Shown in pieces: positions 1 through 64,000 of a stretch of 64,000 nucleotides of DNA (positions are counted from its first letter, which is position 1; each line of letters starts with the position of its first letter). Made by a program: the position numbers and the translations under genes. Location of the stretch: NCBI GenBank assembly GCA_022072405.1, contig JAJVHX010000008.1, forward strand, positions 62,001 through 126,000, written 5' to 3'. This stretch comes from Phycisphaerae bacterium. Lineage in GTDB: Bacteria > Planctomycetota > Phycisphaerae > UBA1845 > CAIVHJ01. The notes under the pieces are model-generated. The model did not search any database. It worked only from the letters and a program-made list of their open reading frames with translations, and was not told where the DNA came from.

Positions 1-169
1 TAACCTGCCGGATCTCGTCGATCCACAGACTCAGTTCATCAATACTCGACCAGCGGATCAACCCCGCCAGCAGCGTCAGGAAGATGATCGCCAGCCAGTC
101 ATAACGGCTCGACGGCTGTTGAGCCAATGGCCAAGTGATTGAAGTCAGGTCAGGGTTTGATGGCTTCAT
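1..169 (-). CDS. Partial glycosyltransferase-like membrane protein (N-terminus only)
   Basis: An open frame starts at ATG 169 on the minus strand and runs off the left edge, giving 56 residues. It begins MKPSNPDLTSITWPLAQQ, continues with one hydrophobic segment (DWLAIIFLTLLAGLIRW) and then ELSLWIDEIRQV. The arrangement of a first membrane helix, an R-x-W turn and an acidic LW-[IL]-DE motif matches the start of the glycosyltransferase at 37390-38949 (helix, then ENFWLDEICS). That motif is typical of GT39/ArnT/PMT-like lipid-linked sugar transferases, where the acidic pair lies in the first periplasmic loop. No strong ribosome binding site is visible. The family call rests on this short N-terminus alone. 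Confidence 0.55.
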   Translation of the reverse strand, partial: MKPSNPDLTSITWPLAQQPSSRYDWLAIIFLTLLAGLIRWSSIDELSLWIDEIRQV

Positions 170-272
170 GGGGTTATCTCACCAGAATTTATCGAACAAC
201 TTTTTGGCCAAGTTGCCCCAATAATCATGCCCAACGCTCATCGTCAACATCTTTTAATATCGGACTATCGCT

Positions 273-362
273 GGTACTGGTTTGGTTTGTATCCAGTTCA
301 TTGGCAACATCATGAAAATTGCTCCCTTACGGTCACGGCTCGGTAAGACGATACCCGTACCC
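273..362 (+). repeat. MITE-like element, family A, diverged copy
   Basis: It begins GGTACTGG and ends CGATACCCGTACC, and it carries the core CTCCCTTACGGTCACGGC. Its length (90 bp) and layout match the other family A copies. The left inverted repeat is eroded and no flanking direct repeat is recognisable. The rest of the gap between 170 and 473 shows no gene. Confidence 0.7.
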
Positions 363-473
363 ATCCGATCGTGTGTTGCCGTAGTCATCGATCCCCGCCC
401 GATCCATCTGAGGAATTAGTTGTGTCAGACCCTGCATAATCGGTTATTATGGATTGCAGAAGGAGTGCTGCTC

Positions 474-878
474 GTGCCGGGTCAACAACAGGTAGTTGGA
501 AAAAAGCTTATCCTATTCGCTATGTGTGGGATCGGGCTGCTGGCGGGTTGCGGTATTTCCGCACTCGCGGTGATTCCCACTCTGTTCAATACGCAGAGCC
601 AGCTGGCTGGTTGCCCCACCGACTGGACCGATATCGGCAACACCGTCGAAATCACCTATGAAATTCTGGTCGATGGTCAGTGGCAGGCTCCTGAACCCCT
701 GGAGGAGATCACCTGGAGTATCACCAGCGGAGATGCTCTTCTTTCCGCTACTGATGCCAACCCCATCACGGTGGAATTGACCCAGTCGGGCATCCTCACC
801 ATTCGCGCCGACTATATCAGCACATCGCTAACCGCCAACCCCGCCACCTGCGATATCTTCACCCGCCAGCCGGAATGA
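474..878 (+). CDS. Small secreted lipoprotein of unknown function
   Basis: A 134-residue protein. GTG 474 was chosen because AGAAGGAG sits about 9 bases upstream; an in-frame TTG at 420 would lengthen the N-terminus but has no such signal. From 474 the protein has a classic lipoprotein signal: a KK n-region, a hydrophobic stretch and a LLAGC lipobox with Cys near residue 25. The mature part contains three further Cys residues. A GQWQAPEPLEEITWSITSG segment followed by short beta-rich stretches suggests a bacterial Ig-like fold, but no family was recognised. It converges on the PhzF gene, with stops 4 bp apart. Confidence 0.65.
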   Translation: MPGQQQVVGKKLILFAMCGIGLLAGCGISALAVIPTLFNTQSQLAGCPTDWTDIGNTVEITYEILVDGQWQAPEPLEEITWSITSGDALLSATDANPITVELTQSGILTIRADYISTSLTANPATCDIFTRQPE

Positions 879-882
879 AGTA

Positions 883-1803
883 TCAGACGTACAACTGGCC
901 TTCCATGACCAGGCTGGTCTGGCCGGCGATGCGGACCCGGAACGCTTCGTCGGGTCGGCGGATGACCACGGCGCGGATCAGACCGGCCCGGCCGCTGCTG
1001 TCCGATTGGGTGGCATTGAGAATGGCGGTGTCGCCGAAAGTCGGGATCACTCCGTTGGTCACCAGATAGGCAGCGAGCGGACCATGAACGCTGCCGGTCA
1101 CCGGGTCTTCGTTGATGCCGACACTCGGGGCGAAGAAGCGTGACTGCACATGAATGGTGGGGGTCAGCGTACTGGTGGTTGCCAGGCAGATGCCGCGAAA
1201 CTGCTGCTGCTGGGAAAACTTGGCCAGTTTTTTGAAGTCCGGCATCGCCGCCAGCAAATCGGTCAACCGCTTTACAAAAACCAGCACATCACCATCCTGC
1301 GACTGCATGGCCGGGAGGGCGTCGTCATAGCCGTCGACAGGTACATCCAGATATTCGCTCCACAATCGCGGGATAATCAGTTTTTTCTTGAGTACCGGCG
1401 GTTCGAGGTCCAGCCAGACAAGAAATGGCTGATCGGGCATTTTATCCAGCCGTTCACAGCGGATGGTGAGGATGCCGCTGTTGATCTGCAGGGGAAGGAT
1501 CGTTCCCTTTTCATCCGGCAGCGAGACAAACCGGCCGCTCTCGATCAGGGCCCGCACCGCAGCGATGGTGCCGTGGCCGCACATCTGCACTTCGCAGCGC
1601 GGGGTGAACCAGCGCAGCCGGATCGGTGCGTCGGGCGAGCTGGATTTCATCACGAAGGTGGTCTCACTGAGGTTGAATTCGCGGGCGATGGCTTGCATCT
1701 GTTCGATCGTCAGACCATCGGCGTTGAGGACCACTGCCGCCGGATTGCCGGCATAACGCTCCGCTGTAAAGACATCGATGAGGTAATAACTCAGTTTGGC
1801 CAT
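883..1803 (-). CDS. PhzF family isomerase/epimerase-like protein
   Basis: A 306-residue protein of the PhzF/DapF-like fold. The start MAKLSYYLIDVFTAERYAGN is the typical PhzF N-terminus: a beta strand, then D-x-F and the GNPA-V motif. The first half ends in the CGHGTIAAVRAL loop and the second half contains GINEDPVTGSVHGPLAAYL, the matching active-site loop of the duplicated fold. The E in LSETTFV (near residue 47) corresponds to the catalytic glutamate of PhzF. Length is normal for the family. Most genomic PhzF relatives have no assigned substrate, and no phenazine genes are nearby, so only the family is claimed. Confidence 0.9.
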   Translation of the reverse strand: MAKLSYYLIDVFTAERYAGNPAAVVLNADGLTIEQMQAIAREFNLSETTFVMKSSSPDAPIRLRWFTPRCEVQMCGHGTIAAVRALIESGRFVSLPDEKGTILPLQINSGILTIRCERLDKMPDQPFLVWLDLEPPVLKKKLIIPRLWSEYLDVPVDGYDDALPAMQSQDGDVLVFVKRLTDLLAAMPDFKKLAKFSQQQQFRGICLATTSTLTPTIHVQSRFFAPSVGINEDPVTGSVHGPLAAYLVTNGVIPTFGDTAILNATQSDSSGRAGLIRAVVIRRPDEAFRVRIAGQTSLVMEGQLYV

Positions 1804-1895
1804 TCGTGTTTAGCTGTTAGCAGTTAGTCTGTTCCCGGCTGCCTTGTTTATTTTTTCTATACCCTAACCCCTGAACCCGCAACCCTTCTTCCCGC

Positions 1896-3452
1896 TTATT
1901 CCCACTCGATCGTAGCGGGGGGTTTGGAGCTGATGTCGTAGGTCACGCGGTTGATCCCGCGCACCTCATTCATGATCCGCGAGGAGATGCGGGCCAGTAT
2001 TTCATAATCGATGCGAACCCAGTCAGCCGTCATGAAATCCTGCGTTTCCACAAAACGAATCGCCGCCACCTGTGTACCTTCATAACTGCGATAATCACCC
2101 GTGACCCCGACGGCACTGACCGGCAGCAGCACGGCAAAGGCCTGGGCGATGCGACGATACCAGTCGGCAGCGCGGATTTCCTCGATGACAATATGGTCCA
2201 CCGCCCGCAGCAGGTCACAACGAGCCTTGGTGACTTCACCGAGGAGTCGCACCGCCAATCCCGGACCGGGGAAAGGATGTCGCCAGGTGATTTCTATCGG
2301 CAGCCCCAGATGATCTGCCATCAGTCGGACTTCGTCCTTGAACAAATCACGTAGCGGTTCGATCAACTCGAAACCCAGCTGTTCCGGCAGACCGCCGACA
2401 TTGTGATGCAGTTTGATACCCGCTGCCCGTCCGGCGATGCTCAGGCCGCTTTCGATGACGTCGGGGTATAATGTGCCCTGGGCCAGAAAGCGGGCGTTGG
2501 GAATCTGCCGGGCTTCATCACGGAAAACATCGATGAAGCAATGGCCGATCCGCCGCCGTTTTTCCTGCGGATCCACCACCCCGAGAAGCACTTCCAGAAA
2601 TCGGGATTCCGCATCGACGACGCGCAGGTCAATATGAAAGTGATCGCGAAAGGTTTCCTCCACCAGCGTCCGTTCGTATAGCCGCAACAGCCCGTTATCC
2701 ACAAAGATGCAGGTCAGCCGGTCGCCGATAGCCTGATGGATCAGCGCTGCCGTAACACTGCTGTCCACCCCACCGCTGAGTCCGCAGATGACGCGATCCT
2801 GAGGACCGACGCGGGTGCGAATATCCTCCACGCAGCGCTGAATCAGGCTGCCGACCTGCCAGTCACCCCGACAGCCGCAGATGTCATACAGAAAATTGCG
2901 CAACAGCCGGCTGCCTTCTGGGGTATGGGTCACTTCGGGATGAAACTGCACGCCCCAGAAGGGGTGGGTGTGATGGCGAACCGCCGCCCAGGCACAAGCG
3001 GAGGTGCTGGCCAGGGGCTGAAACTCGCTGCTGAGATGCTGCACCACGTCGCCATGGCTCATCCACACCGTGGCTTGCGGCGGCAGATGGTTGAGCAATG
3101 GATCGGGGTGAGTAATATGCAGTGCGGTGCGGCCGAATTCACGTGTCGGGGAACCGCCTACCGATCCGCCCAGCAGACTGCAGGCCAACTGCATGCCATA
3201 GCAGATACCCAGCACCGGCCGACCGCTGGTCAATATTTCCGGATGGCAACGCGGGGCATCGGCTTCATAGGTGCTGCTCGGCCCACCGCTCAGAATGAAA
3301 CCCGCCAATTCATAATTCTGCAATTCCGCCAGCCGGATATCAGGCCGGACGATCAGACTGTGAACGTGATTCTCGCGTACCCGGCGGGCAATCAATTGGG
3401 TGTATTGGCTGCCAAAATCAAGAACGGCGATTGTCTGGGTTTTCAGGTTCAT
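1896..3452 (-). CDS. guaA: GMP synthase (glutamine-hydrolysing)
   Basis: 518 residues, catalysing XMP + ATP + glutamine to GMP. The N-terminal class I glutamine amidotransferase domain has nucleophile Cys84 in GICYGMQ and the His171/Glu173 pair in VQFHPEV. The ATP pyrophosphatase domain carries the PP-loop SGGVDS at 226-231. The protein ends in the characteristic dimerisation tail [14 protein letters not shown] 3452 overlaps the stop of the upstream membrane-protein gene (TGATG), which suggests translational coupling; a TTG one codon earlier is less likely. IMP dehydrogenase, which supplies XMP, lies about 1.7 kb upstream on the same strand. Confidence 0.97.
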
Positions 3453-4417
3453 CAACTGGACTCAAATGATAAGTGGAGAAACTGGATCAATCTCGGTAAG
3501 GCATAATACTCGCCAATCAGCCATCCGCCCAGCAGGCAGGTAGCCGTGAGCGGGGCCCAGATACCGAAATAGCGCATCACGCCGGCTCGGCTGGTGGCTG
3601 GGGCCATGGCGGCCATCCGCACCAGCCAGAACCAGTGCAGCACGATACCCGCTCCGCCGATCATGCTGGCCGGCACGATATGCCACATCGCGCTCCAGGT
3701 AATGACGGAGTGATTCAGTTGGGCGATGTAATGCAGAGGCAACAATCCATAACATACACCCGCCAGCGAGACGATCCACCAATGGGCCGTACTGTAATCA
3801 ATCGCGGCGGAGAAATAGGGCTGCTCCCGCTGGCTAAGGTGCAGGGCCCGCCGGCTGCCCGCCCGCCAGACCGCCAGAGTGGCGCTGCCCAGCAGAAAGA
3901 GCATCACTAGGTTGATCGCCAGGCTGCTAAGAATAATCGCTGGGTTCCAGTAAAGCCGGGCCAGAAACGGCTGACCCTCAGGCCAGTTTTTGGGGCGTTC
4001 CAGCGACCCCACCATCTGCCAGCCTCGTCCGGTCGCCGGTTCGATCAATTGAGTCGCCCCATGATCGAACTCTGCTCTGAAACCGTTACCCGGAAAGGGC
4101 AGGGTGAGTAGCGCACCCGCCATGGCCAGTTGCAACACGCTCCAGCGGGCGAAGCGACGCGAGTGGGTGGAGCGGCGCATCCGTAGCAGGTGGGCCAGAC
4201 GGTAGCTTCCAGCCCCCAATACCCAGCGGATCATTTTTCCCAGTCCGGCCCCCTGCGCCTCGGCGTAGGGAGTGGTATCGTCATTAATCACCAGTGAGCG
4301 ATCGAGGGTGATTCCGCAGAGCGGGCATTGGCGGGTGGCAGCGTCGAGGATCGGGCTGCGACAGCCGGGGCACCTCAACAGGTCGGCGGCGGAGCTGGGC
4401 AATTGCAGTTCGCTCAT
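3452..4417 (-). CDS. Zinc-ribbon multi-pass membrane protein of unknown function
   Basis: 321 residues. The N-terminus has a CPGC...CPLC double knuckle (residues about 16-35), a likely zinc ribbon. It is followed by a basic linker, one helix ([17 protein letters not shown]), a periplasmic-looking stretch, and four or five more hydrophobic segments including [17 protein letters not shown] and [19 protein letters not shown]. The architecture resembles Yip1-like or zinc-ribbon-headed membrane proteins, but no family motif could be named. Its stop overlaps the guaA start by one base, so the two are probably co-transcribed. Its function is unknown. Confidence 0.75.
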
Positions 4418-4489
4418 GGTCCCGGCCTTCCCTGACCATTATATGACGCGCTGATTGAGTTGCTGAAGCCGACCCTGCTGAGAGCAATA

Positions 4490-5077
4490 CTAATGATCTG
4501 CCGGCGGCGGCGTATGCTCATCAGTGGCGGGTTCCGTGGCATCGGGCGCTGTATCCATCACCACGGGTTCCGGCAGCGTCGGGTTATAGGCTTCCACCAC
4601 ATCCGGCAGGACACTGTCACCGCTGCACGCCAGCGAATCATGATTGCGGAAACCGAAGGTCTGGTGGCTGATGCGGCCGTCGCTGCATTTGGAGGCCCAG
4701 ATGGGATCGACGATCACGCTCACCGGTAAGCCGGCGGTGTTGAGCGCCTGGCGTGAGGGGCAGTAAGCCACGGCGACATAATCGACCCAGGTCCAGGCGA
4801 AACGGCCGTCGTTGCTGCCGCTATCTTCCATGAAATCTTCCCACCAGATTGGCCAGTGGGCGGTGCCCTGATCCTGCGGGCTGATGACGCCTTCAGACCA
4901 GTCGCGGTGTGCTTGTGCGCCTGGGCCGCTGTTTTGTGCTCGAATGCGGTCGGCGGAGGCGGTGGTCACGCTGGCGGTCGGCGGCAGATCATCGCGAAAA
5001 GGATTGGGCGTCATCGCGCAACCCGCTGCACTGACTATCACCAGACCCGCTGAAAATAATTGCATCATTTTCTGCAT
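4490..5077 (-). CDS. Lipoprotein of unknown function with Trp-rich and Cys-containing domain
   Basis: 195 residues from ATG 5077, chosen because GAGG lies 6 bases upstream; a TTG four codons earlier is less likely. MQKMMQLFSAGLVIVSAAGC is a lipoprotein signal with lipobox SAAGC and Cys20. The mature part has a low-complexity Ser/Ala/Thr region, then an aromatic segment (WPIWWEDFMED, FAWTWVDYVAVAYCPSR) followed by two more Cys residues (SKCSDG and LACSGD). The tail is rich in Pro, Glu and Thr. It was not recognised as a known family. It sits between the guaA operon and guaB on the same strand. Confidence 0.7.
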   Translation of the reverse strand: MQKMMQLFSAGLVIVSAAGCAMTPNPFRDDLPPTASVTTASADRIRAQNSGPGAQAHRDWSEGVISPQDQGTAHWPIWWEDFMEDSGSNDGRFAWTWVDYVAVAYCPSRQALNTAGLPVSVIVDPIWASKCSDGRISHQTFGFRNHDSLACSGDSVLPDVVEAYNPTLPEPVVMDTAPDATEPATDEHTPPPADH

Positions 5078-5120
5078 ACGACACCTCAATATTGCCCAGC
5101 CCCTTTATCCCCTTACCCAC

Positions 5121-6608
5121 TCATTCTTCCAACGCCGATTCGGTAAGGTAATTGGGGGCTTCGGTGGTGATGAACACATCGTGCGGATGGGATTCTACCA
5201 CACTCGCCCCGGAGACACGATAGAACTGGGCGTCGCGCTGCAGGTCGGCGATGGTCGCCGCCCCGCAATAGCCCATACCCGCCCGGATGCCGCCCACCAT
5301 GTGATAGACAAACTCTTGCAACGACCCGCGATAGGGCACCCGTCCTTCGACCCCTTCCGGGACGAATTTATCGCGTTTTTTGATTTCACCCTGGCCGTAG
5401 CGGTCGGCGCTGCCGGCTCCCATCGCGCCCAGTGAACCCATGCCGCGATATTCCTTGAACCGCCGGCCTTTGTAGATCACTAGGTGGCCCGGCGACTCGT
5501 CCAGACCGGCAAACATGGAACCCATCATCACGCTGTCGGCTCCGGCGGCGAGGGCCTTGGTGATATCACCACTGTGGCGGATTCCGCCATCCGCGATCAC
5601 CGGTACGTCGGCGATGCGGGCTGCTTCCACGGCATTGAAGATCGCCGTGATCTGCGGAACGCCCACCCCGGTGACCACCCGTGTGGTGCAGATAGATCCC
5701 GGACCGATACCCACCTTGAGGGCGTCGGCCCCCGCGTCGATCAGGTCACGGGCTGCTGTGGCGGTGGCGATGTTGCCGGCGATCACTTCGATCTTCCAGC
5801 GCGACTTGAGGGTCCGGACCGTGCTGATGACATTTTCGCTGTGGCCATGAGCCGTATCGACACAGATGACATCGACTCCGCTGCGGATCAACGCTTCGAT
5901 CCGTTCCAGATCATGCACTCCGCTCGCAGCACCAACCCGCAACCGGCCGCGCTCATCCTTGGAGGATTGGGTGAAGACCCGCGACCGCTCGATATCCCGC
6001 ATGGTGATCAGCCCGGCCAGTTTGCCCGCCGCTTCCACCAGCAGCAGCTTCTTGACCTTGGCTCGATTCAGAATCGTGCGGGCTTCTTCCAGGGTGGTAT
6101 CCGGTCGGGCGGTAACCAGGTTGCGGCGGGTCATCACTTCCTCGACCCGCGCCGCGTCGTCATCCAGAAATTTCAGATCGCGCCCGGTGAGGATGCCCAG
6201 CAGCTGATGCTGCTCATCGACCACCGGCACACCGGATATATTATGCAGGTTCATCAGCTCGCGGGCCCGGGCGACCGGTTGACCCGGCTGCATGGTCACC
6301 GGATCGAGGATCACGCCGCTCTCACTCCGCTTCACCTTGGTCACTTCGCGGCACTGCTGCTCGATGGTCAGGTTCTTGTGAATGATGCCGATTCCCCCCT
6401 CCTGGGCCAGCGCAATCGCCAGTCGCGATTCGGTAACCGTGTCCATCGGGGCGGAAACCAGGGGAAGGTTGATGTTGATCTGCCGCGTCAGCCGCGTGCG
6501 CACCACCGCATCGCGCGGTAAAATGGCACTCCGCCGCGGTATCAACAGCACATCATCAAACGTAATCGCTTCACCGATAATCTTGGAGGGTTCAATCGCC
6601 GGCGACAT
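5121..6608 (-). CDS. guaB: IMP dehydrogenase
   Basis: 495 residues, oxidising IMP to XMP with NAD+, the committed step to GMP. ATG 6608 gives the usual start ([12 protein letters not shown] near residues 13-24) and has GGAG 8 bases upstream. The frame stays open to 6755, but that extension is encoded partly by an inserted repeat element and is not part of the enzyme. Two CBS domains lie at about 100-215. Catalytic Cys307 is in GPGSICTTR, followed by the flap and phosphate-binding motifs [14 protein letters not shown] and [10 protein letters not shown]. Length and motifs are normal. Confidence 0.97.
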
Positions 6609-6702
6609 GGTGGGGATCTCCACGCGAAGATCGGACTCTTCCGCGAGCCCTTGAGCGATTATCGCCAGCTCAGTCCTTGCGGTCAAGTATAAATCAATTA
6701 CT

Positions 6703-6792
6703 GGTACTGGTATCGTTTCACCGAGCCGCGACCGTAAGGGAGTGGTCTTCAACATAGTGTGTTTGAATTTTGCCTCAAACGATACCAGTACC
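6703..6792 (-). mobile_element. MITE-like element, family A
   Basis: 90 bp with perfect 16-bp terminal inverted repeats (GGTACTGGTATCGTTT at 6703-6718 and its complement at 6777-6792). It is flanked by a perfect 8-bp direct repeat CAATTACT at 6695-6702 and 6793-6800. The conserved core reads on the minus strand. It lies between guaB and the upstream membrane-protein gene and extends the open frame of guaB upstream. It encodes no protein. Confidence 0.9.
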
Positions 6793-6795
6793 CAA

Positions 6796-7629
6796 TTACT
6801 GGCTTTCGGTGATCGGATGGGTATTCGTCGGCGTGACGTTTTTTGGTTGGTTCAGCTGGGTCAGGACGACAAAGACGGCGTAGGCCAGCAGGCCCATCGA
6901 GAGCACCAGTCGAATCTTGAAACCCAGTTTGTGCTGCTGCAGATAGAAGACAATCGGTTTGGTTCGGCCCGGTACGGTCATTGGAAGCCGGCCATCATCC
7001 ACCGCCCATTGCAGATATCGTAAGACACCGGTCGATTCGTAACGATCTGCAAGATATTTTTCGATCTGTCGTGGCACGTCCAGGTTGATCTGCTCTTCCG
7101 TCAGGCCTGGCGGCAGGTAGCGGATTTTCTCCTTGTAGCGGAACAGCGCGTCCTTGGGCAGGTAGCTCGTTTCCAGCACCAGCGCCCCGCACCAGGGAAT
7201 GACGATCAGAAAAAACCCCACCAGGGCGATGCGGGCTTTACTCAGTGGCTGCCAGCGTTGCAACAGGCGGTGCCACGCCGCCGCCATGATCAGTCCGAAT
7301 AGCGCATAAAAAAACAGCCCGATATAGCCCAGCAGGTTGTTCAGATTGGAAAAGGCCCAGATGTTGAAGCTGACCGCCGTCTCCGCCATCAGCAGATCAA
7401 ACAGCAGCCGGCGGCGTTCGGCTGGTCCCAACCAACCCATCAGCCAGACCAGTCCGAGCAGCACACCCACAGCCGCCGTCACCGACAGCCAGTGACCCAC
7501 CAGCCAGACAAAGAGAATATTCCCACCGATGAACACTAACCCCAGCAGCAGTTCCACAATCTTTGGCGGCGGACTACCGGACCGACGCGGCGGCGGGATC
7601 GATGCTGATTGAAGGGGGGCGGTACTCAT
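6796..7629 (-). CDS. Membrane protein of unknown function
   Basis: 277 residues from ATG 7629; an in-frame start at 7713 lacks support. A Pro/Ser-rich cytoplasmic head (PPPRRSGSPPPK) precedes about five hydrophobic segments (IVELLLGLVFIGGNILFVWLV, VTAAVGVLLGLVWLMGWLG, YIGLFFYALFGLIMAAAW, IALVGFFLIVIPWCGAL). Next comes a soluble domain of about 80 residues (LPKDALFRYKEKIRYLPPG to TVPGRTKPIVFYLQQHK), then a last helix (IRLVLSMGLLAYAVFVVL). The C-terminal tail abuts the family A element at 6703-6792. No family was recognised. Confidence 0.7.
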   Translation of the reverse strand: MSTAPLQSASIPPPRRSGSPPPKIVELLLGLVFIGGNILFVWLVGHWLSVTAAVGVLLGLVWLMGWLGPAERRRLLFDLLMAETAVSFNIWAFSNLNNLLGYIGLFFYALFGLIMAAAWHRLLQRWQPLSKARIALVGFFLIVIPWCGALVLETSYLPKDALFRYKEKIRYLPPGLTEEQINLDVPRQIEKYLADRYESTGVLRYLQWAVDDGRLPMTVPGRTKPIVFYLQQHKLGFKIRLVLSMGLLAYAVFVVLTQLNQPKNVTPTNTHPITESQ

Positions 7630-7683
7630 CAAGCTGCTACTGTCCTGCTTTTCGCCAGTGTCGTCAAGTGAACGTTGACCGTG

Positions 7684-7782
7684 AGTTCTGGCAAAATCTT
7701 TACCGAGCCGCAACCGTCAGGGAGCGGTTCTTACCACCTTACAGACGAAGCAGTTTCATATATTTACAGAATTGTGGCAGTT
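7684..7782 (-). repeat. MITE-like element, family A, diverged copy
   Basis: It carries the family A core in minus orientation (ACCGAGCCGCAACCGTCAGG). The ends are degraded: TTCTGGCAAAATC on the left against a complementary CTGCCACAATTC-like right end. An 11-bp direct repeat GTTGACCGTGA lies at 7674-7684 and 7780-7790. It overlaps the expected element ends, so the exact borders are uncertain by a few bases. The rest of the 7630-7944 gap shows no gene. Confidence 0.65.
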
Positions 7783-7944
7783 GACCGTGAAACGTAACAG
7801 ATCCGCAGGCGCCAGCGAACGAGTGGGTGAAGAGTGGTTGGTGGCTCGTGACTCAAATTGGTCTACGGTGAGCCGTGCGCGATGCATCAATTCACCTCAA
7901 CTGGAACAGCCGTGGCAAGCTCCAATCCTACCCGACAGAACAGC

Positions 7945-9834
7945 CTAACTGAATTCGCTCGATTGTGGAGTATTTCTCTGTAGGGCCGGTCGACCGATAT
8001 GTTTCTGAGCATGTTCAACCAGTTCGGCAGCCATTTCGTAGCGGTTAAAGGGTGGAACAATATAGATTCCCTGACAGATGGGCAGGTAAGATTCGATCAG
8101 TTCTCGGGCGATCTGCAAGCCCTCGCGCTGGCCGGTCGACTTGTCCGTGCGGGCCATCCGCTGCAGGATCGTTTCCGGCACACGCACTCCGGGCAACTCA
8201 TTATGCACAAACTCCGCGTTGCGGCCCGACACAAAAGGAAAGACCGCCGGAAAAATCGGTGCATCAATCCCCGCTTCACGGATCATCCGCACCGCCAGCG
8301 CCAGTCGCTCGGCGTCGAAGACCAGCTGGGTCATGATGAACATCGCTCCGGCTTGAATCTTGCGCCTAAGTTTCTTGACTTCAAAATCGAGATTCTTGAA
8401 ATTGGGGTTGAAACCGCAGCCGATGTTAAAACCGGTGGCCTTCTGGATGCTGGCGCCGGCGAAGTTGATTCCCTCATTGAGCTGGGCGGCGATTTTGATC
8501 AGCCCGATGCTGTTGAGATCATACACGCTGGACGATCCCGGCTGATTGCCCAGCTTGGCGGGGTCGCCGGTGATCACCAACACATTCTTCAACCCCTGTA
8601 CCCACGCCCCCATCAGCAGCGACTGCAAACCGATGATATTGTGGTCGCGGCAGGTCATGTGAATGACACATTCGATGCCGATCTGTCCCTGCACCAGTGC
8701 CGCCGTGGCGATGTTACTGACCCGCAGGGTGGCCAGCGGTGAATCGCCGATGGTGATCGCATCCACGCCGAGGTTATGCAGCACGCGGCAACCAGTCAGC
8801 ATTTTTTCAAAATCCAGGCCGTAGGGCGGGTCGAGTTCAACAAAGATCAATTGTTTATTCTGCACCTGGCTCAGATAACTGTCGCGTTGCGGCGGGCGGA
8901 GAGGTGTTTCCACTGCGGCGGCCCGAGGGATTCGGCGGACCATTCGCGTCGCCGGGGTGCGTTGATTCAGCTTCGCCACAATCGCGGCGATGGAGGCGGG
9001 CGTTGTACCGCAGCAGCCGCCGACCAGATTAGCCCCCGCCGCCACCATGCGTTCCGCCATAGCGGCCAGATAGTCGGGCGAAGAAAGATACATGATTCGC
9101 CCGCCCACATCTTCGGGGAATCCGGCATTGGGAAAGGCTGAAACCAGCGCCGAGGTCTGGGCACAGAGTTCTTCGATGATATGCAGGACATTGGCCACCC
9201 CGCGCCCGCAATTGGTGCCGATCACATCCGCGCCGACTTCCAGCAGCCGTTCATAGGCGCGGAAAATATCCAGCCCGCCGCTGGTGACGGCACGATGCTG
9301 CAGGGTGAGTGAGGCAATCACCGGCAGATCGGTATGTTCCCTGGCAGCCCGCACCCCGATGACCAGTTGATCCAGGTCGGAAAAAGTTTCGAGCAATATG
9401 GCGTCAACACCGGCATTGGCCAGCAGCACCGCCTGTTCATGGAAGATGGCGTAGACTTCTTCATCGGTCCAGAGGATGGGCTGGTCGGAAAATTCCTGGC
9501 TGGGCAGTGAACCGATGGAGCCGGCCACAAAAGCCCTGCCGCCGGCCGCCGCGCGTGCGATCCGCACACCAGCGACGTTGATCTCATTGATTTTGCCGTC
9601 GAGTCCGTAACCGGCCAGTCGCCCGCGATTGGCTCCGTAGGTATTGGTTTCCAGAAAGCGGGCGCCGGCGGTGATGTAGTCAGCGTGGATTCCCTGCACC
9701 AGTTGCGGCCGGGTCAGGTTCAGTTCGTCATAGTTGGTATCCAGACCCACACCACGGGCGTACAACTCCGTGCCCATCGCCCCATCGCCGACGAGTACTT
9801 CTTCATGCAGAATGTCCAGAAATTTCGCTGCCAT
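7945..9834 (-). CDS. Bifunctional homocysteine S-methyltransferase / methylenetetrahydrofolate reductase
   Basis: 629 residues from ATG 9834. The N-terminal half (about 1-300) is a betaine/methionine-synthase-type homocysteine methyltransferase: GDGAMGTELYARG start, ETNTYGANR, and zinc ligands Cys209 (GTNCG) and Cys274-Cys275 (VGGCCGTTP). The C-terminal half (about 345-610) is a MetF-like TIM barrel with FVELDPPYGLDFEKML, a CRDHN-type folate/FAD region and FNIGCGFNPNF. The fusion would couple making methyl-THF to methylating homocysteine, as in YitJ-type proteins. It starts 8 bases after the thiamine synthase gene and seems to be the last gene of a ribBA-thiE-metF-like run. Confidence 0.93.
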   Translation of the reverse strand: MAAKFLDILHEEVLVGDGAMGTELYARGVGLDTNYDELNLTRPQLVQGIHADYITAGARFLETNTYGANRGRLAGYGLDGKINEINVAGVRIARAAAGGRAFVAGSIGSLPSQEFSDQPILWTDEEVYAIFHEQAVLLANAGVDAILLETFSDLDQLVIGVRAAREHTDLPVIASLTLQHRAVTSGGLDIFRAYERLLEVGADVIGTNCGRGVANVLHIIEELCAQTSALVSAFPNAGFPEDVGGRIMYLSSPDYLAAMAERMVAAGANLVGGCCGTTPASIAAIVAKLNQRTPATRMVRRIPRAAAVETPLRPPQRDSYLSQVQNKQLIFVELDPPYGLDFEKMLTGCRVLHNLGVDAITIGDSPLATLRVSNIATAALVQGQIGIECVIHMTCRDHNIIGLQSLLMGAWVQGLKNVLVITGDPAKLGNQPGSSSVYDLNSIGLIKIAAQLNEGINFAGASIQKATGFNIGCGFNPNFKNLDFEVKKLRRKIQAGAMFIMTQLVFDAERLALAVRMIREAGIDAPIFPAVFPFVSGRNAEFVHNELPGVRVPETILQRMARTDKSTGQREGLQIARELIESYLPICQGIYIVPPFNRYEMAAELVEHAQKHIGRPALQRNTPQSSEFS

Positions 9835-9842
9835 AATTAATG

Positions 9843-10883
9843 TTATTCTGTCATCGCCTGCATTAACGTCTGTGCGGCCATTATAGGATCGGCAGCTTGG
9901 AGCAGGGCACTGCACACAGCGAGGGCGTTCGCAGCAGATAATTGGGCGGCATTGTGAACATCGACTCCGCCGATAGCCACCAGCGGCAACGAGGTCAACG
10001 CTCGTACCGCCTGGAGCGTTTCCGGTCCGGCGAGGTGCGTTTGTGGCTTGGTGGTCGAAGCGAACATGGGGCCTACGGCGAGGTAATCAGGCGGATCAGC
10101 AAGGGCGGCTTTGGCTTGCGCGATAGAATGGCTGCTCCAGCCGATCAGCAGTTGCGGGCCGGCCAGTCGGCGGGCGGAGTGCAGCGGCAGATTATCCTGG
10201 CCAAGATGTACGCCATCCGCACCGGCAGCGAGGGCGATATCCACCCGATCATTAATGATGCACAGGGCATGATGGGCGTGGCAGAGTTCCGTCAGCCAGC
10301 CGGCCCGTTCCAGCAGCTCGCGATCAGATAATTTTTTTTCCCGCAACTGAATGGCCTGTACCCCGCCGGCTAATAAGCGGGCAGCGGTATCCCGCCATTC
10401 ATATCGACATAACTCGGCGGTCAGCAGGGCATAGAGACGCACCGGGCAAAAGCGCTCCGCCACGATCACGCGACGAAGCAGTTGTGCGGTGAACGTGTAG
10501 GTCGTATAGCGCAGCTGTTCAAGCGGCGGCGCTGCTTCTGGATGGTGCAGCTTGCTGAATTCTTCCAGGGTGCGCAGCGCTTCACTCACTCGATTTCCAG
10601 CAGCCTGCAACACGTCCTGTATCGCTGTTCGAGTTTGCTCCGATGGATTGGTGAGTGCGGTGCCGACGTCGCCAGTGGTATCGCGATAAAGTGCGGCGGG
10701 CTGAGGGAAAAGGGGTTGTATCGCCGCCAGCAACTGGTGCCGGGTGTTCTTGCCGCGTTCGGTCAGCGTGACATCGTCGAGAATAAAACGGGCGTAATCT
10801 TCCAGCACCCGCAGCCCCTCACGGGCCCGGTTGAAATTGGCATCGAGCAGCCGGAGGGCAGGTGTAGTGAAGGAATCGTTCAT
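9843..10883 (-). CDS. thiE: Thiamine-phosphate synthase with N-terminal ThiD2 domain
   Basis: 346 residues, much longer than plain ThiE (about 210). Residues 1-135 (RLLDANFNRAREGLRVLEDYARF, then RVSEALRTLEEFSK) match the ThiD2 domain, reported to act as an HMP-phosphate kinase. Residues about 150-345 are ThiE, joining HMP-PP and thiazole phosphate: QLREKKLSDREL, INDRVDIALAAGADGVHLGQ, YLAVGPMFASTTK, and the phosphate-binding LVAIGGV. The fusion makes one protein perform the last kinase and coupling steps. ribBA starts just upstream with a 9-base gap. No TPP riboswitch was recognised upstream. Confidence 0.93.
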   Translation of the reverse strand: MNDSFTTPALRLLDANFNRAREGLRVLEDYARFILDDVTLTERGKNTRHQLLAAIQPLFPQPAALYRDTTGDVGTALTNPSEQTRTAIQDVLQAAGNRVSEALRTLEEFSKLHHPEAAPPLEQLRYTTYTFTAQLLRRVIVAERFCPVRLYALLTAELCRYEWRDTAARLLAGGVQAIQLREKKLSDRELLERAGWLTELCHAHHALCIINDRVDIALAAGADGVHLGQDNLPLHSARRLAGPQLLIGWSSHSIAQAKAALADPPDYLAVGPMFASTTKPQTHLAGPETLQAVRALTSLPLVAIGGVDVHNAAQLSAANALAVCSALLQAADPIMAAQTLMQAMTE

Positions 10884-10892
10884 CAGCTATTG

Positions 10893-12137
10893 CTAAAGTT
10901 TCAGAAAGCGGTGGCCCATCTTTTCTTTTTTGGTCTTCAGGTATTTGCGGTTGTCGGCGTTGATGCCCACTTCCAGCGGAATCTGTTCGACAATTTCCAG
11001 CCCGTAAATGGCCAGCCGCTCAATTTTTTTGGGGTTGTTGGTCAGCACGCGCATCTGTTTGATGCCGAGTTGGCGTAGAATTTGTGCCCCCACGCCATAA
11101 TCCCGCCGATCCGCCCGGAAGCCGAGCTTTTCATTGGCTTCGACGGTATCCAGCCCCTGATCCTGCAGAGCGTAGGCTTCAAGCTTGTTATGGAGTCCGA
11201 TGCCCCGACCCTCCTGGCGGAGATAGAGCACTGCTCCGCGTCCGGCTTCGTGGATGCGGGCCATGGAGACCTGCAACTGGGCGGCACAATCGCACCGCCG
11301 CGAACCGAACACATGGCCGGTGAAACACTCGCTCTCCACGCGCACCAGCACCGGTTCCGATTGCACGATAACCTGGCCTTGGGCATCCACTTCACCTACG
11401 CCGCCGCAGCACAGTGCCAGGTGCGGCTCAGGGTCTACCGGTGAATAAAATTCGATCAGGTTGAATTCGCCCTGTTCGGTGGGCATGCGTACCGTCGTGC
11501 CGCGGCGGACGAAATTTTCCCGCTGGATGCGATATTCAATCAGATCGGCGATGGTGCACATCTTGAGCTGGTGACGGGCGCAGAACTGGACCAGATCGGG
11601 CACCCGGGCCATCGTGCCATCCTCGTTCATGATTTCCAGCAGCGCCGCTGCCGGCGTCAGCCCTGCCAACCGGCAGAGATCGACCGCGCCTTCAGTCTGG
11701 CCGCAACGCACCAGCACGCCGCCATCGCGGGCGATCAGCGGATTGATATGACCTGGGCGGGCGAAATCACCTGGTTGGGCCTGTGGATTGACCGCCCGCA
11801 ATATCGTCGTACAACGGTCCTGGGAGGATACCCCCGTAGAGACTCCGAATCGCGAAGTGGCATCGATCGTTACCGTAAAGGCGGTGCCGAAGCGGCTGGT
11901 GTTCAAGCCCACCTGGGGATGGAGATTCAATTCCTCGCAGCGTTTCTGAGGCATTGACAGGCAGAGTACGCCACGACCATATTTGAGCATGAAGTTGATC
12001 TTGTCCGGCGTGGCGGCTTCAGCGGCCATGACCAGGTCGCCTTCATTCTCGCGATCCTCATCGTCAACCAGCACGACCATGCGGCCTTGACGCAATTCTT
12101 CGAGGGCTTCGTCAATGGTACAGAAGGGCAAACTCAT
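10893..12137 (-). CDS. ribBA: Bifunctional DHBP synthase / GTP cyclohydrolase II
   Basis: 414 residues from ATG 12137, with GGAG five bases upstream. The N-terminal RibB domain (1-205) makes 3,4-dihydroxy-2-butanone 4-phosphate: [16 protein letters not shown], then RPGHINPL and [14 protein letters not shown]. The C-terminal RibA domain opens the GTP ring; its zinc ligands are Cys271, Cys282 and Cys284 ([16 protein letters not shown]), followed by [10 protein letters not shown] and LTNNPKK. Both halves look intact. ribH, the partner that uses the DHBP product, lies separately at 47181-47663. No FMN riboswitch was recognised in the short upstream gap. Confidence 0.96.
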
Positions 12138-12233
12138 CTTAACTCCAGTGCACTGCATATATTAGGCATTAGGGGGTATACGGGTGGCCCTGTGAATGAT
12201 TATAGCGTATCGCTGCGGTTGAACCAATACCGC

Positions 12234-13073
12234 TTAAGGATTGGCTGGCGTGCTGAGCAGTTGGGCTTTGGCTTGCTTGGCGAAGCTGATCAACTGTTCG
12301 GCGGTGACCAGCCCCTGTCGTGCGAGGAAGCGGCCATCCGGATGTAGAATCACAAAACCCGGGACGTCACTGATACCGAAGCGGGTCATCGTCTGGCGAT
12401 TGGGGGCGTAACCCCAGTCGAGGCGGCAGTTGACCATGGCTTCAAATTCTTCCGCTACCTCCGGCCGATTGAGAACGTTCCAGAGCACCTCATTGCTCTG
12501 CGGATTGAATACCGCTTTGTAGAAGATGAACATCAGGCGGTTCTGCTGGCGGGCGAGCGGCAAGGCCACGTCATACTGCACCTGCCACTGGTAATCGACG
12601 TTGCGTGGAATCTGGGCATTGACGCGGATCGGCCGGCCGGGCGGCTGGGCACTGCTCAGAAACGCAACCATCTGTTCGTTGGAAAGCGAACCGGACTGAG
12701 CATGAAAAGTGCCGTCCGTGTGGCGAACAATCAGCGTAGGGAAGCTGGCGATATCGAACTGGGCGACAAAGCGCTGATTCGGTTCATACCCCTGTTCGAG
12801 AATGCAGACGATGCGGTTGGTCAGCAGTGGCTGCAGGGAGGAATTATACTGCAGGTCACGTTGCATGCGGCCGCTGGCTTCATCCAGCCAGGATTTGTAG
12901 AGAATGACCAACTCTTTATTCTGCTGGGCAGCCAGCCGCTCGGCTTCGTCGAACCGGCCAACCATCTGCGGCCCGCAACCCCCAGCCAGGAGGAGTACCA
13001 ACGTAAATTGTCGTAAGGCTATGCAGTTTCGCCGGACAATTGGATGATTCGGCGTAGGGATGGTGGTGTTCAT
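12234..13073 (-). CDS. Lipoprotein with two thioredoxin-like domains lacking CxxC
   Basis: 279 residues from ATG 13073. The open frame continues upstream into the element at 13127-13216, but that part is not plausible as protein. The signal QFTLVLLLAGGC is a lipobox. Two similar domains follow (about 40-150 and 165-279). Each has the thioredoxin order: ELVILYKSW or RLMFIFYKAVF where the active site should be, then ASFPTLIVRHTDG or SDVPGFVILHPDG with the cis-Pro loop. The catalytic CxxC is replaced in both (SWLDEASG and AVFNPQSN). A binding or chaperone-like role is more likely than redox catalysis, but this is inference. Confidence 0.75.
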   Translation of the reverse strand: MNTTIPTPNHPIVRRNCIALRQFTLVLLLAGGCGPQMVGRFDEAERLAAQQNKELVILYKSWLDEASGRMQRDLQYNSSLQPLLTNRIVCILEQGYEPNQRFVAQFDIASFPTLIVRHTDGTFHAQSGSLSNEQMVAFLSSAQPPGRPIRVNAQIPRNVDYQWQVQYDVALPLARQQNRLMFIFYKAVFNPQSNEVLWNVLNRPEVAEEFEAMVNCRLDWGYAPNRQTMTRFGISDVPGFVILHPDGRFLARQGLVTAEQLISFAKQAKAQLLSTPANP

Positions 13074-13126
13074 GTGGCGAAAGTCTAGCCGCGCTGCTGC
13101 AGGAAAACAAGACAAGTCTGGTTTTG

Positions 13127-13216
13127 GGTACTGGTATCGTTTGAAGCAAAATTCAAACACACTATGTTGAAGACCACTCCCTTACGGTCGCGGCTCGGTG
13201 AAACGATACCAGTACC
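13127..13216 (+). mobile_element. MITE-like element, family A
   Basis: 90 bp with perfect 16-bp terminal inverted repeats GGTACTGGTATCGTTT and core CTCCCTTACGGTCGCGGC. The flanks are TGGTTTTG on the left and TGGTTTTTG on the right, an 8-bp duplication apart from one extra T. It lies upstream of the thioredoxin-like lipoprotein gene. Confidence 0.85.
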
Positions 13217-13267
13217 TGGTTTTTGCGCTAGTTGTTTGATGTGGAGATTATGGGCTGATAAACCGGG

Positions 13268-13300
13268 TAAAAAAAAGCGGCGGGAAGTAAATCCCGCCGC
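13268..13300 (-). terminator. Rho-independent terminator of the redoxin gene
   Basis: On the minus strand, a 9-bp GC-rich stem GCGGCGGGA/TCCCGCCGC with a 6-base loop is followed by eight T residues. It lies 47 bases after the stop of the gene at 13347-14030. Confidence 0.88.
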
Positions 13301-13346
13301 CGAGCAGATAAAAGATTAATGTACAAGAATCTGATGTACTGAAAGA

Positions 13347-14030
13347 TCAATGACCGCTCTTGCCGCCATGACCTTCCTCGCCACCCTTGCCTTCTGCCTT
13401 GCCATACTTGACGCCGCAGCCGTAGGGCTTGGTTTCGGTCGTAGTGGGGGTTTCACCCTTGGTAATGCTGGTCAGTGCCGTGGTGACGTAGTTGACGTAG
13501 TTGGCATCATCGTGCTTCATATTGCCCTTATCGTTGTTGTCAATCGCACCCTGATAGGCCAGGTTACCCTTGGTATCGATGATGAACATGTGCGGAGTGG
13601 TCTGGGCGCCGTAGCTCTTGCCAACCTTGCCGTCTGCATCCAGCAGCACCGGATAGGTGATGCCGTTCTCAGTGCGGAACTTGTTGATTTCATCTTTGTT
13701 GGCATAGTGCGAGGAATCTACAGCCACGAACACAACATTCTGGCTTTCAAATTCCTTGGCCAGATCGACCATGGTTTTTTCTTTGGCATGACGCACACAC
13801 ACCGGGCACTGGGGATTGAACCATTCCAGCACCACGATCTTGCCTGCTTTGGTCAGTTCCGACATCGTGTGGGTTTTGCCGTCGGTATCCGTCAGGGTGA
13901 AATCGGGGGCGGCGGAACCGATTTTCAGCGAAGCCATATGGCCTTCGTCGCCAGCCAGGGCAGAATGGGTACCGAAACAAACCAACAGACCCGCCGTCAG
14001 ACAGACCAACACCGGTAGCATCTTTTTCAT
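13347..14030 (-). CDS. Exported thioredoxin-like (AhpC/TSA-type) protein
   Basis: 227 residues from ATG 14030, with AAGGAG six to seven bases upstream; earlier in-frame ATGs are not supported. A signal peptide ends near ALA in THSALAGDEG. The redoxin domain has the IGSAAPDFTLTDTDGKTHTMSEL start, the motif FNPQCPVCVRHAKE (Cys75 and Cys78) and the cis-Pro loop GAQTTPHMFIID, with YQGAIDNN near its end. These resemble ResA or alkyl-hydroperoxide-reductase-like exported reductases. The C-terminal tail is rich in Gly, Lys and His (GKGGEEGHGGKSGH) and could bind metal. Single-gene unit with its own terminator. Confidence 0.85.
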   Translation of the reverse strand: MKKMLPVLVCLTAGLLVCFGTHSALAGDEGHMASLKIGSAAPDFTLTDTDGKTHTMSELTKAGKIVVLEWFNPQCPVCVRHAKEKTMVDLAKEFESQNVVFVAVDSSHYANKDEINKFRTENGITYPVLLDADGKVGKSYGAQTTPHMFIIDTKGNLAYQGAIDNNDKGNMKHDDANYVNYVTTALTSITKGETPTTTETKPYGCGVKYGKAEGKGGEEGHGGKSGH

Positions 14031-14277
14031 AATGTTCTCCTTCATTCCTTTGCCTGTTCTTCGATATGGTGTGAATTCGAAGGTTCTGGGGCTTTGTGGC
14101 ACACCCGAAAGCACCACGCTATCGGGCACCACTAGAGTGCTGATTATACCAAAAAGCAGCCATTGCAACATCAATAGTGCATACCCATCAGGTCCACGTT
14201 TCTATATCTGTTATATATGTCTGAAGCTACCCCACCACTTGCAGGATAATTTATGATCGAATAATTATGCGACCCAA

Positions 14278-15033
14278 TCAGTTGCGTATTTTGCGAAGTA
14301 CTTCAACGAGTTGCGGTAAGGTTGTTCCGGCAGGTCCGGATAGGAAAAAGTCGGCGTCGGAGGTGAGAGATGTTTCCTCAATATTGCATTCGATGATCAG
14401 GGCGCCACGGGATTTAGCCCAGTAGGCCATTGACGCGGCGGGTTGAACCACGCTGCTGGTACCGATGATCAGCATGGCTTGGCAGGCCTGCGTCGCCATC
14501 TCGGCAGCCGCCAGTGCATCAGACGGCAATATTTCACCGAACCAGACGACGTTGGGCCGTAACAGCGCCTTGCAGCGGTCACAAGTCGGTAGAGGCGGCA
14601 ATTCCTCGCCGGTCCGATCAAAATATTGACCGCAACCGGTACAGCGCACCGTCCATATATCTCCATGCAGTTCAATGACCAGCCGGCTGCCGGCCAACTG
14701 GTGAAGGCGATCCACGTTCTGGGTGATAAGGGCCCAGCCCGGGAAGAGCGTTTCCATTTCAGCAAGGGCTTGGTGTCCGGCGTTGGGCTGGATGCTTTGC
14801 AGCTTTTTTCGCCGCTGGTGGTAAAAATCCCAGACCCGAGCGGGTTGGCGGGTAAACGCCTGCGGAGTAGCCACCTCTTCGATGGGTTGGCCCTCCCACA
14901 GGCCACCGGCTCCGCGAAAAGTGGCGACGCCGCTTTCTGCACTGATCCCCGCTCCGGTCAGAGCGATCACCCGTTGCAGTGGGGCGAGCTGCTGTGCCGC
15001 CTGCTCGATCAAGGATCGAGATTCAGTTACCAT
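14278..15033 (-). CDS. cobB: NAD-dependent protein deacylase (sirtuin, CobB type)
   Basis: 251 residues from ATG 15033. It removes acyl groups from protein lysines using NAD+. It shows GAGISAESG (27-35), TQNVDRLH, catalytic His123 in ELHGD, and a zinc site Cys131-x2-Cys134 with Cys151-x2-Cys154. Tyr71 and Arg74 (FYHQRR) match the Tyr/Arg pair that marks the SIRT5/CobB class able to remove succinyl and malonyl groups. The divergent TolC-like gene starts 62 bases away, so both probably share a promoter region. Confidence 0.93.
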   Translation of the reverse strand: MVTESRSLIEQAAQQLAPLQRVIALTGAGISAESGVATFRGAGGLWEGQPIEEVATPQAFTRQPARVWDFYHQRRKKLQSIQPNAGHQALAEMETLFPGWALITQNVDRLHQLAGSRLVIELHGDIWTVRCTGCGQYFDRTGEELPPLPTCDRCKALLRPNVVWFGEILPSDALAAAEMATQACQAMLIIGTSSVVQPAASMAYWAKSRGALIIECNIEETSLTSDADFFLSGPAGTTLPQLVEVLRKIRN

Positions 15034-15095
15034 AGGACGACTCTGCAGGGAATTCGAAAACAGTTTGTAGCACATACCATACTATCGGGGGAGAC

Positions 15096-16889
15096 ATGGC
15101 TCAACCCAGAATCGCCGGTCACACGCTGCCCAGTGTGCTGATGATCTGCATAGTATTATTCGGCGGGGGATGTCAGGTCTGGACCAACGATGCGGATCGA
15201 GAGGTCTATCGGTTGATCGAATCGCGTCAACAGGCGGCACTGGGGGCGACCAGCAATACCCGGCTGCCCGAGGAGGACAAGCGACCTCCCAGCCGTTCAT
15301 CGCGAGCGTATCAATTTGTGCCCCATCCGATCACTTCGGAAGTACCCGAGGAATTCCAGACCGCCAGTCACCGCGAACCATCCGGCAGTGCATCCCTTCC
15401 AACTACCCGGCCATCAGCCCTACCGTCTGATAAGCCGACCACGGAATCGACGCCCACGACGATGGCGACAACGACGATGTCCACCAGCGAGACGGAGGAT
15501 GTCACCTACGAGCAGCTCTACTTCGGACCGGAGTCCACCTTGGCCGAGGCGCTCGCTTATGCGGTGGCCAATTCGCGGGAATTTCAATCGGCTCGTGAAG
15601 ATTTGTATTTGCAGGCTTTGGCGTTGACCCTGGAACGTCATCTCTGGACTCCGCGCTTCATGTCCACGTTACAATCGACTTACACCGAGTATCCCGATGC
15701 GGCGGTGCCGGAGCGGACGGTGAATCTGCTGGCCGATCTGGCCGTGGAGCAGAAACTGCCCTATGGCGGCGAGGTGGTGGCCAAATGGGTCGGCACCATG
15801 GTGCGCGACCTGCAGGAACATGTCACCAGCAGCGAGGGGGGACAGCTGATACTGGAAGCCAATATGCCCTTGTTGCGCGGCGGCGGGCAGGTGGCCTTTG
15901 AATCACGCTACCAGGCCGAACGCGACCTGATCTATGCAGTGCGCGATTTTGAGGATTTCCGCCGCAGTTTCGTCACGCAGATCGCCGGCGAATATTTCGA
16001 ACTGCTCAGCACCAAGTCCAGCATCCGCAACGCCATCGCCAGCCGGGACAGCTCGCGCGACAACTGGGAGCGTTCGCAGGCGCTGGCCGACGCGGAGAAG
16101 ATCGTGCGGCTCGAAGCGGACCGGGCCCGCGTCGATTACCTGCAGGCCCGTAACCGCGTGGTCAATGCGATCGAAGCGTATGAATCAGCCCTGGATGAAT
16201 TCAAGATTCGCATCGGCATGCCCACCACCGATCCTTTCGACGTGGTGGATCGCGGCGTGGAGCTGGCAGAGCCCCAGGTGGATCAGCCGCTGGCTATTGA
16301 CACCGCGCTCAAACAGCGACTCGATCTGCTCAACACGCTCGATGCGGTGGACGACGCCCGCCGACAGGTGGAGATTGCCCGCAACAATCTGCTGCCCGAC
16401 CTGAATCTGACCGGCAGCGTTTCGTACGATACCCCGGATGATCATCTCAGCATGTTCGGTTTCCGCGAACACCTCGAGACCTGGACCGCCGGGGGCACGC
16501 TGGAATTACCACTCGATCGCAAAGAGGAGCGCAACCGTTATCGTTCGTCGATCATCGGCTATCGGCGGGCGGAGCGAAATTATGATCTGGCAGCCGATCG
16601 GGTGCGGCTGGAAGTACGGCGGGCACTGCGGCGGATTGAACAAGCCCGCTTCAGTCTGGCGATTCAGGATGAAAACATCCGCAGCAATGAAATCCGCCGT
16701 GAGGCGGCCCAGGTGCGCTTTGAATTGGGGCAGCTATCCAACCGCGACGTGGTGGATGCGGATAACGATCTGCGTGACGCCCGCGATGAATATGCCCGGG
16801 CGTTGTCGGAATATCGCCAGGCCATCCTGGCCTTCCGCGAAGCCACCGGCACTTTGCGGGTCGGTGATGATGGCCGCTGGCTCGAATAA
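15096..16889 (+). CDS. Outer-membrane efflux protein, TolC family
   Basis: 597 residues. GGGGGAG lies just before ATG 15096. The signal ends at a lipobox-like FGGGC, so it is probably a lipoprotein. A long, poorly conserved Pro/Ser/Thr stretch follows (about 45-135). Two TolC-type repeats then start at LAEALAYAVANSREFQSARED and run to the second coiled region ALRRIEQARFSLAIQDENI, with the family-typical LGQLSNRDVVDADNDLRDA near the end. It would form the outer-membrane channel for the adaptor and ATPase encoded next. A family A element separates it from the adaptor gene. Confidence 0.88.
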   Translation: MAQPRIAGHTLPSVLMICIVLFGGGCQVWTNDADREVYRLIESRQQAALGATSNTRLPEEDKRPPSRSSRAYQFVPHPITSEVPEEFQTASHREPSGSASLPTTRPSALPSDKPTTESTPTTMATTTMSTSETEDVTYEQLYFGPESTLAEALAYAVANSREFQSAREDLYLQALALTLERHLWTPRFMSTLQSTYTEYPDAAVPERTVNLLADLAVEQKLPYGGEVVAKWVGTMVRDLQEHVTSSEGGQLILEANMPLLRGGGQVAFESRYQAERDLIYAVRDFEDFRRSFVTQIAGEYFELLSTKSSIRNAIASRDSSRDNWERSQALADAEKIVRLEADRARVDYLQARNRVVNAIEAYESALDEFKIRIGMPTTDPFDVVDRGVELAEPQVDQPLAIDTALKQRLDLLNTLDAVDDARRQVEIARNNLLPDLNLTGSVSYDTPDDHLSMFGFREHLETWTAGGTLELPLDRKEERNRYRSSIIGYRRAERNYDLAADRVRLEVRRALRRIEQARFSLAIQDENIRSNEIRREAAQVRFELGQLSNRDVVDADNDLRDARDEYARALSEYRQAILAFREATGTLRVGDDGRWLE

Positions 16890-16961
16890 GCCGGTTGGGA
16901 GTCCCGTTGCGCAGAGTTATCGGGTCTGCACACCATTTCCGGTGAGGACTGTAGAAGCTAA

Positions 16962-17049
16962 GGTACTGATAAAGTTTGAATCTTATTCAATCAAAAACCA
17001 TGATGACCGCTCCCTGACGGTCGCGGCTCGGTGAAATTTTACCAGTACC
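16962..17049 (+). mobile_element. MITE-like element, family A
   Basis: 88 bp, from GGTACTGATAAAGTTTG to AAATTTTACCAGTACC, with core CTCCCTGACGGTCGCGGC. It is flanked by a perfect 8-bp direct repeat GAAGCTAA at 16954-16961 and 17050-17057. It is inserted between the TolC-like gene and the adaptor gene. Confidence 0.9.
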
Positions 17050-17150
17050 GAAGCTAACTATTGTTGGGACATGATGTTGGTAACTTGCTACAATATCAGG
17101 GGCTTCACGCACGCTGGTAAAAGGCATCTTTCACCTGTAGGAGTCGGGAT

Positions 17151-18809
17151 ATGAAGCGCTGGATGGGAGCAGGGGTCATCGTGGTGGTGGTGATCATCGC
17201 CTGGATCGGGGTGAACGCCGCTAAAGGCAAGAGCACCGTAACCGATTTAAGCAATTATGAGATCAGCCGCCGCACCTTCAAAGTGACGTTGCAGGAAAAG
17301 GGCGAGCTGAAAGCGGCGGAGTCAATCCTGGTGAAGTGTGAGGTGGAAGGGCGTTCCACGATCATCTCGCTGATTCCGGAAGGAACGCAGGTGAAGAAGG
17401 GTGATCTGCTGGTCGAACTGGCCAGCGACGAGATCGAGGATCGGGTGCAGAGCCAGTCGATCGATGTGGCCAATTCCACCGCCAGCCTGGAGAGCGCCAG
17501 CAAGCAATACGAAATTCTGGTCGATCAGAACCGCAGCAATATCAGCAAGGCGACGCTTAAGCTGGAGCTGGCCCATCTGGAACTGAAACGCTATCTCGAA
17601 GGTGAATGGCCTCAGAAATTGGGGGATGCCAATTTCCGCGTTCAGGAAGCGGAAAAAGTGCTGAAACGCGAACAGGAGGATCTGAAGGCAGCTCAGGAAC
17701 TGGTGAAAAACAACTTCATCACCCGCACCGAATTTGAAGAGGATGAATTCAGCTGTTTCAAGGCCGAGGTCGATTTCCAGAAAGCCAAACGTGATCGGGA
17801 AATTCTCGAACAGTTTGAGCATGTGAAGGATCTGCGGCAGAAGAATTCCGACGTGGAGGAAGCGGAAAAGGAGTTGGCCCGGGTCGAGAAGGAAGCCGCC
17901 GCCAAGGAAGCAGAGCAGAAATCGACTCTCGATGCCCGCGAGTCCGAATTGAAGCTCAAAACCCAGCGCTTGGAAAAGCTGCAGGAACAGATGGCCAAGA
18001 CCAAGATCATTGCCCCGGCCGACGGCATGGTGGTCTATGGTGACGGCCAGACGTTTTCCCGCTGGGGCAATGAAGAGCAGATCAAAACCGGCGCCACGGT
18101 CTACGAGCAGCAGGTGTTGATGCAGTTGCCGGACACGTCGCGTATGAAGGTAGTGATCCGGGTTCATGAAGCCAAGAGCCAGAGAATACAGATCGGCCAG
18201 CGGGCCGCAGTTCAGATCGAAGGTTTTAACAGTCAGGCATTCGGCGGGGAGATCACCAAGATCGCCATGCTGGCGGATTCGCAGATGTCCTGGCTCAACC
18301 CGGAATTGAAGGAATATGAAACGGAGATCACGCTCGATCAGACCGATGCCCATCTCAAACCCGGGGTGACTGCCAAGGCGGAAATCCTGATCGACGAACT
18401 GCATGATGTCGTCGCTGTACCGGTGCAGGCGGTCTATACCAAGGGGAATAAGAGTTTTGTTTTTACCGGCAGCACTTCCAACGCCCAGCCGCAGGAAGTG
18501 CAGTTGGGTCTGGCCAGCACGGAATTCGTTGAAGTTCGCGACGGCTTGAAAGAAGGGCAGAATGTGCTGCTGCAGGTTCCGCCGGAGATGCGGACTCGCC
18601 TGCCGGAGGTCAAACCGGAAGAATTAGCCATCGCCCAACCCGTGCCGCCCGGCGCCGCTGCCAGTCAGCCGGCGGGTGGACAGCCTCCGGGGCAGATGCA
18701 ACGTCCCGCCGGCGGGCAGCCTGGTGGGCAGCGCGGCTACCGACCCGGAGGGGGTGGAGGTCAACGGCCACGGGGCCAGGGACGACCGGGTAGCGGTGGT
18801 TCCAAGTAG
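17151..18809 (+). CDS. Efflux periplasmic adaptor, HlyD/MacA-like
   Basis: 552 residues, with TAGGAG before ATG 17151. One N-terminal helix (VIVVVVIIAWIGVNAA) anchors it in the inner membrane. The split lipoyl/barrel-sandwich halves appear as IISLIPEGTQVKKGDLLVEL and KIIAPADGMVVYGDG. Between them a very long coiled-coil hairpin (about 100-285) is rich in Glu, Lys and Ala. The beta-barrel region (QIGQRAAVQIEGFNSQAFGG) and membrane-proximal region follow. The C-terminal 60 residues are a Gly/Pro/Gln/Arg-rich tail not usual in MacA. It should link the TolC-like channel to an inner-membrane transporter; the ATPase follows after 15 bases. Confidence 0.87.
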   Translation: MKRWMGAGVIVVVVIIAWIGVNAAKGKSTVTDLSNYEISRRTFKVTLQEKGELKAAESILVKCEVEGRSTIISLIPEGTQVKKGDLLVELASDEIEDRVQSQSIDVANSTASLESASKQYEILVDQNRSNISKATLKLELAHLELKRYLEGEWPQKLGDANFRVQEAEKVLKREQEDLKAAQELVKNNFITRTEFEEDEFSCFKAEVDFQKAKRDREILEQFEHVKDLRQKNSDVEEAEKELARVEKEAAAKEAEQKSTLDARESELKLKTQRLEKLQEQMAKTKIIAPADGMVVYGDGQTFSRWGNEEQIKTGATVYEQQVLMQLPDTSRMKVVIRVHEAKSQRIQIGQRAAVQIEGFNSQAFGGEITKIAMLADSQMSWLNPELKEYETEITLDQTDAHLKPGVTAKAEILIDELHDVVAVPVQAVYTKGNKSFVFTGSTSNAQPQEVQLGLASTEFVEVRDGLKEGQNVLLQVPPEMRTRLPEVKPEELAIAQPVPPGAAASQPAGGQPPGQMQRPAGGQPGGQRGYRPGGGGGQRPRGQGRPGSGGSK

Positions 18810-18824
18810 TACGGACAGGGTTAC

Positions 18825-19562
18825 ATGATCAGTTCACCGGACATCGTCGCGCAGTTACAGACCCTGACCAAGGTCTATCGCCAGCAAACCAGCGCCATCG
18901 AGGTGCAGGCCCTGCGCGGGGTGGACCTGACTTTTCGGCGGGGAGAGTATATCGCCATTTGCGGTGCCAGCGGCTCGGGCAAGAGTACGCTGCTGAATAT
19001 TCTCGGCTGCCTGGATCGGCCTACCAGCGGGCAATATTTGCTCGGTGGGGCTGATGTCTCGCTGAAAAATGACGACGAACTCTCCGATATCCGCAGTGAA
19101 TTTCTGGGTTTTGTCTTTCAGAGCTTCAACCTGATTCCCCAGCTGACGGTGCAGGAAAACGTGGAAGTTCCGCTGTTTTACCGCAATGAACCGGCAGAAG
19201 AACGGGCCCGCATGGCGAAAATCATGCTGGAGATGGTCGGGTTGAGCGATCGGGGTCACCATCGACCCAACGAGCTTTCCGGCGGGCAGATGCAGCGGGT
19301 GGCCATCGCCCGGGCGCTGGTCAACGATCCGCTGCTGATCCTGGCGGATGAGCCGACCGGCAACCTCGATACCCGGACCGGCGAGATGATTCTCGATGTC
19401 TTTGACCGGCTCAATAAGCAGGAGCAGCGAACCATCATCATGGTGACTCACGAGCCGGATGTCGCCGCCCGCTGCAGCCGGACCATCCATCTGCGCGACG
19501 GCTTGATCCTCTCGGACGATCCCAACCCCCCGTATGTGCGCGCCGCACCGGCGCAGAATTAG
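18825..19562 (+). CDS. ABC transporter ATP-binding protein, MacB/LolD-like
   Basis: 245 residues. Walker A GASGSGKS is at 47-54, the Q-loop is in [21 protein letters not shown], the signature is [15 protein letters not shown], and Walker B with D-loop is [12 protein letters not shown], followed by the switch His in MVTHEPD. These details are typical of the ATPases paired with FtsX/MacB-type permeases. Normally such a permease gene follows or is fused; here the next gene is a LysM lipoprotein and no permease is encoded in the window. It may work with a permease encoded elsewhere. Confidence 0.92.
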
Positions 19563-19641
19563 CTTTTCAAACCACTGCCGGCCTGGTTATCATGTGGACT
19601 GCGCGGCAATCATCTACTCACCTGGGAACGGAGGCCCGATC

Positions 19642-20049
19642 ATGTCACGCTATGCATTCACCCTGGCTCTGTTGATTATTACTGCCGGTTGCAATAAAGA
19701 AGAACCGACGGTTGCTTCGACCGAACCGATGACCACCACCTATTCCGAACCCAGCGGCACGGATTCATCCGTGTTGCAGGTCGGCGGCAGTTATGCAGGT
19801 GATGAGAATGGCGGCACAGCGACGGGCAGCGTCTCCGCCTATCCGTCGATCAGTTCCACCACGCCCTCCAACAACAGCGCCCAGGGCGGCCACTCCCACA
19901 TGGTACAGAAAGGCGACACGCTCTACAGTCTGGCCCGTTTTTATTACAACGACCAGTCCCAGTGGAAGAAAATTTACGAAGCCAACAAATCCACCCTGCA
20001 CGATCCTAACCAGATCAAGACGGGCACGCAGCTTTTTATTCCTGAATAA
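19642..20049 (+). CDS. LysM-domain lipoprotein
   Basis: 135 residues. ATG 19642 has GGAGG seven bases upstream; the frame is open further upstream but without a signal. The lipoprotein signal MSRYAFTLALLIITAGC has Cys17. A Ser/Thr/Gly-rich linker leads to one C-terminal LysM domain (about 87-135: MVQKGDTLYSLARFYYNDQS to IKTGTQLFIPE), which binds peptidoglycan glycan. The likely location is the inner face of the outer membrane, contacting the wall. Confidence 0.85.
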   Translation: MSRYAFTLALLIITAGCNKEEPTVASTEPMTTTYSEPSGTDSSVLQVGGSYAGDENGGTATGSVSAYPSISSTTPSNNSAQGGHSHMVQKGDTLYSLARFYYNDQSQWKKIYEANKSTLHDPNQIKTGTQLFIPE

Positions 20050-20074
20050 ATTGAGTATGGGTCGCTGAAATTCA

Positions 20075-20101
20075 AGAAGCCGCGGGCTTTAGCCCGCGCG
20101 T
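20075..20101 (+). repeat. GC-rich palindromic repeat after the LysM gene
   Basis: Contains a perfect 8-bp stem CGCGGGCT/AGCCCGCG with a 2-base loop (20081-20098), preceded by AAGC. A related inverted sequence appears at 57586-57612. There is no T-run, so it is not a typical intrinsic terminator, although it could protect the 3' end of the transcript. Confidence 0.6.
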
Positions 20102-20164
20102 ACAGGTGATCAGCAATTGATCTGCGCCAGGGCGAATATTCGCAACCCATAGTAAAATGGCGGT

Positions 20165-22252
20165 ATGGCCGGGCACTCATCGTCTCAACCTCCCTCAGTC
20201 AATCTGGATACACCGGTACGTTTTATTCCTGGGGTTGGTCCGGCGCGCGGGCAGGTGCTGGAGCAGTCCGGCATCAGCGACGTGGGGGCGCTGCTGCTAC
20301 GTCGTCCACGGCGTTATGTGGCGATACCCGCCTGCCGCCCGATTGCGGAATGGTCGCCCGGACAGACTGCTTGTATCGCCGGCGAAATCGTGCGACTGCG
20401 TTTTGCCCGGGCCGGTCGGGTGCAGGCTGAGATTGTCGATGGTCAGGAGCGCTGTCGCATCACCTGGTTTCATTCCCCCTATTTGCGTGAACGGTTGCGG
20501 AGCGGGCAGGTGCTGCTGGCTTGGGGAATCATCCGTGCGGGAGAGTCGGGGGCGGAGATGATCAATCCCCGATTTCGCACCGCCGAATCAGCCGAGCAAC
20601 TGGAACTACCCACGACGACCAGCTGGCAGGCGGTTTACGCGCGGATCGATACGCTCACCGGTCGGGCGATTTATCAGATCATCCGGCGGGGGCTGGCCCT
20701 GTTGCCGGCGCTAGCCGACATTTGGCCCGCGAACGACCAGCCGGCGGGTGAATGGATGTCGTTGGATGAAGCGCTGCGCGGCGTGCATCAGCCCCAGGAT
20801 GATGCCCACGCCGAACATTGTCGCCGGCGCCTTGCTTATGACGAATTGCTGATGTGGCAGCTCAGTTTCGCGGAAGCCCGCCGCCGGCAGCAGCACTCCT
20901 CAGCGCCGCCGCTGCCAGTGAGCGCGGAGATCGATCGGCGGATACGAGCGCGCTTTCCCTTCCGCCTCAGTCCCGCTCAGGATCGGGCCGTACAGGAGAT
21001 TTCCGCCGACCTCGCCCAGTCTCAGCCGATGCTGCGCCTGCTGCAGGGCGATGTCGGCTCGGGCAAAACAGCGGTGGCGGTATATGCGGCGCTGGTAGCG
21101 ATTGCCAATCGCCAGCAGGTGGTGCTGCTGGCTCCGACGGAGATTCTCGCCCGCCAGCATTATCAGCGGATCAGTGAATATCTGCGCGGCAGCCAGGTGC
21201 AGTTGGCACTCTTCACGGGTACTCTCCGCACCACTGAGCGCGAACCGTTGCAGCAGCAGTTGGTCACCGGGCACCTGAATCTGGCGGTCGGAACCCATGC
21301 CCTGCTTGAAGAGGTGATTCGTTTCCAACGACTCGGGCTGGTGATCATTGATGAGCAGCATCGCTTCGGCGTCGCCCAGCGCGAAGCGCTCAAGCGCAAG
21401 GCTCCGCACGCCCACTACCTCGTGCTCAGCGCCACGCCGATCCCGCGCACGCTGGCTATGATCGGGCTGGGCGATCTGGATCAATCGGTGATTGATGAAC
21501 TGCCCGCCGGTCGTCTGCCGGTCATCAGCCGGCTGGTTACTCCGGCGGGAGCGGCAGCAGCCTGGCGGGCGATTGTGACCGAACTGGCGGCGGGGCGGCA
21601 AGCCTACATCGTCTTCCCGCTGATCGAGGAAAGCGAGCAATCGCCTTTGCGGGCGGTAACGGTGGAATATGAGCGGTTGCGGGCCGGTGTGCTGCGGAAT
21701 TTTTCGTGCGGGCTGCTGCATGGACGACTGCCGACTGAGGAGCGAACGGCGACGCTGGAACAGTTCCGTAGCGGCGCGTTACAGGTGCTGGTGGCGACCA
21801 CTGTGGTGGAGGTCGGGGTGGATGTAGCCAATGCGACGGTTATGGCGGTGTTTCACGCGGAGCGCTACGGCCTGGCCCAGTTGCATCAGTTGCGCGGACG
21901 GGTGGGGCGCGGCCGCCATGGCGGACAATTCTTCATGTTCGTGGACAAGGAATCCACTGAAACGGCCGCACGTCTGCAGATCATGCTGGAAACGACCGAC
22001 GGCTTTCGGATCGCCGAAGCCGATCTCGCCCAGCGCGGGCCGGGTGACCTGCTGGGCACACAGCAACATGGCCTGCCCGGTTTGCGTTTCATCGATCTGG
22101 CGCGCGATCGGGTGTTGTGGGAACAGGCCCGGCAGCAGGCCCAGGTATTGCTGGAGCAGATCGTCCATTGGCCGGCCGAACAACGTGACCGCTTTCGCCA
22201 CTGGCAGAAACGTTACGTCGATCGCCGCAGCGACTGGCTGCAGATCGGGTAG
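20165..22252 (+). CDS. recG: ATP-dependent DNA helicase RecG
   Basis: 695 residues. It remodels stalled replication forks and branched recombination intermediates. The N-terminal wedge/OB domain comes first (FIPGVGPARGQVLEQSGI, then the HSPYLRERLRSGQ region). Helicase motif I is GDVGSGKTAVA, motif II is DEQH in LVIIDEQHRFGVAQRE, motif III is LSATPIPRTLAM and motif VI is QLRGRVGRG. The RecG-specific C-terminal LAQRGPGDLLGTQQHGLP is present. Length is normal. The start at 20165 has no strong ribosome binding site. Confidence 0.97.
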   Translation: MAGHSSSQPPSVNLDTPVRFIPGVGPARGQVLEQSGISDVGALLLRRPRRYVAIPACRPIAEWSPGQTACIAGEIVRLRFARAGRVQAEIVDGQERCRITWFHSPYLRERLRSGQVLLAWGIIRAGESGAEMINPRFRTAESAEQLELPTTTSWQAVYARIDTLTGRAIYQIIRRGLALLPALADIWPANDQPAGEWMSLDEALRGVHQPQDDAHAEHCRRRLAYDELLMWQLSFAEARRRQQHSSAPPLPVSAEIDRRIRARFPFRLSPAQDRAVQEISADLAQSQPMLRLLQGDVGSGKTAVAVYAALVAIANRQQVVLLAPTEILARQHYQRISEYLRGSQVQLALFTGTLRTTEREPLQQQLVTGHLNLAVGTHALLEEVIRFQRLGLVIIDEQHRFGVAQREALKRKAPHAHYLVLSATPIPRTLAMIGLGDLDQSVIDELPAGRLPVISRLVTPAGAAAAWRAIVTELAAGRQAYIVFPLIEESEQSPLRAVTVEYERLRAGVLRNFSCGLLHGRLPTEERTATLEQFRSGALQVLVATTVVEVGVDVANATVMAVFHAERYGLAQLHQLRGRVGRGRHGGQFFMFVDKESTETAARLQIMLETTDGFRIAEADLAQRGPGDLLGTQQHGLPGLRFIDLARDRVLWEQARQQAQVLLEQIVHWPAEQRDRFRHWQKRYVDRRSDWLQIG

Positions 22253-22412
22253 AATCATGGTATGCGACCCGGGGCTGGCGCCAGCGGCTGTTGAGATATT
22301 CACCTCCTTCAGAGATAAAAAAGCGGAAAGTCTGCAATGCGGGTGTGAGAAATTATCCCGCACCGACGGCAATGATGTAATAAAAATTATTTCCGGTACT
22401 ATTGATTTACAG

Positions 22413-23351
22413 ATGAATTCGATAAGTCAACATCACAAGCGACTGATACGGGTCACCACGGGGAGTGAAGCGGGATTTACATTAATAGAGTTGCTGGTAG
22501 TGATCACAATCATAGCCGCGATGATCTCCATGCTGCTGCCGTCGCTGGCGGCTGTGCGGCATCAAACACGCAGTCTCAAATGCCAGTCACAACTCTATTC
22601 GATGATCCAGGGTTTTCACGTTTATTCCTTGCAGAACAACGATCAGATCATTCCATCTTATAACATGTTCGGAGTCAGTACGAGCACTCATCCGATGGAT
22701 GGCTGGGGTCCGATCCTGGATCATCTGGGCATCGTCATGGGCAACGGGGTATTTGATCGAAATCCATACACCTGCCCGGAAACGCTCGATCGCCCGGGAA
22801 TTCAAGCGACCCAGACCGGCAGCGATCCGGATAATCCCAAAGGATACATGGATTGTCCTGCGATGATTACCATTTCGACGATTTATGCTGCACAAGTTCC
22901 TTTTGAGAATTACCGCAAGACGATTCGGACAGGTTACTGGATCAACGGAGATAATCCGATAGGTATCCCGCAGGAGTTCACGCCGGGCATCTTCTACACG
23001 AGCAGTGTTGGTTACGGTCCCAATCTGCAGAATCAGGTAATGATGCCCAACAGCTATTCGCGGTTCCGTACGATGTCACGCCTGATTGCCTTGGCGGATG
23101 GTTTGTATTCCGGAAAACAGGAATTTACGCGTGTCGGAGTCACGGACTCTCGCATCGGCTACCGACATCCGGTACAAGGCAAGGGAGCGAATGCCGCCAT
23201 CGCCGATGGCCATGTCGAAGCCGTCGATGGCCAGCGTTTCCCGCGCAAGTATGCTCCCGGCTGGGTAACGGCAGAAGAAGCCCGGCTGGATAATATGGGC
23301 ACCGGACTCACCATCTATGCCGATCCCGAACAGCACATCCCCGAATCTTAA
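22413..23351 (+). CDS. Prepilin-like secreted protein (N-terminal methylation motif)
   Basis: 312 residues from ATG 22413. The frame is open far upstream but overlaps recG there. A type IV prepilin/pseudopilin signal is clear: cleavage between Gly21 and Phe22, then FTLIELLVVITII with Glu at +5, followed by a single hydrophobic helix. The body ends with a region containing GANAAIADGHVEAVDG, similar to the C-terminal motif of the large planctomycete prepilin-like family. It is probably processed by a prepilin peptidase and built into a secretion or surface fibre. It is a single gene with no pilus genes around it. Confidence 0.85.
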   Translation: MNSISQHHKRLIRVTTGSEAGFTLIELLVVITIIAAMISMLLPSLAAVRHQTRSLKCQSQLYSMIQGFHVYSLQNNDQIIPSYNMFGVSTSTHPMDGWGPILDHLGIVMGNGVFDRNPYTCPETLDRPGIQATQTGSDPDNPKGYMDCPAMITISTIYAAQVPFENYRKTIRTGYWINGDNPIGIPQEFTPGIFYTSSVGYGPNLQNQVMMPNSYSRFRTMSRLIALADGLYSGKQEFTRVGVTDSRIGYRHPVQGKGANAAIADGHVEAVDGQRFPRKYAPGWVTAEEARLDNMGTGLTIYADPEQHIPES

Positions 23352-23456
23352 AGGATTTGATCAAACGCCCCTAGGTCCCAGGCCGGCTTTATTAGGCAGC
23401 GGATGGGTCGGATGCCTCAAGCCAGCAGCTGGCAAATCGAGTAATATATCCCACCC

Positions 23457-25277
23457 ATGGGCAGCAGGCAGAAATCAATCAGTGCGCAACTGGGCCAGTT
23501 GGCGGTGAGTCTGCTGGCGGGGCTGGCTATGGTGACGGTGGCGCTGGAGTATGGTTTCGAAGAACCGCCGATCCACCGCAGCGTGCTGTATTCGGTACAG
23601 GCGTTATTGATCGGCAGTTACTTGGTGAAACTGGTTATGGCTGGGGTGCAAGCCGGACCGTCACTGCGGTTGCTCATGAGCCATATCGTCGATATTGGCT
23701 GGCTGATTTTTTCGGGGTTCGCTCTCTATACCGGTGCTCCCTGGCGCAGCGTGCTGCTGGCGGGGGCGCTCTATGTCATCCTTCTGCAACTCGGGCTGCT
23801 GGCCGTTGGAATATTTCGCCGCATGCAGGGTTCACCCGACGAACCTGCTAACCGGTTGATGCCGGCGCGGCTGCTGCTGACTTCCTTCGTGCTGCTGATC
23901 TTTGCCGGTGGAACGCTGCTCAACCTGCCGCTGGCCATGTCTTACGAAAAACGTCACGAGGATCTGCACTATGCCAACTGGCGGGTGTTGAATCATTACT
24001 TTACCGCCACCAGTGCGGTATGTGTTACCGGGCTGGTTATCTATGATTCCGGCGAGGATTACAGTTTTTTCGGCCAGATGGTGATTCTGGGGCTGATCCA
24101 GTTGGGCGGGTTGGGCATCATGACCTTCGGCTCGGTGTTCGGACTATTGCTGGGGCAGCAGCTTTCCCTCCGCGATCAGCTGGTGTTGCGGGATGCGTTC
24201 GGCCGCGAGGCGATCGGCCACATCAGTTCACTGGTGAAATTCATCGTACTGAGCACGCTGGTGTGTGAGAGCGCGGCAGCCATGGCCCTCTATAACATGT
24301 GGCCGGTGGAGATGACTGAACCGGCGACCCGCTGGTGGTGGAGTATTTTTCATGCCATCAGCGCCTTCTGCAATGCCGGTTTTGCGTTGGATTCGAGCAA
24401 TCTGGTGGTGTTTCGGGGCTGCTGGCAGGTCTACGGGGTGATTGCGCCGACGATCGTACTGGGAGGCCTTGGTTTTCCGGTACTGGCGGAGGTCACCAGC
24501 TGGTGTTGGGCCAGGATTCGACGACTGTGGCGGCAATGGCATTCACCGGTGGCGGGCAGTCCGCTCATTGTGCGGACGCTGGGACTTCATACCCGGCTGG
24601 TGTTGCTCACGACTGCCGGACTGGTTGTGGCAGGTACTATTGCGATCTGGGTGTGTGAAACTATACCGACGACCGGACAGCACACCGACAGCGCCGTGAT
24701 GAGTCAGATGAGCAGTGGGGCCCGGCTGGCGGCGGCCTACTTTCAGTCGGTCACCTGCCGTACCGCAGGATTTAACGCGGCAGCCCATTCCGAACAGGAT
24801 CTGGCTCCAGGCACGATACTGGTTTCGGGGATATTGATGTTTATCGGCGGTTCGTCGGCGTCGACGGCGGGTGGTATCAAAACCGCTACGCTGGCAGTAT
24901 TGTTGTTGAGTGCCTATGCGGCGTTGCGGAAGCGGCAACATGTGGAAATATTCCGGCGGAGAATACCCTTGCCGACCATCACGCAGGCCACGGTGGTGAC
25001 CGTGGGATCATTGAGCCTGGTGATTGTGGCGGGGGTGATTATGAGCTGCACGGAATCCATCTCACTGACCGCGTTGCTCTTTGAAATACTCTCCGCTCAT
25101 GGCACGGTGGGGCTGAGCCTGGGAATCACCACTCAATTGACAGCCATCGGCAAGATCATCATCATGCTGGTGATGCTGGCGGGTCGATTGGGACCGCTGA
25201 CCCTGCTGGTGGCGCTGGCGGGTTCGGAGCAGAAATCCGGTTACAGCTACCCGACCGGTCAGGTGATGATCGGCTAA
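23457..25277 (+). CDS. trkH: Potassium uptake membrane subunit, TrkH/KtrB family
   Basis: 606 residues, with about ten or more hydrophobic segments. The four pore-loop selectivity motifs are visible in order: TSAVCVTGLVIYD, AFCNAGFALDSSN, SVTCRTAGFNAAAH and SAHGTVGLSLG, each with the conserved Gly. An extra N-terminal part with several helices (about residues 1-130) precedes the first pore unit. The protein works with a cytosolic RCK/TrkA protein, which is encoded 364 bases downstream. The gap between the two genes holds two different repeats. The stop codon TAA is part of the left end of the first one. Confidence 0.92.
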   Translation: MGSRQKSISAQLGQLAVSLLAGLAMVTVALEYGFEEPPIHRSVLYSVQALLIGSYLVKLVMAGVQAGPSLRLLMSHIVDIGWLIFSGFALYTGAPWRSVLLAGALYVILLQLGLLAVGIFRRMQGSPDEPANRLMPARLLLTSFVLLIFAGGTLLNLPLAMSYEKRHEDLHYANWRVLNHYFTATSAVCVTGLVIYDSGEDYSFFGQMVILGLIQLGGLGIMTFGSVFGLLLGQQLSLRDQLVLRDAFGREAIGHISSLVKFIVLSTLVCESAAAMALYNMWPVEMTEPATRWWWSIFHAISAFCNAGFALDSSNLVVFRGCWQVYGVIAPTIVLGGLGFPVLAEVTSWCWARIRRLWRQWHSPVAGSPLIVRTLGLHTRLVLLTTAGLVVAGTIAIWVCETIPTTGQHTDSAVMSQMSSGARLAAAYFQSVTCRTAGFNAAAHSEQDLAPGTILVSGILMFIGGSSASTAGGIKTATLAVLLLSAYAALRKRQHVEIFRRRIPLPTITQATVVTVGSLSLVIVAGVIMSCTESISLTALLFEILSAHGTVGLSLGITTQLTAIGKIIIMLVMLAGRLGPLTLLVALAGSEQKSGYSYPTGQVMIG

Positions 25278-25415
25278 GGAGCTATTGCCCAACTCATCAC
25301 CGAGCCGCGACCGTCAGGGAGCGGGAAGCGGAGTGGTTGCTTTCTCCACCGCTTCCTCACGGGCGCGGCTCTGAAAACCGGAAGATCAGTTTATCGAGTT
25401 GGGTAACAGCTCTTA
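25278..25415 (+). repeat. Hairpin repeat, family B
   Basis: Outer imperfect inverted repeats GAGCTATTGCCCAACTC and GAGTTGGGTAACAGCTC (15 of 17 match) bound two inverted copies of the family A core. The copies are ACCGAGCCGCGACCGTCAGG on the left and an imperfect complement around CCTCACGGGCGCGGCTC on the right. It could fold into one long hairpin. It starts exactly at the trkH stop codon. A second copy is at 57396-57527. Confidence 0.75.
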
Positions 25416-25439
25416 AGGCGGTCCATCAGAGCAACGTCG

Positions 25440-25529
25440 GGTACTGGTAAAGTTTGAACCAAAATTCAAACAAACCAAGTTGAAAACCGCTCCCTTACGG
25501 TCGCGGCTCGGTGAATCTTTACCAGTACC
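25440..25529 (+). mobile_element. MITE-like element, family A
   Basis: 90 bp with end repeats GGTACTGGTAAAG and CTTTACCAGTACC. It has an internal GTTTGAA/TTCAAAC hairpin and core CTCCCTTACGGTCGCGGC. It is flanked by a perfect 8-bp direct repeat CAACGTCG at 25432-25439 and 25530-25537. It sits between trkH and trkA. Confidence 0.92.
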
Positions 25530-25640
25530 CAACGTCGCCTTCATCGGTGATGAATTCCGTGCAGTCTGAAGTCTGCGGTTGGTTCAAAAAGCAATTTTTT
25601 CAGGAAGCATTTTTATAAACAGCTTTCAAGAAGTAACCAG

Positions 25641-26339
25641 ATGAGCAATTCACGACCTCATATTGCCGTGATCGGACTGGGACGCTTTGGTTTTCACCTG
25701 GCTGAAACATTGACCCAGGCGGGTGCCGACGTGATCGGTGTGGATAACAGCCAGGACATCATCGAGGATGCCCGTGATCACGTCACGCTGGCTATCTGCC
25801 TGGACAGCACCGATGAGGAAGCGTTACGGCTGCATGGACTGGACGAGGTGGACGTAGCGGTGGTGGGCATCGGCAGCGATTTCGATGCAGCCATACTGAC
25901 AGTTTCATTGTTGCGCAGCCTGGGCGTGCCGCGCATCATCGCCCGGGCGGAGAATGATCGGCGGGGGCAGATTCTGGCTCAGGTCGGTGCCGATACCGTG
26001 GTCCTGCCGGAAGCGGAAGCCGCCGAGCGCTGGGCCAATCGGCTGATGCTGCCCAATCTCGCCGACATGGTGGAGCTTGGCGAGGGTCACAGCCTCGTGC
26101 AACTGCGGGCGCCGGCTGCTTTTCACCACAAAAGTCCGGGCGAGCTGGCCCTGCGGCAGAAATATCATCTGACGCTGGTGGCGATTAAACGGCTGGTTAA
26201 AACCGCTTCCGGACAGAACAACCGCGAATCGGAAGTCTATACGATCACCATTCCCGATCATGACACGAAAATCTTGCCCAACGATATTGTCATCCTGGTG
26301 GGTTCCGACGAGAGCATCAATCGCCTGGCCCGCACCTGA
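25641..26339 (+). CDS. trkA: Potassium uptake regulatory subunit, TrkA/KtrA family
   Basis: 232 residues with one RCK unit. The N-terminal Rossmann domain has GLGRFGFHLAETL (NAD/ATP-binding GxGxxG) and VDNSQDIIEDA. Its second half continues with VVGIGSDFDAAILTVSLLR and ARAENDRRGQIL. The C-terminal TrkA-C ligand domain runs from about residue 145 (SLVQLRAPAAFHHKSPGEL) to PNDIVILVGSDESINRL. It gates the TrkH/KtrB pore encoded upstream. birA follows after 22 bases. Confidence 0.93.
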   Translation: MSNSRPHIAVIGLGRFGFHLAETLTQAGADVIGVDNSQDIIEDARDHVTLAICLDSTDEEALRLHGLDEVDVAVVGIGSDFDAAILTVSLLRSLGVPRIIARAENDRRGQILAQVGADTVVLPEAEAAERWANRLMLPNLADMVELGEGHSLVQLRAPAAFHHKSPGELALRQKYHLTLVAIKRLVKTASGQNNRESEVYTITIPDHDTKILPNDIVILVGSDESINRLART

Positions 26340-26361
26340 TTCCTGATGGATAGACTGCATA

Positions 26362-27159
26362 ATGACTGACCTGCTACGAGCTGAACTTTTACAGACGCCG
26401 CGCGCCTTGATCGGCCGACAGGTGGAAGTACATGACGAACTGGACAGCACCAACAGCCGGGGCCTGGCGCTGGCGGACGATTCACGTTATCACGGGCTGG
26501 TTGTGTTTGCTGAAAAGCAAAGCGCTGGGCGCGGGCGGCTGCAACGCCCCTGGCAATCACCGAAAGGGGCCAGTCTGCTCTGCACGGTGGTGTTGCAACT
26601 CGATCCGCAGAGCCGGGTCGCGGAGGGATTGTGGTTGTGGAGCGCGCTGGCGGTGCAGCAGGCGGTGCGGACAGCCTGTGCGCTGAACAGTGAAATCAAG
26701 TGGCCGAATGATCTGCTCTGCCGGGGGCGAAAATTATGCGGTATCCTGATCGAAAGTCGATCGCTGGTGGACGGCCGGAGGGGCTATGCCGTGGGTATCG
26801 GCCTGAATTGCCTGCAGCAGGAAGCACATTTCCCGCCCGAATTGCGTTCACGGGCGACCTCTCTGGAACTGGAATGTCACCAGCCGATCGATCGATTACA
26901 GGTGGCGCAGAAACTGCTGGAAGCGCTGGAGATGTGGAGGCAACAAGCCGATCTGCTGGATGGCGAGGAGCTCAAATCCTGCTGGCTGGAACACGCTCAA
27001 CCGCTGGGTCGGCGGTTGACTCTGCTGTCGGAAGGTGTGAACTACTCCGGAAGTCTGATTGATCTTGATCCGCAGGCTGGATTGCTGGTGCAGTTGGATA
27101 ACGGTGGTCGGCGGCTGTTTGCCCCGCACACGACCACTCTGCTGGATCAAGTTGAATAA
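26362..27159 (+). CDS. birA: Biotin--[acetyl-CoA-carboxylase] ligase
   Basis: 265 residues. It makes biotinyl-AMP and transfers biotin to the carboxylase carrier protein. Motifs include DELDSTNSRGLAL, the biotinyl-AMP loop AGRGRLQRPW, KWPNDLLCRGRKLCGIL and YAVGIGLNC. The C-terminal SH3-like domain is present (GRRLTLLSEGVNYSGSL and VQLDNGGRRLF). There is no N-terminal helix-turn-helix, so it is the non-repressor (class I) type. Confidence 0.95.
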   Translation: MTDLLRAELLQTPRALIGRQVEVHDELDSTNSRGLALADDSRYHGLVVFAEKQSAGRGRLQRPWQSPKGASLLCTVVLQLDPQSRVAEGLWLWSALAVQQAVRTACALNSEIKWPNDLLCRGRKLCGILIESRSLVDGRRGYAVGIGLNCLQQEAHFPPELRSRATSLELECHQPIDRLQVAQKLLEALEMWRQQADLLDGEELKSCWLEHAQPLGRRLTLLSEGVNYSGSLIDLDPQAGLLVQLDNGGRRLFAPHTTTLLDQVE

Positions 27160-27220
27160 ACGAGCGACTCGCTGGTGACGTGAACCGGAATCTACGCCGT
27201 ACACTTCAAGAGTATGACTT

Positions 27221-28960
27221 GTGGGCAGGAGCTGGGTTGACATCAGGCGCGGCTTTGGCGTGCAATTGCCGGCGCTGCTGGCGGGTTGCGGAATGGGCTG
27301 GTATTTCCGCGCCATGGTCGCTCAGGCTGATAACTGGATGCATCCCGGCAGCAACAATACCTTCATCGTGCTGTTGGCGATGATTCAGGCGTGGGTCGTG
27401 GGCTTGTTGTTGCCGCAGCGCTACGCCACTCTGGTGATTCATCAGGCCGGTGAGTGGTGGATGCGCCTGGGTCGGCGAAACAACCCTCGCCGCTCCGAGG
27501 GGACCTCGTCCGGCTGGTGGCCCACGGAAGCGCATCTGCACGAAGCGCAATTGAAAGTGATTACCGCACTGGGGTTCGCGGTCTGTGCGGTGTTGATGCT
27601 GATCTGGCAGGTAATCTGTCCATACTGGGCTAGTGGCTATCAGCAGATGCTCGAGCAGTTTTACTGGATGAAATGGAGCTGGATCGTACTGCAGCTTTGC
27701 TGGTGGTGGGGCTGGCTGGTGCCGTTGCTGTTGCCGCTGGGGGTGGCGTTGAACAGCTGGCAGCGTGTTGCGTTGCGGCAGGTCGGTCCACCGAGGTCGA
27801 TTCTGGGAGGGCTGCTGCTGGGCATGATGCTCAGCCAGGGGATTATTTATGTCCTGGTTCCCGGTCCAACGCTCGCCCGCCTGGCGGTGTTGCCGTTTCT
27901 GTCTGCCGCGGTGCTGGCGACCCTCCTCACTCCGCCGCAACACATTCGCTTGCATGAATCGCAAGCGCTTCCGGAACGCGCTGCGGTGGGCAGCGGATTG
28001 TTGAGATTACTGCTGACGCTGATGGGTTTGTTAACCCTCATGAGCTGGAGCTGGCTGCAGAGTCAGAGTTTCACGCATCTCGACACCGCCTGCTATCTGG
28101 TTGCAGGTGTGGCGATGGTGGCTGGGCTGGCGAAAAGCCGGTCTGCCGCCCATCACGAAACGGAACAGCCGGTGGTCATCATTGTCTGGGGATTGTTACC
28201 GGCAGGGATATCCCTGCTGTTGCTGGGCAGCGAGTCGCTATTGACGTGGCCGATGGAAGCGCTGGAGAGGCTGCAACTGGTCCTGCTCAGTGTATTGATG
28301 TGGGTGGTAGGGCGTTTGATGGGAGTGGCACTGTGGGCGCTGGTGGAGCGTGAAGGCTGGATGGCCACCGCGATGATGTCGGCCTGGATCGCCCTGCTGG
28401 GCGGTGTAGTCATCGGTTGTTTGTTGGCCATCCTGGGCGGAGCGGAATGGCGGAGTTCCTATGCGCTGCGCACCGTTGTGGTACTCGGCTGGTGCGGGGT
28501 AGGAGGGTTGTGGCTGGTGCAGGCGGGCGGTGTGAATCGGCGTACCTTGTGGGGCAGCATGGGCTTGTTGGTGGCCGTGGTGCTGGCATCTGCCTGGCTG
28601 CTGCCGCGCTGGCAATTACCCTGGCAGGCGCATTACGCAACGTGGGTGGCTCCGGTGCAATTGAGCTGGCGATACCAGGATCAACCGCGCCTGTTCACTG
28701 CGCCTCTGACCACCAACCGTACCGAAATACAGAATAATTCAGCAACGGCTGATCGGGTAAGCGTCGGCACGGTGGATCAGTTACTGCAATTTCTCGTGTT
28801 GCGAAAAGAACCACTGGGTGAACTGGTGATCGAATATCCGGCAGGATCACCGCTGAGCCGGAAGCAGCGGATACAACTGGAAGAATGGGCCCTGCGGCGG
28901 ATGTGGCCGGACGTGGAACTGCAGATCATCGATCATGCGACGGTCGCTAGAGCGGATTAA
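27221..28960 (+). CDS. Large multi-pass membrane protein of unknown function
   Basis: 579 residues from GTG 27221; the start is uncertain and no strong ribosome binding site is visible. Ten or more hydrophobic segments run to about residue 475, rich in Leu, Trp and Gly, for example FIVLLAMIQAWVVGLLLP and LLLTLMGLLTLMSWSWL. The last 100 residues are a soluble domain (SVGTVDQLLQFLVLRKEPLG, then KQRIQLEEWALRRMW). That tail resembles the ExbD/TolR periplasmic style only loosely, so no claim is made. The final four codons and the stop lie inside the left end of the repeat at 28947-29075. Confidence 0.65.
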   Translation: MGRSWVDIRRGFGVQLPALLAGCGMGWYFRAMVAQADNWMHPGSNNTFIVLLAMIQAWVVGLLLPQRYATLVIHQAGEWWMRLGRRNNPRRSEGTSSGWWPTEAHLHEAQLKVITALGFAVCAVLMLIWQVICPYWASGYQQMLEQFYWMKWSWIVLQLCWWWGWLVPLLLPLGVALNSWQRVALRQVGPPRSILGGLLLGMMLSQGIIYVLVPGPTLARLAVLPFLSAAVLATLLTPPQHIRLHESQALPERAAVGSGLLRLLLTLMGLLTLMSWSWLQSQSFTHLDTACYLVAGVAMVAGLAKSRSAAHHETEQPVVIIVWGLLPAGISLLLLGSESLLTWPMEALERLQLVLLSVLMWVVGRLMGVALWALVEREGWMATAMMSAWIALLGGVVIGCLLAILGGAEWRSSYALRTVVVLGWCGVGGLWLVQAGGVNRRTLWGSMGLLVAVVLASAWLLPRWQLPWQAHYATWVAPVQLSWRYQDQPRLFTAPLTTNRTEIQNNSATADRVSVGTVDQLLQFLVLRKEPLGELVIEYPAGSPLSRKQRIQLEEWALRRMWPDVELQIIDHATVARAD

Positions 28961-29075
28961 GTTATTATGAACAGAGTCGTCGAGGTGCCACGGTTTCATC
29001 AGTAGTGGCGAAATATCACACGGCTCACAGAGCCGTGGCACACCGGATGGAACCGTTAAAGTTAAATCGCGCTAG
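28947..29075. repeat. Hairpin repeat, family C, with CTAG ends
   Basis: Imperfect inverted ends CTAGAGCGGATTAAGTT and, on the opposite strand, CTAGCGCGATTTAACTT (13 of 17 match). Inside lies the hairpin unit GGTGCCACGG...CACGGCTCACAGAGCCGTGG at 28984-29044. Both flanking convergent genes end within it: the stop TAA at 28958-28960 and, on the minus strand, the stop TAG at 29072-29074. Confidence 0.75.
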
Positions 29076-29770
29076 CGTCGAACCGTGATAATCTCACCGC
29101 TGGCGAGCGAGCAATGCGGATCAGCCAGCCGGACCACTTCGCGAGCAATATCAACCGGCTGCAGACATTGAGCTGCCGGTATATTTGGAAAGGCCTGGCG
29201 GAGCATCTGCGTATCAACGGCGCCCGGGGCGATGGCATAGAGGCGAATGTGTGCGGGTTGGCCTTCCTTGGCGAGAGCGGCGGTGAAACGATTAACCCAC
29301 GCCTTGCTGGCTCCATAGGCCTGAAATCCGGGGAAGGGATCAACCGCCGCCACCGAGGAGATATTGATGATCGTACCGCCACCTTGCTGCTGAAAAATCG
29401 GCCAGACCGCCCGCGTGGTATAAAACACCGCGTGGCAGTTGACCGCCATCATCTCCTCAAACTTCTGAATGTCGAACGATTCGATGTTGGCGAGCGGAGC
29501 AGCTCCGGCGTTGTTAACTAAAAGATCAAGCCGGCCGTAGTCGCGCTGTACGCCGCTGATCAGCTTTTGAACCGCCTCCCAGCGGGTAATATCCACTTCA
29601 CGAAGATGACAGGTACCGCCGGCTTGTTGTACCTGCGTTTGAGTTTCGTGCAAGCCACCGGCAGTGCGGGCCACGGCGATGACCTGATATCCATGCTGGG
29701 CCAATGCCAAGCAGGTTGCCTGGCCGATACCCCGGCTGGCACCGGTGACGACGGCTATTCGCGTTGACAT
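29072..29770 (-). CDS. Short-chain dehydrogenase/reductase (SDR)
   Basis: 232 residues, with AAGGAG before ATG 29770. A classical SDR: cofactor loop TGASRGIG (residues about 9-16), NNAG motif, catalytic Ser in NISSVAAV and the YGASK Tyr/Lys pair, then the APGAVDT loop. The Ala-Arg after the second strand (VIAVARTAGG) suggests NADP(H) preference. The substrate is unknown. The gene ends in the repeat that also ends the convergent membrane-protein gene. Confidence 0.9.
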   Translation of the reverse strand: MSTRIAVVTGASRGIGQATCLALAQHGYQVIAVARTAGGLHETQTQVQQAGGTCHLREVDITRWEAVQKLISGVQRDYGRLDLLVNNAGAAPLANIESFDIQKFEEMMAVNCHAVFYTTRAVWPIFQQQGGGTIINISSVAAVDPFPGFQAYGASKAWVNRFTAALAKEGQPAHIRLYAIAPGAVDTQMLRQAFPNIPAAQCLQPVDIAREVVRLADPHCSLASGEIITVRR

Positions 29771-29894
29771 CTGGTTGCTCCTTTCCTGGGCTGCCCTTCT
29801 GATTATAGTCAGTTGCCCAGTAAAGCGCCGCGCAGGATTATCAGAAACAATCTGCTCGCTGGCGCTTGTGGCGTTGATCTTTTATACTAATTTT

Positions 29895-30052
29895 CTAGAG
29901 CGGATTCGTGTTAATTGTTCCGTGGTGTGAGAGTGGAGTGTGCCACGGCTGTACCAGCCGCGGTGGAGGACTGCAATCCCGCACGGCTCACAGAGCCGTG
30001 GCACGCCACGGGGTCTCGAGCAGGCGGATCCATAAAAATGAAACCGCTCTAG
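29895..30052. repeat. Hairpin repeat, family C, with CTAG ends
   Basis: 158 bp bounded by CTAGAGCGGATTCGTGTT and the complement of CTAGAGCGGTTTCATTTT (15 of 18 match). Within it, GTGCCACGGCTG...CACGGCTCACAGAGCCGTGG at 29939-30004 forms the same hairpin unit as in the 28947 copy. It fills most of the 307-bp gap between the SDR and GH3 genes; nothing else is visible there. Confidence 0.78.
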
Positions 30053-30077
30053 CGGTCGTTGCGTTCACAGCGTGATA

Positions 30078-31760
30078 TCAATGCTGAAGATTGAGGGGAA
30101 AGTCGGCATCATCGCCGGGCTTGGTGAGCAAAAACTGGTGTTTATATTGTTCGTTGTTGGCCCGGTAACGGCGGCTTAGTTGTTGATCACGCTGTTCGAG
30201 AAAACCCGGCGGCAACAGGTTGAGTCGCAACGGTCCCAGGCGCAGGCTGGAGCGTTTACCGGCGTATTCGATATTCTGACGGCACAGCGCATCATCGGCC
30301 TGCTGGGCAAGCTGTGCCAGATGCTCCGTCTGCAATGGTGCTGCCGGACTCGGCTCCAGATGCAGAAGATAATGAGGCGTTTCTTCAAATTGCGGGGCCA
30401 GCAGGTAATTCGTCGCCCCGAGCGCACTGATCAGCGGATTGAGCGCCATGACTACCTGATTTTCGGTCAGCTTTTCGCCGCTCATGGAACTGATGTGGGC
30501 ACCTTTATCGAGGAATTCGATAATGGGCGCCTGTTGCTCGTAACCAGTCACCCGCACGCGATCACCGATCTGATAACGATAGAGGCCCGCCGAGTTGGTC
30601 AGCACGACAAAATAATCACTCCCGACCTGCAGCTCGTGACTGCGGAGGCATTCGGGTTGCGGTTGATTGACCTGCTCGGCAGAGATGAATTCATAAAAAT
30701 GACTGGTCACATCCAGCACGCCCGCCGCCGTGCCGTCCTGCAGGGGAATCGACATCCGCCCTTCACTCGCCAGCAGTCCGATATCGCGGACCGGCGCCTC
30801 GCCAAAATATTCCGGGAAATCGCGGAGATAAAGGCCCATGGTTCCGCCGGTCCAGTTGCATAAAAAACCCAGCGACCAGTAGTGGCGGGGCAGCAGTCGG
30901 CCATGCCGCCGCAACAGTTGTTCCAGTTGCCGGGCCCGGATCGGATCAGCCAGCAATCGGGGCTGCAATTGTCCACGAACCGCTTCGGGAATATCCAGAT
31001 CCCGCCGGAGCGTGCCGTCGCGGATATCACGAATCAGGGATTCGGCTTGTTGATCGGCCGTTCGGGCCAGCCGCAGTTGCGTGGCGGGGTTGGCGGTGAT
31101 CAGAAATGCAACATCCGGAACGGCCACCGCCAGGCGCATAATAGTGTAATAGCGGGCCGGAGCATCATTGATGTAGGCGGCGGCGCGCGGGGTAACATAA
31201 TATTTCCGCACCAGCGATTTCTGCGTGGCCGCTAAAAGACCGGTGATCGCTCCGCAGGGTATACCGGCGCGGGTGAGCTGTTCATCCATGCGCGAAGTGA
31301 CCTGCACGATGGGTCGCAGAAAAGTGCCCGGATGGTCGGCCAGGGCTTTGAGGCCGAAGGCATTCCAGCCGCTGCGAAACTCATTGAGAAAGCGCCGCGT
31401 GACCGGAATGAATTTCGGCTGACCGCAGGTGCCGCTGGTCAGCGCGAACATCAGCACCTGCTGGCCCTCACCCAATAGCGCGGAAAAATCGCCCTCCCGC
31501 AACCGGTTGATCTCCGGTTCCAGTTGTTCATAGGTCTGCAAGGGCACTTGTCGCTGGAAGTCGGTGTAACTCCGCACCTGACGAAAACCATAGCGCCGCC
31601 CGAAATCACTGCCCGCATTGCGGTGCAGTTTTTCGAGCAGCAGATGTTCCTGCAACGTGGTGGCGTGGCGGATGGCGCGCATGAAGCGTACCAGCGTCTG
31701 GCGGGCATGCCAGTGAGCCCCTACGAACATCGCTCGATCGATGAGTGTGCGAACCGCCAT
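30078..31760 (-). CDS. GH3 family protein (acyl-adenylate ligase superfamily)
   Basis: 560 residues. Named after plant auxin-responsive GH3 proteins, which adenylate a carboxylic acid and join it to an amino acid. The typical bacterial start is present (HLLLEKLHRNAGSDFGRRYGF, then VPLQTYEQLEPEINRL). The nucleotide-binding motif is ALTSGTCGQPKFIPVT; later blocks are GLLASEGRMSIPL, GLYRYQIGDRVRV and SMSGEKLTENQV. Length is normal. The substrate of bacterial homologues is mostly unknown. It starts 19 bases after truB ends, on the same strand. Confidence 0.9.
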   Translation of the reverse strand: MAVRTLIDRAMFVGAHWHARQTLVRFMRAIRHATTLQEHLLLEKLHRNAGSDFGRRYGFRQVRSYTDFQRQVPLQTYEQLEPEINRLREGDFSALLGEGQQVLMFALTSGTCGQPKFIPVTRRFLNEFRSGWNAFGLKALADHPGTFLRPIVQVTSRMDEQLTRAGIPCGAITGLLAATQKSLVRKYYVTPRAAAYINDAPARYYTIMRLAVAVPDVAFLITANPATQLRLARTADQQAESLIRDIRDGTLRRDLDIPEAVRGQLQPRLLADPIRARQLEQLLRRHGRLLPRHYWSLGFLCNWTGGTMGLYLRDFPEYFGEAPVRDIGLLASEGRMSIPLQDGTAAGVLDVTSHFYEFISAEQVNQPQPECLRSHELQVGSDYFVVLTNSAGLYRYQIGDRVRVTGYEQQAPIIEFLDKGAHISSMSGEKLTENQVVMALNPLISALGATNYLLAPQFEETPHYLLHLEPSPAAPLQTEHLAQLAQQADDALCRQNIEYAGKRSSLRLGPLRLNLLPPGFLEQRDQQLSRRYRANNEQYKHQFLLTKPGDDADFPLNLQH

Positions 31761-31779
31761 GAAACTATTTTATCGCACT

Positions 31780-32529
31780 TCAGCCCAGGGCAGTAGTTCT
31801 ATCATCGTTCCGCTGCGCAGCCAGTAACTGATCCAATTCCGCAAGGGGTAATCGTGAAATTTCAAAGCGGGTGGTGTCCAGCTCCGCCAGTGGAACAGCC
31901 TGTGCGCTCGTAAAGGGACCGACGGCGGTGCGCGCCAGGGCAGTCAGACACCCGCCGACTTGCAGCGCAGCACCCAGATCGCGAATCAGGGCACGGATAT
32001 AGGTGCCACGGGAGCAACCCACCGTAAAGCGGATGTTCGGCCACTGATACTCCTGCAAGTGCAGTTGATAAATCGTCACCCGCCGGGCAGCGAGTTCGAC
32101 CGGCTGCCGACGACGAGCCAGTTTGTATGCCGGCACGCCGCCGACTTTGAGGGCGCTGATCGCCGGCGGAACCTGTTCAATTTCACCCACCATCTGCCGC
32201 AGCACCTGCTCGACCGCGCTGTGCTCCGGGATCCGTTCGATGGTGATCGTTTCGAAGGGTGAATCGGCATCGTAGCTTTGGCTGGTGACGTCCAGGCGAC
32301 CGGTGGCTTCATAAGTTTTGGGCAGGGTCATCAGTTGTTCCACCCGCTTGGTGGCTTTTCCAAAGCAGATCAACAGTACGCCGGTAGCAGCCGGATCCAG
32401 GGTGCCGGCGTGGCCGCTCTTGCGCAGAGAGGTCACTCGCCGCACCTGGTTCAGGGCCCGCGCAGAGGTGATCCCGGTGGGTTTGTGCAGATTCAGCAGA
32501 CCGTCAAATTGGAATCCGAGGGTGGACAT
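31780..32529 (-). CDS. truB: tRNA pseudouridine(55) synthase
   Basis: 249 residues from the start MSTLGFQFDGLLNLHKP. Upstream in-frame starts overlap the terminator hairpin and are unlikely. It modifies U55 in the T-loop of tRNAs. Catalytic Asp45 lies in GHAGTLDPAATGVL, followed by GKATKRVEQL, then KTYEATGRLDVTSQSYD and the SRGTYIRALIRDLG motif. It is not next to the usual infB/rbfA/nusA genes. No clear ribosome binding site is seen. Confidence 0.95.
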   Translation of the reverse strand: MSTLGFQFDGLLNLHKPTGITSARALNQVRRVTSLRKSGHAGTLDPAATGVLLICFGKATKRVEQLMTLPKTYEATGRLDVTSQSYDADSPFETITIERIPEHSAVEQVLRQMVGEIEQVPPAISALKVGGVPAYKLARRRQPVELAARRVTIYQLHLQEYQWPNIRFTVGCSRGTYIRALIRDLGAALQVGGCLTALARTAVGPFTSAQAVPLAELDTTRFEISRLPLAELDQLLAAQRNDDRTTALG

Positions 32530-32530
32530 G

Positions 32531-32568
32531 TTCATATAAAAATATAGCACCCGGTTGGCCGGGTGCTA
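32531..32568 (-). terminator. Rho-independent terminator of the Cys-rich lipoprotein gene
   Basis: A perfect 10-bp stem TAGCACCCGG/CCGGGTGCTA with a 4-base loop at 32545-32568. On the minus strand it is followed by TATTTTTATAT. The same stem sequence recurs in the terminator after ribH at 47710-47740. Confidence 0.85.
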
Positions 32569-32603
32569 TGTCGAAATTCAGTCAGATGCAAAGTCAGAGC
32601 GTT

Positions 32604-33143
32604 TCAGCTTTTCTTCTCGCCGCAGGGTGTGGCACAGGGAGTCTTGCAATCGCTGCTGTCTTTCTGGGCGCAGGTACACTTCGATTTATCGGTGCAGTTA
32701 CAGGAACTCGCTTTTTCTTTGTCACCATCACCTTTGCACTTCTCGCCGCAGGAACCATCACATTTGCCGCAATTTTCCGGGCAGGGCTGTTTTTCCATCT
32801 TGACCGTGATGGTCTCTTTGCCTTCGGGGGCATATTCGATGGTCAACTGGTTGCAGCAGACTTTCGCAGTATACATACGCTCGGCGGCGCCGCCTTCAGG
32901 CATCAGGGTCAGCTGGGTGCCTTCATACTTGTAGGTGCCTTTGGAATTTTCGGCTTGGCCGTTGATGGTGGCCTCGCATTCATAGCTGCCATCACAACAG
33001 AAATGAGCCGTCGCCAGGTTGAAGTAGGCGGCACTGTCCGCCGGCATCACTTCCACGCTTTTCCAGCTGCCGTGAATGTTGCCGCAACCGGTCATCATCA
33101 GGCCCACACCCGCCATCAGCATCACCTGCATCAATCGCTTCAC
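32604..33143 (-). CDS. Lipoprotein with Cys-rich metallothionein-like tail
   Basis: 179 residues from GTG 33143, with AAGGAG seven bases upstream. The lipoprotein signal MLMAGVGLMMTGC is followed by a beta-rich domain of about 90 residues (GSWKSVEVMPADSAAYFNLA, YKYEGTQLTLMPEGG), reminiscent of lipocalin-like stress lipoproteins. It contains HFCCDGSYEC and KVCCNQ. The last 60 residues hold 12 cysteines, mostly as C-x2-C, C-x3-C and C-x-C pairs between Lys, Asp and Gly (ENCGKCDGSCGEKC, CNCTDKSKCTC). This looks like a metal-binding tail. No homologous family was recognised. Confidence 0.75.
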   Translation of the reverse strand: MKRLMQVMLMAGVGLMMTGCGNIHGSWKSVEVMPADSAAYFNLATAHFCCDGSYECEATINGQAENSKGTYKYEGTQLTLMPEGGAAERMYTAKVCCNQLTIEYAPEGKETITVKMEKQPCPENCGKCDGSCGEKCKGDGDKEKASSCNCTDKSKCTCAQKDSSDCKTPCATPCGEKKS

Positions 33144-33313
33144 CGTGAATCTCCTTCTGAATAATGGGATAGTTTGAGAATTGGAATTTCCAAGTGGACA
33201 ACTTAGCCGAATCACTCCTGCTTGGCAATGGGGCGCACCGTTGCGGGGCTGTGCGACTTATCCTATAGTAATGCACTGAACTTATGATCACTGTGGTCCG
33301 GGAGGGACCGCTC

Positions 33314-33544
33314 ATGCCGATGTATGAATATCAATGCCGATCCTGCCAGCAGCGTTTTGAAGAATTACACAAGAGTATGGATGCCGAGTTGCCCGCCTGT
33401 CCGCACTGCGGCAGCCGGAAAGTCGAAAAGCAGTTCAGCGTCTTTGCTGCCCATCAACCGGCTCCGGCTCCCGTTGCGGCTCCGGTGGGGGGTTGCGGAA
33501 ATTGCGGTTCGGCGGGTGGGGACTGTCCCTGGGCGGATAATTAA
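33314..33544 (+). CDS. FmdB-type zinc ribbon protein
   Basis: 76 residues from ATG 33314, preceded by GGGAGGG. It starts MPMYEYQCRSCQQRFE, the FmdB/CxxC regulatory signature. The second pair, CPHCGSRKVEKQFS, completes a zinc ribbon. A short Pro/Ala tail leads to GGCGNCGSAGGDCPW, a further Cys cluster common in these proteins. The molecular role is unclear in most bacteria. The next gene starts three bases after its stop. Confidence 0.9.
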   Translation: MPMYEYQCRSCQQRFEELHKSMDAELPACPHCGSRKVEKQFSVFAAHQPAPAPVAAPVGGCGNCGSAGGDCPWADN

Positions 33545-33547
33545 TCG

Positions 33548-34096
33548 ATGTCTACTTCTCCGAATGGATCATATCTGCGGGCCCCGGTAGCCGTGTTGCT
33601 GGCGTGGTTGATCCCCGGGTTGGGTCATATCTACCTGGGCCAACGGCTGCGCGGCATGATTCTGCTGGTGACCATTACGCTGACTTTCTGGACCGGTGTA
33701 GCCATTGGCGGGGTCAAAAGTGTGACGCTTTACACGCCCGCCTATACCCAGGAAACGCTGAACCAGTGGCAGCAAGAGGTCCGCAAGGGCGAGCGCCCGC
33801 CGGTGCAATTGCAGATCACCCGGTCGTGGTGGTTTATCGCCCAGTTGATGAACGGGGCCTACACTCTGGGCAGTTATCATTATGGGCGGAGCGTCGCTGA
33901 TTTTAATCCGACCTCCGGTCGGACGCGGGTGCTGGCTTGGCCCAGCGGCGAGGTCGGCTCAATATATACCGGTATCGCCGGATTGCTGAACCTGCTGGTG
34001 ATTCTCGATGCTCTCGCCTATGCGGAGGGCTTGCCGGGTTTGCGCAAACGATTCACCAGCCAGCCTGTTCCCGCCGGTATTCGGAGTGGACCATGA
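33548..34096 (+). CDS. Small multi-pass membrane protein (DUF6677-like)
   Basis: 182 residues. The start APVAVLLAWLIPGLGHIYLGQRLRGMILL is the pattern of TM2-like membrane proteins (a Pro-Gly turn between helices and an HxYLGQ motif). A loop of about 60 residues follows, then LMNGAYTLGSYHYG and a final helix GIAGLLNLLVILDALAYAEG. I relate it to the planctomycete DUF6677 family from memory; that name is tentative. Its stop overlaps the start of the next gene (ATGA). Confidence 0.65.
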   Translation: MSTSPNGSYLRAPVAVLLAWLIPGLGHIYLGQRLRGMILLVTITLTFWTGVAIGGVKSVTLYTPAYTQETLNQWQQEVRKGERPPVQLQITRSWWFIAQLMNGAYTLGSYHYGRSVADFNPTSGRTRVLAWPSGEVGSIYTGIAGLLNLLVILDALAYAEGLPGLRKRFTSQPVPAGIRSGP

Positions 34097-34323
34097 ATGG
34101 ACTGCTGGCGACTTTATTTCTTGATCCCCTGCCGCTGATGGGTTGGCAGCGCGGACTGCTGCTGTTGCCTCTTTGCCTGGCGGTGAGCGTGGTCTACAAG
34201 GCGATCAAGCTGCCCGATCTGCGCAACTTGCCATTGGCCTCAGCAGGGTTGTGGATCATGATGGTCGTGGGGATGTGGGCCGTCGCCCTGGTCATGTGGC
34301 TGATGTATCAACTCTTCGCCTGA
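34093..34323 (+). CDS. Small two-helix membrane protein
   Basis: 76 residues from ATG 34093, which overlaps the TGA of the preceding gene by four bases, so translation is probably coupled. There are two hydrophobic segments (GLLLLPLCLAVSVVY and AGLWIMMVVGMWAVALVMWLMY) around a short KLPDLRNLP loop. It probably acts with the preceding DUF6677-like membrane protein. No known family is recognised. Confidence 0.65.
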   Translation: MNGLLATLFLDPLPLMGWQRGLLLLPLCLAVSVVYKAIKLPDLRNLPLASAGLWIMMVVGMWAVALVMWLMYQLFA

Positions 34324-34335
34324 TCCTCAAACGCG

Positions 34336-34425
34336 GGTAGTGGTAAAGTTTGAACCAAAATTCAAACACACCCTGTTGAAAACCGCTCCCTTACGGTCGC
34401 GGCTCGGTGAAACTTTACCAGTTCC
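34336..34425 (+). mobile_element. MITE-like element, family A
   Basis: 90 bp from GGTAGTGGTAAAGTTTG to AAACTTTACCAGTTCC, with core CTCCCTTACGGTCGCGGC. It is flanked by a perfect 8-bp direct repeat CAAACGCG at 34328-34335 and 34426-34433. It lies between two convergent genes. Confidence 0.92.
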
Positions 34426-34433
34426 CAAACGCG

Positions 34434-35108
34434 CTAGCGACGGTGATGCGTGGCGGTCTGACGGGATTGGAACTGCTGCACCGCCGGACAGGCGGTGTGG
34501 TCGCCGCAGCATACATCACGGATATATTCGAAGTAGATCATCGAGGGCATGCCATATTCCGCCCGCAACGGGCATTTCAGCACGATACGCGGCTTGGTCT
34601 TGCGGATTCCCTGCAACTCCGAATAAAGATGCACCTGGTTCTTGCCCTGCACGCATTTCATCTGACGATTGAGGGTATTTTCCAGTTCGGTTTTATTGGA
34701 CTGGTCTTCAAAGTCAGTGATCGGGGGTACGGAGGCGAGTTCTTCGCTGACGGTCTGCAGCACCTTGCTGATCTCGCGATCGAGCCGTTTCTGATCGACC
34801 GGCCATTCAACGAATCCCTTGGCGCCGTACTTCGCACAAACCTGCTGCAGCTCGCCCGCTCCCCGACCGCCGATGATCAGCACCGGAATTTTGGAGCCAT
34901 AATGTTTCATATGGCGCATGAGCTGCAACCCTTCCTGTTTCTTGGCATCGAAGCCCACCAGGGCCAGCGCCGGCATTTCCTTAAGGACCAGTTGCAGTCC
35001 GGCTTTAACATCCGTCGCTTTCGACACCTGATAGCGAGCAGCGCACATCAACGACAGATATTCGGCGATTTGCGGATCGCTATGCACAATGACAATCTTC
35101 AACTTCAT
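34434..35108 (-). CDS. Receiver-like protein with degenerate phosphorylation site and Cys-rich C-terminus
   Basis: 224 residues. Residues 1-120 have the CheY fold order (LKIVIVHSDPQIAEYL, ALALVGFDAKKQEGLQLMRHM, IPVLIIGGRG, YGAKGFVEWPV). The expected phospho-accepting Asp after strand 3 is not in the usual LLD position; an Asp two residues later (GFDAKK) might replace it, and the Lys/Thr motif is changed. The C-terminal 100 residues are a separate region with KCPLRAEYGMP and IRDVCCGDHTACPA, possibly metal binding. It could be an unphosphorylated or atypical regulator. The stop is one base from the duplicated target site of the element at 34336-34425. Confidence 0.7.
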   Translation of the reverse strand: MKLKIVIVHSDPQIAEYLSLMCAARYQVSKATDVKAGLQLVLKEMPALALVGFDAKKQEGLQLMRHMKHYGSKIPVLIIGGRGAGELQQVCAKYGAKGFVEWPVDQKRLDREISKVLQTVSEELASVPPITDFEDQSNKTELENTLNRQMKCVQGKNQVHLYSELQGIRKTKPRIVLKCPLRAEYGMPSMIYFEYIRDVCCGDHTACPAVQQFQSRQTATHHRR

Positions 35109-35368
35109 AGTTCGCCTGCAATATCGAGGGGGAAGAGATGGGTTACCGGCCGGTGTGGCCGGATCAGATCGATCGTGACCTGATATATAACTATAGTCAG
35201 CCCTTAACCAAACCTCAACATGGTTGCATTATTTTGTCCGCCATACAGCTGCATAGCTGGTGCAGCCGATCAGCGGTAAAATATCACTTATGGGATTGGA
35301 TGTTTCTAATCAGGACCTTCGCACCTCGACGGGTCCGGCGCCGGCAGTGTAACTGAGAATGATATCGC

Positions 35369-36355
35369 ATGGATGCTCGTCAACGATTCATGATTGCGCT
35401 GGGTCTGCTGTTCAGCTTCATTCTGATCGGCATGGCGGGTTATATGTTGATCGAAAAGCTCGGCCCGCTCGACGCCCTCTATATGAGCGTGATTACGATC
35501 GCCACAGTGGGTTATCGTGAACTGCCCGATCCGCTCTCACCCGCCGGGCAGATTTTTACCATCGGACTGATTATCTTCGGTGTGGGCAGCGGCTATTATG
35601 CATTCGTACTGCTGGTGACCCTGGTCGTTGGCGGTGAATTAAAAGCTTTTCGGGAGCGGCAAAAAATGCACAAACGAATCGCAGCCCTCCAGGGGCATGT
35701 TCTGATCTGCGGGTATGGACGTGTCGGCAAAATGGTGGTTGAACAGTTGCAGGCCCAGAAACTCGAATTCGTCATTCTGGATAATGCTCCTGCGCGCCTC
35801 GCCGAGCTGGAGCGTGCGGGAATGCTGTTTGTGCAGGGGGATGCTTCGGAAGAGAGTGCTCTGGATCAGGCGGGGATTAGCCGTGCTCGCGTACTGGTGG
35901 CGACGTTGCCGCACGACGCCGATAATGTCTATGTCGTGCTTACCGCCCGCGCGTTGAATCCCCAATTGCTCATCATCGCCCGTGCCGAATCCACCAGCAG
36001 CGAAGCCAAATTGCTCCGCGCCGGTGCTGATCGCGTGGTCTGTCCACAAATCATCGGCGCCTATCGCATCGCCAATCTGATCACCCGTCCCAGCGTGGTC
36101 GATTTTGTGGATGTCGCCAGTCAGGGCGTGGAATTTCAGGTCAACGAGTACCAGGTCAGTCCCGATTCACCCTGGGCCGGTAAATCGCTCCGAGAAGCCG
36201 CCATCCGTCAGCAACTTGATGCGATCGTCGTGGCCATTCGCAAGCATACCGGCCGAACGCTCTTTAACCCCTCAGCCCAAGAGCAGTTGGAAGCAGGTGA
36301 TACACTCATTATGATTGGCCAGTTACAGACCGCCGATCGGCTCAGTCAATTATGA
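35369..36355 (+). CDS. Potassium channel with RCK domain (MthK/Kch-like)
   Basis: 328 residues. Two membrane helices (MIALGLLFSFILIGMAGYMLI and IFTIGLIIFGVGSGYYAFVLLV) flank a pore loop with selectivity filter TIATVGYRE at residues 43-51. An RCK unit follows: Rossmann motif VLICGYGRVGKMVVEQL, then GDASEESALDQAGI and VATLPHDADNVYVVLTAR. A C-terminal TrkA-C domain runs to about residue 328. The layout matches single-gene calcium- or nucleotide-gated potassium channels. It is distinct from the TrkH/TrkA system at 23-26 kb. Confidence 0.92.
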   Translation: MDARQRFMIALGLLFSFILIGMAGYMLIEKLGPLDALYMSVITIATVGYRELPDPLSPAGQIFTIGLIIFGVGSGYYAFVLLVTLVVGGELKAFRERQKMHKRIAALQGHVLICGYGRVGKMVVEQLQAQKLEFVILDNAPARLAELERAGMLFVQGDASEESALDQAGISRARVLVATLPHDADNVYVVLTARALNPQLLIIARAESTSSEAKLLRAGADRVVCPQIIGAYRIANLITRPSVVDFVDVASQGVEFQVNEYQVSPDSPWAGKSLREAAIRQQLDAIVVAIRKHTGRTLFNPSAQEQLEAGDTLIMIGQLQTADRLSQL

Positions 36356-36483
36356 CGATCTGGAATGATGGTCGACAAAGAATTTTGTTGTTATGGTGGT
36401 ATTGCTTTTGCATACTGCCAACTCCATAGTCTGTTTATCAGTAGCTACAGTTGAGAATGAAAATCATTTGAGGAGTGGTGATC

Positions 36484-36744
36484 ATGGCTCATGTGATTGG
36501 AGCAGCTTGCGAAAAGTGTGCCAAGTGCGTGGAAGTCTGCCCGACCGAGGCGATTCATCCGACCAACAGCGAAGCCGATTTCGAATCGGTTAAACGTCTC
36601 TATATCGATCCCGACAGTTGTGCGGATTGTGGCGTGTGCGTGGAAGAGTGTCCGACCAAGGCCATCTTTCCTGAAGATGATCTGCCCGCCGACCAGAAAG
36701 AGTGGCAGCAGGCGGCGGTCGATTTTTACCAGGGCCGTAATTGA
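36484..36744 (+). CDS. 2[4Fe-4S] ferredoxin
   Basis: 86 residues from ATG 36484, with AGGAG eight bases upstream. Two Cys motifs, CEKCAKCVEVCP (near residues 9-20) and CADCGVCVEECP (near 41-52), each provide C-x2-C-x2-C-x3-C-P ligation for a 4Fe-4S cluster. The C-terminal extension is acidic. Its length and downstream region are similar to the ferredoxin at 37055-37324, so the pair looks like a duplication. The 310-bp gap that follows holds no recognised gene. Confidence 0.93.
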   Translation: MAHVIGAACEKCAKCVEVCPTEAIHPTNSEADFESVKRLYIDPDSCADCGVCVEECPTKAIFPEDDLPADQKEWQQAAVDFYQGRN

Positions 36745-37054
36745 TCTGAACTTGAGTAATGCTGCTGGCATTCACCGACGAGCGTGAATGCGGCGACCTG
36801 CTCTGTCCCGATCGATCATACCTATTATGGAGCACTTGAGTCCGCTTCTCCAATTTGTACCAGGGTTCTATATATTCCGCCGTGAAGACGACTGGGCTGC
36901 ATCTGTCGAAATTCGCCTGGGGTAGTACTCGCAGACGAAAGACCGTCGTGTATGCGCGGCACCTAAGCCGGTTTGATGCTGATCAGCGGGCGTACTATAA
37001 TTCTCAAATTATCCAGCTTGGTCGTTCTGTTGATTAGATTGGAGAAGCAAGAAT
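36745..37054. other. Intergenic region between the two ferredoxin genes
   Basis: 310 bp without a convincing gene. I looked for a tRNA-like T-loop, a terminator hairpin and a riboswitch and saw none. A 60-codon open frame inside it has no Shine-Dalgarno match and no recognisable motif. Confidence 0.5.
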
Positions 37055-37324
37055 ATGACTCATATTATTGGTGACCCCTGTATTGGTACCAAGGATACAG
37101 CCTGTGTGGCGGTTTGCCCGGTCGACTGCATTCATCCGACCAAGGATGATGCCGATTTTGAGAAGGAGATCATGCTCTACATCGACCCGGAGACCTGCAT
37201 TGATTGCGGCTTGTGCGTTGATGAATGCCCGGTGAGTGCCATCTGGCCGGAAGATGAAGTCCCCGAAGATCAGAAAAAGCATTTCGAAACCAATAAGGAA
37301 TATTATCAACGTCGCGGCAAGTAG
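37055..37324 (+). CDS. 7Fe-type ferredoxin ([3Fe-4S][4Fe-4S])
   Basis: 89 residues. The first site is CIGTKDTACVAVCPVDC, a C-x7-C-x3-C-P-x2-C spacing as in FdxA-type 7Fe ferredoxins. There the long gap between the first two cysteines supports a 3Fe-4S or mixed cluster, and the last Cys joins the second site. The second site, CIDCGLCVDECP, holds a 4Fe-4S cluster. The acidic tail ends in YYQRRGK. GGAGAAG lies before ATG 37055. Its own terminator follows. Confidence 0.93.
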   Translation: MTHIIGDPCIGTKDTACVAVCPVDCIHPTKDDADFEKEIMLYIDPETCIDCGLCVDECPVSAIWPEDEVPEDQKKHFETNKEYYQRRGK

Positions 37325-37352
37325 CGGCCCGTGATTCATGCTCGCACCTTCC

Positions 37353-37379
37353 AGCCGGCTGATTTCAGCCGGTTTTTTT
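37353..37379 (+). terminator. Rho-independent terminator of the 7Fe ferredoxin gene
   Basis: A 7-bp stem CCGGCTG/CAGCCGG with a 4-base loop is followed by seven T residues, 29 bases after the ferredoxin stop. Confidence 0.85.
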
Positions 37380-37389
37380 ATGCGCAGGA

Positions 37390-38949
37390 TTATTTTTTGA
37401 TGAACAAATAGATCGGTCCGAGCTGGCGGAGGACCTCGGTTTGGCCCAGCCATTCGAACTGCTGTAGCGCTGGATATTCGGGCGGACGCAATTCCTGATT
37501 GAGGATGATTAATTGCTGGTATTGAACAAACTGCTTTTGTACTTCGTCGCTGGGCGGCAGCGGGCTGATGAGCACCGCGGCTGGCGGGTGCGGCAGGTAA
37601 TACCAGCAGTTCAGAAACATCTCCATCGCCAGCCAGTCAAACGATCCACTGCCGTCGAAAATCAGCAGCGTATCTGGCTGCAGAGCGCTGTCGATTTTTT
37701 CAGCAGCGCTGCGGCTGTCGGGGAAATTGCGCAACGGATAATGCAGCTGGATATAGGTGCCCATCAATAACAGAGTCATGGCGAGTGTCTGGCACCAGGT
37801 GGGCCAGCGCTGCAGCGCCAGACTGATCAGCCCGATCAACCCTGGCAAAGCAAACACCACGTAGCGCGAATGTCCCAGGGTGCCGCGTTGCGTAAAAATA
37901 TCAAGCAGCAGCAGGGCTGTTGCGGGTAAGACATACCAGATCCAGAACAACAGCGTTCCGGACGGTTTCTTCCAGAACAGCAGACAGGCAAGGCTAAGTA
38001 ACAATGCCACGCCGCCAGCCAGTTGCGTCAGGCTCAAATTGCTGCCAAAGGATTGTTGCCAAAGCAAGCGCACCGGCAGATTGCCTAATCGTATAAAACA
38101 GTTGCCGACATGATGGGGATCCTGTTCCAGCAGCCAGCCGGTAGCCTCGGCGTTATGCCGCAGTTGATGAACCAGGGCGTCGCCCCAGAGCAGTCCATAA
38201 ATTCCTCCCCCGATGACTACCGCGAAGGCCCACCGTTTTAACAGTCCACCTCGAAAACGTACTCCGGCATAGAGCGGATGTCCCAGCAGCACCAGGATCG
38301 AAAAATAGTGAGTCAACATCGCCGCCAGCAACAGGGCGCTGTATGCGCCCAGCCATAACCAACCCGGTCGCGAGGACAGTTGCTTTGCCGCCTCCAGACG
38401 CTCCAGGCGCAATAATGCCAGAAAACTGCCGCAGATCAGTGTCATCGCCAGCGCATACTGGCGCGCTTCACGGGCGATTTCCAGATCGCCATACGCAACT
38501 GCTGAAATGAGTAGTGTCAGCAGCGCTGCTCGTCCGCCCGCCGATTCCCGGACCACCAGTGCTAACAGGATCATCGCCAATAACGAGCAGCAGATGGAAA
38601 AGATCCGTACCGCCAGCTCGCTGTCGCCCCATAGTGCCCGCCAGCCGCGCAGCAGCAGAAAGTAGAGCGGCGGGTGTATATCCGCCTTCTGTCCGGACCA
38701 GATGGCGGCCGGCGTGCTGGTTTCGGTTAACCGGGCCAGGTTTGGTGGCGCCGGTATGATGGAATTTCTGGGCAGAGCCGACAATTCATCAAAGTGGCCT
38801 GCCGAACTGATCATCGAACAAATCTCGTCCAGCCAGAAATTTTCCCGGCCAAGCTCACAGGTCCGCAGCCAGATCGCCAATCCTGCCGTCAGGGTGATCA
38901 GGATGGCGAATGCCCGGCGGGATGAAGGCAGCGTTGGTGCAGGGGTCAT
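37390..38949 (-). CDS. Multi-pass glycosyltransferase, GT39/ArnT-like
   Basis: 519 residues. After the first helix (AFAILITLTAGLAIWLR) comes CELGRENFWLDEICS, an acidic DE motif in the first exoplasmic loop. The next conserved block is ADIHPPLYFLLLRGWRALWGDSELAVR, typical of dolichyl/undecaprenyl-phosphate sugar-dependent transferases. About ten more helices follow, then a C-terminal soluble part. The substrate is unknown. It is a paralogue of the partial gene at 1-169. Neighbours include a TMTC-like membrane protein. Confidence 0.83.
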   Translation of the reverse strand: MTPAPTLPSSRRAFAILITLTAGLAIWLRTCELGRENFWLDEICSMISSAGHFDELSALPRNSIIPAPPNLARLTETSTPAAIWSGQKADIHPPLYFLLLRGWRALWGDSELAVRIFSICCSLLAMILLALVVRESAGGRAALLTLLISAVAYGDLEIAREARQYALAMTLICGSFLALLRLERLEAAKQLSSRPGWLWLGAYSALLLAAMLTHYFSILVLLGHPLYAGVRFRGGLLKRWAFAVVIGGGIYGLLWGDALVHQLRHNAEATGWLLEQDPHHVGNCFIRLGNLPVRLLWQQSFGSNLSLTQLAGGVALLLSLACLLFWKKPSGTLLFWIWYVLPATALLLLDIFTQRGTLGHSRYVVFALPGLIGLISLALQRWPTWCQTLAMTLLLMGTYIQLHYPLRNFPDSRSAAEKIDSALQPDTLLIFDGSGSFDWLAMEMFLNCWYYLPHPPAAVLISPLPPSDEVQKQFVQYQQLIILNQELRPPEYPALQQFEWLGQTEVLRQLGPIYLFIKK

Positions 38950-39074
38950 GGGGTTGACCGAAAAAAAATCGAATCGTTAAACCGTTACAACCGCTCAACC
39001 ATCCTACTCGACTCGCCGGTCCAGATGAAGTTTCGCCCGGTTGCACTCCGACGGCGGGCCGATGATGATGGAAG

Positions 39075-41006
39075 ATGATGGATGGGCAATCAGAAAGCCG
39101 GGGTCGGCGTTGGTGGCCGGCAATACTGCTGGTGCTGATGGCACTGGTCATCTACCTGCCTGCTATTCGTGGTGAATATGTCTGGGATGATCAATATGTC
39201 TATGCTAACCCTGTTGTGCAGCAGGCGGATGGATGGCGATTGATCTGGTTTGAACCCTCGTGCAACCTCGAGCCGCAATATTACCCGCTGGTGCAGAGCA
39301 GTTACTGGCTGGAATATCGGTTGTGGGGTGATTGGCCCGGCGGTTATCACATCACTAATGTTCTTTTGCATGCTATCAGCGGGGTAGTGGCCTGGCGGTT
39401 GCTGCGACGCTGGCGGCTGCCGGGGGCTTGGTGGATTGCGGCATTGTTTGTAGCCCATCCGGTGCAGGTTGAAAGCGTCGCCTGGATTCTCTCGCGTAAG
39501 ACGGTGATGTCCGGAACATTTTATCTGCTGGCTCTGGCGGGCTGGTGGCGCTGGGTGGAACAACACTGCTGGCGGGATTATGGTCTCGCGGCTATTTTCT
39601 TCCTGCTGGCGCTGACCAGCAAAACCATCACCGCCAGTTTGCCCATCGTCCTCTGGCTGATCTGTTGGTGGCGGCAAGGCCGGCTTGATCGGCGGATAAT
39701 ACTGGCCATGCTGCCCTGGTTACTGGCTGGTGTGGCGTACGGACTGTATACCGCTCGAATTGAACTGGGTCGTGTCGGGGCGTCCGGGCCTGAGTTTCAG
39801 TTCACCCTGGCGCAGCGGTTCGCCATCGCCGGAAAGGCGTGGTGGTTCTATGTCGCCCAATTGCTCTGGCCCGGCGAACTGATGGTCATCTATCCGCGCT
39901 GGTCGATCGACACGACCCGCTGGCTGACTTTTGTACCCCTGCTGCTCGCCATACTTCTGCCACTAACATTATGGTGGCGACGGTGCACACTAGGACGCGG
40001 GCCGCTGGTGGCTGTATTGTTTTATGGTGGTACACTCTTTCCCGCCCTGGGCTTTTTCAATATCTACTTCATGCGTTTCTCTTTTGTGGCAGATCATTAT
40101 GTCTATCTCGCCAGCCTCGGGCTGATGATTCTGGCGGTTGTCATGCTGTTTGAATTCGGCGGACTGAAGTGGTCGCGGATCGTGCACGGCGTCCTGCTGC
40201 TCACCGTGTTGCTATTCAGCCTGCTCAGTTGGCAGCGCAGCCGCATTTTTGGTGATCTGGATTTATTCTGGCGCGACGTGCTGGCGAAAAATCCTTCCGC
40301 CTGGGTGGCCTGGCGGAATTACGGGGTTTACCTGCATGAGCAGGCCGCCGGTGAGCCGGCGATGTACTATCTGCAGCAGGCGGTACAACTCAAGCCCGAT
40401 GATGCGGATACTCGCTACCAGCTGGCGAAAGTATTTGATGACCGGGGCGACCTGGATCAGGCCCAGCGCGAATATCAAACTGTGCTGCAGATCGATCCGT
40501 GGTATGTCGACGCCTGGTGTAACCTGGGGATCATCGCCGTCGCCCGAAATGACGCTGCCGCCGCTGCACAGTTTTTTAATCGGGCCTTGCAGATGAATCC
40601 GCATCATGGCCGCGCGCATAATAATTACAGCGTGCTGCTGGCCCAGCTGCAGCAATGGGATCAGGCTGTCGATCACTACCGACAGGCCCGGCAGATTGAG
40701 CCGTCGGCTCATCTGCTCCTGCCCGATCTGGTCTGGATCTGGTCCACCCATCCGCAGACGGAACGTCGTAACGGCGCTGCTGCCGCCGAAATCGCCACGC
40801 GCTGGCTAGCCGGTACGGACGCGGACGATCTGCAGTTGCGCTGGATCGCCGCCGCGGCTTTGGCCGAAGATGGCAATTTTCCTCAGGCATTGGTGGTGGT
40901 GGAGCAGACGCTGCAGCATTGGCCTGCAGATCAGCCGCCGGATGTTCACGCCGCCTGGCTTAAAGCCTACACCCAATATCAACAGCATCAACCCTGGCGC
41001 CAGTAA
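39075..41006 (+). CDS. TPR-containing multi-pass membrane protein (TMTC-like)
   Basis: 643 residues from ATG 39075 (or the next codon). The N-terminal membrane part begins WWPAILLVLMALVIYLPAIRG and contains GEYVWDDQYVY, with a DD motif that is the exoplasmic acidic pair of GT-C enzymes. HITNVLLHAISGVVAWRLLRRW and HPVQVESVAWILSRK follow; these are signatures of TMTC-type proteins. The C-terminal 230 residues hold tetratricopeptide repeats (AMYYLQQAVQLKPDDADTRY, AQREYQTVLQIDPWYVDAWC, AAQFFNRALQMNPHHGRAHN). Likely an O-glycosyltransferase-like protein acting outside the inner membrane. Confidence 0.82.
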   Translation: MMDGQSESRGRRWWPAILLVLMALVIYLPAIRGEYVWDDQYVYANPVVQQADGWRLIWFEPSCNLEPQYYPLVQSSYWLEYRLWGDWPGGYHITNVLLHAISGVVAWRLLRRWRLPGAWWIAALFVAHPVQVESVAWILSRKTVMSGTFYLLALAGWWRWVEQHCWRDYGLAAIFFLLALTSKTITASLPIVLWLICWWRQGRLDRRIILAMLPWLLAGVAYGLYTARIELGRVGASGPEFQFTLAQRFAIAGKAWWFYVAQLLWPGELMVIYPRWSIDTTRWLTFVPLLLAILLPLTLWWRRCTLGRGPLVAVLFYGGTLFPALGFFNIYFMRFSFVADHYVYLASLGLMILAVVMLFEFGGLKWSRIVHGVLLLTVLLFSLLSWQRSRIFGDLDLFWRDVLAKNPSAWVAWRNYGVYLHEQAAGEPAMYYLQQAVQLKPDDADTRYQLAKVFDDRGDLDQAQREYQTVLQIDPWYVDAWCNLGIIAVARNDAAAAAQFFNRALQMNPHHGRAHNNYSVLLAQLQQWDQAVDHYRQARQIEPSAHLLLPDLVWIWSTHPQTERRNGAAAAEIATRWLAGTDADDLQLRWIAAAALAEDGNFPQALVVVEQTLQHWPADQPPDVHAAWLKAYTQYQQHQPWRQ

Positions 41007-41019
41007 ATCCTGAAACAGC

Positions 41020-41925
41020 TTAGCCAAGCGACGGAGCTGTCAGAAGCCGGGCCAGCCAATCATCCTGCTGCACTTGCGTCAAGCGGGCGAATAACCGGCA
41101 CAGGAGCAAGCTGGGCTCACCGCCGGTCTGCTCCAATATTTCCCACAACCAGGAATGCTGCGCGGCCGATTCATGTTCACTCAGCAGCCGCTCAAACTGC
41201 GCAACGCGCCAGTGCGGTTCGTCTGCCTCAGCCGCCGTGTCATGCGTTGCCCGCAAAAGCAACAATTGGCAATCCCGATCCTGTTGCAATTCCTGTCGCA
41301 TCAGGTTGAGCAGCTGTCGCTCACAACCCGCCACCCGTGAATAGCTGGAACGGGTTTCGCGGGCGATCTGGCGGAGCGGTGTTTTCTCCTGCAGCGTGGA
41401 AATCAGCAACCGTTCATCCACCAGCCGATCAATCAGGATATCGCGGTCACCCCGCCGACCGGTCGATTTCTTGGCCCGCACCCCTGCACGACGGGCTGCC
41501 TCACGCAAGCGGTCATGTAGCTGTTCGTTGACGCTGACACCGGCGGCGGGTTCGTGTCGCTGATCGACGGGATCGATCTCCAGCGAGTGAATTACCGGGA
41601 ACCCACCCTCGTCCGGGCGATGACGATCACGGTGGCGCAACTGGGTGCGCATCGGCACGCGAATAGTCGAGTTCTGTTCATACAAAGCCTGGCTGATGGT
41701 CTGCTGAATCCGCCGCTGCGCATAAGCCGCAAAGGGAATCTGGCTCGCCGGATCGTAGTGTTCCGCTGCACGGATCAATCCCAGGCAGCCTTCCTGGTAG
41801 AGATCTGCCGCCTCGCGATGGGCATGGTGTCGCGATGGCCGATAGCGGCGCAATACCTTCTGAACCAGTTGCAGATGCTCATTAACCCAACCTTGGCGTT
41901 CGTCGGATAAGGCGGTGCGTGACAT
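41020..41925 (-). CDS. Sigma-70 family RNA polymerase sigma factor
   Basis: 301 residues, with AAGGGGGT five bases before ATG 41925. Region 2 is clear: DLYQEGCLGLIRAAEHYDP, then FAAYAQRRIQQTISQALYEQNSTIRVP (the 2.4/3.0-type segment). Region 3/4 homology is weaker: about 120 residues with a helix-turn-helix-like TPLRQIARETRSSYSRVAGCERQLL. The C-terminal half is unusual and diverges from standard RpoD/SigF proteins. It is the nearest regulator to the divergent RiPP-like cassette, with 422 bp between them. A role in controlling that cassette is only a suggestion. Confidence 0.82.
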   Translation of the reverse strand: MSRTALSDERQGWVNEHLQLVQKVLRRYRPSRHHAHREAADLYQEGCLGLIRAAEHYDPASQIPFAAYAQRRIQQTISQALYEQNSTIRVPMRTQLRHRDRHRPDEGGFPVIHSLEIDPVDQRHEPAAGVSVNEQLHDRLREAARRAGVRAKKSTGRRGDRDILIDRLVDERLLISTLQEKTPLRQIARETRSSYSRVAGCERQLLNLMRQELQQDRDCQLLLLRATHDTAAEADEPHWRVAQFERLLSEHESAAQHSWLWEILEQTGGEPSLLLCRLFARLTQVQQDDWLARLLTAPSLG

Positions 41926-42347
41926 CTTTTACCCCCTTATGAATTACCTAACAGAAACCAAACTATAACGATATTAGAACGACACGTCAATCCCATTTCA
42001 TCTCCAATTCAAGTTGTTTAAATATCATCATAAATAATTGTAATATAATGATATATGACTGCTATGTTGCCGGATTGAAGAACAGTCGGCTGAATGACGC
42101 GGCAGTGAATTAATGAGGGGTGAGTGAACAAGAAGTTCTTTCAGGTAAGATGAAATTGATTGGAAGTCATTAATAGTCAAATAAAAATCGACAAAATGGC
42201 TGCATCGTCGGGAATTCGATCTATATTTATGCTGAAGGGTCACCTCTGACCTACGATCTGCCTGTTGTCGATGGGGTTCGGCAGATCATCCATAACGATT
42301 AAACAATTCACGTGTACGCTCCGGTATTGGAGCAGGGAGATGCTGTC
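41926..42347. other. AT-rich divergent region before the precursor cassette
   Basis: 422 bp, clearly more AT-rich than its neighbours. It contains an exact TATAAT at 42044-42049, without a well-spaced -35 box. Further on there is an 8-bp perfect inverted repeat (see 42255-42287). A short minus-strand frame of 71 codons here is not convincing. Probable promoter region for the sigma factor and/or the precursor genes. Confidence 0.5.
42255..42287. promoter_or_regulatory. Inverted repeat upstream of the first precursor
   Basis: A perfect 8-bp inverted repeat GATCTGCC/GGCAGATC with a 17-base spacer, 61 bases before the start of the first precursor. It could be an operator or a transcript leader hairpin. 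Its function is not known. Confidence 0.4.
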
Positions 42348-42686
42348 ATGTCAGGAAAAATTACCAGGCTGAGTCTGCGTCGTGAAACGGTACGGGTGCT
42401 GAATGATCAGAATCTGCAAGTCGCCGCCGGCGGAATTGCCAGTTTCAGCATCATTCCCTTAACGCTTTCTTACTGTCCGCCACGGACCATTTCGGTCTGC
42501 CCAACGCTTTCTGTCTGTCCGACGATAACGGCTTGTCCGACACTTTCGGCCTGTCCACCGCAGACGATTTCCTATTGTCCGGTCACGGTTCCCAGTTCGG
42601 TTATTTCCGTGATCCCGAACAAACCGTTTAATCCGATTTCACCGGATCTGGCTGGTAACAGCAGTGCGAGTCTGATGATCGGTTAA
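42348..42686 (+). CDS. RiPP-like precursor peptide 1 (GG leader, six T-x-S/T-x-C-P repeats)
   Basis: 112 residues. ATG 42348 was chosen because AGGGAGA lies seven bases upstream; a GTG at 42312 is unlikely. Leader: LSLRRETVRVLNDQNLQVAAGG, with Gly28-Gly29 as the likely cleavage point. The core has six cysteines at 43, 51, 57, 63, 69 and 77, spaced 8-6-6-6-8. Each is the fifth residue of the hexad T-[LI]-[ST]-x-C-P (TLSYCP, TISVCP, TLSVCP, TITACP, TLSACP, TISYCP). A conserved follower VTVPSSVISVIPN comes next, then an uncharged tail. The leader matches the LxLxxETxRxL...GG type of class I lanthipeptide precursors. The Ser/Thr residues two and four before every Cys could form lanthionine bridges; that is inference. 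Confidence 0.8.
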   Translation: MSGKITRLSLRRETVRVLNDQNLQVAAGGIASFSIIPLTLSYCPPRTISVCPTLSVCPTITACPTLSACPPQTISYCPVTVPSSVISVIPNKPFNPISPDLAGNSSASLMIG

Positions 42687-42726
42687 ACCGGGTCGTCATA
42701 CGGGTTGTGCATTTTTATTTGAGCAT

Positions 42727-42754
42727 TAGCGGCCAGCGACTCAGCCGGCCGCTA
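42727..42754. promoter_or_regulatory. Inverted repeat between precursors 1 and 2
   Basis: A perfect 8-bp stem TAGCGGCC/GGCCGCTA with a 12-base loop, 40 bases after the first precursor stop, followed by GC-rich sequence rather than a T-run. It could reduce or stabilise expression between the genes. Confidence 0.4.
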
Positions 42755-42841
42755 GAACGTCGGCGGTTGCAACGGCCGGCGCGGCGGTCGACCGCTGCAG
42801 AATTTACTTCACTCTGGCAATCTGATATACGGAGTTTACAC

Positions 42842-43183
42842 ATGTCCGATGAACGTAAGAAAATGCGATTGGCGCTGAATCGTGAAACTGTACGCCTGTT
42901 GAATGATCAGCAGTTGCATCGCGCCGGTGGAGCGGCATTTTCCGGAACCACACTGACGACGGGGCCGATCAGTATTGTGATCAGTGTGACGGTTTGCCAG
43001 TCGATCACCCTCTGCGTACCGCAAACGATTTCCGCTTGTTTTCCGCAATCGATTACGGTTTGTCAAACGGGATCCTGTTCGATAGTCTCGATCATTACAC
43101 CGAGCGTTCCCAGTTCTGTTCGCCCCATGCCCGAAACCGAATCAATACCACCGTATTGGATCGATGGCGGGAGTAATGTTTAA
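42842..43183 (+). CDS. RiPP-like precursor peptide 2
   Basis: 113 residues from ATG 42842, with GGAG seven bases upstream; the frame is open further upstream but lacks a start signal. The leader MRLALNRETVRLLNDQQLHRAGG is very close to that of precursor 1, with Gly29-Gly30. The core has five cysteines at 52, 58, 66, 74 and 79; the first four end [ST]-[VI]-[ST]-x-C units (SVTVC, SITLC, TISAC, SITVC). TPSVPSSVRPMP near the C-terminus matches the VPSSV follower of the other two precursors. Probably the same kind of peptide with a shorter repeat array. Confidence 0.78.
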   Translation: MSDERKKMRLALNRETVRLLNDQQLHRAGGAAFSGTTLTTGPISIVISVTVCQSITLCVPQTISACFPQSITVCQTGSCSIVSIITPSVPSSVRPMPETESIPPYWIDGGSNV

Positions 43184-43227
43184 CCAGTGCATTAATCAGA
43201 ATTGAACCTTTTAGGGGAGGTACGTAC

Positions 43228-43563
43228 ATGGCGACTAATCTGCGGGGATTGAAGTTACAAATCAACCGGGAAACCATTCGTGTGCTGGCGGATCGGTCAC
43301 TGCAAGACGCCGCTGGAGGAACCAGTTCACTCTCGCTGATCCAGACGGCACCGTGTGCCACGATGATGACCGGTTGTTGTCAGAGCATCACGCTGCCACG
43401 ACCAATTGCCATACCCCAGCCGGTATCCCTGATATCGGTGTCAGTGACTTTACCGATATGCCCTTCGTTTCAGTGCACAGCCGGTTGCTCGGTTACCGTG
43501 CCCAGTTCGGTGATCTCAGCGGTTCCGAATCCACAACCGGCCCAGCGCCCGATGTATGTCTGA
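43228..43563 (+). CDS. RiPP-like precursor peptide 3
   Basis: 111 residues from ATG 43228, with AGGGGAGG seven bases upstream. The leader LKLQINRETIRVLADRSLQ ends DAAGG, with Gly30-Gly31. Six cysteines are at 43, 50, 51, 78, 83 and 87, so the repeat rhythm of the first precursor is mostly lost, though SVTLPICP is kept. The end SVTVPSSVISAVPN matches that of precursor 1 almost exactly. The three genes therefore share leader and follower while their cores have diverged. A terminator follows 44 bases after the stop. Confidence 0.78.
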   Translation: MATNLRGLKLQINRETIRVLADRSLQDAAGGTSSLSLIQTAPCATMMTGCCQSITLPRPIAIPQPVSLISVSVTLPICPSFQCTAGCSVTVPSSVISAVPNPQPAQRPMYV

Positions 43564-43607
43564 TTAGGGCGATGGTGCATGAGGCTGGGTTGATGATCCA
43601 TCCCGAG

Positions 43608-43654
43608 GCAGGTAGCAGAACACGCTCCGAGTTGTGCTGCCTGCTTTTATTTTA
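43608..43654 (+). terminator. Rho-independent terminator of the precursor cassette
   Basis: The arms GCAGGTAGCAGAAC and GTTGTGCTGCCTGC form a 14-bp stem with one wobble and one mismatch, followed by TTTTATTTTA. It ends the three-gene precursor unit. Confidence 0.8.
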
Positions 43655-43665
43655 CCGGCGGTTAA

Positions 43666-46404
43666 TTAGCTCAGTCGCGGCGGCGTTTTATCGGGATGGA
43701 TGGCACCCAATTCGAGAACCTTGGTCAGTAAAGCAGCATCCACCTGGCCGCGCTGCAGCAGGCTGTGCAGGGCGGTATAAGTAATGTGGTAGCGGTTGAT
43801 TTCGAAGAAATCGCGGAGTTCGGCTCGGGCTTCGCTGCGACCGAAACCGTCGGTCCCCAGGGTGGTCAGCCGACCCGGCAACCAGGGCGAAATCTGATCC
43901 GGCAGGGTGCGTACGTAATCTGTGGCGGCCACGATCGGCCAATCTTCTCCCGCCAGCTGCTGATGTAAAAAAGCAACGCGCGGCGGTTCGGTTGGATGCA
44001 ACCGATTCCAGCGTTCCACATCCATGGCATCGCGCTTCAGTTCGGTATAGCTGGTAATGCTCCATACGTCAGCCGCCACGTTGAACTGCTCCGCCAGGAT
44101 TTCCTGCGCACGCAACGCTTCGTTGAGTATCGGTCCGCTGCCGAAAAGATGCATCCGGGGGCGCGTACCGGCCGCTTCGCGATATTGCTCGAAGGTACGG
44201 AATTTGTACATTCCGCGAATGATGCCTTCCTCGCAGCCTTCGGGTTTGGAGAGTTGCGCATAAGGTTCGTTATAGAGGGCCAGATAATAGAAGATGTCCT
44301 GCCGCAGGTCATACATCCGCACCAGGCCATTGTGGACGATATGGACGACTTCGTAGGCAAAGGCCGGGTCATAGGAGAGGCAGTTGGGTACGGTGGAAGC
44401 GTGCAGCAGGCTGTGGCCATCCTGATGCTGCAGGCCTTCACCGGCCAGCGTGGTTCGTCCGGCGGTGCAGCCGCACAGAAACCCTTTGCTGCGGGCGTCG
44501 GCGGCGGCCCAGATACTGTCGCCAATCCGTTGAAAACCAAACATCGAATAAAACAGGAAGAAGGGGATCGTATTGACGCCGTGAATCGCATACGCACTAC
44601 CCGCAGCAGTAAACGAAGCCAGGGAACCGGCTTCGGTGATCCCTTCTTCGAGGATCTGGCCGTTCTTTGCTTCGCGGTAGTAAAGAAACAGATGCGAATC
44701 CACCGGTTCGTAAAGCTGACCGGTGTGTGCGTAGATGCCATACTTGCGGAACAGGGCATCCATACCGAACGTGCGGGCTTCATCGGGCACGATCGGCACG
44801 ATCAGGTTGCCCATATAAGGATCATCCATCAGGCGGGCCAGCATGCGGACAAAAGCCATGGTGGTGCTGGCTTCGCGATCGCCGGACCCGCTCATGAATT
44901 CGTTGAACATGGTGACATCGGGCAGCCGCAGGGGCTGACTGCGGTTGACCCGTGCCGGTACAAATCCGCCCAGCCGGTGACGACACGCATAAAGATACTC
45001 ATAGAGATCGCTGTCGGCCCGCGGGCGGTAGAAGGGGGCGTGAGCAATTTTGTCATCGGGGATGGGCAGATCGAAACGATCGCGGAAATGGCGGAGATCG
45101 TCGAGATCGAGTTTCTTCTGCTGGTGAGTAATGTTTTTGCCTTCCCCGGCGTCACCCAGGCCGTAGCCTTTTACCGTCTTGGCCAGGATCACGGTGGGCG
45201 AACCCTGATGATGAAAAGCGCGATGATAGGCGGCGTAGACCTTCAGCGGGTCGTGACCACCGCGCTTCAGGGCGTAGATATCCTCATCGGTCAGCGCTTC
45301 GACCAGTCGGGTCGTTTCCGGATATTTTCCGAAGAAATGCTGGCGGACAAAGCCGCCGCCCTCGACTTTGTACTTCTGATATTCACCGTCAACCACTTCG
45401 CCCATGCGCTGGACCAGTCGACCGGATTCATCGGCATCGAGTAATGGATCCCAGTTGCCGCCCCAGATGACTTTCAGGACGTTCCATCCGGCCCCCCGAA
45501 AGGCCGCTTCAAGTTCCTGGATAATCTGCCCATTACCGCGCACCGGTCCATCCAACCGCTGCAGATTGCAGTTGATCACCCAGATCAGGTTATCGAGTCG
45601 TTCGCGCGACGCCAGCGTGATCGATCCCAGTGCTTCCGGTTCATCCATCTCCCCATCACCCATGAAGGCCCAGACCTTGGAGCGGCTGGTATCGCAGATC
45701 CCGCGATCGAGCAGATAGCGGTTGAAGCGTGCCTGATAGATGGAACTGAGCGGTCCCAGACCCATCGAGACCGTGGGGTACTGCCACAGTTTGGGCATCA
45801 GCCAGGGATGCGGATAAGAGGAGAGACCGCCCCCCGTCGCCAGCTCGCGGCGATAATTATGCATCAGTGAGGGATCGAGCCGCCGCTCCACGTAGGCCCG
45901 GGCGTAGATGCCCGGTGCGGCGTGGCCCTGAAAATAGATCTGATCTCCGGCAAACGGGCCGTCGGGCGCCCGGAAAAAGTGATTGAAGGCCACCTCATAG
46001 AGTGTCGCTGCTGACGCATAGGTGCTGATGTGGCCGCCGATGCCCTCGCTCTTGCGATTGGCCCGCACGACCAAGGCCATCGCGTTCCAGCGGATAATGC
46101 TCTTGATTTTCCGTTCCAGGGCGATGTCGCCGGGGAAGGCGGGTTGCTCGCTGTGGTGAATGGTGTTGATATAAGGCGTGTTGGCGCTGAAGGGTAAGGC
46201 GACACCGTGGGCATGGCTGCGCTGAATGAGTTGCTGCAGCAGAAAGCGGGCCCGTTCGGGACCGGCCTGCTGAATAACCGCATCGAGTGAATCAACCCAT
46301 TCACGAGTTTCCTGGGGGTCGTGATCCTGCAGGTGATAGATGCTCATATTATCGAGAATACTCCGGCCCAGCGGGCCTTCTAGACATTGGGGATCCAGGC
46401 GCAT
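43666..46404 (-). CDS. aceE: Pyruvate dehydrogenase E1 component, homodimeric type
   Basis: 912 residues. It decarboxylates pyruvate with thiamine diphosphate and passes the acetyl group to the E2 lipoyl domain. An early block NAMALVVRANRKSEGIGGHISTYAS is typical, with IYFQGHAAPGIYARAYVE. The ThDP motif is GDGEMDEPEALG, followed by VINCNLQRLDGPVRGNG. Later blocks include FLFYSMFGFQRIGDSIWAAAD and EGLQHQDGHSL. GGAG precedes the start. No E2 or E3 gene is adjacent; they must lie elsewhere. Confidence 0.95.
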   Translation of the reverse strand: MRLDPQCLEGPLGRSILDNMSIYHLQDHDPQETREWVDSLDAVIQQAGPERARFLLQQLIQRSHAHGVALPFSANTPYINTIHHSEQPAFPGDIALERKIKSIIRWNAMALVVRANRKSEGIGGHISTYASAATLYEVAFNHFFRAPDGPFAGDQIYFQGHAAPGIYARAYVERRLDPSLMHNYRRELATGGGLSSYPHPWLMPKLWQYPTVSMGLGPLSSIYQARFNRYLLDRGICDTSRSKVWAFMGDGEMDEPEALGSITLASRERLDNLIWVINCNLQRLDGPVRGNGQIIQELEAAFRGAGWNVLKVIWGGNWDPLLDADESGRLVQRMGEVVDGEYQKYKVEGGGFVRQHFFGKYPETTRLVEALTDEDIYALKRGGHDPLKVYAAYHRAFHHQGSPTVILAKTVKGYGLGDAGEGKNITHQQKKLDLDDLRHFRDRFDLPIPDDKIAHAPFYRPRADSDLYEYLYACRHRLGGFVPARVNRSQPLRLPDVTMFNEFMSGSGDREASTTMAFVRMLARLMDDPYMGNLIVPIVPDEARTFGMDALFRKYGIYAHTGQLYEPVDSHLFLYYREAKNGQILEEGITEAGSLASFTAAGSAYAIHGVNTIPFFLFYSMFGFQRIGDSIWAAADARSKGFLCGCTAGRTTLAGEGLQHQDGHSLLHASTVPNCLSYDPAFAYEVVHIVHNGLVRMYDLRQDIFYYLALYNEPYAQLSKPEGCEEGIIRGMYKFRTFEQYREAAGTRPRMHLFGSGPILNEALRAQEILAEQFNVAADVWSITSYTELKRDAMDVERWNRLHPTEPPRVAFLHQQLAGEDWPIVAATDYVRTLPDQISPWLPGRLTTLGTDGFGRSEARAELRDFFEINRYHITYTALHSLLQRGQVDAALLTKVLELGAIHPDKTPPRLS

Positions 46405-46583
46405 CAGACCGACTCCTGACGACCGGCGAATCGATCCCTCTCCTCTGGAGAGGCTGACAGTTTCGCCGGGCGCTGTTTGTGACTCCTCTAACCCACGGAT
46501 ATAATAACGTTTTCACCGAAGGATGCATCATAGACCGGATTATATGAGTCTGATCTGGTTGCAGCCCAAAAAGAGATGAGCAG

Positions 46584-47081
46584 ATGACTCCAATGATTGA
46601 AATATTCTGCGACACAGATCGCCCGGCCATCAAAGCCCTGGTGGAACAGCATTGGGCGGGGGCGGGCATGTGCATCAAGGGTGATCTGTGTTATCCCCAT
46701 CAGCATGATGGCTTTGTGGCGCGGGCGGATCAACAGATCGTCGGCTGGATCACTTTCATCTGCCACGGGCCGACGATGATGCTCAGCAGCCTGAACAGTT
46801 TGCGCAAGGGACTGGGAATCGGTTCGAACCTGGTATTGCGTACCGTGGATGAAGCACGCAAGCGTGGGGTTGGGCGCATCTGGCTGACCACGACGAACGA
46901 TAACTTACATGCCTTGTGGTTTTATCAGCGGTTGGGATTTCGGTTGGTGGCCATTTACCCCGATTCGATAAATCAGGCCCGTAGCCGGCTGAAGCCGTCG
47001 ATTCCCGAACATGGGCCCAACGGTTTATTGATTAATGATGAAATTGAACTGGAGTTGCAACTAAGCCCCTACACCCATTAG
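46584..47081 (+). CDS. GNAT family N-acetyltransferase
   Basis: 165 residues, with AGATGAGCAG just upstream of ATG 46584. The GNAT fold is visible: an N-terminal DRPAIKALVEQHWAG helix, the acetyl-CoA site LRKGLGIGSNLVLRTVDEARKRG, then WLTTTNDNLHALWFYQRLGF with the Asn-x-x-Ala-x-x-x-Tyr block and the LGF strand turn. The substrate is unknown. It stands alone between aceE and ribH. Confidence 0.9.
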   Translation: MTPMIEIFCDTDRPAIKALVEQHWAGAGMCIKGDLCYPHQHDGFVARADQQIVGWITFICHGPTMMLSSLNSLRKGLGIGSNLVLRTVDEARKRGVGRIWLTTTNDNLHALWFYQRLGFRLVAIYPDSINQARSRLKPSIPEHGPNGLLINDEIELELQLSPYTH

Positions 47082-47180
47082 TTAACGTGAAGCGAATAAG
47101 AGCCGCGAGCACCAGCGTGGTGAGGGTTAAGGCCTCGTCGCGAGCGCTGGCGGACCCTGAGATTTCATGGAGCCTCGCTC

Positions 47181-47663
47181 ATGCCCAAACAGATCATTGG
47201 CCAACTGGTATTGGATGCCCGTGAGCAGATCGCCCTGGTGGTGAGTCGTTTTAATGAATTTATCACCAGCAAGCTGCGCGATGCCGCAGTCGATACGCTG
47301 ATGCGACACGGGCTGCCGGAATCGAATATCACCGAGGTGTGGGTGCCCGGAGCTATGGAACTGCCATTGGCTGCTCAGCGGTTGGCCCGCAACGGCGGTT
47401 ATGCGGCGGTGATCGCTCTGGGTTGCGTTATACGCGGGGGGACGCCCCATTTCGACTACGTGGCGGCTGAAACGATCAAGGGGCTGGCAATGGTCAGTCT
47501 GGAGTGCAGCCTGCCCATTGTGGTCGGCGTGCTCACCACCGATTCGATCGAACAGGCGGTCGAGCGGGCTGGAACCAAGGGGGGTAACAAGGGTCACGAC
47601 GCCGCGCTGACCGCCATCGAAATGGTCAGCCTGTTCCGCCAGATCCCCAAAGTAAAATCATAA
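47181..47663 (+). CDS. ribH: 6,7-dimethyl-8-ribityllumazine synthase
   Basis: 160 residues. It condenses the RibA-pathway pyrimidine with DHBP, one step before riboflavin. Family motifs: [42 protein letters not shown] (with catalytic His) and [16 protein letters not shown]. Length is normal. It is followed by a terminator and then nusB, the common ribH-nusB order, although here the two seem to be separate transcription units. ribBA is 35 kb away. Confidence 0.96.
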
Positions 47664-47709
47664 AGCAGGACTCGGGACTGGACTGAATGACTCATGTATC
47701 GTTCGTATA

Positions 47710-47740
47710 GCACCCGGTTACACCGGGTGCTTTGTTTAAT
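47710..47740 (+). terminator. Rho-independent terminator of ribH
   Basis: An 8-bp stem GCACCCGG/CCGGGTGC with loop TTACA is followed by TTTGTTTAAT. The stem sequence is the same as in the terminator at 32531-32568. Confidence 0.78.
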
Positions 47741-47765
47741 CCAGGTTGCAACGTTTGATTGTGCA

Positions 47766-48206
47766 ATGATGATGACCACCCGCCCAACCATGTCACGCCA
47801 CGTACTTCGCATCGCGGCCATGCAGGTGCTGTTTCAATTGGATGTGCAGGGTAATGATTTTTTGTCGTGCGCAGGTGAATTTCTCGCTGAGCGTGATCTG
47901 GATGAAACCCAGCAGCAGGCGGTGCGGCAGTGGGTGCAGCAAAGCTGGTCCACACGCGAACAGGTTGATGAGGCCATCAGCACAGTCGCCCAGCACTGGG
48001 AAGTCAGCCGTCTGGCCGGCGTCGATCGGGCGATCCTGCGGCTGGCGGTGGGGGAGTTGCTGGCGGCCCAGACGCCTCCCGCCGTGGTCATCAACGAAGC
48101 GATCGAACTGGCTAAGGAATTCGGCACGGCTGAATCCCCCCAGTTCGTCAACGGCGTGCTCGATGCCGTTCTGAAAAGGGTACAGGGAACCAAAGGTATA
48201 GAATAA
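47766..48206 (+). CDS. nusB: Transcription antitermination factor NusB
   Basis: 146 residues from ATG 47766; ATG 47790 (MSRHVLRIAAMQ) is also possible. The family pattern is present: RIAAMQVLFQLDVQGND, WEVSRLAGVDRAILRLAVGELL, PAVVINEAIELAKEFGTAESPQFVNGVLDAVL. NusB binds boxA RNA with NusE to help transcribe ribosomal operons. It follows ribH and precedes ftsY. No strong ribosome binding site can be seen for either start. Confidence 0.93.
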   Translation: MMMTTRPTMSRHVLRIAAMQVLFQLDVQGNDFLSCAGEFLAERDLDETQQQAVRQWVQQSWSTREQVDEAISTVAQHWEVSRLAGVDRAILRLAVGELLAAQTPPAVVINEAIELAKEFGTAESPQFVNGVLDAVLKRVQGTKGIE

Positions 48207-48281
48207 GCTGCCGGGAATACAGAACAGTTTTAGCTAAAGGCTAACCGCTAACAACTAACAACTTATTATTTTCTACTGCTT

Positions 48282-49199
48282 ATGGGCTTTTTCGATCGAC
48301 TCAAACAAGGGCTGACCAAAACCCGCGATAAAATCGTGCAGGGTTTCCGGGCGGTATTACCTATCGGTAAAGCGATTGACGCCCAGGTGCTTGATGATTT
48401 GGAGCAGACCATGCTGGCTGCCGATATGGGGCCGGCGATAGTGCATGAACTGCTTGAGCAGATTCGCAGCCAGTGGAAGAAAGGGTTGATCAAGGAAACG
48501 CAGGAGATCGTCCCGTTCCTTCAGCAAAAACTTATTGAGCGTTTCCCGGTGGAGGATCGGCAGATTCGGTGGGCAGCCACGAAACCCACGGTGATTCTGG
48601 TGACCGGGGTGAATGGTTCGGGCAAGACCACCAGCATCGCCAAACTGGCCCATCATCTGACCCATGTCGAACAGAAAAAGGTACTGGTGGCGGCGTGTGA
48701 TACGTTCCGGGCGGCTGCGGTGGAGCAGTTGACCATCTGGGCGGACAGGATCGGCGTGCCCATTGTCAAACATGACCAGGGGTCGGACCCTGCGGCGGTG
48801 GCGTTTGATGCCTGCGAAGCGGCGCTGGCCCGGGGGATCGACGTGGTTATTGTCGATACGGCGGGACGTTTGCACACGCAGGATCATCTGATGCGCGAGC
48901 TGGCCAAGATTCAGCGGGTGATCGACAAGAAAATTCCCGGCGCGCCGCACGAGGTGCTGCTGGTGCTCGATGCGACCATCGGCCAGAACGCGGTGAACCA
49001 GGCCAAAATCTTCGGCCAGTTCGTCAAAGTCAGCGGCCTTTTTCTCGCCAAGCTGGACGGTTCCGCTAAGGGTGGTGTGGTGATCGGTATCCGCGACCAG
49101 CTTGGTGTGCCCGTTAAATTCGTCGGCCTCGGTGAAACCCCCGACGCCATCGCCCCCTTTGACCCTGCCCAGTTCGTCACCGCATTGCTGGAGAACTAG
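48282..49199 (+). CDS. ftsY: Signal recognition particle receptor FtsY
   Basis: 305 residues, the NG core only, without the long acidic A domain of enteric FtsY. The N domain begins MGFFDRLKQGLTKTRDKIV. The G domain has P-loop GVNGSGKTTSIAKLA (G1), ACDTFRAAAVEQL, DTAGRLHTQDHLM (G3) and AKLDGSAKGG (G4-like). FGETP-like GLGETPDAIAPFDPAQFV ends the protein. It docks SRP-bound ribosomes at the membrane. The next gene starts 54-88 bases downstream, depending on its start. Confidence 0.96.
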   Translation: MGFFDRLKQGLTKTRDKIVQGFRAVLPIGKAIDAQVLDDLEQTMLAADMGPAIVHELLEQIRSQWKKGLIKETQEIVPFLQQKLIERFPVEDRQIRWAATKPTVILVTGVNGSGKTTSIAKLAHHLTHVEQKKVLVAACDTFRAAAVEQLTIWADRIGVPIVKHDQGSDPAAVAFDACEAALARGIDVVIVDTAGRLHTQDHLMRELAKIQRVIDKKIPGAPHEVLLVLDATIGQNAVNQAKIFGQFVKVSGLFLAKLDGSAKGGVVIGIRDQLGVPVKFVGLGETPDAIAPFDPAQFVTALLEN

Positions 49200-49286
49200 A
49201 ACCGGTTTCGAGATGCCAATACCATGGCTCCCGTAACTCAGGAATGAAGGGAATGGCCCAGATGAAATCAAGCAAAGAGGTAAAAG

Positions 49287-49760
49287 TTGTCAAAAAAACA
49301 GCAGTCCAGTCGCAGCGTAAGGTTGCGAAAGACAGCAGGGGATTCCAAGCCGATCATGCAGCCGGTGGATGGAAAGAGTGCCATCCGCGCTTACAATGCG
49401 GCCCAGTCGGTCGGTGACAGGCGTATCTGCGACACGCTCGCCAGGATCATCGCTCAAGTTCTGCCCGGGGCGGAGAGCAAGATCTGGCACCGCCACCCGG
49501 TGTGGTTTCTGGAGGGGAACCCGATCGTCGGCTACAGTAAACTCAAAGACGGTATCCGGCTGCTTTTCTGGAGCGGGCAATCGTTCGACGAGCTTGGCCT
49601 CGCACCCGAGGGCTCCTTCAAAGCCGCCGAAGCCCGTTACACTTCTGATGATCAGGTCTCCACAATGGACCTGAAGCGGTGGCTCAGGAAATCGATCGAT
49701 ATTCAGTGGGATTACAAAAACATCGTGAAGCGAAAGGGCCGGCTTGAGCGATTGAAGTGA
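49287..49760 (+). CDS. DUF1801 family protein, possibly frameshifted at its N-terminus
   Basis: 157 residues in the frame that carries the DUF1801 body: AIRAYNAAQSVGDRRICDTLARII, IWHRHPVWFLEGNPIVGYSK, and GIRLLFWSGQSF. The only start in this frame before the conserved part is a TTG. A better signal exists in another frame: ATG 49253 preceded by GAAGG, coding MAQMKSSKEVKVVKK, which joins this frame if the seven-A tract at 49292-49298 is one base shorter. So the tract may be a real or sequencing frameshift. It begins a run of accessory genes. Confidence 0.75.
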   Translation: MSKKQQSSRSVRLRKTAGDSKPIMQPVDGKSAIRAYNAAQSVGDRRICDTLARIIAQVLPGAESKIWHRHPVWFLEGNPIVGYSKLKDGIRLLFWSGQSFDELGLAPEGSFKAAEARYTSDDQVSTMDLKRWLRKSIDIQWDYKNIVKRKGRLERLK

Positions 49761-49865
49761 CACCGGGTGATATGACGCGCACGTGTCCAGCTTCTCTGTC
49801 ATTATAGCGGTTAGACTGATCACCATGGCTGACAGGATATCCAGAAAGTCGGTGACTACGCGGTG

Positions 49866-50693
49866 ATGAATGGTAATCTGTACCATAGGGTGATTTGTGC
49901 GGTGGTGTCAGTCATGGCCGGGTGCTCCGAGCGGCCGCGACTGCAGCAGGAACTGGTCCCGCGGCCGGCCACGCCGGCAGACGACGTGCCGCAACTGCGC
50001 GACGGCTTCGAGAAGGGTTCACTGGAGTCGTTCTGGCTGCCGGGGGATCATGGCAGCGGTCGTTTTGCACCAGGGGCAGTCGTTCTGACGAGCGACTACG
50101 CGCGCTGCGGCAGGTGGTCCGCCCGAATCACCGTACGGGAAGGAGATGTCGCGCAATTCGGTGACTCGAGACAGTTCAATGAACGCGCCGAACTGGATTC
50201 AGGCAAGCACTCCGTCATGGGCCAGGACGTCTGGTTTGGATTCTCGTTCCTGGTCCCGCACGACTTTCCGGTCGTGGACACGCGGCTGGTCGTTGTCCAA
50301 TGGAAGCAATCAGGTCTGGAGGGAAGCCCGGTTGTCGCACAGCGTTACGTAGCCGGTCGGCATTTTGTCACGATTCGCGATCTGCGCACACGCGGAAATT
50401 GGCGGGCGACGTACGATCTGCCCAAAATCGTACCCGAACGCTGGAACGACATGGTGTATCGGATTCGCTTTTCGAATGGTGCGGACGGTGTTGTCGAGAT
50501 CTGGATGAACGGCGAGCAGGTGGTCAGGTGCGATGGACCTACGACTTCTTCTGCGGGCCAAGAACAGTTTTACCACAAAATCGGGCTCTACCGGGATCGA
50601 ATGCCCGAGCCGATGACGATCTACGTAGACAACTACGCGATCGGCCAGAGCCATGAAGAAGTTGATCCCGCGCGGTTTGAGCAAGGAAAATAG
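49866..50693 (+). CDS. Secreted polysaccharide-lyase-like lipoprotein
   Basis: 275 residues from ATG 49866. A short signal ends in VMAGCSE, a lipobox. The mature domain begins DGFEKGSLESFWLPGDHGSG and shows a beta-jelly-roll series: SDYARCGRWSARITVREGD, NERAELDSG, WFGFSFLVPHDFP, and VVVQWKQ. It continues with WNDMVYRIRFSNGADGVVEIWMNGEQVV and YHKIGLYRDR. This pattern matches the heparin-lyase/alginate-lyase-like Polysacc_lyase family and related glucanase-like folds. The likely role is breaking down an extracellular polysaccharide. Confidence 0.8.
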   Translation: MNGNLYHRVICAVVSVMAGCSERPRLQQELVPRPATPADDVPQLRDGFEKGSLESFWLPGDHGSGRFAPGAVVLTSDYARCGRWSARITVREGDVAQFGDSRQFNERAELDSGKHSVMGQDVWFGFSFLVPHDFPVVDTRLVVVQWKQSGLEGSPVVAQRYVAGRHFVTIRDLRTRGNWRATYDLPKIVPERWNDMVYRIRFSNGADGVVEIWMNGEQVVRCDGPTTSSAGQEQFYHKIGLYRDRMPEPMTIYVDNYAIGQSHEEVDPARFEQGK

Positions 50694-50712
50694 CTGACCA
50701 AAGGAGTCATGA

Positions 50713-51363
50713 ATGAGCAAAGCAAGGATCGGCCACCCAGCCACGGCGGTCAGTCGCGGCGCTAAAACTACACAGAAACGTGCAGCTGTGAAGTTGGCCA
50801 ACAGCAGCAAAAAAGAATTGCCGCTGCAGCAACGTGAAGAGTTGCTCAAGGCATTGAAAACCCGCTTCGAGAAAAACATGAACCGCCATCAAAGTCTGGA
50901 CTGGGCTAAAGTACAGGCCAGGCTCGAAGCGACTGCTGAAAAACTGTGGTCGCTGAATGAAATGGAACGGACTGGCGGCCAGCCGGATGTTGTTGGCCAT
51001 GACAAAATGATGGGCGAGTATATATTTTTTGATTGCTGCCCGGAAAGTCCCAGTGGCCGCAGAAGCGTTTGTTATGACCACGAAGGGCAGGAATCCAGGA
51101 AAGAACATAAACCGCAAGGCAATGCGGTTGATATGGCCGCCACCATGGGCATTGAGCTATTGTCGGAGGAAGAGTATCGGGAGTTGCAGAAACTGCGCGT
51201 GTTTGATATGAAAACATCGAGCTGGGTAAAAACTCCTGCTGACATCAGAAAACTCGGCGGGGCCCTGTTTGGTGACCGCCGTTACGGCCAGGTCTTCGTG
51301 TATCACAACGGTGCGCAATCTTACTATGGCGCCCGGGCATTCCGTGGCTCACTGAGGGTCTGA
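50713..51363 (+). CDS. DUF4256 family protein
   Basis: 216 residues, with AAAGGAG before ATG 50713. A basic Lys/Ala-rich head of about 35 residues is followed by the DUF4256 body: LKALKTRFEKNMNRHQSLDW, NEMERTGGQPDVVGHD, SGRRSVCYDHEGQESRKEHKP, VDMAATMGIELL and WVKTPADIRKLGGALF. The family is strongly conserved but has no known function. It is found beside other small accessory proteins here (DUF1801, VOC, SRPBCC). Confidence 0.88.
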   Translation: MSKARIGHPATAVSRGAKTTQKRAAVKLANSSKKELPLQQREELLKALKTRFEKNMNRHQSLDWAKVQARLEATAEKLWSLNEMERTGGQPDVVGHDKMMGEYIFFDCCPESPSGRRSVCYDHEGQESRKEHKPQGNAVDMAATMGIELLSEEEYRELQKLRVFDMKTSSWVKTPADIRKLGGALFGDRRYGQVFVYHNGAQSYYGARAFRGSLRV

Positions 51364-51490
51364 GCCAGGTCTTTGAATCCGCGATACGTCGCTGCTTCCA
51401 CATTTCCCGTCGTTTTCGAGGGCATCCGCATAACTCAAACCAGACCATCTGGGGCATGCGCCCGAATGGTGTATGAGGAATGAAATCGAG

Positions 51491-52285
51491 ATGAGTAAAC
51501 ACTATCGACGCAGTTCGCAGCACGGGCTGTTGTGGGTCATCATTGTAATCATTGGTATCGGGTGCGGTCTCGCCGGGGGATCGACGCTGCCAAAAAGCGT
51601 GCAATGGTGGTGGGCAGTTATCGTTGTCATAGTGCCGATGTTCGTTGCCATTGCGCTATGCGTGTCTCTTACCGGGCGCATGAAGCGCCGACGGGTGGGG
51701 AACATTCAGGCGGACCTGGAGCGCGATGGATTCATCATGGACCCCCAGCCGGACGCGGAGCGCAAGAATGCGGTGCTTGCTCCGGTAGCGGATCTGCAAC
51801 GCCGACTGGAGCTGCGTAACGGCTCAGCGGGAATAGAATGGGTGGCACTGCATACGCGTCAGCCCTCAGCAGTGTGCATCTTTGAGCATTCGTATATCAC
51901 GGGATCGGGTAAGACGACGCAGGAACACCAGCACACCGTGATGGCGTGGCTGGTGCCGCAAATGACGATGGGGGGTGTTTCAGTGTTTCGTCCGCACTGG
52001 CTGCAGCGAAGGGTTTTGACGCAAAACACCACGATGGTGAAACTGGGCGACGAAGCGTTTGATAAACAATGGGTAGTACTCGGAGATGAGGCGAGCGCGA
52101 AACAGTTTTTCACCAGCTCGATGCGATTGATATTGGCGGATTCACCGAAGGGGGAAAGCTGGCACTTGGGTACTGGATGGATGGCGTGCGCGTTTGACGG
52201 GGCGATGGATACACACAACCTGGCGCTGTTTCGATCCCGGTGCGCGGAGATTGTCGCGCATTCCGGTCTGTCCGTCTGGACATAA
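51491..52285 (+). CDS. Two-helix membrane protein with soluble domain, unknown
   Basis: 264 residues from ATG 51491; an in-frame ATG 18 bases earlier is also possible. Two membrane helices (LLWVIIVIIGIGCGLAGG and WWWAVIVVIVPMFVAIALCVSL) are followed by a basic turn and a cytoplasmic soluble domain of about 190 residues, including EHQHTVMAWLVPQMTMGGVS and WVVLGDEASAKQFFTSSMR. No family was recognised. The gap after it (52286-52467) holds no gene that I can support. Confidence 0.65.
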   Translation: MSKHYRRSSQHGLLWVIIVIIGIGCGLAGGSTLPKSVQWWWAVIVVIVPMFVAIALCVSLTGRMKRRRVGNIQADLERDGFIMDPQPDAERKNAVLAPVADLQRRLELRNGSAGIEWVALHTRQPSAVCIFEHSYITGSGKTTQEHQHTVMAWLVPQMTMGGVSVFRPHWLQRRVLTQNTTMVKLGDEAFDKQWVVLGDEASAKQFFTSSMRLILADSPKGESWHLGTGWMACAFDGAMDTHNLALFRSRCAEIVAHSGLSVWT

Positions 52286-52467
52286 GAATAATATGTCGGG
52301 CACTGCAAACCGCTGCGGGAGTAATCTTGCCGGGTGAAATGGCCACCTGATTTATTATTTAACGCGGTGCGAACAGAGCGAACGTGCGGGTTAACGCCTG
52401 CGGCTTATCAAGAAAGAACAGGTTGTTTGTCATAAACTGATGCAGAATGAAATAATGGGAGGTTAAT

Positions 52468-52956
52468 ATGGTACGCTGGGTAATCGGACTGGTGGCGGGT
52501 GTGGTGATTGGTACGGCGGCTGGGCAGCCATCGAATCCGCCGGTCAAGGAAACGACAGGAGAGCAAGTTATGCGGCTGGGGAATTTTTCGGTCAGTCTGG
52601 CGGTCAAGGATCTGGCGGCGTCGCGGGCGTTTTATGAGAAACTGGGCTTTCGGGCCATCGGCGGCCAGGCGGAAAAGAACTGGTTGATCCTGCAGAATGA
52701 AAGTTGCACGATCGGTTTGTTTCAGGGAATGTTCGAAAAGAACATACTGACCTTCAACCCCGGCTGGGATCGGAGTGCGGCGGCGCTGCCCGATTTTGAC
52801 GACGTGCGCACGTTGCAGCGGGTGTTGAAGGAAAAGGGCCTGACTTTCTCAGTTGAAGCGGATGAGTCGACCAGCGGGCCGGCCAGCTTCATGCTCCTCG
52901 ATCCCGATGGCAACCCCATCCTGGTCGATCAGCATGTGACCAGCCCCGCCAAGTGA
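52468..52956 (+). CDS. VOC family protein (glyoxalase-like) with N-terminal signal
   Basis: 162 residues; GGGAGG lies 7 bases before ATG 52468. A hydrophobic N-terminus ([16 protein letters not shown]) suggests export or a membrane anchor, unusual for this family. An internal Met ([12 protein letters not shown]) is where a plain VOC protein would begin, so the extension may be a late addition. The VOC fold has [20 protein letters not shown], then IGLFQGM, and ends with [17 protein letters not shown], the metal-ligand strand. The substrate is unknown. Confidence 0.85.
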
Positions 52957-53012
52957 CTTTCTATCGGCCGTTAGCACACCACCGTTAATTTAACAGTGGA
53001 GACTGGATATTA

Positions 53013-53069
53013 ATATTAAACCAGATGGTTGACAAATACCGGGGTGCGACTATATTAAACTACATGGTT
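53013..53069 (+). promoter_or_regulatory. Promoter and paired operators of the ArsR-SRPBCC operon
   Basis: TTGACA at 53029-53034 and TATATT at 53051-53056, 16 bases apart, form a good sigma-70 promoter. Two matching boxes surround it: 53013-53030 and 53052-53069 share 16 of 18 bases (ATATTAAAC..., ending ATGGTT). Each contains an AACCA-NN-TGGTT-type inverted repeat, perfect in the first. The second overlaps the predicted transcript start and the ATG at 53064, so transcription and translation start almost together. This is the layout of an ArsR autorepressor. Confidence 0.8.
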
Positions 53070-53423
53070 AAAGATCGATCAGCGGGTCTGGATCGTTTGT
53101 TTCGCGCGCTGGCCCATCCGGTGCGGCGGACGATGTTGCGGCGGCTGGCGGGTGGGGAGCGGAATCTGACGGAGCTGGCCAAACCGCTGAAGATGAGTTT
53201 TCCGGCGGTGTCCAAGCATGTGCGGGTGCTGGAGCAGGCCCGCCTGGTGCAGCGGCGGGTCACCGGTCGGGTGCACTGGTGTCGGCTTAACGCGGCTCCG
53301 CTCAAACAGGTGGTGGATTGGTCGGCGGGTTTTCGGGAATTCTGGGAGGCGCGTTTTCAGGCGCTGGATGGCCTCCTTGAGGAGATGAAACAGCAGGAGG
53401 ATGCTCATGTCCGCCAGAAGTGA
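53064..53423 (+). CDS. ArsR family winged-helix transcriptional repressor
   Basis: 119 residues from ATG 53064; an in-frame ATG at 53025 lies within the promoter and is unlikely. The winged helix is visible: LFRALAHPVRRTMLRRLAGGERNLTELAKPL, recognition helix SFPAVSKHVRVLEQARLV, then the wing QRRVTGRVHWCRLN. It lacks the metal-binding CVC motif, as in the SRPBCC-linked ArsR subgroup. It probably represses itself and the following gene, which overlaps it by 17 bases. Confidence 0.92.
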   Translation: MVKDRSAGLDRLFRALAHPVRRTMLRRLAGGERNLTELAKPLKMSFPAVSKHVRVLEQARLVQRRVTGRVHWCRLNAAPLKQVVDWSAGFREFWEARFQALDGLLEEMKQQEDAHVRQK

Positions 53424-54411
53424 ATCGGCTACGCAACTGACTTTTCCCTCGGAACACGAAATTGAACTGGTGCGCGTGGTGCAGGCACCGGCGGCGCTGG
53501 TGTGGAAGGCCTGGACCAGTCCCGAGCATCTGGCCCGCTGGTGGGGACCGAACGGTTTTCGCACTACGACACGGGCGATGGAATTGCGGCCGGGCGGCAG
53601 TTGGCGATTCGTGATGCACGGACCGGACGGTACGGATTATGACAATCTGATTACCTTTCTGGAAATGGATGAACCGCGTCGACTGGTCTACAAGCATGGT
53701 GGGGAAGTCGACAGCGAGCCGGTCAATTTTGAGGTAACGGTCAGTTTCACGCCCTCCGCTGATCAGCACAGCACCATCATTACCATGCGGAGCCGTTTCC
53801 CATCAGCCCAAGCCCGCGATTATGTTATTCGCGAATATGGCGCTGCCGAAGGCGGCAGGCAGCATCTCGCACGGCTGGACGAGTATCTGGTTTTGATGTT
53901 ATCTGAATCTACAGATTCAAACCACGTGTTTGTGATCAGTCGGGTCTTTCAAGCCCCGCGTGAAACAGTCTGGCAAGCCTGGACGCGGCAGGAAAATCTG
54001 GCCCGCTGGTTCGGACCCCAGGGGACAACCATCCCTCGTTGCACGCTGGATTTTCAGGTTGGCGGCATTTTTCATTATTGCATGCGCAGTGCAGACGGCA
54101 GTGAGCATTGGGGTAAGTGGGTTTTTCGGGAAATCACTCCGCCGGAGCGGCTGGAGTTTGTGATCTCCTTTGCTGATGCTCAGGGTCGTGCAGTGCGAGC
54201 CTTTTTTGATGAACAGTGGCCACTGGAGATGCTTACCAGGGTTACTTTTGCAGAACATGCAGACAAAAGTCATGGAACCGTGGTCACGATTCGCAAGGAA
54301 GCGTTCCAGGCCACCGCTGTCGAACAAGAGCAATTCATCAGGGGAATGTCCAGTATGCAACAGGGCTGGGGCGGTACGCTCGATAAGCTGGAAGCGTACT
54401 GTCAACATTAG
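53407..54411 (+). CDS. Fusion of two AHSA1/SRPBCC domains
   Basis: 334 residues from ATG 53407, with AGGAGG seven bases upstream, inside the ArsR gene. Domain 1 (about 18-160) has VRVVQAPAALVWKAWTSPEHLARWWGP and PGGSWRFVMHGPDG. Domain 2 (about 175-330) repeats this as ISRVFQAPRETVWQAWTRQENLARWFGP and VGGIFHYCMRSADG. Each is a full-length Aha1/START-like hydrophobic-pocket fold. Normally an ArsR gene is followed by a single SRPBCC gene; here two are joined in frame. No catalytic function is known. Confidence 0.9.
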   Translation: MSARSESATQLTFPSEHEIELVRVVQAPAALVWKAWTSPEHLARWWGPNGFRTTTRAMELRPGGSWRFVMHGPDGTDYDNLITFLEMDEPRRLVYKHGGEVDSEPVNFEVTVSFTPSADQHSTIITMRSRFPSAQARDYVIREYGAAEGGRQHLARLDEYLVLMLSESTDSNHVFVISRVFQAPRETVWQAWTRQENLARWFGPQGTTIPRCTLDFQVGGIFHYCMRSADGSEHWGKWVFREITPPERLEFVISFADAQGRAVRAFFDEQWPLEMLTRVTFAEHADKSHGTVVTIRKEAFQATAVEQEQFIRGMSSMQQGWGGTLDKLEAYCQH

Positions 54412-54482
54412 GGAAATGAGAATGCTGATGTTAAGATTTACTTGGTGATCATTGTCCATGCTGAATATGACTTGCTATTACC

Positions 54483-54935
54483 ATGCACAAGACCTTCACA
54501 GCCGAAATCATGCTGGATAATAAAGGCGAATTGGGGCGGATTGAATTTCCCTTTGAGCCGAAGGCGTTATTTGGCAAGGTGCGTGCGGCAGTGCGGGTGA
54601 CGGTCCGCGGCTATTCCTATCGGTCGACCATTTTTTCGATGGGGGGCTGCTGCTGGGTACCCATCAAGCGCGAGCATCGTGAACAGGCTGGTGTGGAGCC
54701 AGGAGATCGCGTTCGTGTCCGGCTGGAGTTGGATCAGGAACCGCGTGTCATCGAGGTACCGGCTGATTTTCAGAAGGCTATAGCGGCGAATCCCAAGGCC
54801 AGGCAGTGCTGGGAAAAGCTCAGCTATTCGCACCGTCGTGAATATGTCGAAGCCATCGTGGAAGCGAAGAAATCTGAGACCCGCCAACGCCGCATCGATG
54901 GTGCTATCCGCATGTTGTTAAACCGGGGGCGCTGA
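54483..54935 (+). CDS. DUF1905/YdeI-like protein
   Basis: 150 residues. The first part (1-95) is a DUF1905 beta-barrel: KTFTAEIMLDNKGELGRIEFPF, then VRVTVRGYSYRSTIFSMGGCCWVPI and GVEPGDRVRVRLELDQEPRVIEVP. The second part (about 95-150) is the YdeI/OmpD-associated helical tail: DFQKAIAANPKARQCWEKLSYSHRREYVEAIVEAKKSETRQRRI. The function of the family is unknown. ATG 54483 has no strong ribosome binding site. Confidence 0.88.
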   Translation: MHKTFTAEIMLDNKGELGRIEFPFEPKALFGKVRAAVRVTVRGYSYRSTIFSMGGCCWVPIKREHREQAGVEPGDRVRVRLELDQEPRVIEVPADFQKAIAANPKARQCWEKLSYSHRREYVEAIVEAKKSETRQRRIDGAIRMLLNRGR

Positions 54936-54965
54936 TTTCTCTCCGGCACCGACTCGAATACCGCA

Positions 54966-55325
54966 TCAGATGTTTACGAGCGTTTTGAATCCACCGTAGG
55001 TCATCCGTCGGCAGTCGAAGGGCATGGCCTGGGCTTCAACCATTTTGGTCAGCCGCGGATCCTTCATCACCAGCTTGTTGACACGATCACGGTGGGCCCG
55101 CGACTTGTAGAGAATCCAGGAAAAGAGCACCGTTTCACCGGCTTTGAGCTTCAGCAGTTTTTTGAAGGGGATGCCGATTTTCATCTGGAGATCATCGGCA
55201 ACACATTCCCGGTAATCGAGCGCCCCGTGTTCCTTCCACAGCACACCGGCTTTCCGGGCCAAGCGGCGATAAGCGGCAATATTTTTTTTCGGCAGCGGGA
55301 TTACGAATCCATCGACATAACTCAT
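54966..55325 (-). CDS. DUF1428 family protein
   Basis: 119 residues from ATG 55325, with GGAGAG upstream. It begins MSYVDGFVIPLPKKNIAAYR, the family signature, followed by AGVLWKEHGALDYRECVADD and GETVLFSWILYKSRAHRDRVN. The C-terminus MPFDCRRMTYGGFKTLV is standard. A dimeric alpha/beta barrel-like fold of unknown function. It is convergent with the DUF1905 gene. The remaining gap up to 55613 contains a family A element. Confidence 0.92.
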   Translation of the reverse strand: MSYVDGFVIPLPKKNIAAYRRLARKAGVLWKEHGALDYRECVADDLQMKIGIPFKKLLKLKAGETVLFSWILYKSRAHRDRVNKLVMKDPRLTKMVEAQAMPFDCRRMTYGGFKTLVNI

Positions 55326-55398
55326 GATTACTCTCCGGAGTAGCGTTACAGTTATGATATCGGCGGCGGTAGTTGCTGCCAATATGGTCTGCCCGTTG

Positions 55399-55488
55399 GG
55401 TACTGGTATCGTTTGAACCTAAATTCATACACACCACGTTGAAGACCGCTCCAATACGGTCGCGGCTTGGTGAAACGATACCCGTACC
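55399..55488 (+). mobile_element. MITE-like element, family A
   Basis: 90 bp from GGTACTGGTATCGTTTG to AAACGATACCCGTACC, with a slightly changed core (CTCCAATACGGTCGCGGC). It is flanked by a perfect 8-bp direct repeat GCCCGTTG at 55391-55398 and 55489-55496. Confidence 0.92.
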
Positions 55489-55613
55489 GCCCGTTGAATC
55501 ATTTCAGACCTCGGCAGTCAGCTAATTGCTGCAGCATTGACGTCGGCGGACCAGTTCATCAAAATGGCCCAGCGCACTTCTCGGGACCGAGATAAACCAA
55601 TGAGGATGTCATC

Positions 55614-57395
55614 ATGCGAATCAATCAGCGGAATGGTTTGTGGATAATTGTTGGTGGACTGGGATGGGGTTTCGCCGCCTGCTCGCCGGCACCCACTGAC
55701 AACACTTCGGATAATGAATCGACATTTGTGCCTCCGGTGGTGGAGAGCACCGTCGAAATTCTGGAGCCGGACGAGAGTCAGACCAGCGAAAACCTTCCAG
55801 GCTTGAAGGTGGTGGCGATCGCCGAAACGGGTGGTATAGAGGCGGAATATTTTGCCCTGTCGGAAGAGGGTCAGCCCAGCCAGTTGACCGGTCTGGAATC
55901 GACCACGGGCACGGATGAGTTTTTCACCCGCTTCGATGAACAAGGCCAGACCGAACAGCTCATCGTGGGCGATGATCGGATGGACCTGATCTATAACGAA
56001 GATGGTTCGATAAATTACATTATTCGCCAGGGAGAGTTGATCATCGGCAGCGGAATCGGGGTGGATCGCCCGGAGGAGCAGAGCAGTGCAGAACGGGTGG
56101 ATGTGCAGGATATTCAGGAATGCGCTGAATTTTTACTGACCGAAGCAGCCGGTGAATCGGCTGAGTTGCGCAGTTGTCTGCTGGCAAACGATACGCTTCA
56201 TCTTTTGGCTGAGGCTTCCTGTGTGGGTGAATTTGTACTGGTGCCCTCGTTGCAGCAGGCTTCATGCAATGCGGCCAGTGATACGGAAAGCTGCACCTCG
56301 TTACTCGATTCTGCGGTGAGTGCGTCCGGATTTTTCGCGCAGGCTATTGCCGCTGCACTGCGAGATTTTGCCGACCAGCTGGGGGTGGCGGGAAACTGTC
56401 CAACAACAATGATCAGCGCCAATCTCGTGTTTAACGGCAGTTTTGAAACCGGGCCGGAACCCGGTAGCTACACGCCCTACAATCCCGGATCCGCCTATAT
56501 TCCCGGTTGGGTGGTGACTCGCGGGCAGATTGATTATGTCGGTACTGACCTGGTGGCCTCGGAGGGGCTGCGGTGCATTGATCTGGACGGCACACCCGGG
56601 AATGGTGGAATTGCTCAGACCATTGCAACGGTTCCCGGGGCAACGTACACGCTTTTTTTCAATCTGGGAGGCAATACCAATGGCGGGCCGACCATCAAAA
56701 AGCTGCAAGTAGCAGCCGCCGGTCAAACTCAGGATTATTCATTTGATATTACCGGTCACAGTGCAACGGACCCCGGCTGGATTACTCAGGCGTTTGAATT
56801 TGTGGCGGCGGGTGAGGCTGCGACCATTGAATTTTACAGCCTGGATGAGCCGGGTACCTACGGTCCGGTGATTGATCAGGTGATCGTTACCGGCCCACAA
56901 CCATCAACCTCCGTGATCCGCAGCAGCTTTGATGAAAGCACGGAAGGGTGGGCTATTGCGTATGATGCCACCCTGGTTCAGGTGAACAGCGGGGGCGATC
57001 CCGGCGGGTATGCTGAAGCAACGGACCTCGCCGTCGGCCAGAATTTCCATTTCGTTGCTCCGGCGCGATATCTGGGTAATCGCAGCAATGCCTATGGGCA
57101 GACGCTCAGTTTCGATATGAAGCACAATCTATCCACCGGCTCGGTGAATCAACTGGTGGTGCTGCAGGGCGGGGGGCTGGAATTGTATATTACGCAAACC
57201 AATCCGGGTGCCGACTGGACGCACTACGAACTGCAACTCAGCACGGGTAACAGCTGGCAGAGCGCCGGTGCTTTGGCAACGGATGAAGAAATCCTCACGG
57301 TACTTTCAAATCTGACCGAGTTGTGGATTCTGGGTGAGTTTTCCGGCGGAGTGGATGTGACGGGCTTGGATAATGTTGTTCTCGGGATCGAATAA
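55614..57395 (+). CDS. Lipoprotein with DUF642-like and laminin-B-like domains
   Basis: 593 residues. Signal GGLGWGFAACSP is a lipobox. Residues about 25-270 are an acidic, beta-rich region with several Cys (QECAEFLL, SCLLAND, AESCTSL-like). Residues about 273-415 look like a DUF642/choice-of-anchor domain: NLVFNGSFETGPEPGS, IPGWVVTRGQIDYVG, GLRCIDLDGTPGNGGIAQTI. The last 175 residues resemble laminin-B: SSFDESTEGWAIAYDA, GGDPGGYAEATD, FVAPARYLGNRSNAYGQTLSFDM. These are carbohydrate-binding-type beta-sandwiches on the cell surface. The stop lies at the left end of the family B repeat. Confidence 0.75.
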   Translation: MRINQRNGLWIIVGGLGWGFAACSPAPTDNTSDNESTFVPPVVESTVEILEPDESQTSENLPGLKVVAIAETGGIEAEYFALSEEGQPSQLTGLESTTGTDEFFTRFDEQGQTEQLIVGDDRMDLIYNEDGSINYIIRQGELIIGSGIGVDRPEEQSSAERVDVQDIQECAEFLLTEAAGESAELRSCLLANDTLHLLAEASCVGEFVLVPSLQQASCNAASDTESCTSLLDSAVSASGFFAQAIAAALRDFADQLGVAGNCPTTMISANLVFNGSFETGPEPGSYTPYNPGSAYIPGWVVTRGQIDYVGTDLVASEGLRCIDLDGTPGNGGIAQTIATVPGATYTLFFNLGGNTNGGPTIKKLQVAAAGQTQDYSFDITGHSATDPGWITQAFEFVAAGEAATIEFYSLDEPGTYGPVIDQVIVTGPQPSTSVIRSSFDESTEGWAIAYDATLVQVNSGGDPGGYAEATDLAVGQNFHFVAPARYLGNRSNAYGQTLSFDMKHNLSTGSVNQLVVLQGGGLELYITQTNPGADWTHYELQLSTGNSWQSAGALATDEEILTVLSNLTELWILGEFSGGVDVTGLDNVVLGIE

Positions 57396-57527
57396 GGAGC
57401 GATTGTAAAATTCATCACCGAGCCGCGACCGTCAGGGAGCGGGAATCGGAGTGGTTGCTTTCATCACCGCTTCCTCACGGGCGCGGTTTTGAAAACCGGA
57501 AGTGGAGTTTATCGAGTTAGGCCATAG
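57396..57527 (+). repeat. Hairpin repeat, family B
   Basis: It starts directly after the TAA, as GGAGC, and carries ACCGAGCCGCGACCGTCAGG. The inverted partner lies around CCTCACGGGCGCGG, and the element ends near TTATCGAGTTAGG. It matches 25278-25415 along most of its length, but the outer inverted repeats are more eroded here. Confidence 0.72.
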
Positions 57528-57585
57528 CGTTTCAGTCGGTTCGTGCAAAAGTTTAGAGCTGATTTCAAAATCGCCAACAGGGACT

Positions 57586-57612
57586 TCGCGCAGGCTAAAG
57601 TCCGCGGCTTTT
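57586..57612 (-). repeat. GC-rich palindromic repeat, related to 20075-20101
   Basis: On the minus strand it reads AAGCCGCGGACTTTAGCCTG, matching the 20075 copy (AAGCCGCGGGCTTTAGCCCG) at 18 of 20 bases. The hairpin is weaker here. It lies downstream of the polysaccharide deacetylase gene. Confidence 0.55.
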
Positions 57613-57629
57613 TGATTTTGATACTAAGT

Positions 57630-58616
57630 CTAAACAGTGTGGACCGACGTGGTGGAACGTGGCGGGAAGCTGACCGTGTCGAATCGTTTCAGAAAAAATT
57701 TAGCAGGCGGGGCGGGATTCGTTCCGGGTTGGGTGAGGTATCCCGCCGAATAGCCACGCTGCCGGAGTATCGGAGCAAGATCGATGATGCACGAGCCGGC
57801 GGCGTTGGAGCCGCCGAACGCGGCGATATAGTGGCGGGGGGGCTGGCCGAGTAATTCAGTCAGCCACATTTCGCAGGGCTGTAATTCCATCTGATCATAA
57901 TCCCCGACGGGTGTGAAAAAGGGCAGGTGGCGGTGGGCGTGGGAGGCGAAGACCTGGCCGGCGTGGTGCATTTCACGAATGTGCTTCGGCTGCAGATACC
58001 AGCTTTCGACGATCTGGCGGGGATCACGTCCCAGTCTGCGCAATTCGGTCAGCAGGAATTGTCGCGCAGTTTTCTGATCCAGAACGAAGTTGAGGGCATA
58101 CTTGATCTGGGCACGTTCCACCGTATCGCGCGAGTACATATTTCGGGCACGGGTTTTCAAGAGATTGTTGCCGGCCCGAGGTAATGCCTGATCCTCAAGG
58201 GCTGAAGTGTGCGGCTCGTCAGACAACTGGACGGTGAACTGCTTGCGGATATTGTTCCACAGGGTAGCGTCGGGGAGCAGTGAGGTGAGATGGTGAAGTA
58301 GATGAAAACTGGGCACCTCGCCGGTTAGCGCAGGCCCGGAGATGACGCCAAACAAGCCGCTCAGACGGCGACGCTGCAGGATGGGAAAAACCACTTCATA
58401 ATGGTCAATGGTGCCGTCGTCGAAAGTGAGCAGGATTTGCGGTTGCTGATTCCCCGCCGGTTTGTGAATTTCATCGGGGTGAACAAACCGGCCAATCGTC
58501 GCCAGGTAATCCAGTTGCTGTTCAAACTCCTGCGGTGCCAGCGGAAATATTCCTCCCCACCGCTGCGGATCGGGCGAGCGAACATAATGATACATGATGA
58601 CGAGCAGTTCATTCAT
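57630..58616 (-). CDS. Polysaccharide deacetylase (NodB fold)
   Basis: 328 residues from ATG 58616. N-terminal LLVIMYHYVR is the usual start of exported or membrane-linked NodB proteins. LLTFDDGTIDHYE (near 62-74) holds the catalytic and metal-binding Asp pair. FASHAHRHLPF supplies the metal-binding His motif of a later strand, and a final strand YIAAFGGSNAAGS follows. It removes acetyl groups from an amino-sugar polymer. The methyltransferase gene upstream ends 11 bases before it on the same strand. Confidence 0.85.
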   Translation of the reverse strand: MNELLVIMYHYVRSPDPQRWGGIFPLAPQEFEQQLDYLATIGRFVHPDEIHKPAGNQQPQILLTFDDGTIDHYEVVFPILQRRRLSGLFGVISGPALTGEVPSFHLLHHLTSLLPDATLWNNIRKQFTVQLSDEPHTSALEDQALPRAGNNLLKTRARNMYSRDTVERAQIKYALNFVLDQKTARQFLLTELRRLGRDPRQIVESWYLQPKHIREMHHAGQVFASHAHRHLPFFTPVGDYDQMELQPCEMWLTELLGQPPRHYIAAFGGSNAAGSCIIDLAPILRQRGYSAGYLTQPGTNPAPPAKFFLKRFDTVSFPPRSTTSVHTV

Positions 58617-58627
58617 TAAGCAGTACG

Positions 58628-59347
58628 TCAATTGATTTTGTCGGCGATCACATAGTAGCGGCTGTGAAGGAAGCGGCTGGTGACCGATTGTTCGATGAGC
58701 ATATGAGCAGAGCGAATGTTCAGCCGGGTTCCCGCCAGCAGCTCCTGGACTTTGGCCCAGTTGTAATAGTTGTGCATCGTGCCGGGTGAGGTGTGGTTGC
58801 GGTTCTGAAAAAACTCCTCACCGGCATATTCGCGGTAGTGTTCGCTGTTGTCACCGCAATCGACGCTGAAATAGGCGAGGCGCTTGCAGACCCGACTGAT
58901 CTCGCCGGTGATTTTTCGAGCGGTGGTGTGGGGCATGCAGTCGAGTACCCCTTCGGAAATAATCACATCGAAAAATTCGTCGGGATAATCGATGGATTCA
59001 CCGCGTCCAACGGTCAGTCGCTCGCGCATCTGGGGATAACCGTGATGCTCGGCCAGTTGCCGGGCCAGTGTGATCGATTTTTCCGAAATGTCCGTGCCGT
59101 AAGCTTCCAGCCCGAATTCCTGCATCAGGATCGCCATCCGTCCGATTCCACAGCCGTAATCCATACCGCGCAGCAGGGTGCCCGCTTCCTGCGGCGGCAG
59201 CAACACCTCCTTGAATTGGTTGATGCCGATACGCTTACGCACGTAGCGGTTCATGAACTTGACCACCTCTTCCTTCGGATAGAACATGTGGTTATCGCCG
59301 CGCTGATAACTTTCTTCCCACTGATCCTTGTAGGTGGACATTGGCAT
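58628..59347 (-). CDS. SAM-dependent methyltransferase, class I
   Basis: 239 residues, with CAGGAG four bases before ATG 59347. SAM-binding motif I is GMDYGCGIGRMAILM. Motif II carries the acidic residue in GTDISEKSITLA, and FFDVIISEGVLDCMPH is motif IV. The C-terminal half is helical and includes SFRFLHSRYYVIADK-like SRFLHSRYYVIADK. The acceptor is unknown. It probably shares a transcript with the deacetylase and diverges from the adenylation gene. Confidence 0.88.
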   Translation of the reverse strand: MPMSTYKDQWEESYQRGDNHMFYPKEEVVKFMNRYVRKRIGINQFKEVLLPPQEAGTLLRGMDYGCGIGRMAILMQEFGLEAYGTDISEKSITLARQLAEHHGYPQMRERLTVGRGESIDYPDEFFDVIISEGVLDCMPHTTARKITGEISRVCKRLAYFSVDCGDNSEHYREYAGEEFFQNRNHTSPGTMHNYYNWAKVQELLAGTRLNIRSAHMLIEQSVTSRFLHSRYYVIADKIN

Positions 59348-59457
59348 GAGACTCCTGGGGCGCTTTGGTCGATAGAGTAAGGGAGTTCACGCGGGTGTAA
59401 CCGCGTTTCCTTGCCTGTAAGGTGTTATCGGATAAGTCAGGCCCGAGTGTTGAAGCG

Positions 59458-61134
59458 ATGAGTAATCTGGTAGATGGATTCTGGCAATCGACCCAGCGCT
59501 GGCCGCAGCGCCCGGCGTTATGGGTGCAGGGGAGCAGCTATTCCTATCAGCAGCTGGGCTGCTATGCCCAGACGTTTGCAGAGTTGATTACCCGCTATCA
59601 GCCCGATAATCAACCGGTCGCGGCGGTACTCGCCTATCGTTGTTTGACCGCATACGCCGGCATCCTGGGCATTTTGACGGCCGGGAAAGGTTACGTTCCG
59701 CTGCATCCCCATTTCCCGATGAGCCGCACTACCACCATGTTGCAACTGAGCAAGGCTAATGTGCTCATCGTGGCTTCAGATGCGCTGGAGTTGATAGAAC
59801 CGATGCTGGGTTCATTGAACCAGCGGTTGGCCATCATCTGGCCTGGACAATTATCATCGGATGCATCCGCAGCGCCAGTGGATGCGCTGGAAACGGCTAC
59901 GGAAAAATGGAATTACCTCCGCCGCCAATGGCCGACTCATAGCTGGGTTGGACCTGCTGAATTCACCAATCGCCTGAACCAGACGCCCTCCGCAATCAGC
60001 CCCAAATTCATCTCCACTACTAATTCTGATGAAGCGGCTTATTTGCTTTTTACATCGGGTTCGACCGGAGTGCCCAAGGGAGTACCGGTCAGCCATGGCA
60101 ACGTCACCGCCTATCTGCACTATATCACGGCCCGTTACGCCGTGCAGCCGGAGGATCGCTTCTCGCAGGCCTTCGACCTGACTTTTGATCTCAGCGTCCA
60201 TGATCTATTTGTCTGCTGGTGGTCGGGGGCGTGTTTGTGCGTCATCCCGCATGAAGCGGTGATGGCCCCAGCCAAATTCATTCGCGACCAGCAACTGACT
60301 CTGTGGTTTTCAGTCCCCAGCGTGGCTATGTTCATGAGCCGGATGCGCATGCTCAAGCCGGGAGTTTTCCCAACTCTCCGCTGGAGTCTGTTTTGCGGTG
60401 AGCCGCTCCCCGAAAGCAGCGCCGCCGCCTGGCAGGAGGCCGCCCCCAACAGCATCGTGGAAAATTTGTATGGCCCGACGGAAGCAACCATCGCCATTAC
60501 CCACTATCGCTGGGATTACCAGCGCAGCAGTGCGGAGTGCGTCAACGGTGTGGTACCGATTGGCCAGGTTTTCGCAACACAGCAGGTGGTGGTGATTGAT
60601 GAGCGGCAGCGACCGGTGGCGACGGGTGTGGCTGGAGAACTGTGTCTGAGCGGTTCACAGGTGACTCGCGGCTACCTGAATAATCCTGAAAAAACCCGTG
60701 AGCAGTACATCCGCCTGCACAACAATCCGCTACGGGTCTGGTATCGCACTGGTGACCTGGTGCGGCAGGATGAACAGGGTTGCATTTATTATCTCGGGCG
60801 GATCGATCAGCAGGTGCAGGTGTTGGGTCATCGAGTGGAATTGCAGGAGGTGGATCACGCCCTGCGGGAGCTATCCGGCACAGAACTCGCCGTGGCGATA
60901 CCCTGGCCGGTGCACACCGGACAAGCGGAAGCTCTCTATGGGGTGCTCGCCCAGGCCCGCGTACTGGATGATGCCGCCATATTGGCCCAGTTACGGCAAC
61001 GCCTGCCCGACTATATGATCCCGAAAAAATTATTCCGGGTCGAATCGCTGCCGCTCAATGCCAATGGTAAGATCGATCGAAATGCCCTAAACAAGCAAGT
61101 TGCGGAGTGGCTCAGTAAGCCCAGATCATCCTGA
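59458..61134 (+). CDS. Stand-alone adenylation protein (NRPS A-domain-like)
   Basis: 558 residues from ATG 59458; an in-frame GTG at 59422 is an alternative. It activates a carboxylic or amino acid as an adenylate. Core motifs: LLFTSGSTGVPKGVPVSH (A3), QAFDLTFDLSVHDL (A4), ENLYGPTEATIAITHY (A5), ELCLSGSQVTRGYLNN, YRTGDLVRQDEQG (A7), GRIDQQVQVLGHRVELQEVDH (A8) and NANGKIDRNAL (A10 Lys). The A4-A5 region resembles D-Ala- or amino-acid-activating enzymes such as DltA. There is no condensation domain. Its stop overlaps the start of a carrier protein gene. Confidence 0.92.
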   Translation: MSNLVDGFWQSTQRWPQRPALWVQGSSYSYQQLGCYAQTFAELITRYQPDNQPVAAVLAYRCLTAYAGILGILTAGKGYVPLHPHFPMSRTTTMLQLSKANVLIVASDALELIEPMLGSLNQRLAIIWPGQLSSDASAAPVDALETATEKWNYLRRQWPTHSWVGPAEFTNRLNQTPSAISPKFISTTNSDEAAYLLFTSGSTGVPKGVPVSHGNVTAYLHYITARYAVQPEDRFSQAFDLTFDLSVHDLFVCWWSGACLCVIPHEAVMAPAKFIRDQQLTLWFSVPSVAMFMSRMRMLKPGVFPTLRWSLFCGEPLPESSAAAWQEAAPNSIVENLYGPTEATIAITHYRWDYQRSSAECVNGVVPIGQVFATQQVVVIDERQRPVATGVAGELCLSGSQVTRGYLNNPEKTREQYIRLHNNPLRVWYRTGDLVRQDEQGCIYYLGRIDQQVQVLGHRVELQEVDHALRELSGTELAVAIPWPVHTGQAEALYGVLAQARVLDDAAILAQLRQRLPDYMIPKKLFRVESLPLNANGKIDRNALNKQVAEWLSKPRSS

Positions 61135-61379
61135 TGAACCCCCTGCGTCAATACATCGAAACGGAGTTGCACCGGCGGGCCAGCGAACAGGGACAGTCTC
61201 TGCCCCCGTTGACGGACGAGTTTAACTGGCTGGAAGCGGGAGTGATGGATTCCTATTCGTTCCTCGATTTGTTGGCTCGCATCGAGCAGCAATTTAGCGT
61301 CGAAGCCGACCTCAGCGAAGCGGACCCGGCGGAACTGGTCACGCTCGGCGGTTTAACGAAGATATTATCACCCGCGTAG
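61134..61379 (+). CDS. Acyl/peptidyl carrier protein
   Basis: 81 residues. ATG 61134 overlaps the adenylation gene stop (TGATG), so the two are likely coupled. The phosphopantetheine site is Ser40 in GVMDSYSFLDLL, with a typical hydrophobic +1 to +6 run. It probably receives the acid activated by the preceding protein, like DltC with DltA or an NRPS carrier. Its stop codon TAG lies in a CTAG-end-like sequence of a family C repeat. Confidence 0.9.
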   Translation: MNPLRQYIETELHRRASEQGQSLPPLTDEFNWLEAGVMDSYSFLDLLARIEQQFSVEADLSEADPAELVTLGGLTKILSPA

Positions 61380-61418
61380 CGCGGTATAATTAAATACGTT
61401 CGGTCGTGCGGGCTGGTG

Positions 61419-61490
61419 GGTGTGCCACGGTTTTTGTCAGCCGTGGCGAAAGTCGGCTACCCACACGGCACACAGAGCCGTGGCACACGA
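61419..61490 (+). repeat. Hairpin repeat, family C unit
   Basis: Contains GTGTGCCACGG...GCCGTGGCG and ACACAGAGCCGTGGCACAC. It is the same unit as at 28984-29044 and 29939-30004, with the same bounding GTGCCACGG/CCGTGGCAC. A left end like TAGCGCGGTATAATTAA lies at 61377-61393. The right end was not recognisable. Confidence 0.7.
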
Positions 61491-61542
61491 GCAGTCATAC
61501 GGTGTTGCGGCGTATAACATTATTCTGCTGCGGTGGATTATT

Positions 61543-62694
61543 ATGTCCGACTCCCCGGCATCAATGTCTATCATTCCCTGTGCTGCTGAGCAGACGGCAG
61601 CGCTGAGGCGCTTTATTGACGAACATTGGCGGCGAGGACACATTCTGTCCCGCGATGAGGAGTTGCTGCGCTGGCAATATGATCCGCGGCGATTCGATCG
61701 GGAGCCGTTCACCGGGCCGACGGTTCTGCTGGCCTGGGAGGAGCAGAAGATCGTCGGGATGCAGGCGATGATTCCGGTACGTTTCAACCTGCTAGGGCGC
61801 GTGGTGGCGGGAGTCTGGCTGTCCAATCTGCTGGGTATTCCGCAGGCCCGCAGCAAAGGGGTCGGGTTGAAGCTGCTCTGGGCGGTGCGGGCGTTGAAGC
61901 TGGATGCGGTGTTTGATCTGGGGATCAATGACACGGTGCAGAAGCTCTTTGCCGGCCTGGGCTATGAAATTATTGAGGAGTTGCCGCGCTGGGTGGCGGT
62001 ATTGCAGGCGGAGAAAATGACCCGATTGATGATGGACACGAATCCGCATCACGATCTGGCGGCGGTGGTGCGACGGGTGCAGGAAATGTACACTCCGCCC
62101 AGCCGCCGGGTCGAAGCGGGCGATTTGATTCTGGAACCATTGCCGAACTGTTTTGATGAAGCCTGGGAGGTGTTCTGGCGAAGCATTCTGGCTCCGGTAT
62201 TGATTGGCACCGATCGCGGCTACGACTATTTGAATTGGCGCTATATTTCTCATCCGCGTTACCGGTATGAGGGCGTGGTAGTACGACGGGCGCAACAGTA
62301 TCAAGGGTTGGCCATCTGGCGGATCGAGCAGATTCGCGAACGACCGGAGCAGGTCATGCGGCTGGTGGAGTTTCTGGCGACCAATGAATCAGCCGGTGTG
62401 CTGGCAGCGGCAGTGCGGCGAGCGGCTGATGAGCAGCGGGTGGTTTATGCAGATTATTATTGCAGCAGTTTGCGGCTGGCATCGCCTCTGGAGCAGGTGG
62501 GTTTTCATCGTATGATCGCCGCCGCCGATCAGCCGGCCATTCCAACCCGTCTGCAACCGCTGGAGGGAGGCCATTTCCGTATGACTGGGGCATTACGCCT
62601 GTCGAAAACCGTCCAGGTCGAAATGGGGCCTCTGGTCGGTCGGCCGGAGTTGTATATCACCAAGTCTGACGGCGACATGGATCGACCGAATTAA
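61543..62694 (+). CDS. GNAT-like acyltransferase of unknown substrate
   Basis: 383 residues from ATG 61543; the longer open frame overlaps the repeat. N-terminal part: FIDEHWRRGHILSRDEELLRWQYDPRRF, then VGMQAMIPVRFNLLGRVVAGVWLSNLLGIPQARSKGVGLKLL, a CoA-binding GNAT core. INDTVQKLFAGLGYEII follows. The C-terminal half (about 190-383) resembles a second GNAT-like or FemAB-like region. Such proteins often add acyl or amino acid groups to envelope polymers, and the neighbours (adenylation and carrier proteins) fit that idea, but the link is inference. Confidence 0.72.
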   Translation: MSDSPASMSIIPCAAEQTAALRRFIDEHWRRGHILSRDEELLRWQYDPRRFDREPFTGPTVLLAWEEQKIVGMQAMIPVRFNLLGRVVAGVWLSNLLGIPQARSKGVGLKLLWAVRALKLDAVFDLGINDTVQKLFAGLGYEIIEELPRWVAVLQAEKMTRLMMDTNPHHDLAAVVRRVQEMYTPPSRRVEAGDLILEPLPNCFDEAWEVFWRSILAPVLIGTDRGYDYLNWRYISHPRYRYEGVVVRRAQQYQGLAIWRIEQIRERPEQVMRLVEFLATNESAGVLAAAVRRAADEQRVVYADYYCSSLRLASPLEQVGFHRMIAAADQPAIPTRLQPLEGGHFRMTGALRLSKTVQVEMGPLVGRPELYITKSDGDMDRPN

Positions 62695-62696
62695 TA

Positions 62697-62785
62697 GGTA
62701 CTGGTAAATGTTCACCGAGCCGCGACCGTCAGGGAGCGGTCTTCATGGTTTAGTGATTGAATATGATTCAAACTTTACCAGTACC
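62697..62785 (-). mobile_element. MITE-like element, family A
   Basis: 89 bp from GGTACTGGTAAATGTTC to AAACTTTACCAGTACC, with the core in minus orientation. The flanks are AATTAATA at 62689-62696 and GATTAATA at 62786-62793, a duplication with one mismatch. It begins two bases after the GNAT gene stop. Confidence 0.87.
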
Positions 62786-62826
62786 GATTAATATAAAGCA
62801 GTTTCATTTTTATTATAGCAGGTTGT

Positions 62827-62889
62827 TGTGGGCCACTGCGGAATCAGTAGTGGTCAAACACCGCACGGCTCACAGCGCCGTGGCACACC
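62827..62889 (+). repeat. Hairpin repeat, family C unit
   Basis: Contains a diverged GTGGGCCACTGCGG...CACGGCTCACAGCGCCGTGG hairpin. Degenerate outer ends are visible at about 62797-62815 (CAGTTTCATTTTTAT) and 62895-62915 (ATAAAATTAATCC), as in the other copies. Confidence 0.65.
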
Positions 62890-63025
62890 GAACGATACCG
62901 ATAAAATTAATCCACACCCATGACGAATTTACAGATTTGAAATAACGGGGGACACTCTGGCAGGCGGCGCTTTCCTGGAATAAGACAAATTGCGTTGCGG
63001 CCAATCATATCCTGCCGGAATGTCT

Positions 63026-63901
63026 TTACGACGGATCGACCACTTGATGAAGTACGCCCCGAATAAAGTCACGAACTTCCGCCGGGTGGGTCAGGTTGAG
63101 CAGGTGGCCGGCGGATTCGACGATATGTGTCGGCGGGGCGGGCAATTTGGCGAGCGGCATGAGCGGATCCCGTCCACCGTGCAGATGATAAATCGGGCAG
63201 CGCACCTGCGGGGCTTTCTGCCACTGCATGATCATCCGCCCGCCCTGGCGAATCATCTCCAGCGGGGTTCGCATATTCATGTCGCGGAAAACTTCGAGCA
63301 CCTCGGGCGGCATCGGTTCGAGCCATTGCATGGAAAGCCGGCCCAGTCCGTTGGACCAGGCGGCGAAGGTGTCGGGCATCAGGCGGGAAAGCCACTCGAA
63401 CAGTCGCAAAGCGTGATTGAGCGCGGCGGGGTGGGCGGTACTGGACATCAGCACCAGGGCCCGCGGCTGCAGTTGCTCCGCCAGGATCGAAGCCATCATG
63501 CCGCCGAACGATACGCCGCAGATTATATAATCCGCCGGCAAGGTAATCGTCTGCGTCAGGCGCTGGGCATAGGCTTCAATGGTTTCTTCAGGCTGGGGAA
63601 TGGCGAATTTAAGAATTTCATATTTCGGCAGCAGGTCCACCATATTCCCGAACAAGCGTTCATCGGCGCCCAGTCCGGGGATCAGAATCCAGGTGGGGGT
63701 TGGTGCGGCAGGCGGCAATCCGGCGGCGCAGGGGGTGTTTTTGCTGACCAGTTGCTGCAGGTGGCGGCAGAAGATGGCGCTCATGGTCCGGCAGATGCCT
63801 TCGCTTCCGGCGGGCGGGTAGTCCGCGTGTTCGCAGCCATAATCGCACCAGCGGCGCGGCGATGTGGAAGAGTCGGATGATGGGAACGGGTCGGGTGTCA
63901 T
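63026..63901 (-). CDS. Alpha/beta hydrolase
   Basis: 291 residues from ATG 63901, which follows the upstream gene's stop by 13 bases; a later start at 63784 is possible. Conserved region starts at WILIPGLGADERLFGNM. The nucleophile elbow is CGVSFGGMMAS, with Ser in GVSFGG. The late His is in VESAGHLLNLTHP, and HGGRDPLMPL holds the acidic residue. This is the common lipase/thioesterase-like fold; the substrate is unknown. About 60 N-terminal residues are not conserved-looking and may be a misread start. Confidence 0.8.
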   Translation of the reverse strand: MTPDPFPSSDSSTSPRRWCDYGCEHADYPPAGSEGICRTMSAIFCRHLQQLVSKNTPCAAGLPPAAPTPTWILIPGLGADERLFGNMVDLLPKYEILKFAIPQPEETIEAYAQRLTQTITLPADYIICGVSFGGMMASILAEQLQPRALVLMSSTAHPAALNHALRLFEWLSRLMPDTFAAWSNGLGRLSMQWLEPMPPEVLEVFRDMNMRTPLEMIRQGGRMIMQWQKAPQVRCPIYHLHGGRDPLMPLAKLPAPPTHIVESAGHLLNLTHPAEVRDFIRGVLHQVVDPS

Positions 63902-63914
63902 ATGTTGAATGCAT

Positions 63915-64000
63915 TCAGCGGCGGGATTTCTTCAACACGATTAATGGACGATTGGCCCAGGTGAGCGGGGTGAGATCGACCGGGACCGACTGCTGCACCT
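63915..64000 (-). CDS. Partial gene, C-terminus only
   Basis: An open frame enters from the right edge and ends at a TGA (63917-63915). The visible C-terminal part reads VQQSVPVDLTPLTWANR, then PLIVLKKSRR. Too little remains to name a family. It is upstream of, and on the same strand as, the alpha/beta hydrolase. Confidence 0.55.
   Translation of the reverse strand, partial: VQQSVPVDLTPLTWANRPLIVLKKSRR

Follow-up and report, generated by a model that had tools for sequence, protein, structure and literature searches.

The three small genes considered here, which lie in a window of 64 kb (the whole stretch of DNA that was analysed), are likely precursors (LanA) of class I lanthipeptides, and they appear to belong to a dispersed family that is modified in trans by a single LanBC pair encoded elsewhere in the same genome. 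We estimate the probability of this reading at about 0.85. Dehydration, ring formation, export and function are inferred, and neither chemical nor expression data are available.

The three-gene cassette

The precursor genes are consecutive on the forward strand, and each has an ATG start with a ribosome binding site 5' of it. Gene 1 (42348-42686; leader 42348-42434, core 42435-42683) encodes 112 aa after the site GGGAG, gene 2 (42842-43183; leader 42842-42931, core 42932-43180) encodes 113 aa after GGAG, and gene 3 (43228-43563; leader 43228-43320, core 43321-43560) encodes 111 aa after GGGGAGG. The end of the unit is marked by an element resembling an intrinsic terminator (43606-43656, forward strand), in which a hairpin at 43606-43646 is followed by the T-rich tail UUUUAUUUU. 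The hairpin was not picked up by a simple consensus scan and is visible by folding only, with a z-score of -3.8 and no shuffled sequence being equally stable. On the 5' side the cassette is flanked by a divergent sigma-factor-like gene (41020-41925, reverse strand) and on the 3' side by a convergent gene (43666-46404, reverse strand), which we take to be pyruvate dehydrogenase E1; both neighbours are probably unconnected with the cassette.

The first 30 residues or so are common to the three products and follow the pattern LxLx[KR]ETxRxLxxxxL...GG, which occurs exactly three times in the window. All three leaders match the NCBIfam model of class I lanthipeptide leaders, NF038153, and their single-protein scores of 17-20 bits fall just below its cut-off of 22; when the genome was searched with this model, five members of the family reached the cut-off, gene 1 with exactly 22.0. 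Scans against NCBIfam and Pfam gave no match of the cassette leaders to the Nif11 family, NF038153 being found instead, and the FNLD motif of nisin-like leaders is absent from them, the leaders reading LxLx[KR]ETxRxL. Class I precursors that occur with C39 peptidases have been described as carrying LxLxKx5L, Gly-Gly leaders (PMC7268733), and the cassette leaders show the same pattern. Within the trio the leaders are 40-64% identical and the cores 30-39%; in other paralogue pairs the conservation of leader and core differs little.

The cores are less uniform. In gene 1 the six cysteines are spaced 8-6-6-6-8, and each sits inside a hexad T[LI][ST].CP (TLSYCP, TISVCP, TLSVCP, TITACP, TLSACP and TISYCP; 42462-42581, forward strand). 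When the 83-residue core was shuffled 100,000 times, the number of such hexads averaged 0.00 and never reached six. The units are written in differing synonymous codons, which argues against a fresh repeat or duplication of DNA and suggests that the pattern is being kept at the protein level. Gene 2 contains four [ST]-[VI]-[ST]-x-C units (42983-43063, forward strand), the shuffled mean for [ST]x[ST]xC being 0.43 (P=1.1e-4). The core of gene 3 has six cysteines and no [ST]x[ST]xC unit, only four looser [ST]xxC matches (P=0.027 by shuffling, uncorrected). Taken over the trio, there is a good match between Cys and Ser/Thr.

The original prediction, made from the sequence alone, thus held for three small genes with their own ribosome binding sites and a shared leader, for the perfect hexads of gene 1, for the four units of gene 2 with mere traces in gene 3, and for the terminator, provided that folding and not the consensus scan is used. 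Its remark that leaders of this form occur in class I lanthipeptide precursors is supported by the matches to NF038153. The claim of a shared follower containing VPSSV is weak: the longer segment VPSSVIS[VA][IV]PN is found in genes 1 and 3 only, gene 2 keeps VPSSV alone, and a role as a follower peptide has no support beyond genes 1 and 3. It is possible that this segment is just a part of the core.

The enzyme operon and the dispersed precursors

The genome (3.57 Mb in 28 contigs) contains one LanC and one LanB, encoded side by side at about 363.3-368.0 kb of contig C2, which is not the contig of the cassette. They belong to an intact, tightly packed operon with the order HlyD, C39-peptidase ABC exporter, a protein with an aldo-keto reductase (AKR)-like fold, LanC, LanB and S51 peptidase. 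LanB is full-length (1118 aa; PF04738, E 9e-157; PF14028, E 7e-61), has both glutamylation and elimination domains and can be aligned to its homologues MibB and NisB. LanC (PF05147, E 5.5e-38) retains the positions D141, H212, C284, C330 and H331 of NisC, among them Cys284, Cys330, His331 and His212, which bear on the zinc ligands, so that active-site residues are shown to be conserved. No match to LanM (PF13575) was found in the genome, and the control genomes gave no PF13575 match either, which leaves this search without a positive control. The proposal that maturation acts in trans is supported, since LanB, LanC and the C39 exporter are located in one distant operon, and the view that the cassette is not of lanthipeptide type because no synthetase lies nearby was rejected on finding this operon.

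A profile built from 20 leaders and applied to the whole genome revealed 23 leader-bearing precursor genes, which occupy 15 places and are spread over 9 contigs; the leaders of three (C14:17410, C3:201551 and C2:144381) were not among the 20 that make up the profile. The original prediction had suggested a genome search for maturation enzymes and a count of further leaders, and the outcome was the operon and a family reaching far beyond three genes. All leaders found in the genome form one family. No precursor lies within 34 kb of the LanBC operon, the nearest of the 23 being 34.8 kb away, and the pairing of enzymes with substrates therefore rests on exclusivity and on the leader family. Class I precursors are usually encoded next to LanBC, although this location does not strictly define the class. 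All 23 frames are open, and most genes are preceded by a good ribosome binding site, typically GGAG; two loci, L041 (C6:237673) and L047 (C2:144381), have no clear ATG start with such a site.

While the leader is kept, the cores vary across the family. They are 53-90 aa long and include the ladder of the cassette, sequences rich in Ser, Ala and Val with few Cys, and cores with YCPTAAC, GTCxGSGC or a C-T-A-P repeat. About nine of the 23 (L025, L027, L028, L029, L032, L033, L034, L038 and L044, on several contigs) are 55-90 aa long, consist of Ser/Thr to 25-38%, are rich in Ala and Val and have one or two Cys; many of these open with a Trp-rich stretch ending in Cys. Many dehydro residues in these cores therefore could not be ringed, and many cores of the family would not be ringed throughout. 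A second kind of repeated core was observed in L046 (C3:201551, reverse strand), with eight core cysteines and a recurring unit C-T-A-P-x-T-V-x-x-C.

The AKR-fold protein of the operon (L002:18372-19307 on C2), which is encoded between the C39 exporter and LanC, has no match in Pfam or NCBIfam. A weak AKR match was obtained in a PDB profile search, and the predicted fold is AKR-like (pLDDT 75; best PDB E 4.9e-9). Its homologues (L077:2327-3193, L076:3023-3907, L123:9081-9959 and L105:9046-9972) were found beside LanB in G065, G365, G274, L105 and L123, so the protein recurs next to LanB in both Planctomycetota and Myxococcota. It may be a new tailoring enzyme of lanthipeptides which reduces dehydro residues in Cys-poor cores; by our reading, the usual catalytic Lys and His of AKR enzymes are not kept, and a reductase role is therefore only a lead.

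Related leaders and LanB proteins in other genomes

The original prediction had also proposed a check for related leaders in other genomes, and such leaders were found, often directly beside LanB and in other phyla as well. Leaders of the same type adjoin LanB, in ones and twos, in G263, G351, G365 and Paenibacillus, and the tie between leader and LanB is therefore independent of the genome studied here. Six related genomes without LanB contained no leaders of this family. In a sample of the phylum both are rare, LanB being present in 9 of 392 genomes and the leader in 3 of 392. The nearest relative (G001, same family, a Phycisphaerales MAG of the Planctomycetota) has five leader-bearing precursors on two contigs other than that of its LanB. 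In this relative (contig C145, L072:4195-8817, reverse strand), LanC and LanB are fused into one protein of 1540 aa with the cyclase N-terminal and the dehydratase C-terminal. Two precursors found beside LanB in Myxococcales (L095:13158-13754, reverse strand) are both without Cys, and one of them carries a tandem RP[LV]SSV[KR]P repeat.

A tree was computed for 81 LanB proteins by a quick LG+G4 search in which many rows differ in amino-acid composition; in it the LanB of this genome (G000) falls into a set of eight with an SH-aLRT support of 96. The other members are G001, G274, G452 (Phycisphaerae RS_17_44) and four Acidobacteriota, G481, G458, G453 and G454. At E <= 0.001 the leader counts are 23 in G000, 5 in G001, 0 in G274 (67% complete), 9 in G452, 2 in G481, 7 in G458, 20 in G453 and 38 in G454. 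Five or more leaders occur in six of the 57 LanB-bearing genomes (5, 7, 9, 20, 23 and 38), all six inside the set; the 49 measured LanB genomes outside it have four leaders at most. It is thus shown that high leader numbers go together with one set of LanB proteins. If the genomes are taken as independent, which is not fully true, the six high counts would all lie inside the set with a probability of 8e-7.

Most leaders of the profile come from this genome and from genomes related to it, and a bias toward near genomes is possible. As a check, one match each was obtained in two Thermoanaerobaculia that contributed leaders to the profile and lie outside the LanB set; in two members of the set that contributed none, the matches numbered 20 and 38. 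The Acidobacteriota precursors of the set are short and mostly Cys-rich, with many unrelated cores on many contigs. In the Thermoanaerobaculia MAGs G454 and G453 (L186-L220), approximately 38 and 20 precursors, respectively, are spread over many contigs. In G452 most precursors stand in tandem on one contig, and dispersal therefore varies within the LanB set.

Proposed mechanism, rival explanations and significance

In the mechanism that we propose, the shared LxLx[KR]x5L leader would dock on, and so recruit, the only LanB and LanC of the genome. LanB would dehydrate Ser and Thr of the core with the use of glutamyl-tRNA, as in characterised LanBs, LanC would add Cys thiols to the dehydro residues to give thioether rings, and the C39-peptidase ABC exporter of the operon would cut after GG or GA and then export the core. 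For gene 1 we suppose that T(i) of every T-x-[ST]-x-C unit would be linked with C(i+4) around one dehydro residue, so that six small rings would follow one another. This ring pattern is preferred because the spacing fits ring A of nisin, whose sequence is S-I-S-L-C; being drawn by analogy, the preference could as readily prove wrong as right. Closure between the middle [ST] and C(i+2), the alternative, would make an unusually small ring. The ladder of Ser/Thr-Cys rings put forward originally remains an inference with respect to both dehydration and ring closure, and gene 3 is without the ladder. That LanBC acts on these leaders at all, and that the products are exported, is likewise inferred. 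As to function, the products are likely a secreted mixture of peptides directed against competitors, or signals, which is again an inference. The evidence supports assignment to class I as well as maturation in trans, and both are likely; against them may be held the leader scores of single proteins below the cut-off, the missing ladder of gene 3 and the Cys-poor members of the family.

The most serious rival explanation, which is possible, accepts that LanB dehydrates the cores but supposes that few rings are formed: many of the dehydro residues would stay as they are or become D-amino acids, perhaps by means of the AKR-fold protein. Most products of the family would then be dehydrated peptides or peptides rich in D-residues, and the Cys ladder of the cassette would be a special case. 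It is favoured by the nine or so Ser/Thr-rich cores with one or two Cys, by the location of the AKR-fold protein, which is encoded between exporter and LanC here and has homologues next to LanB elsewhere, and by the known ability of LanJ enzymes in classes II and V to reduce dehydro residues (PMC11519912). On the other hand, LanJ enzymes of the known classes depend on zinc, flavin or F420 and are not AKR enzymes (PMC11519912), the catalytic Lys and His are apparently not kept, and Cys and Ser/Thr match well in the trio.

It is unlikely that the genes encode unmodified secreted or surface proteins which are exported by the C39 system with their Cys in disulfides, LanBC having other substrates. 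Double-glycine leaders do also serve unmodified bacteriocins, and cores of 53-90 aa are long for lanthipeptides. However, the leader matches the class I model and is found next to LanB in other genomes; all leaders of the genome are of one family, and LanBC would be left without a substrate; moreover, T/S residues two and four positions before each Cys are needless for disulfides. Still less credible is a decaying cassette, in which dispersed duplicates of old lanthipeptide genes are no longer made. The two loci without a clear ATG and ribosome binding site, and the lack of a precursor beside LanBC, speak for it; the open frames, the mostly good ribosome binding sites, the pattern of gene 1 kept with different codons and the intact operon speak against it.

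Returning to dispersed class I precursors as the preferred reading, one enzyme serving many scattered precursors is already known in class II, namely from ProcM and SyncM with tens of precursors each (PMC10783134, PMC12328550), and the class I version may be new. Prochlorosins and synechococsins share with the present system one enzyme set, a common leader, variable cores and genes scattered over the genome, but they depend on a class II LanM and Nif11-type leaders, whereas LanB, LanC and LxLx[KR]x5L leaders are used here. To our knowledge, this enzyme-sharing layout has not been described outside marine cyanobacteria, which use another enzyme class. In the open-access literature searched, scattered systems were found in class II only, Acidobacteriota were reported with class II and III clusters, and no class I case with scattered precursors was met; most subscription journals were outside the scope of the search, and a precedent is not excluded.

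The largest survey, of more than 100,000 genomes, sought precursors within seven genes on either side of LanC and named prochlorosins as a blind spot (PMC7268733); its design left dispersed class I precursors out of view. The class I systems of that survey (NF038153) agree with ours in leader motif, GG site, LanB, LanC and C39 exporter, and differ in that their precursors are near LanC by the design of the survey, while here none of the 23 is near and the cores have 53-90 aa. The LanBC systems of Cystobacter, Corallococcus and Mycobacterium (PMC3951391) likewise have a double-glycine precursor and a bifunctional C39 LanT, but their precursor lies in the cluster, and no dispersed family was reported. 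Nisin is similar in having LanB and LanC homologues (NisB, NisC) and the [ST]-x-[ST]-x-C spacing of ring A; the present system differs from it in lacking FNLD, in a GG site instead of the NisP site, in six tandem units and in many precursors encoded in trans. Rings A and B of nisin hold the pyrophosphate of lipid II (PMC10257480).

A bolder reading, possible but less likely than not, would make this lineage of LanB proteins from Phycisphaerae and Acidobacteriota the equivalent of ProcM in class I. One promiscuous LanBC would then convert a dispersed library of 20-40 unrelated cores into lanthipeptides, with products here that include six tandem rings like ring A of nisin as well as Cys-poor, Ser-rich peptides finished by the AKR-fold protein as a new tailoring enzyme.

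Genome mining for lanthipeptides looks beside the enzyme genes, and dispersed class I precursors are overlooked in this way; in three genomes that carry this type of LanB, searching for the leader brought up 23, 20 and 38 precursors. Should LanBC prove as permissive as the diversity of the cores implies, it would offer a natural platform of class I for making peptide libraries. The six-fold run of rings resembling ring A would, if true, be an unusual product. In our opinion, the family would offer a second case, independent of cyanobacteria, for understanding why and how a dispersed library of precursors evolves.
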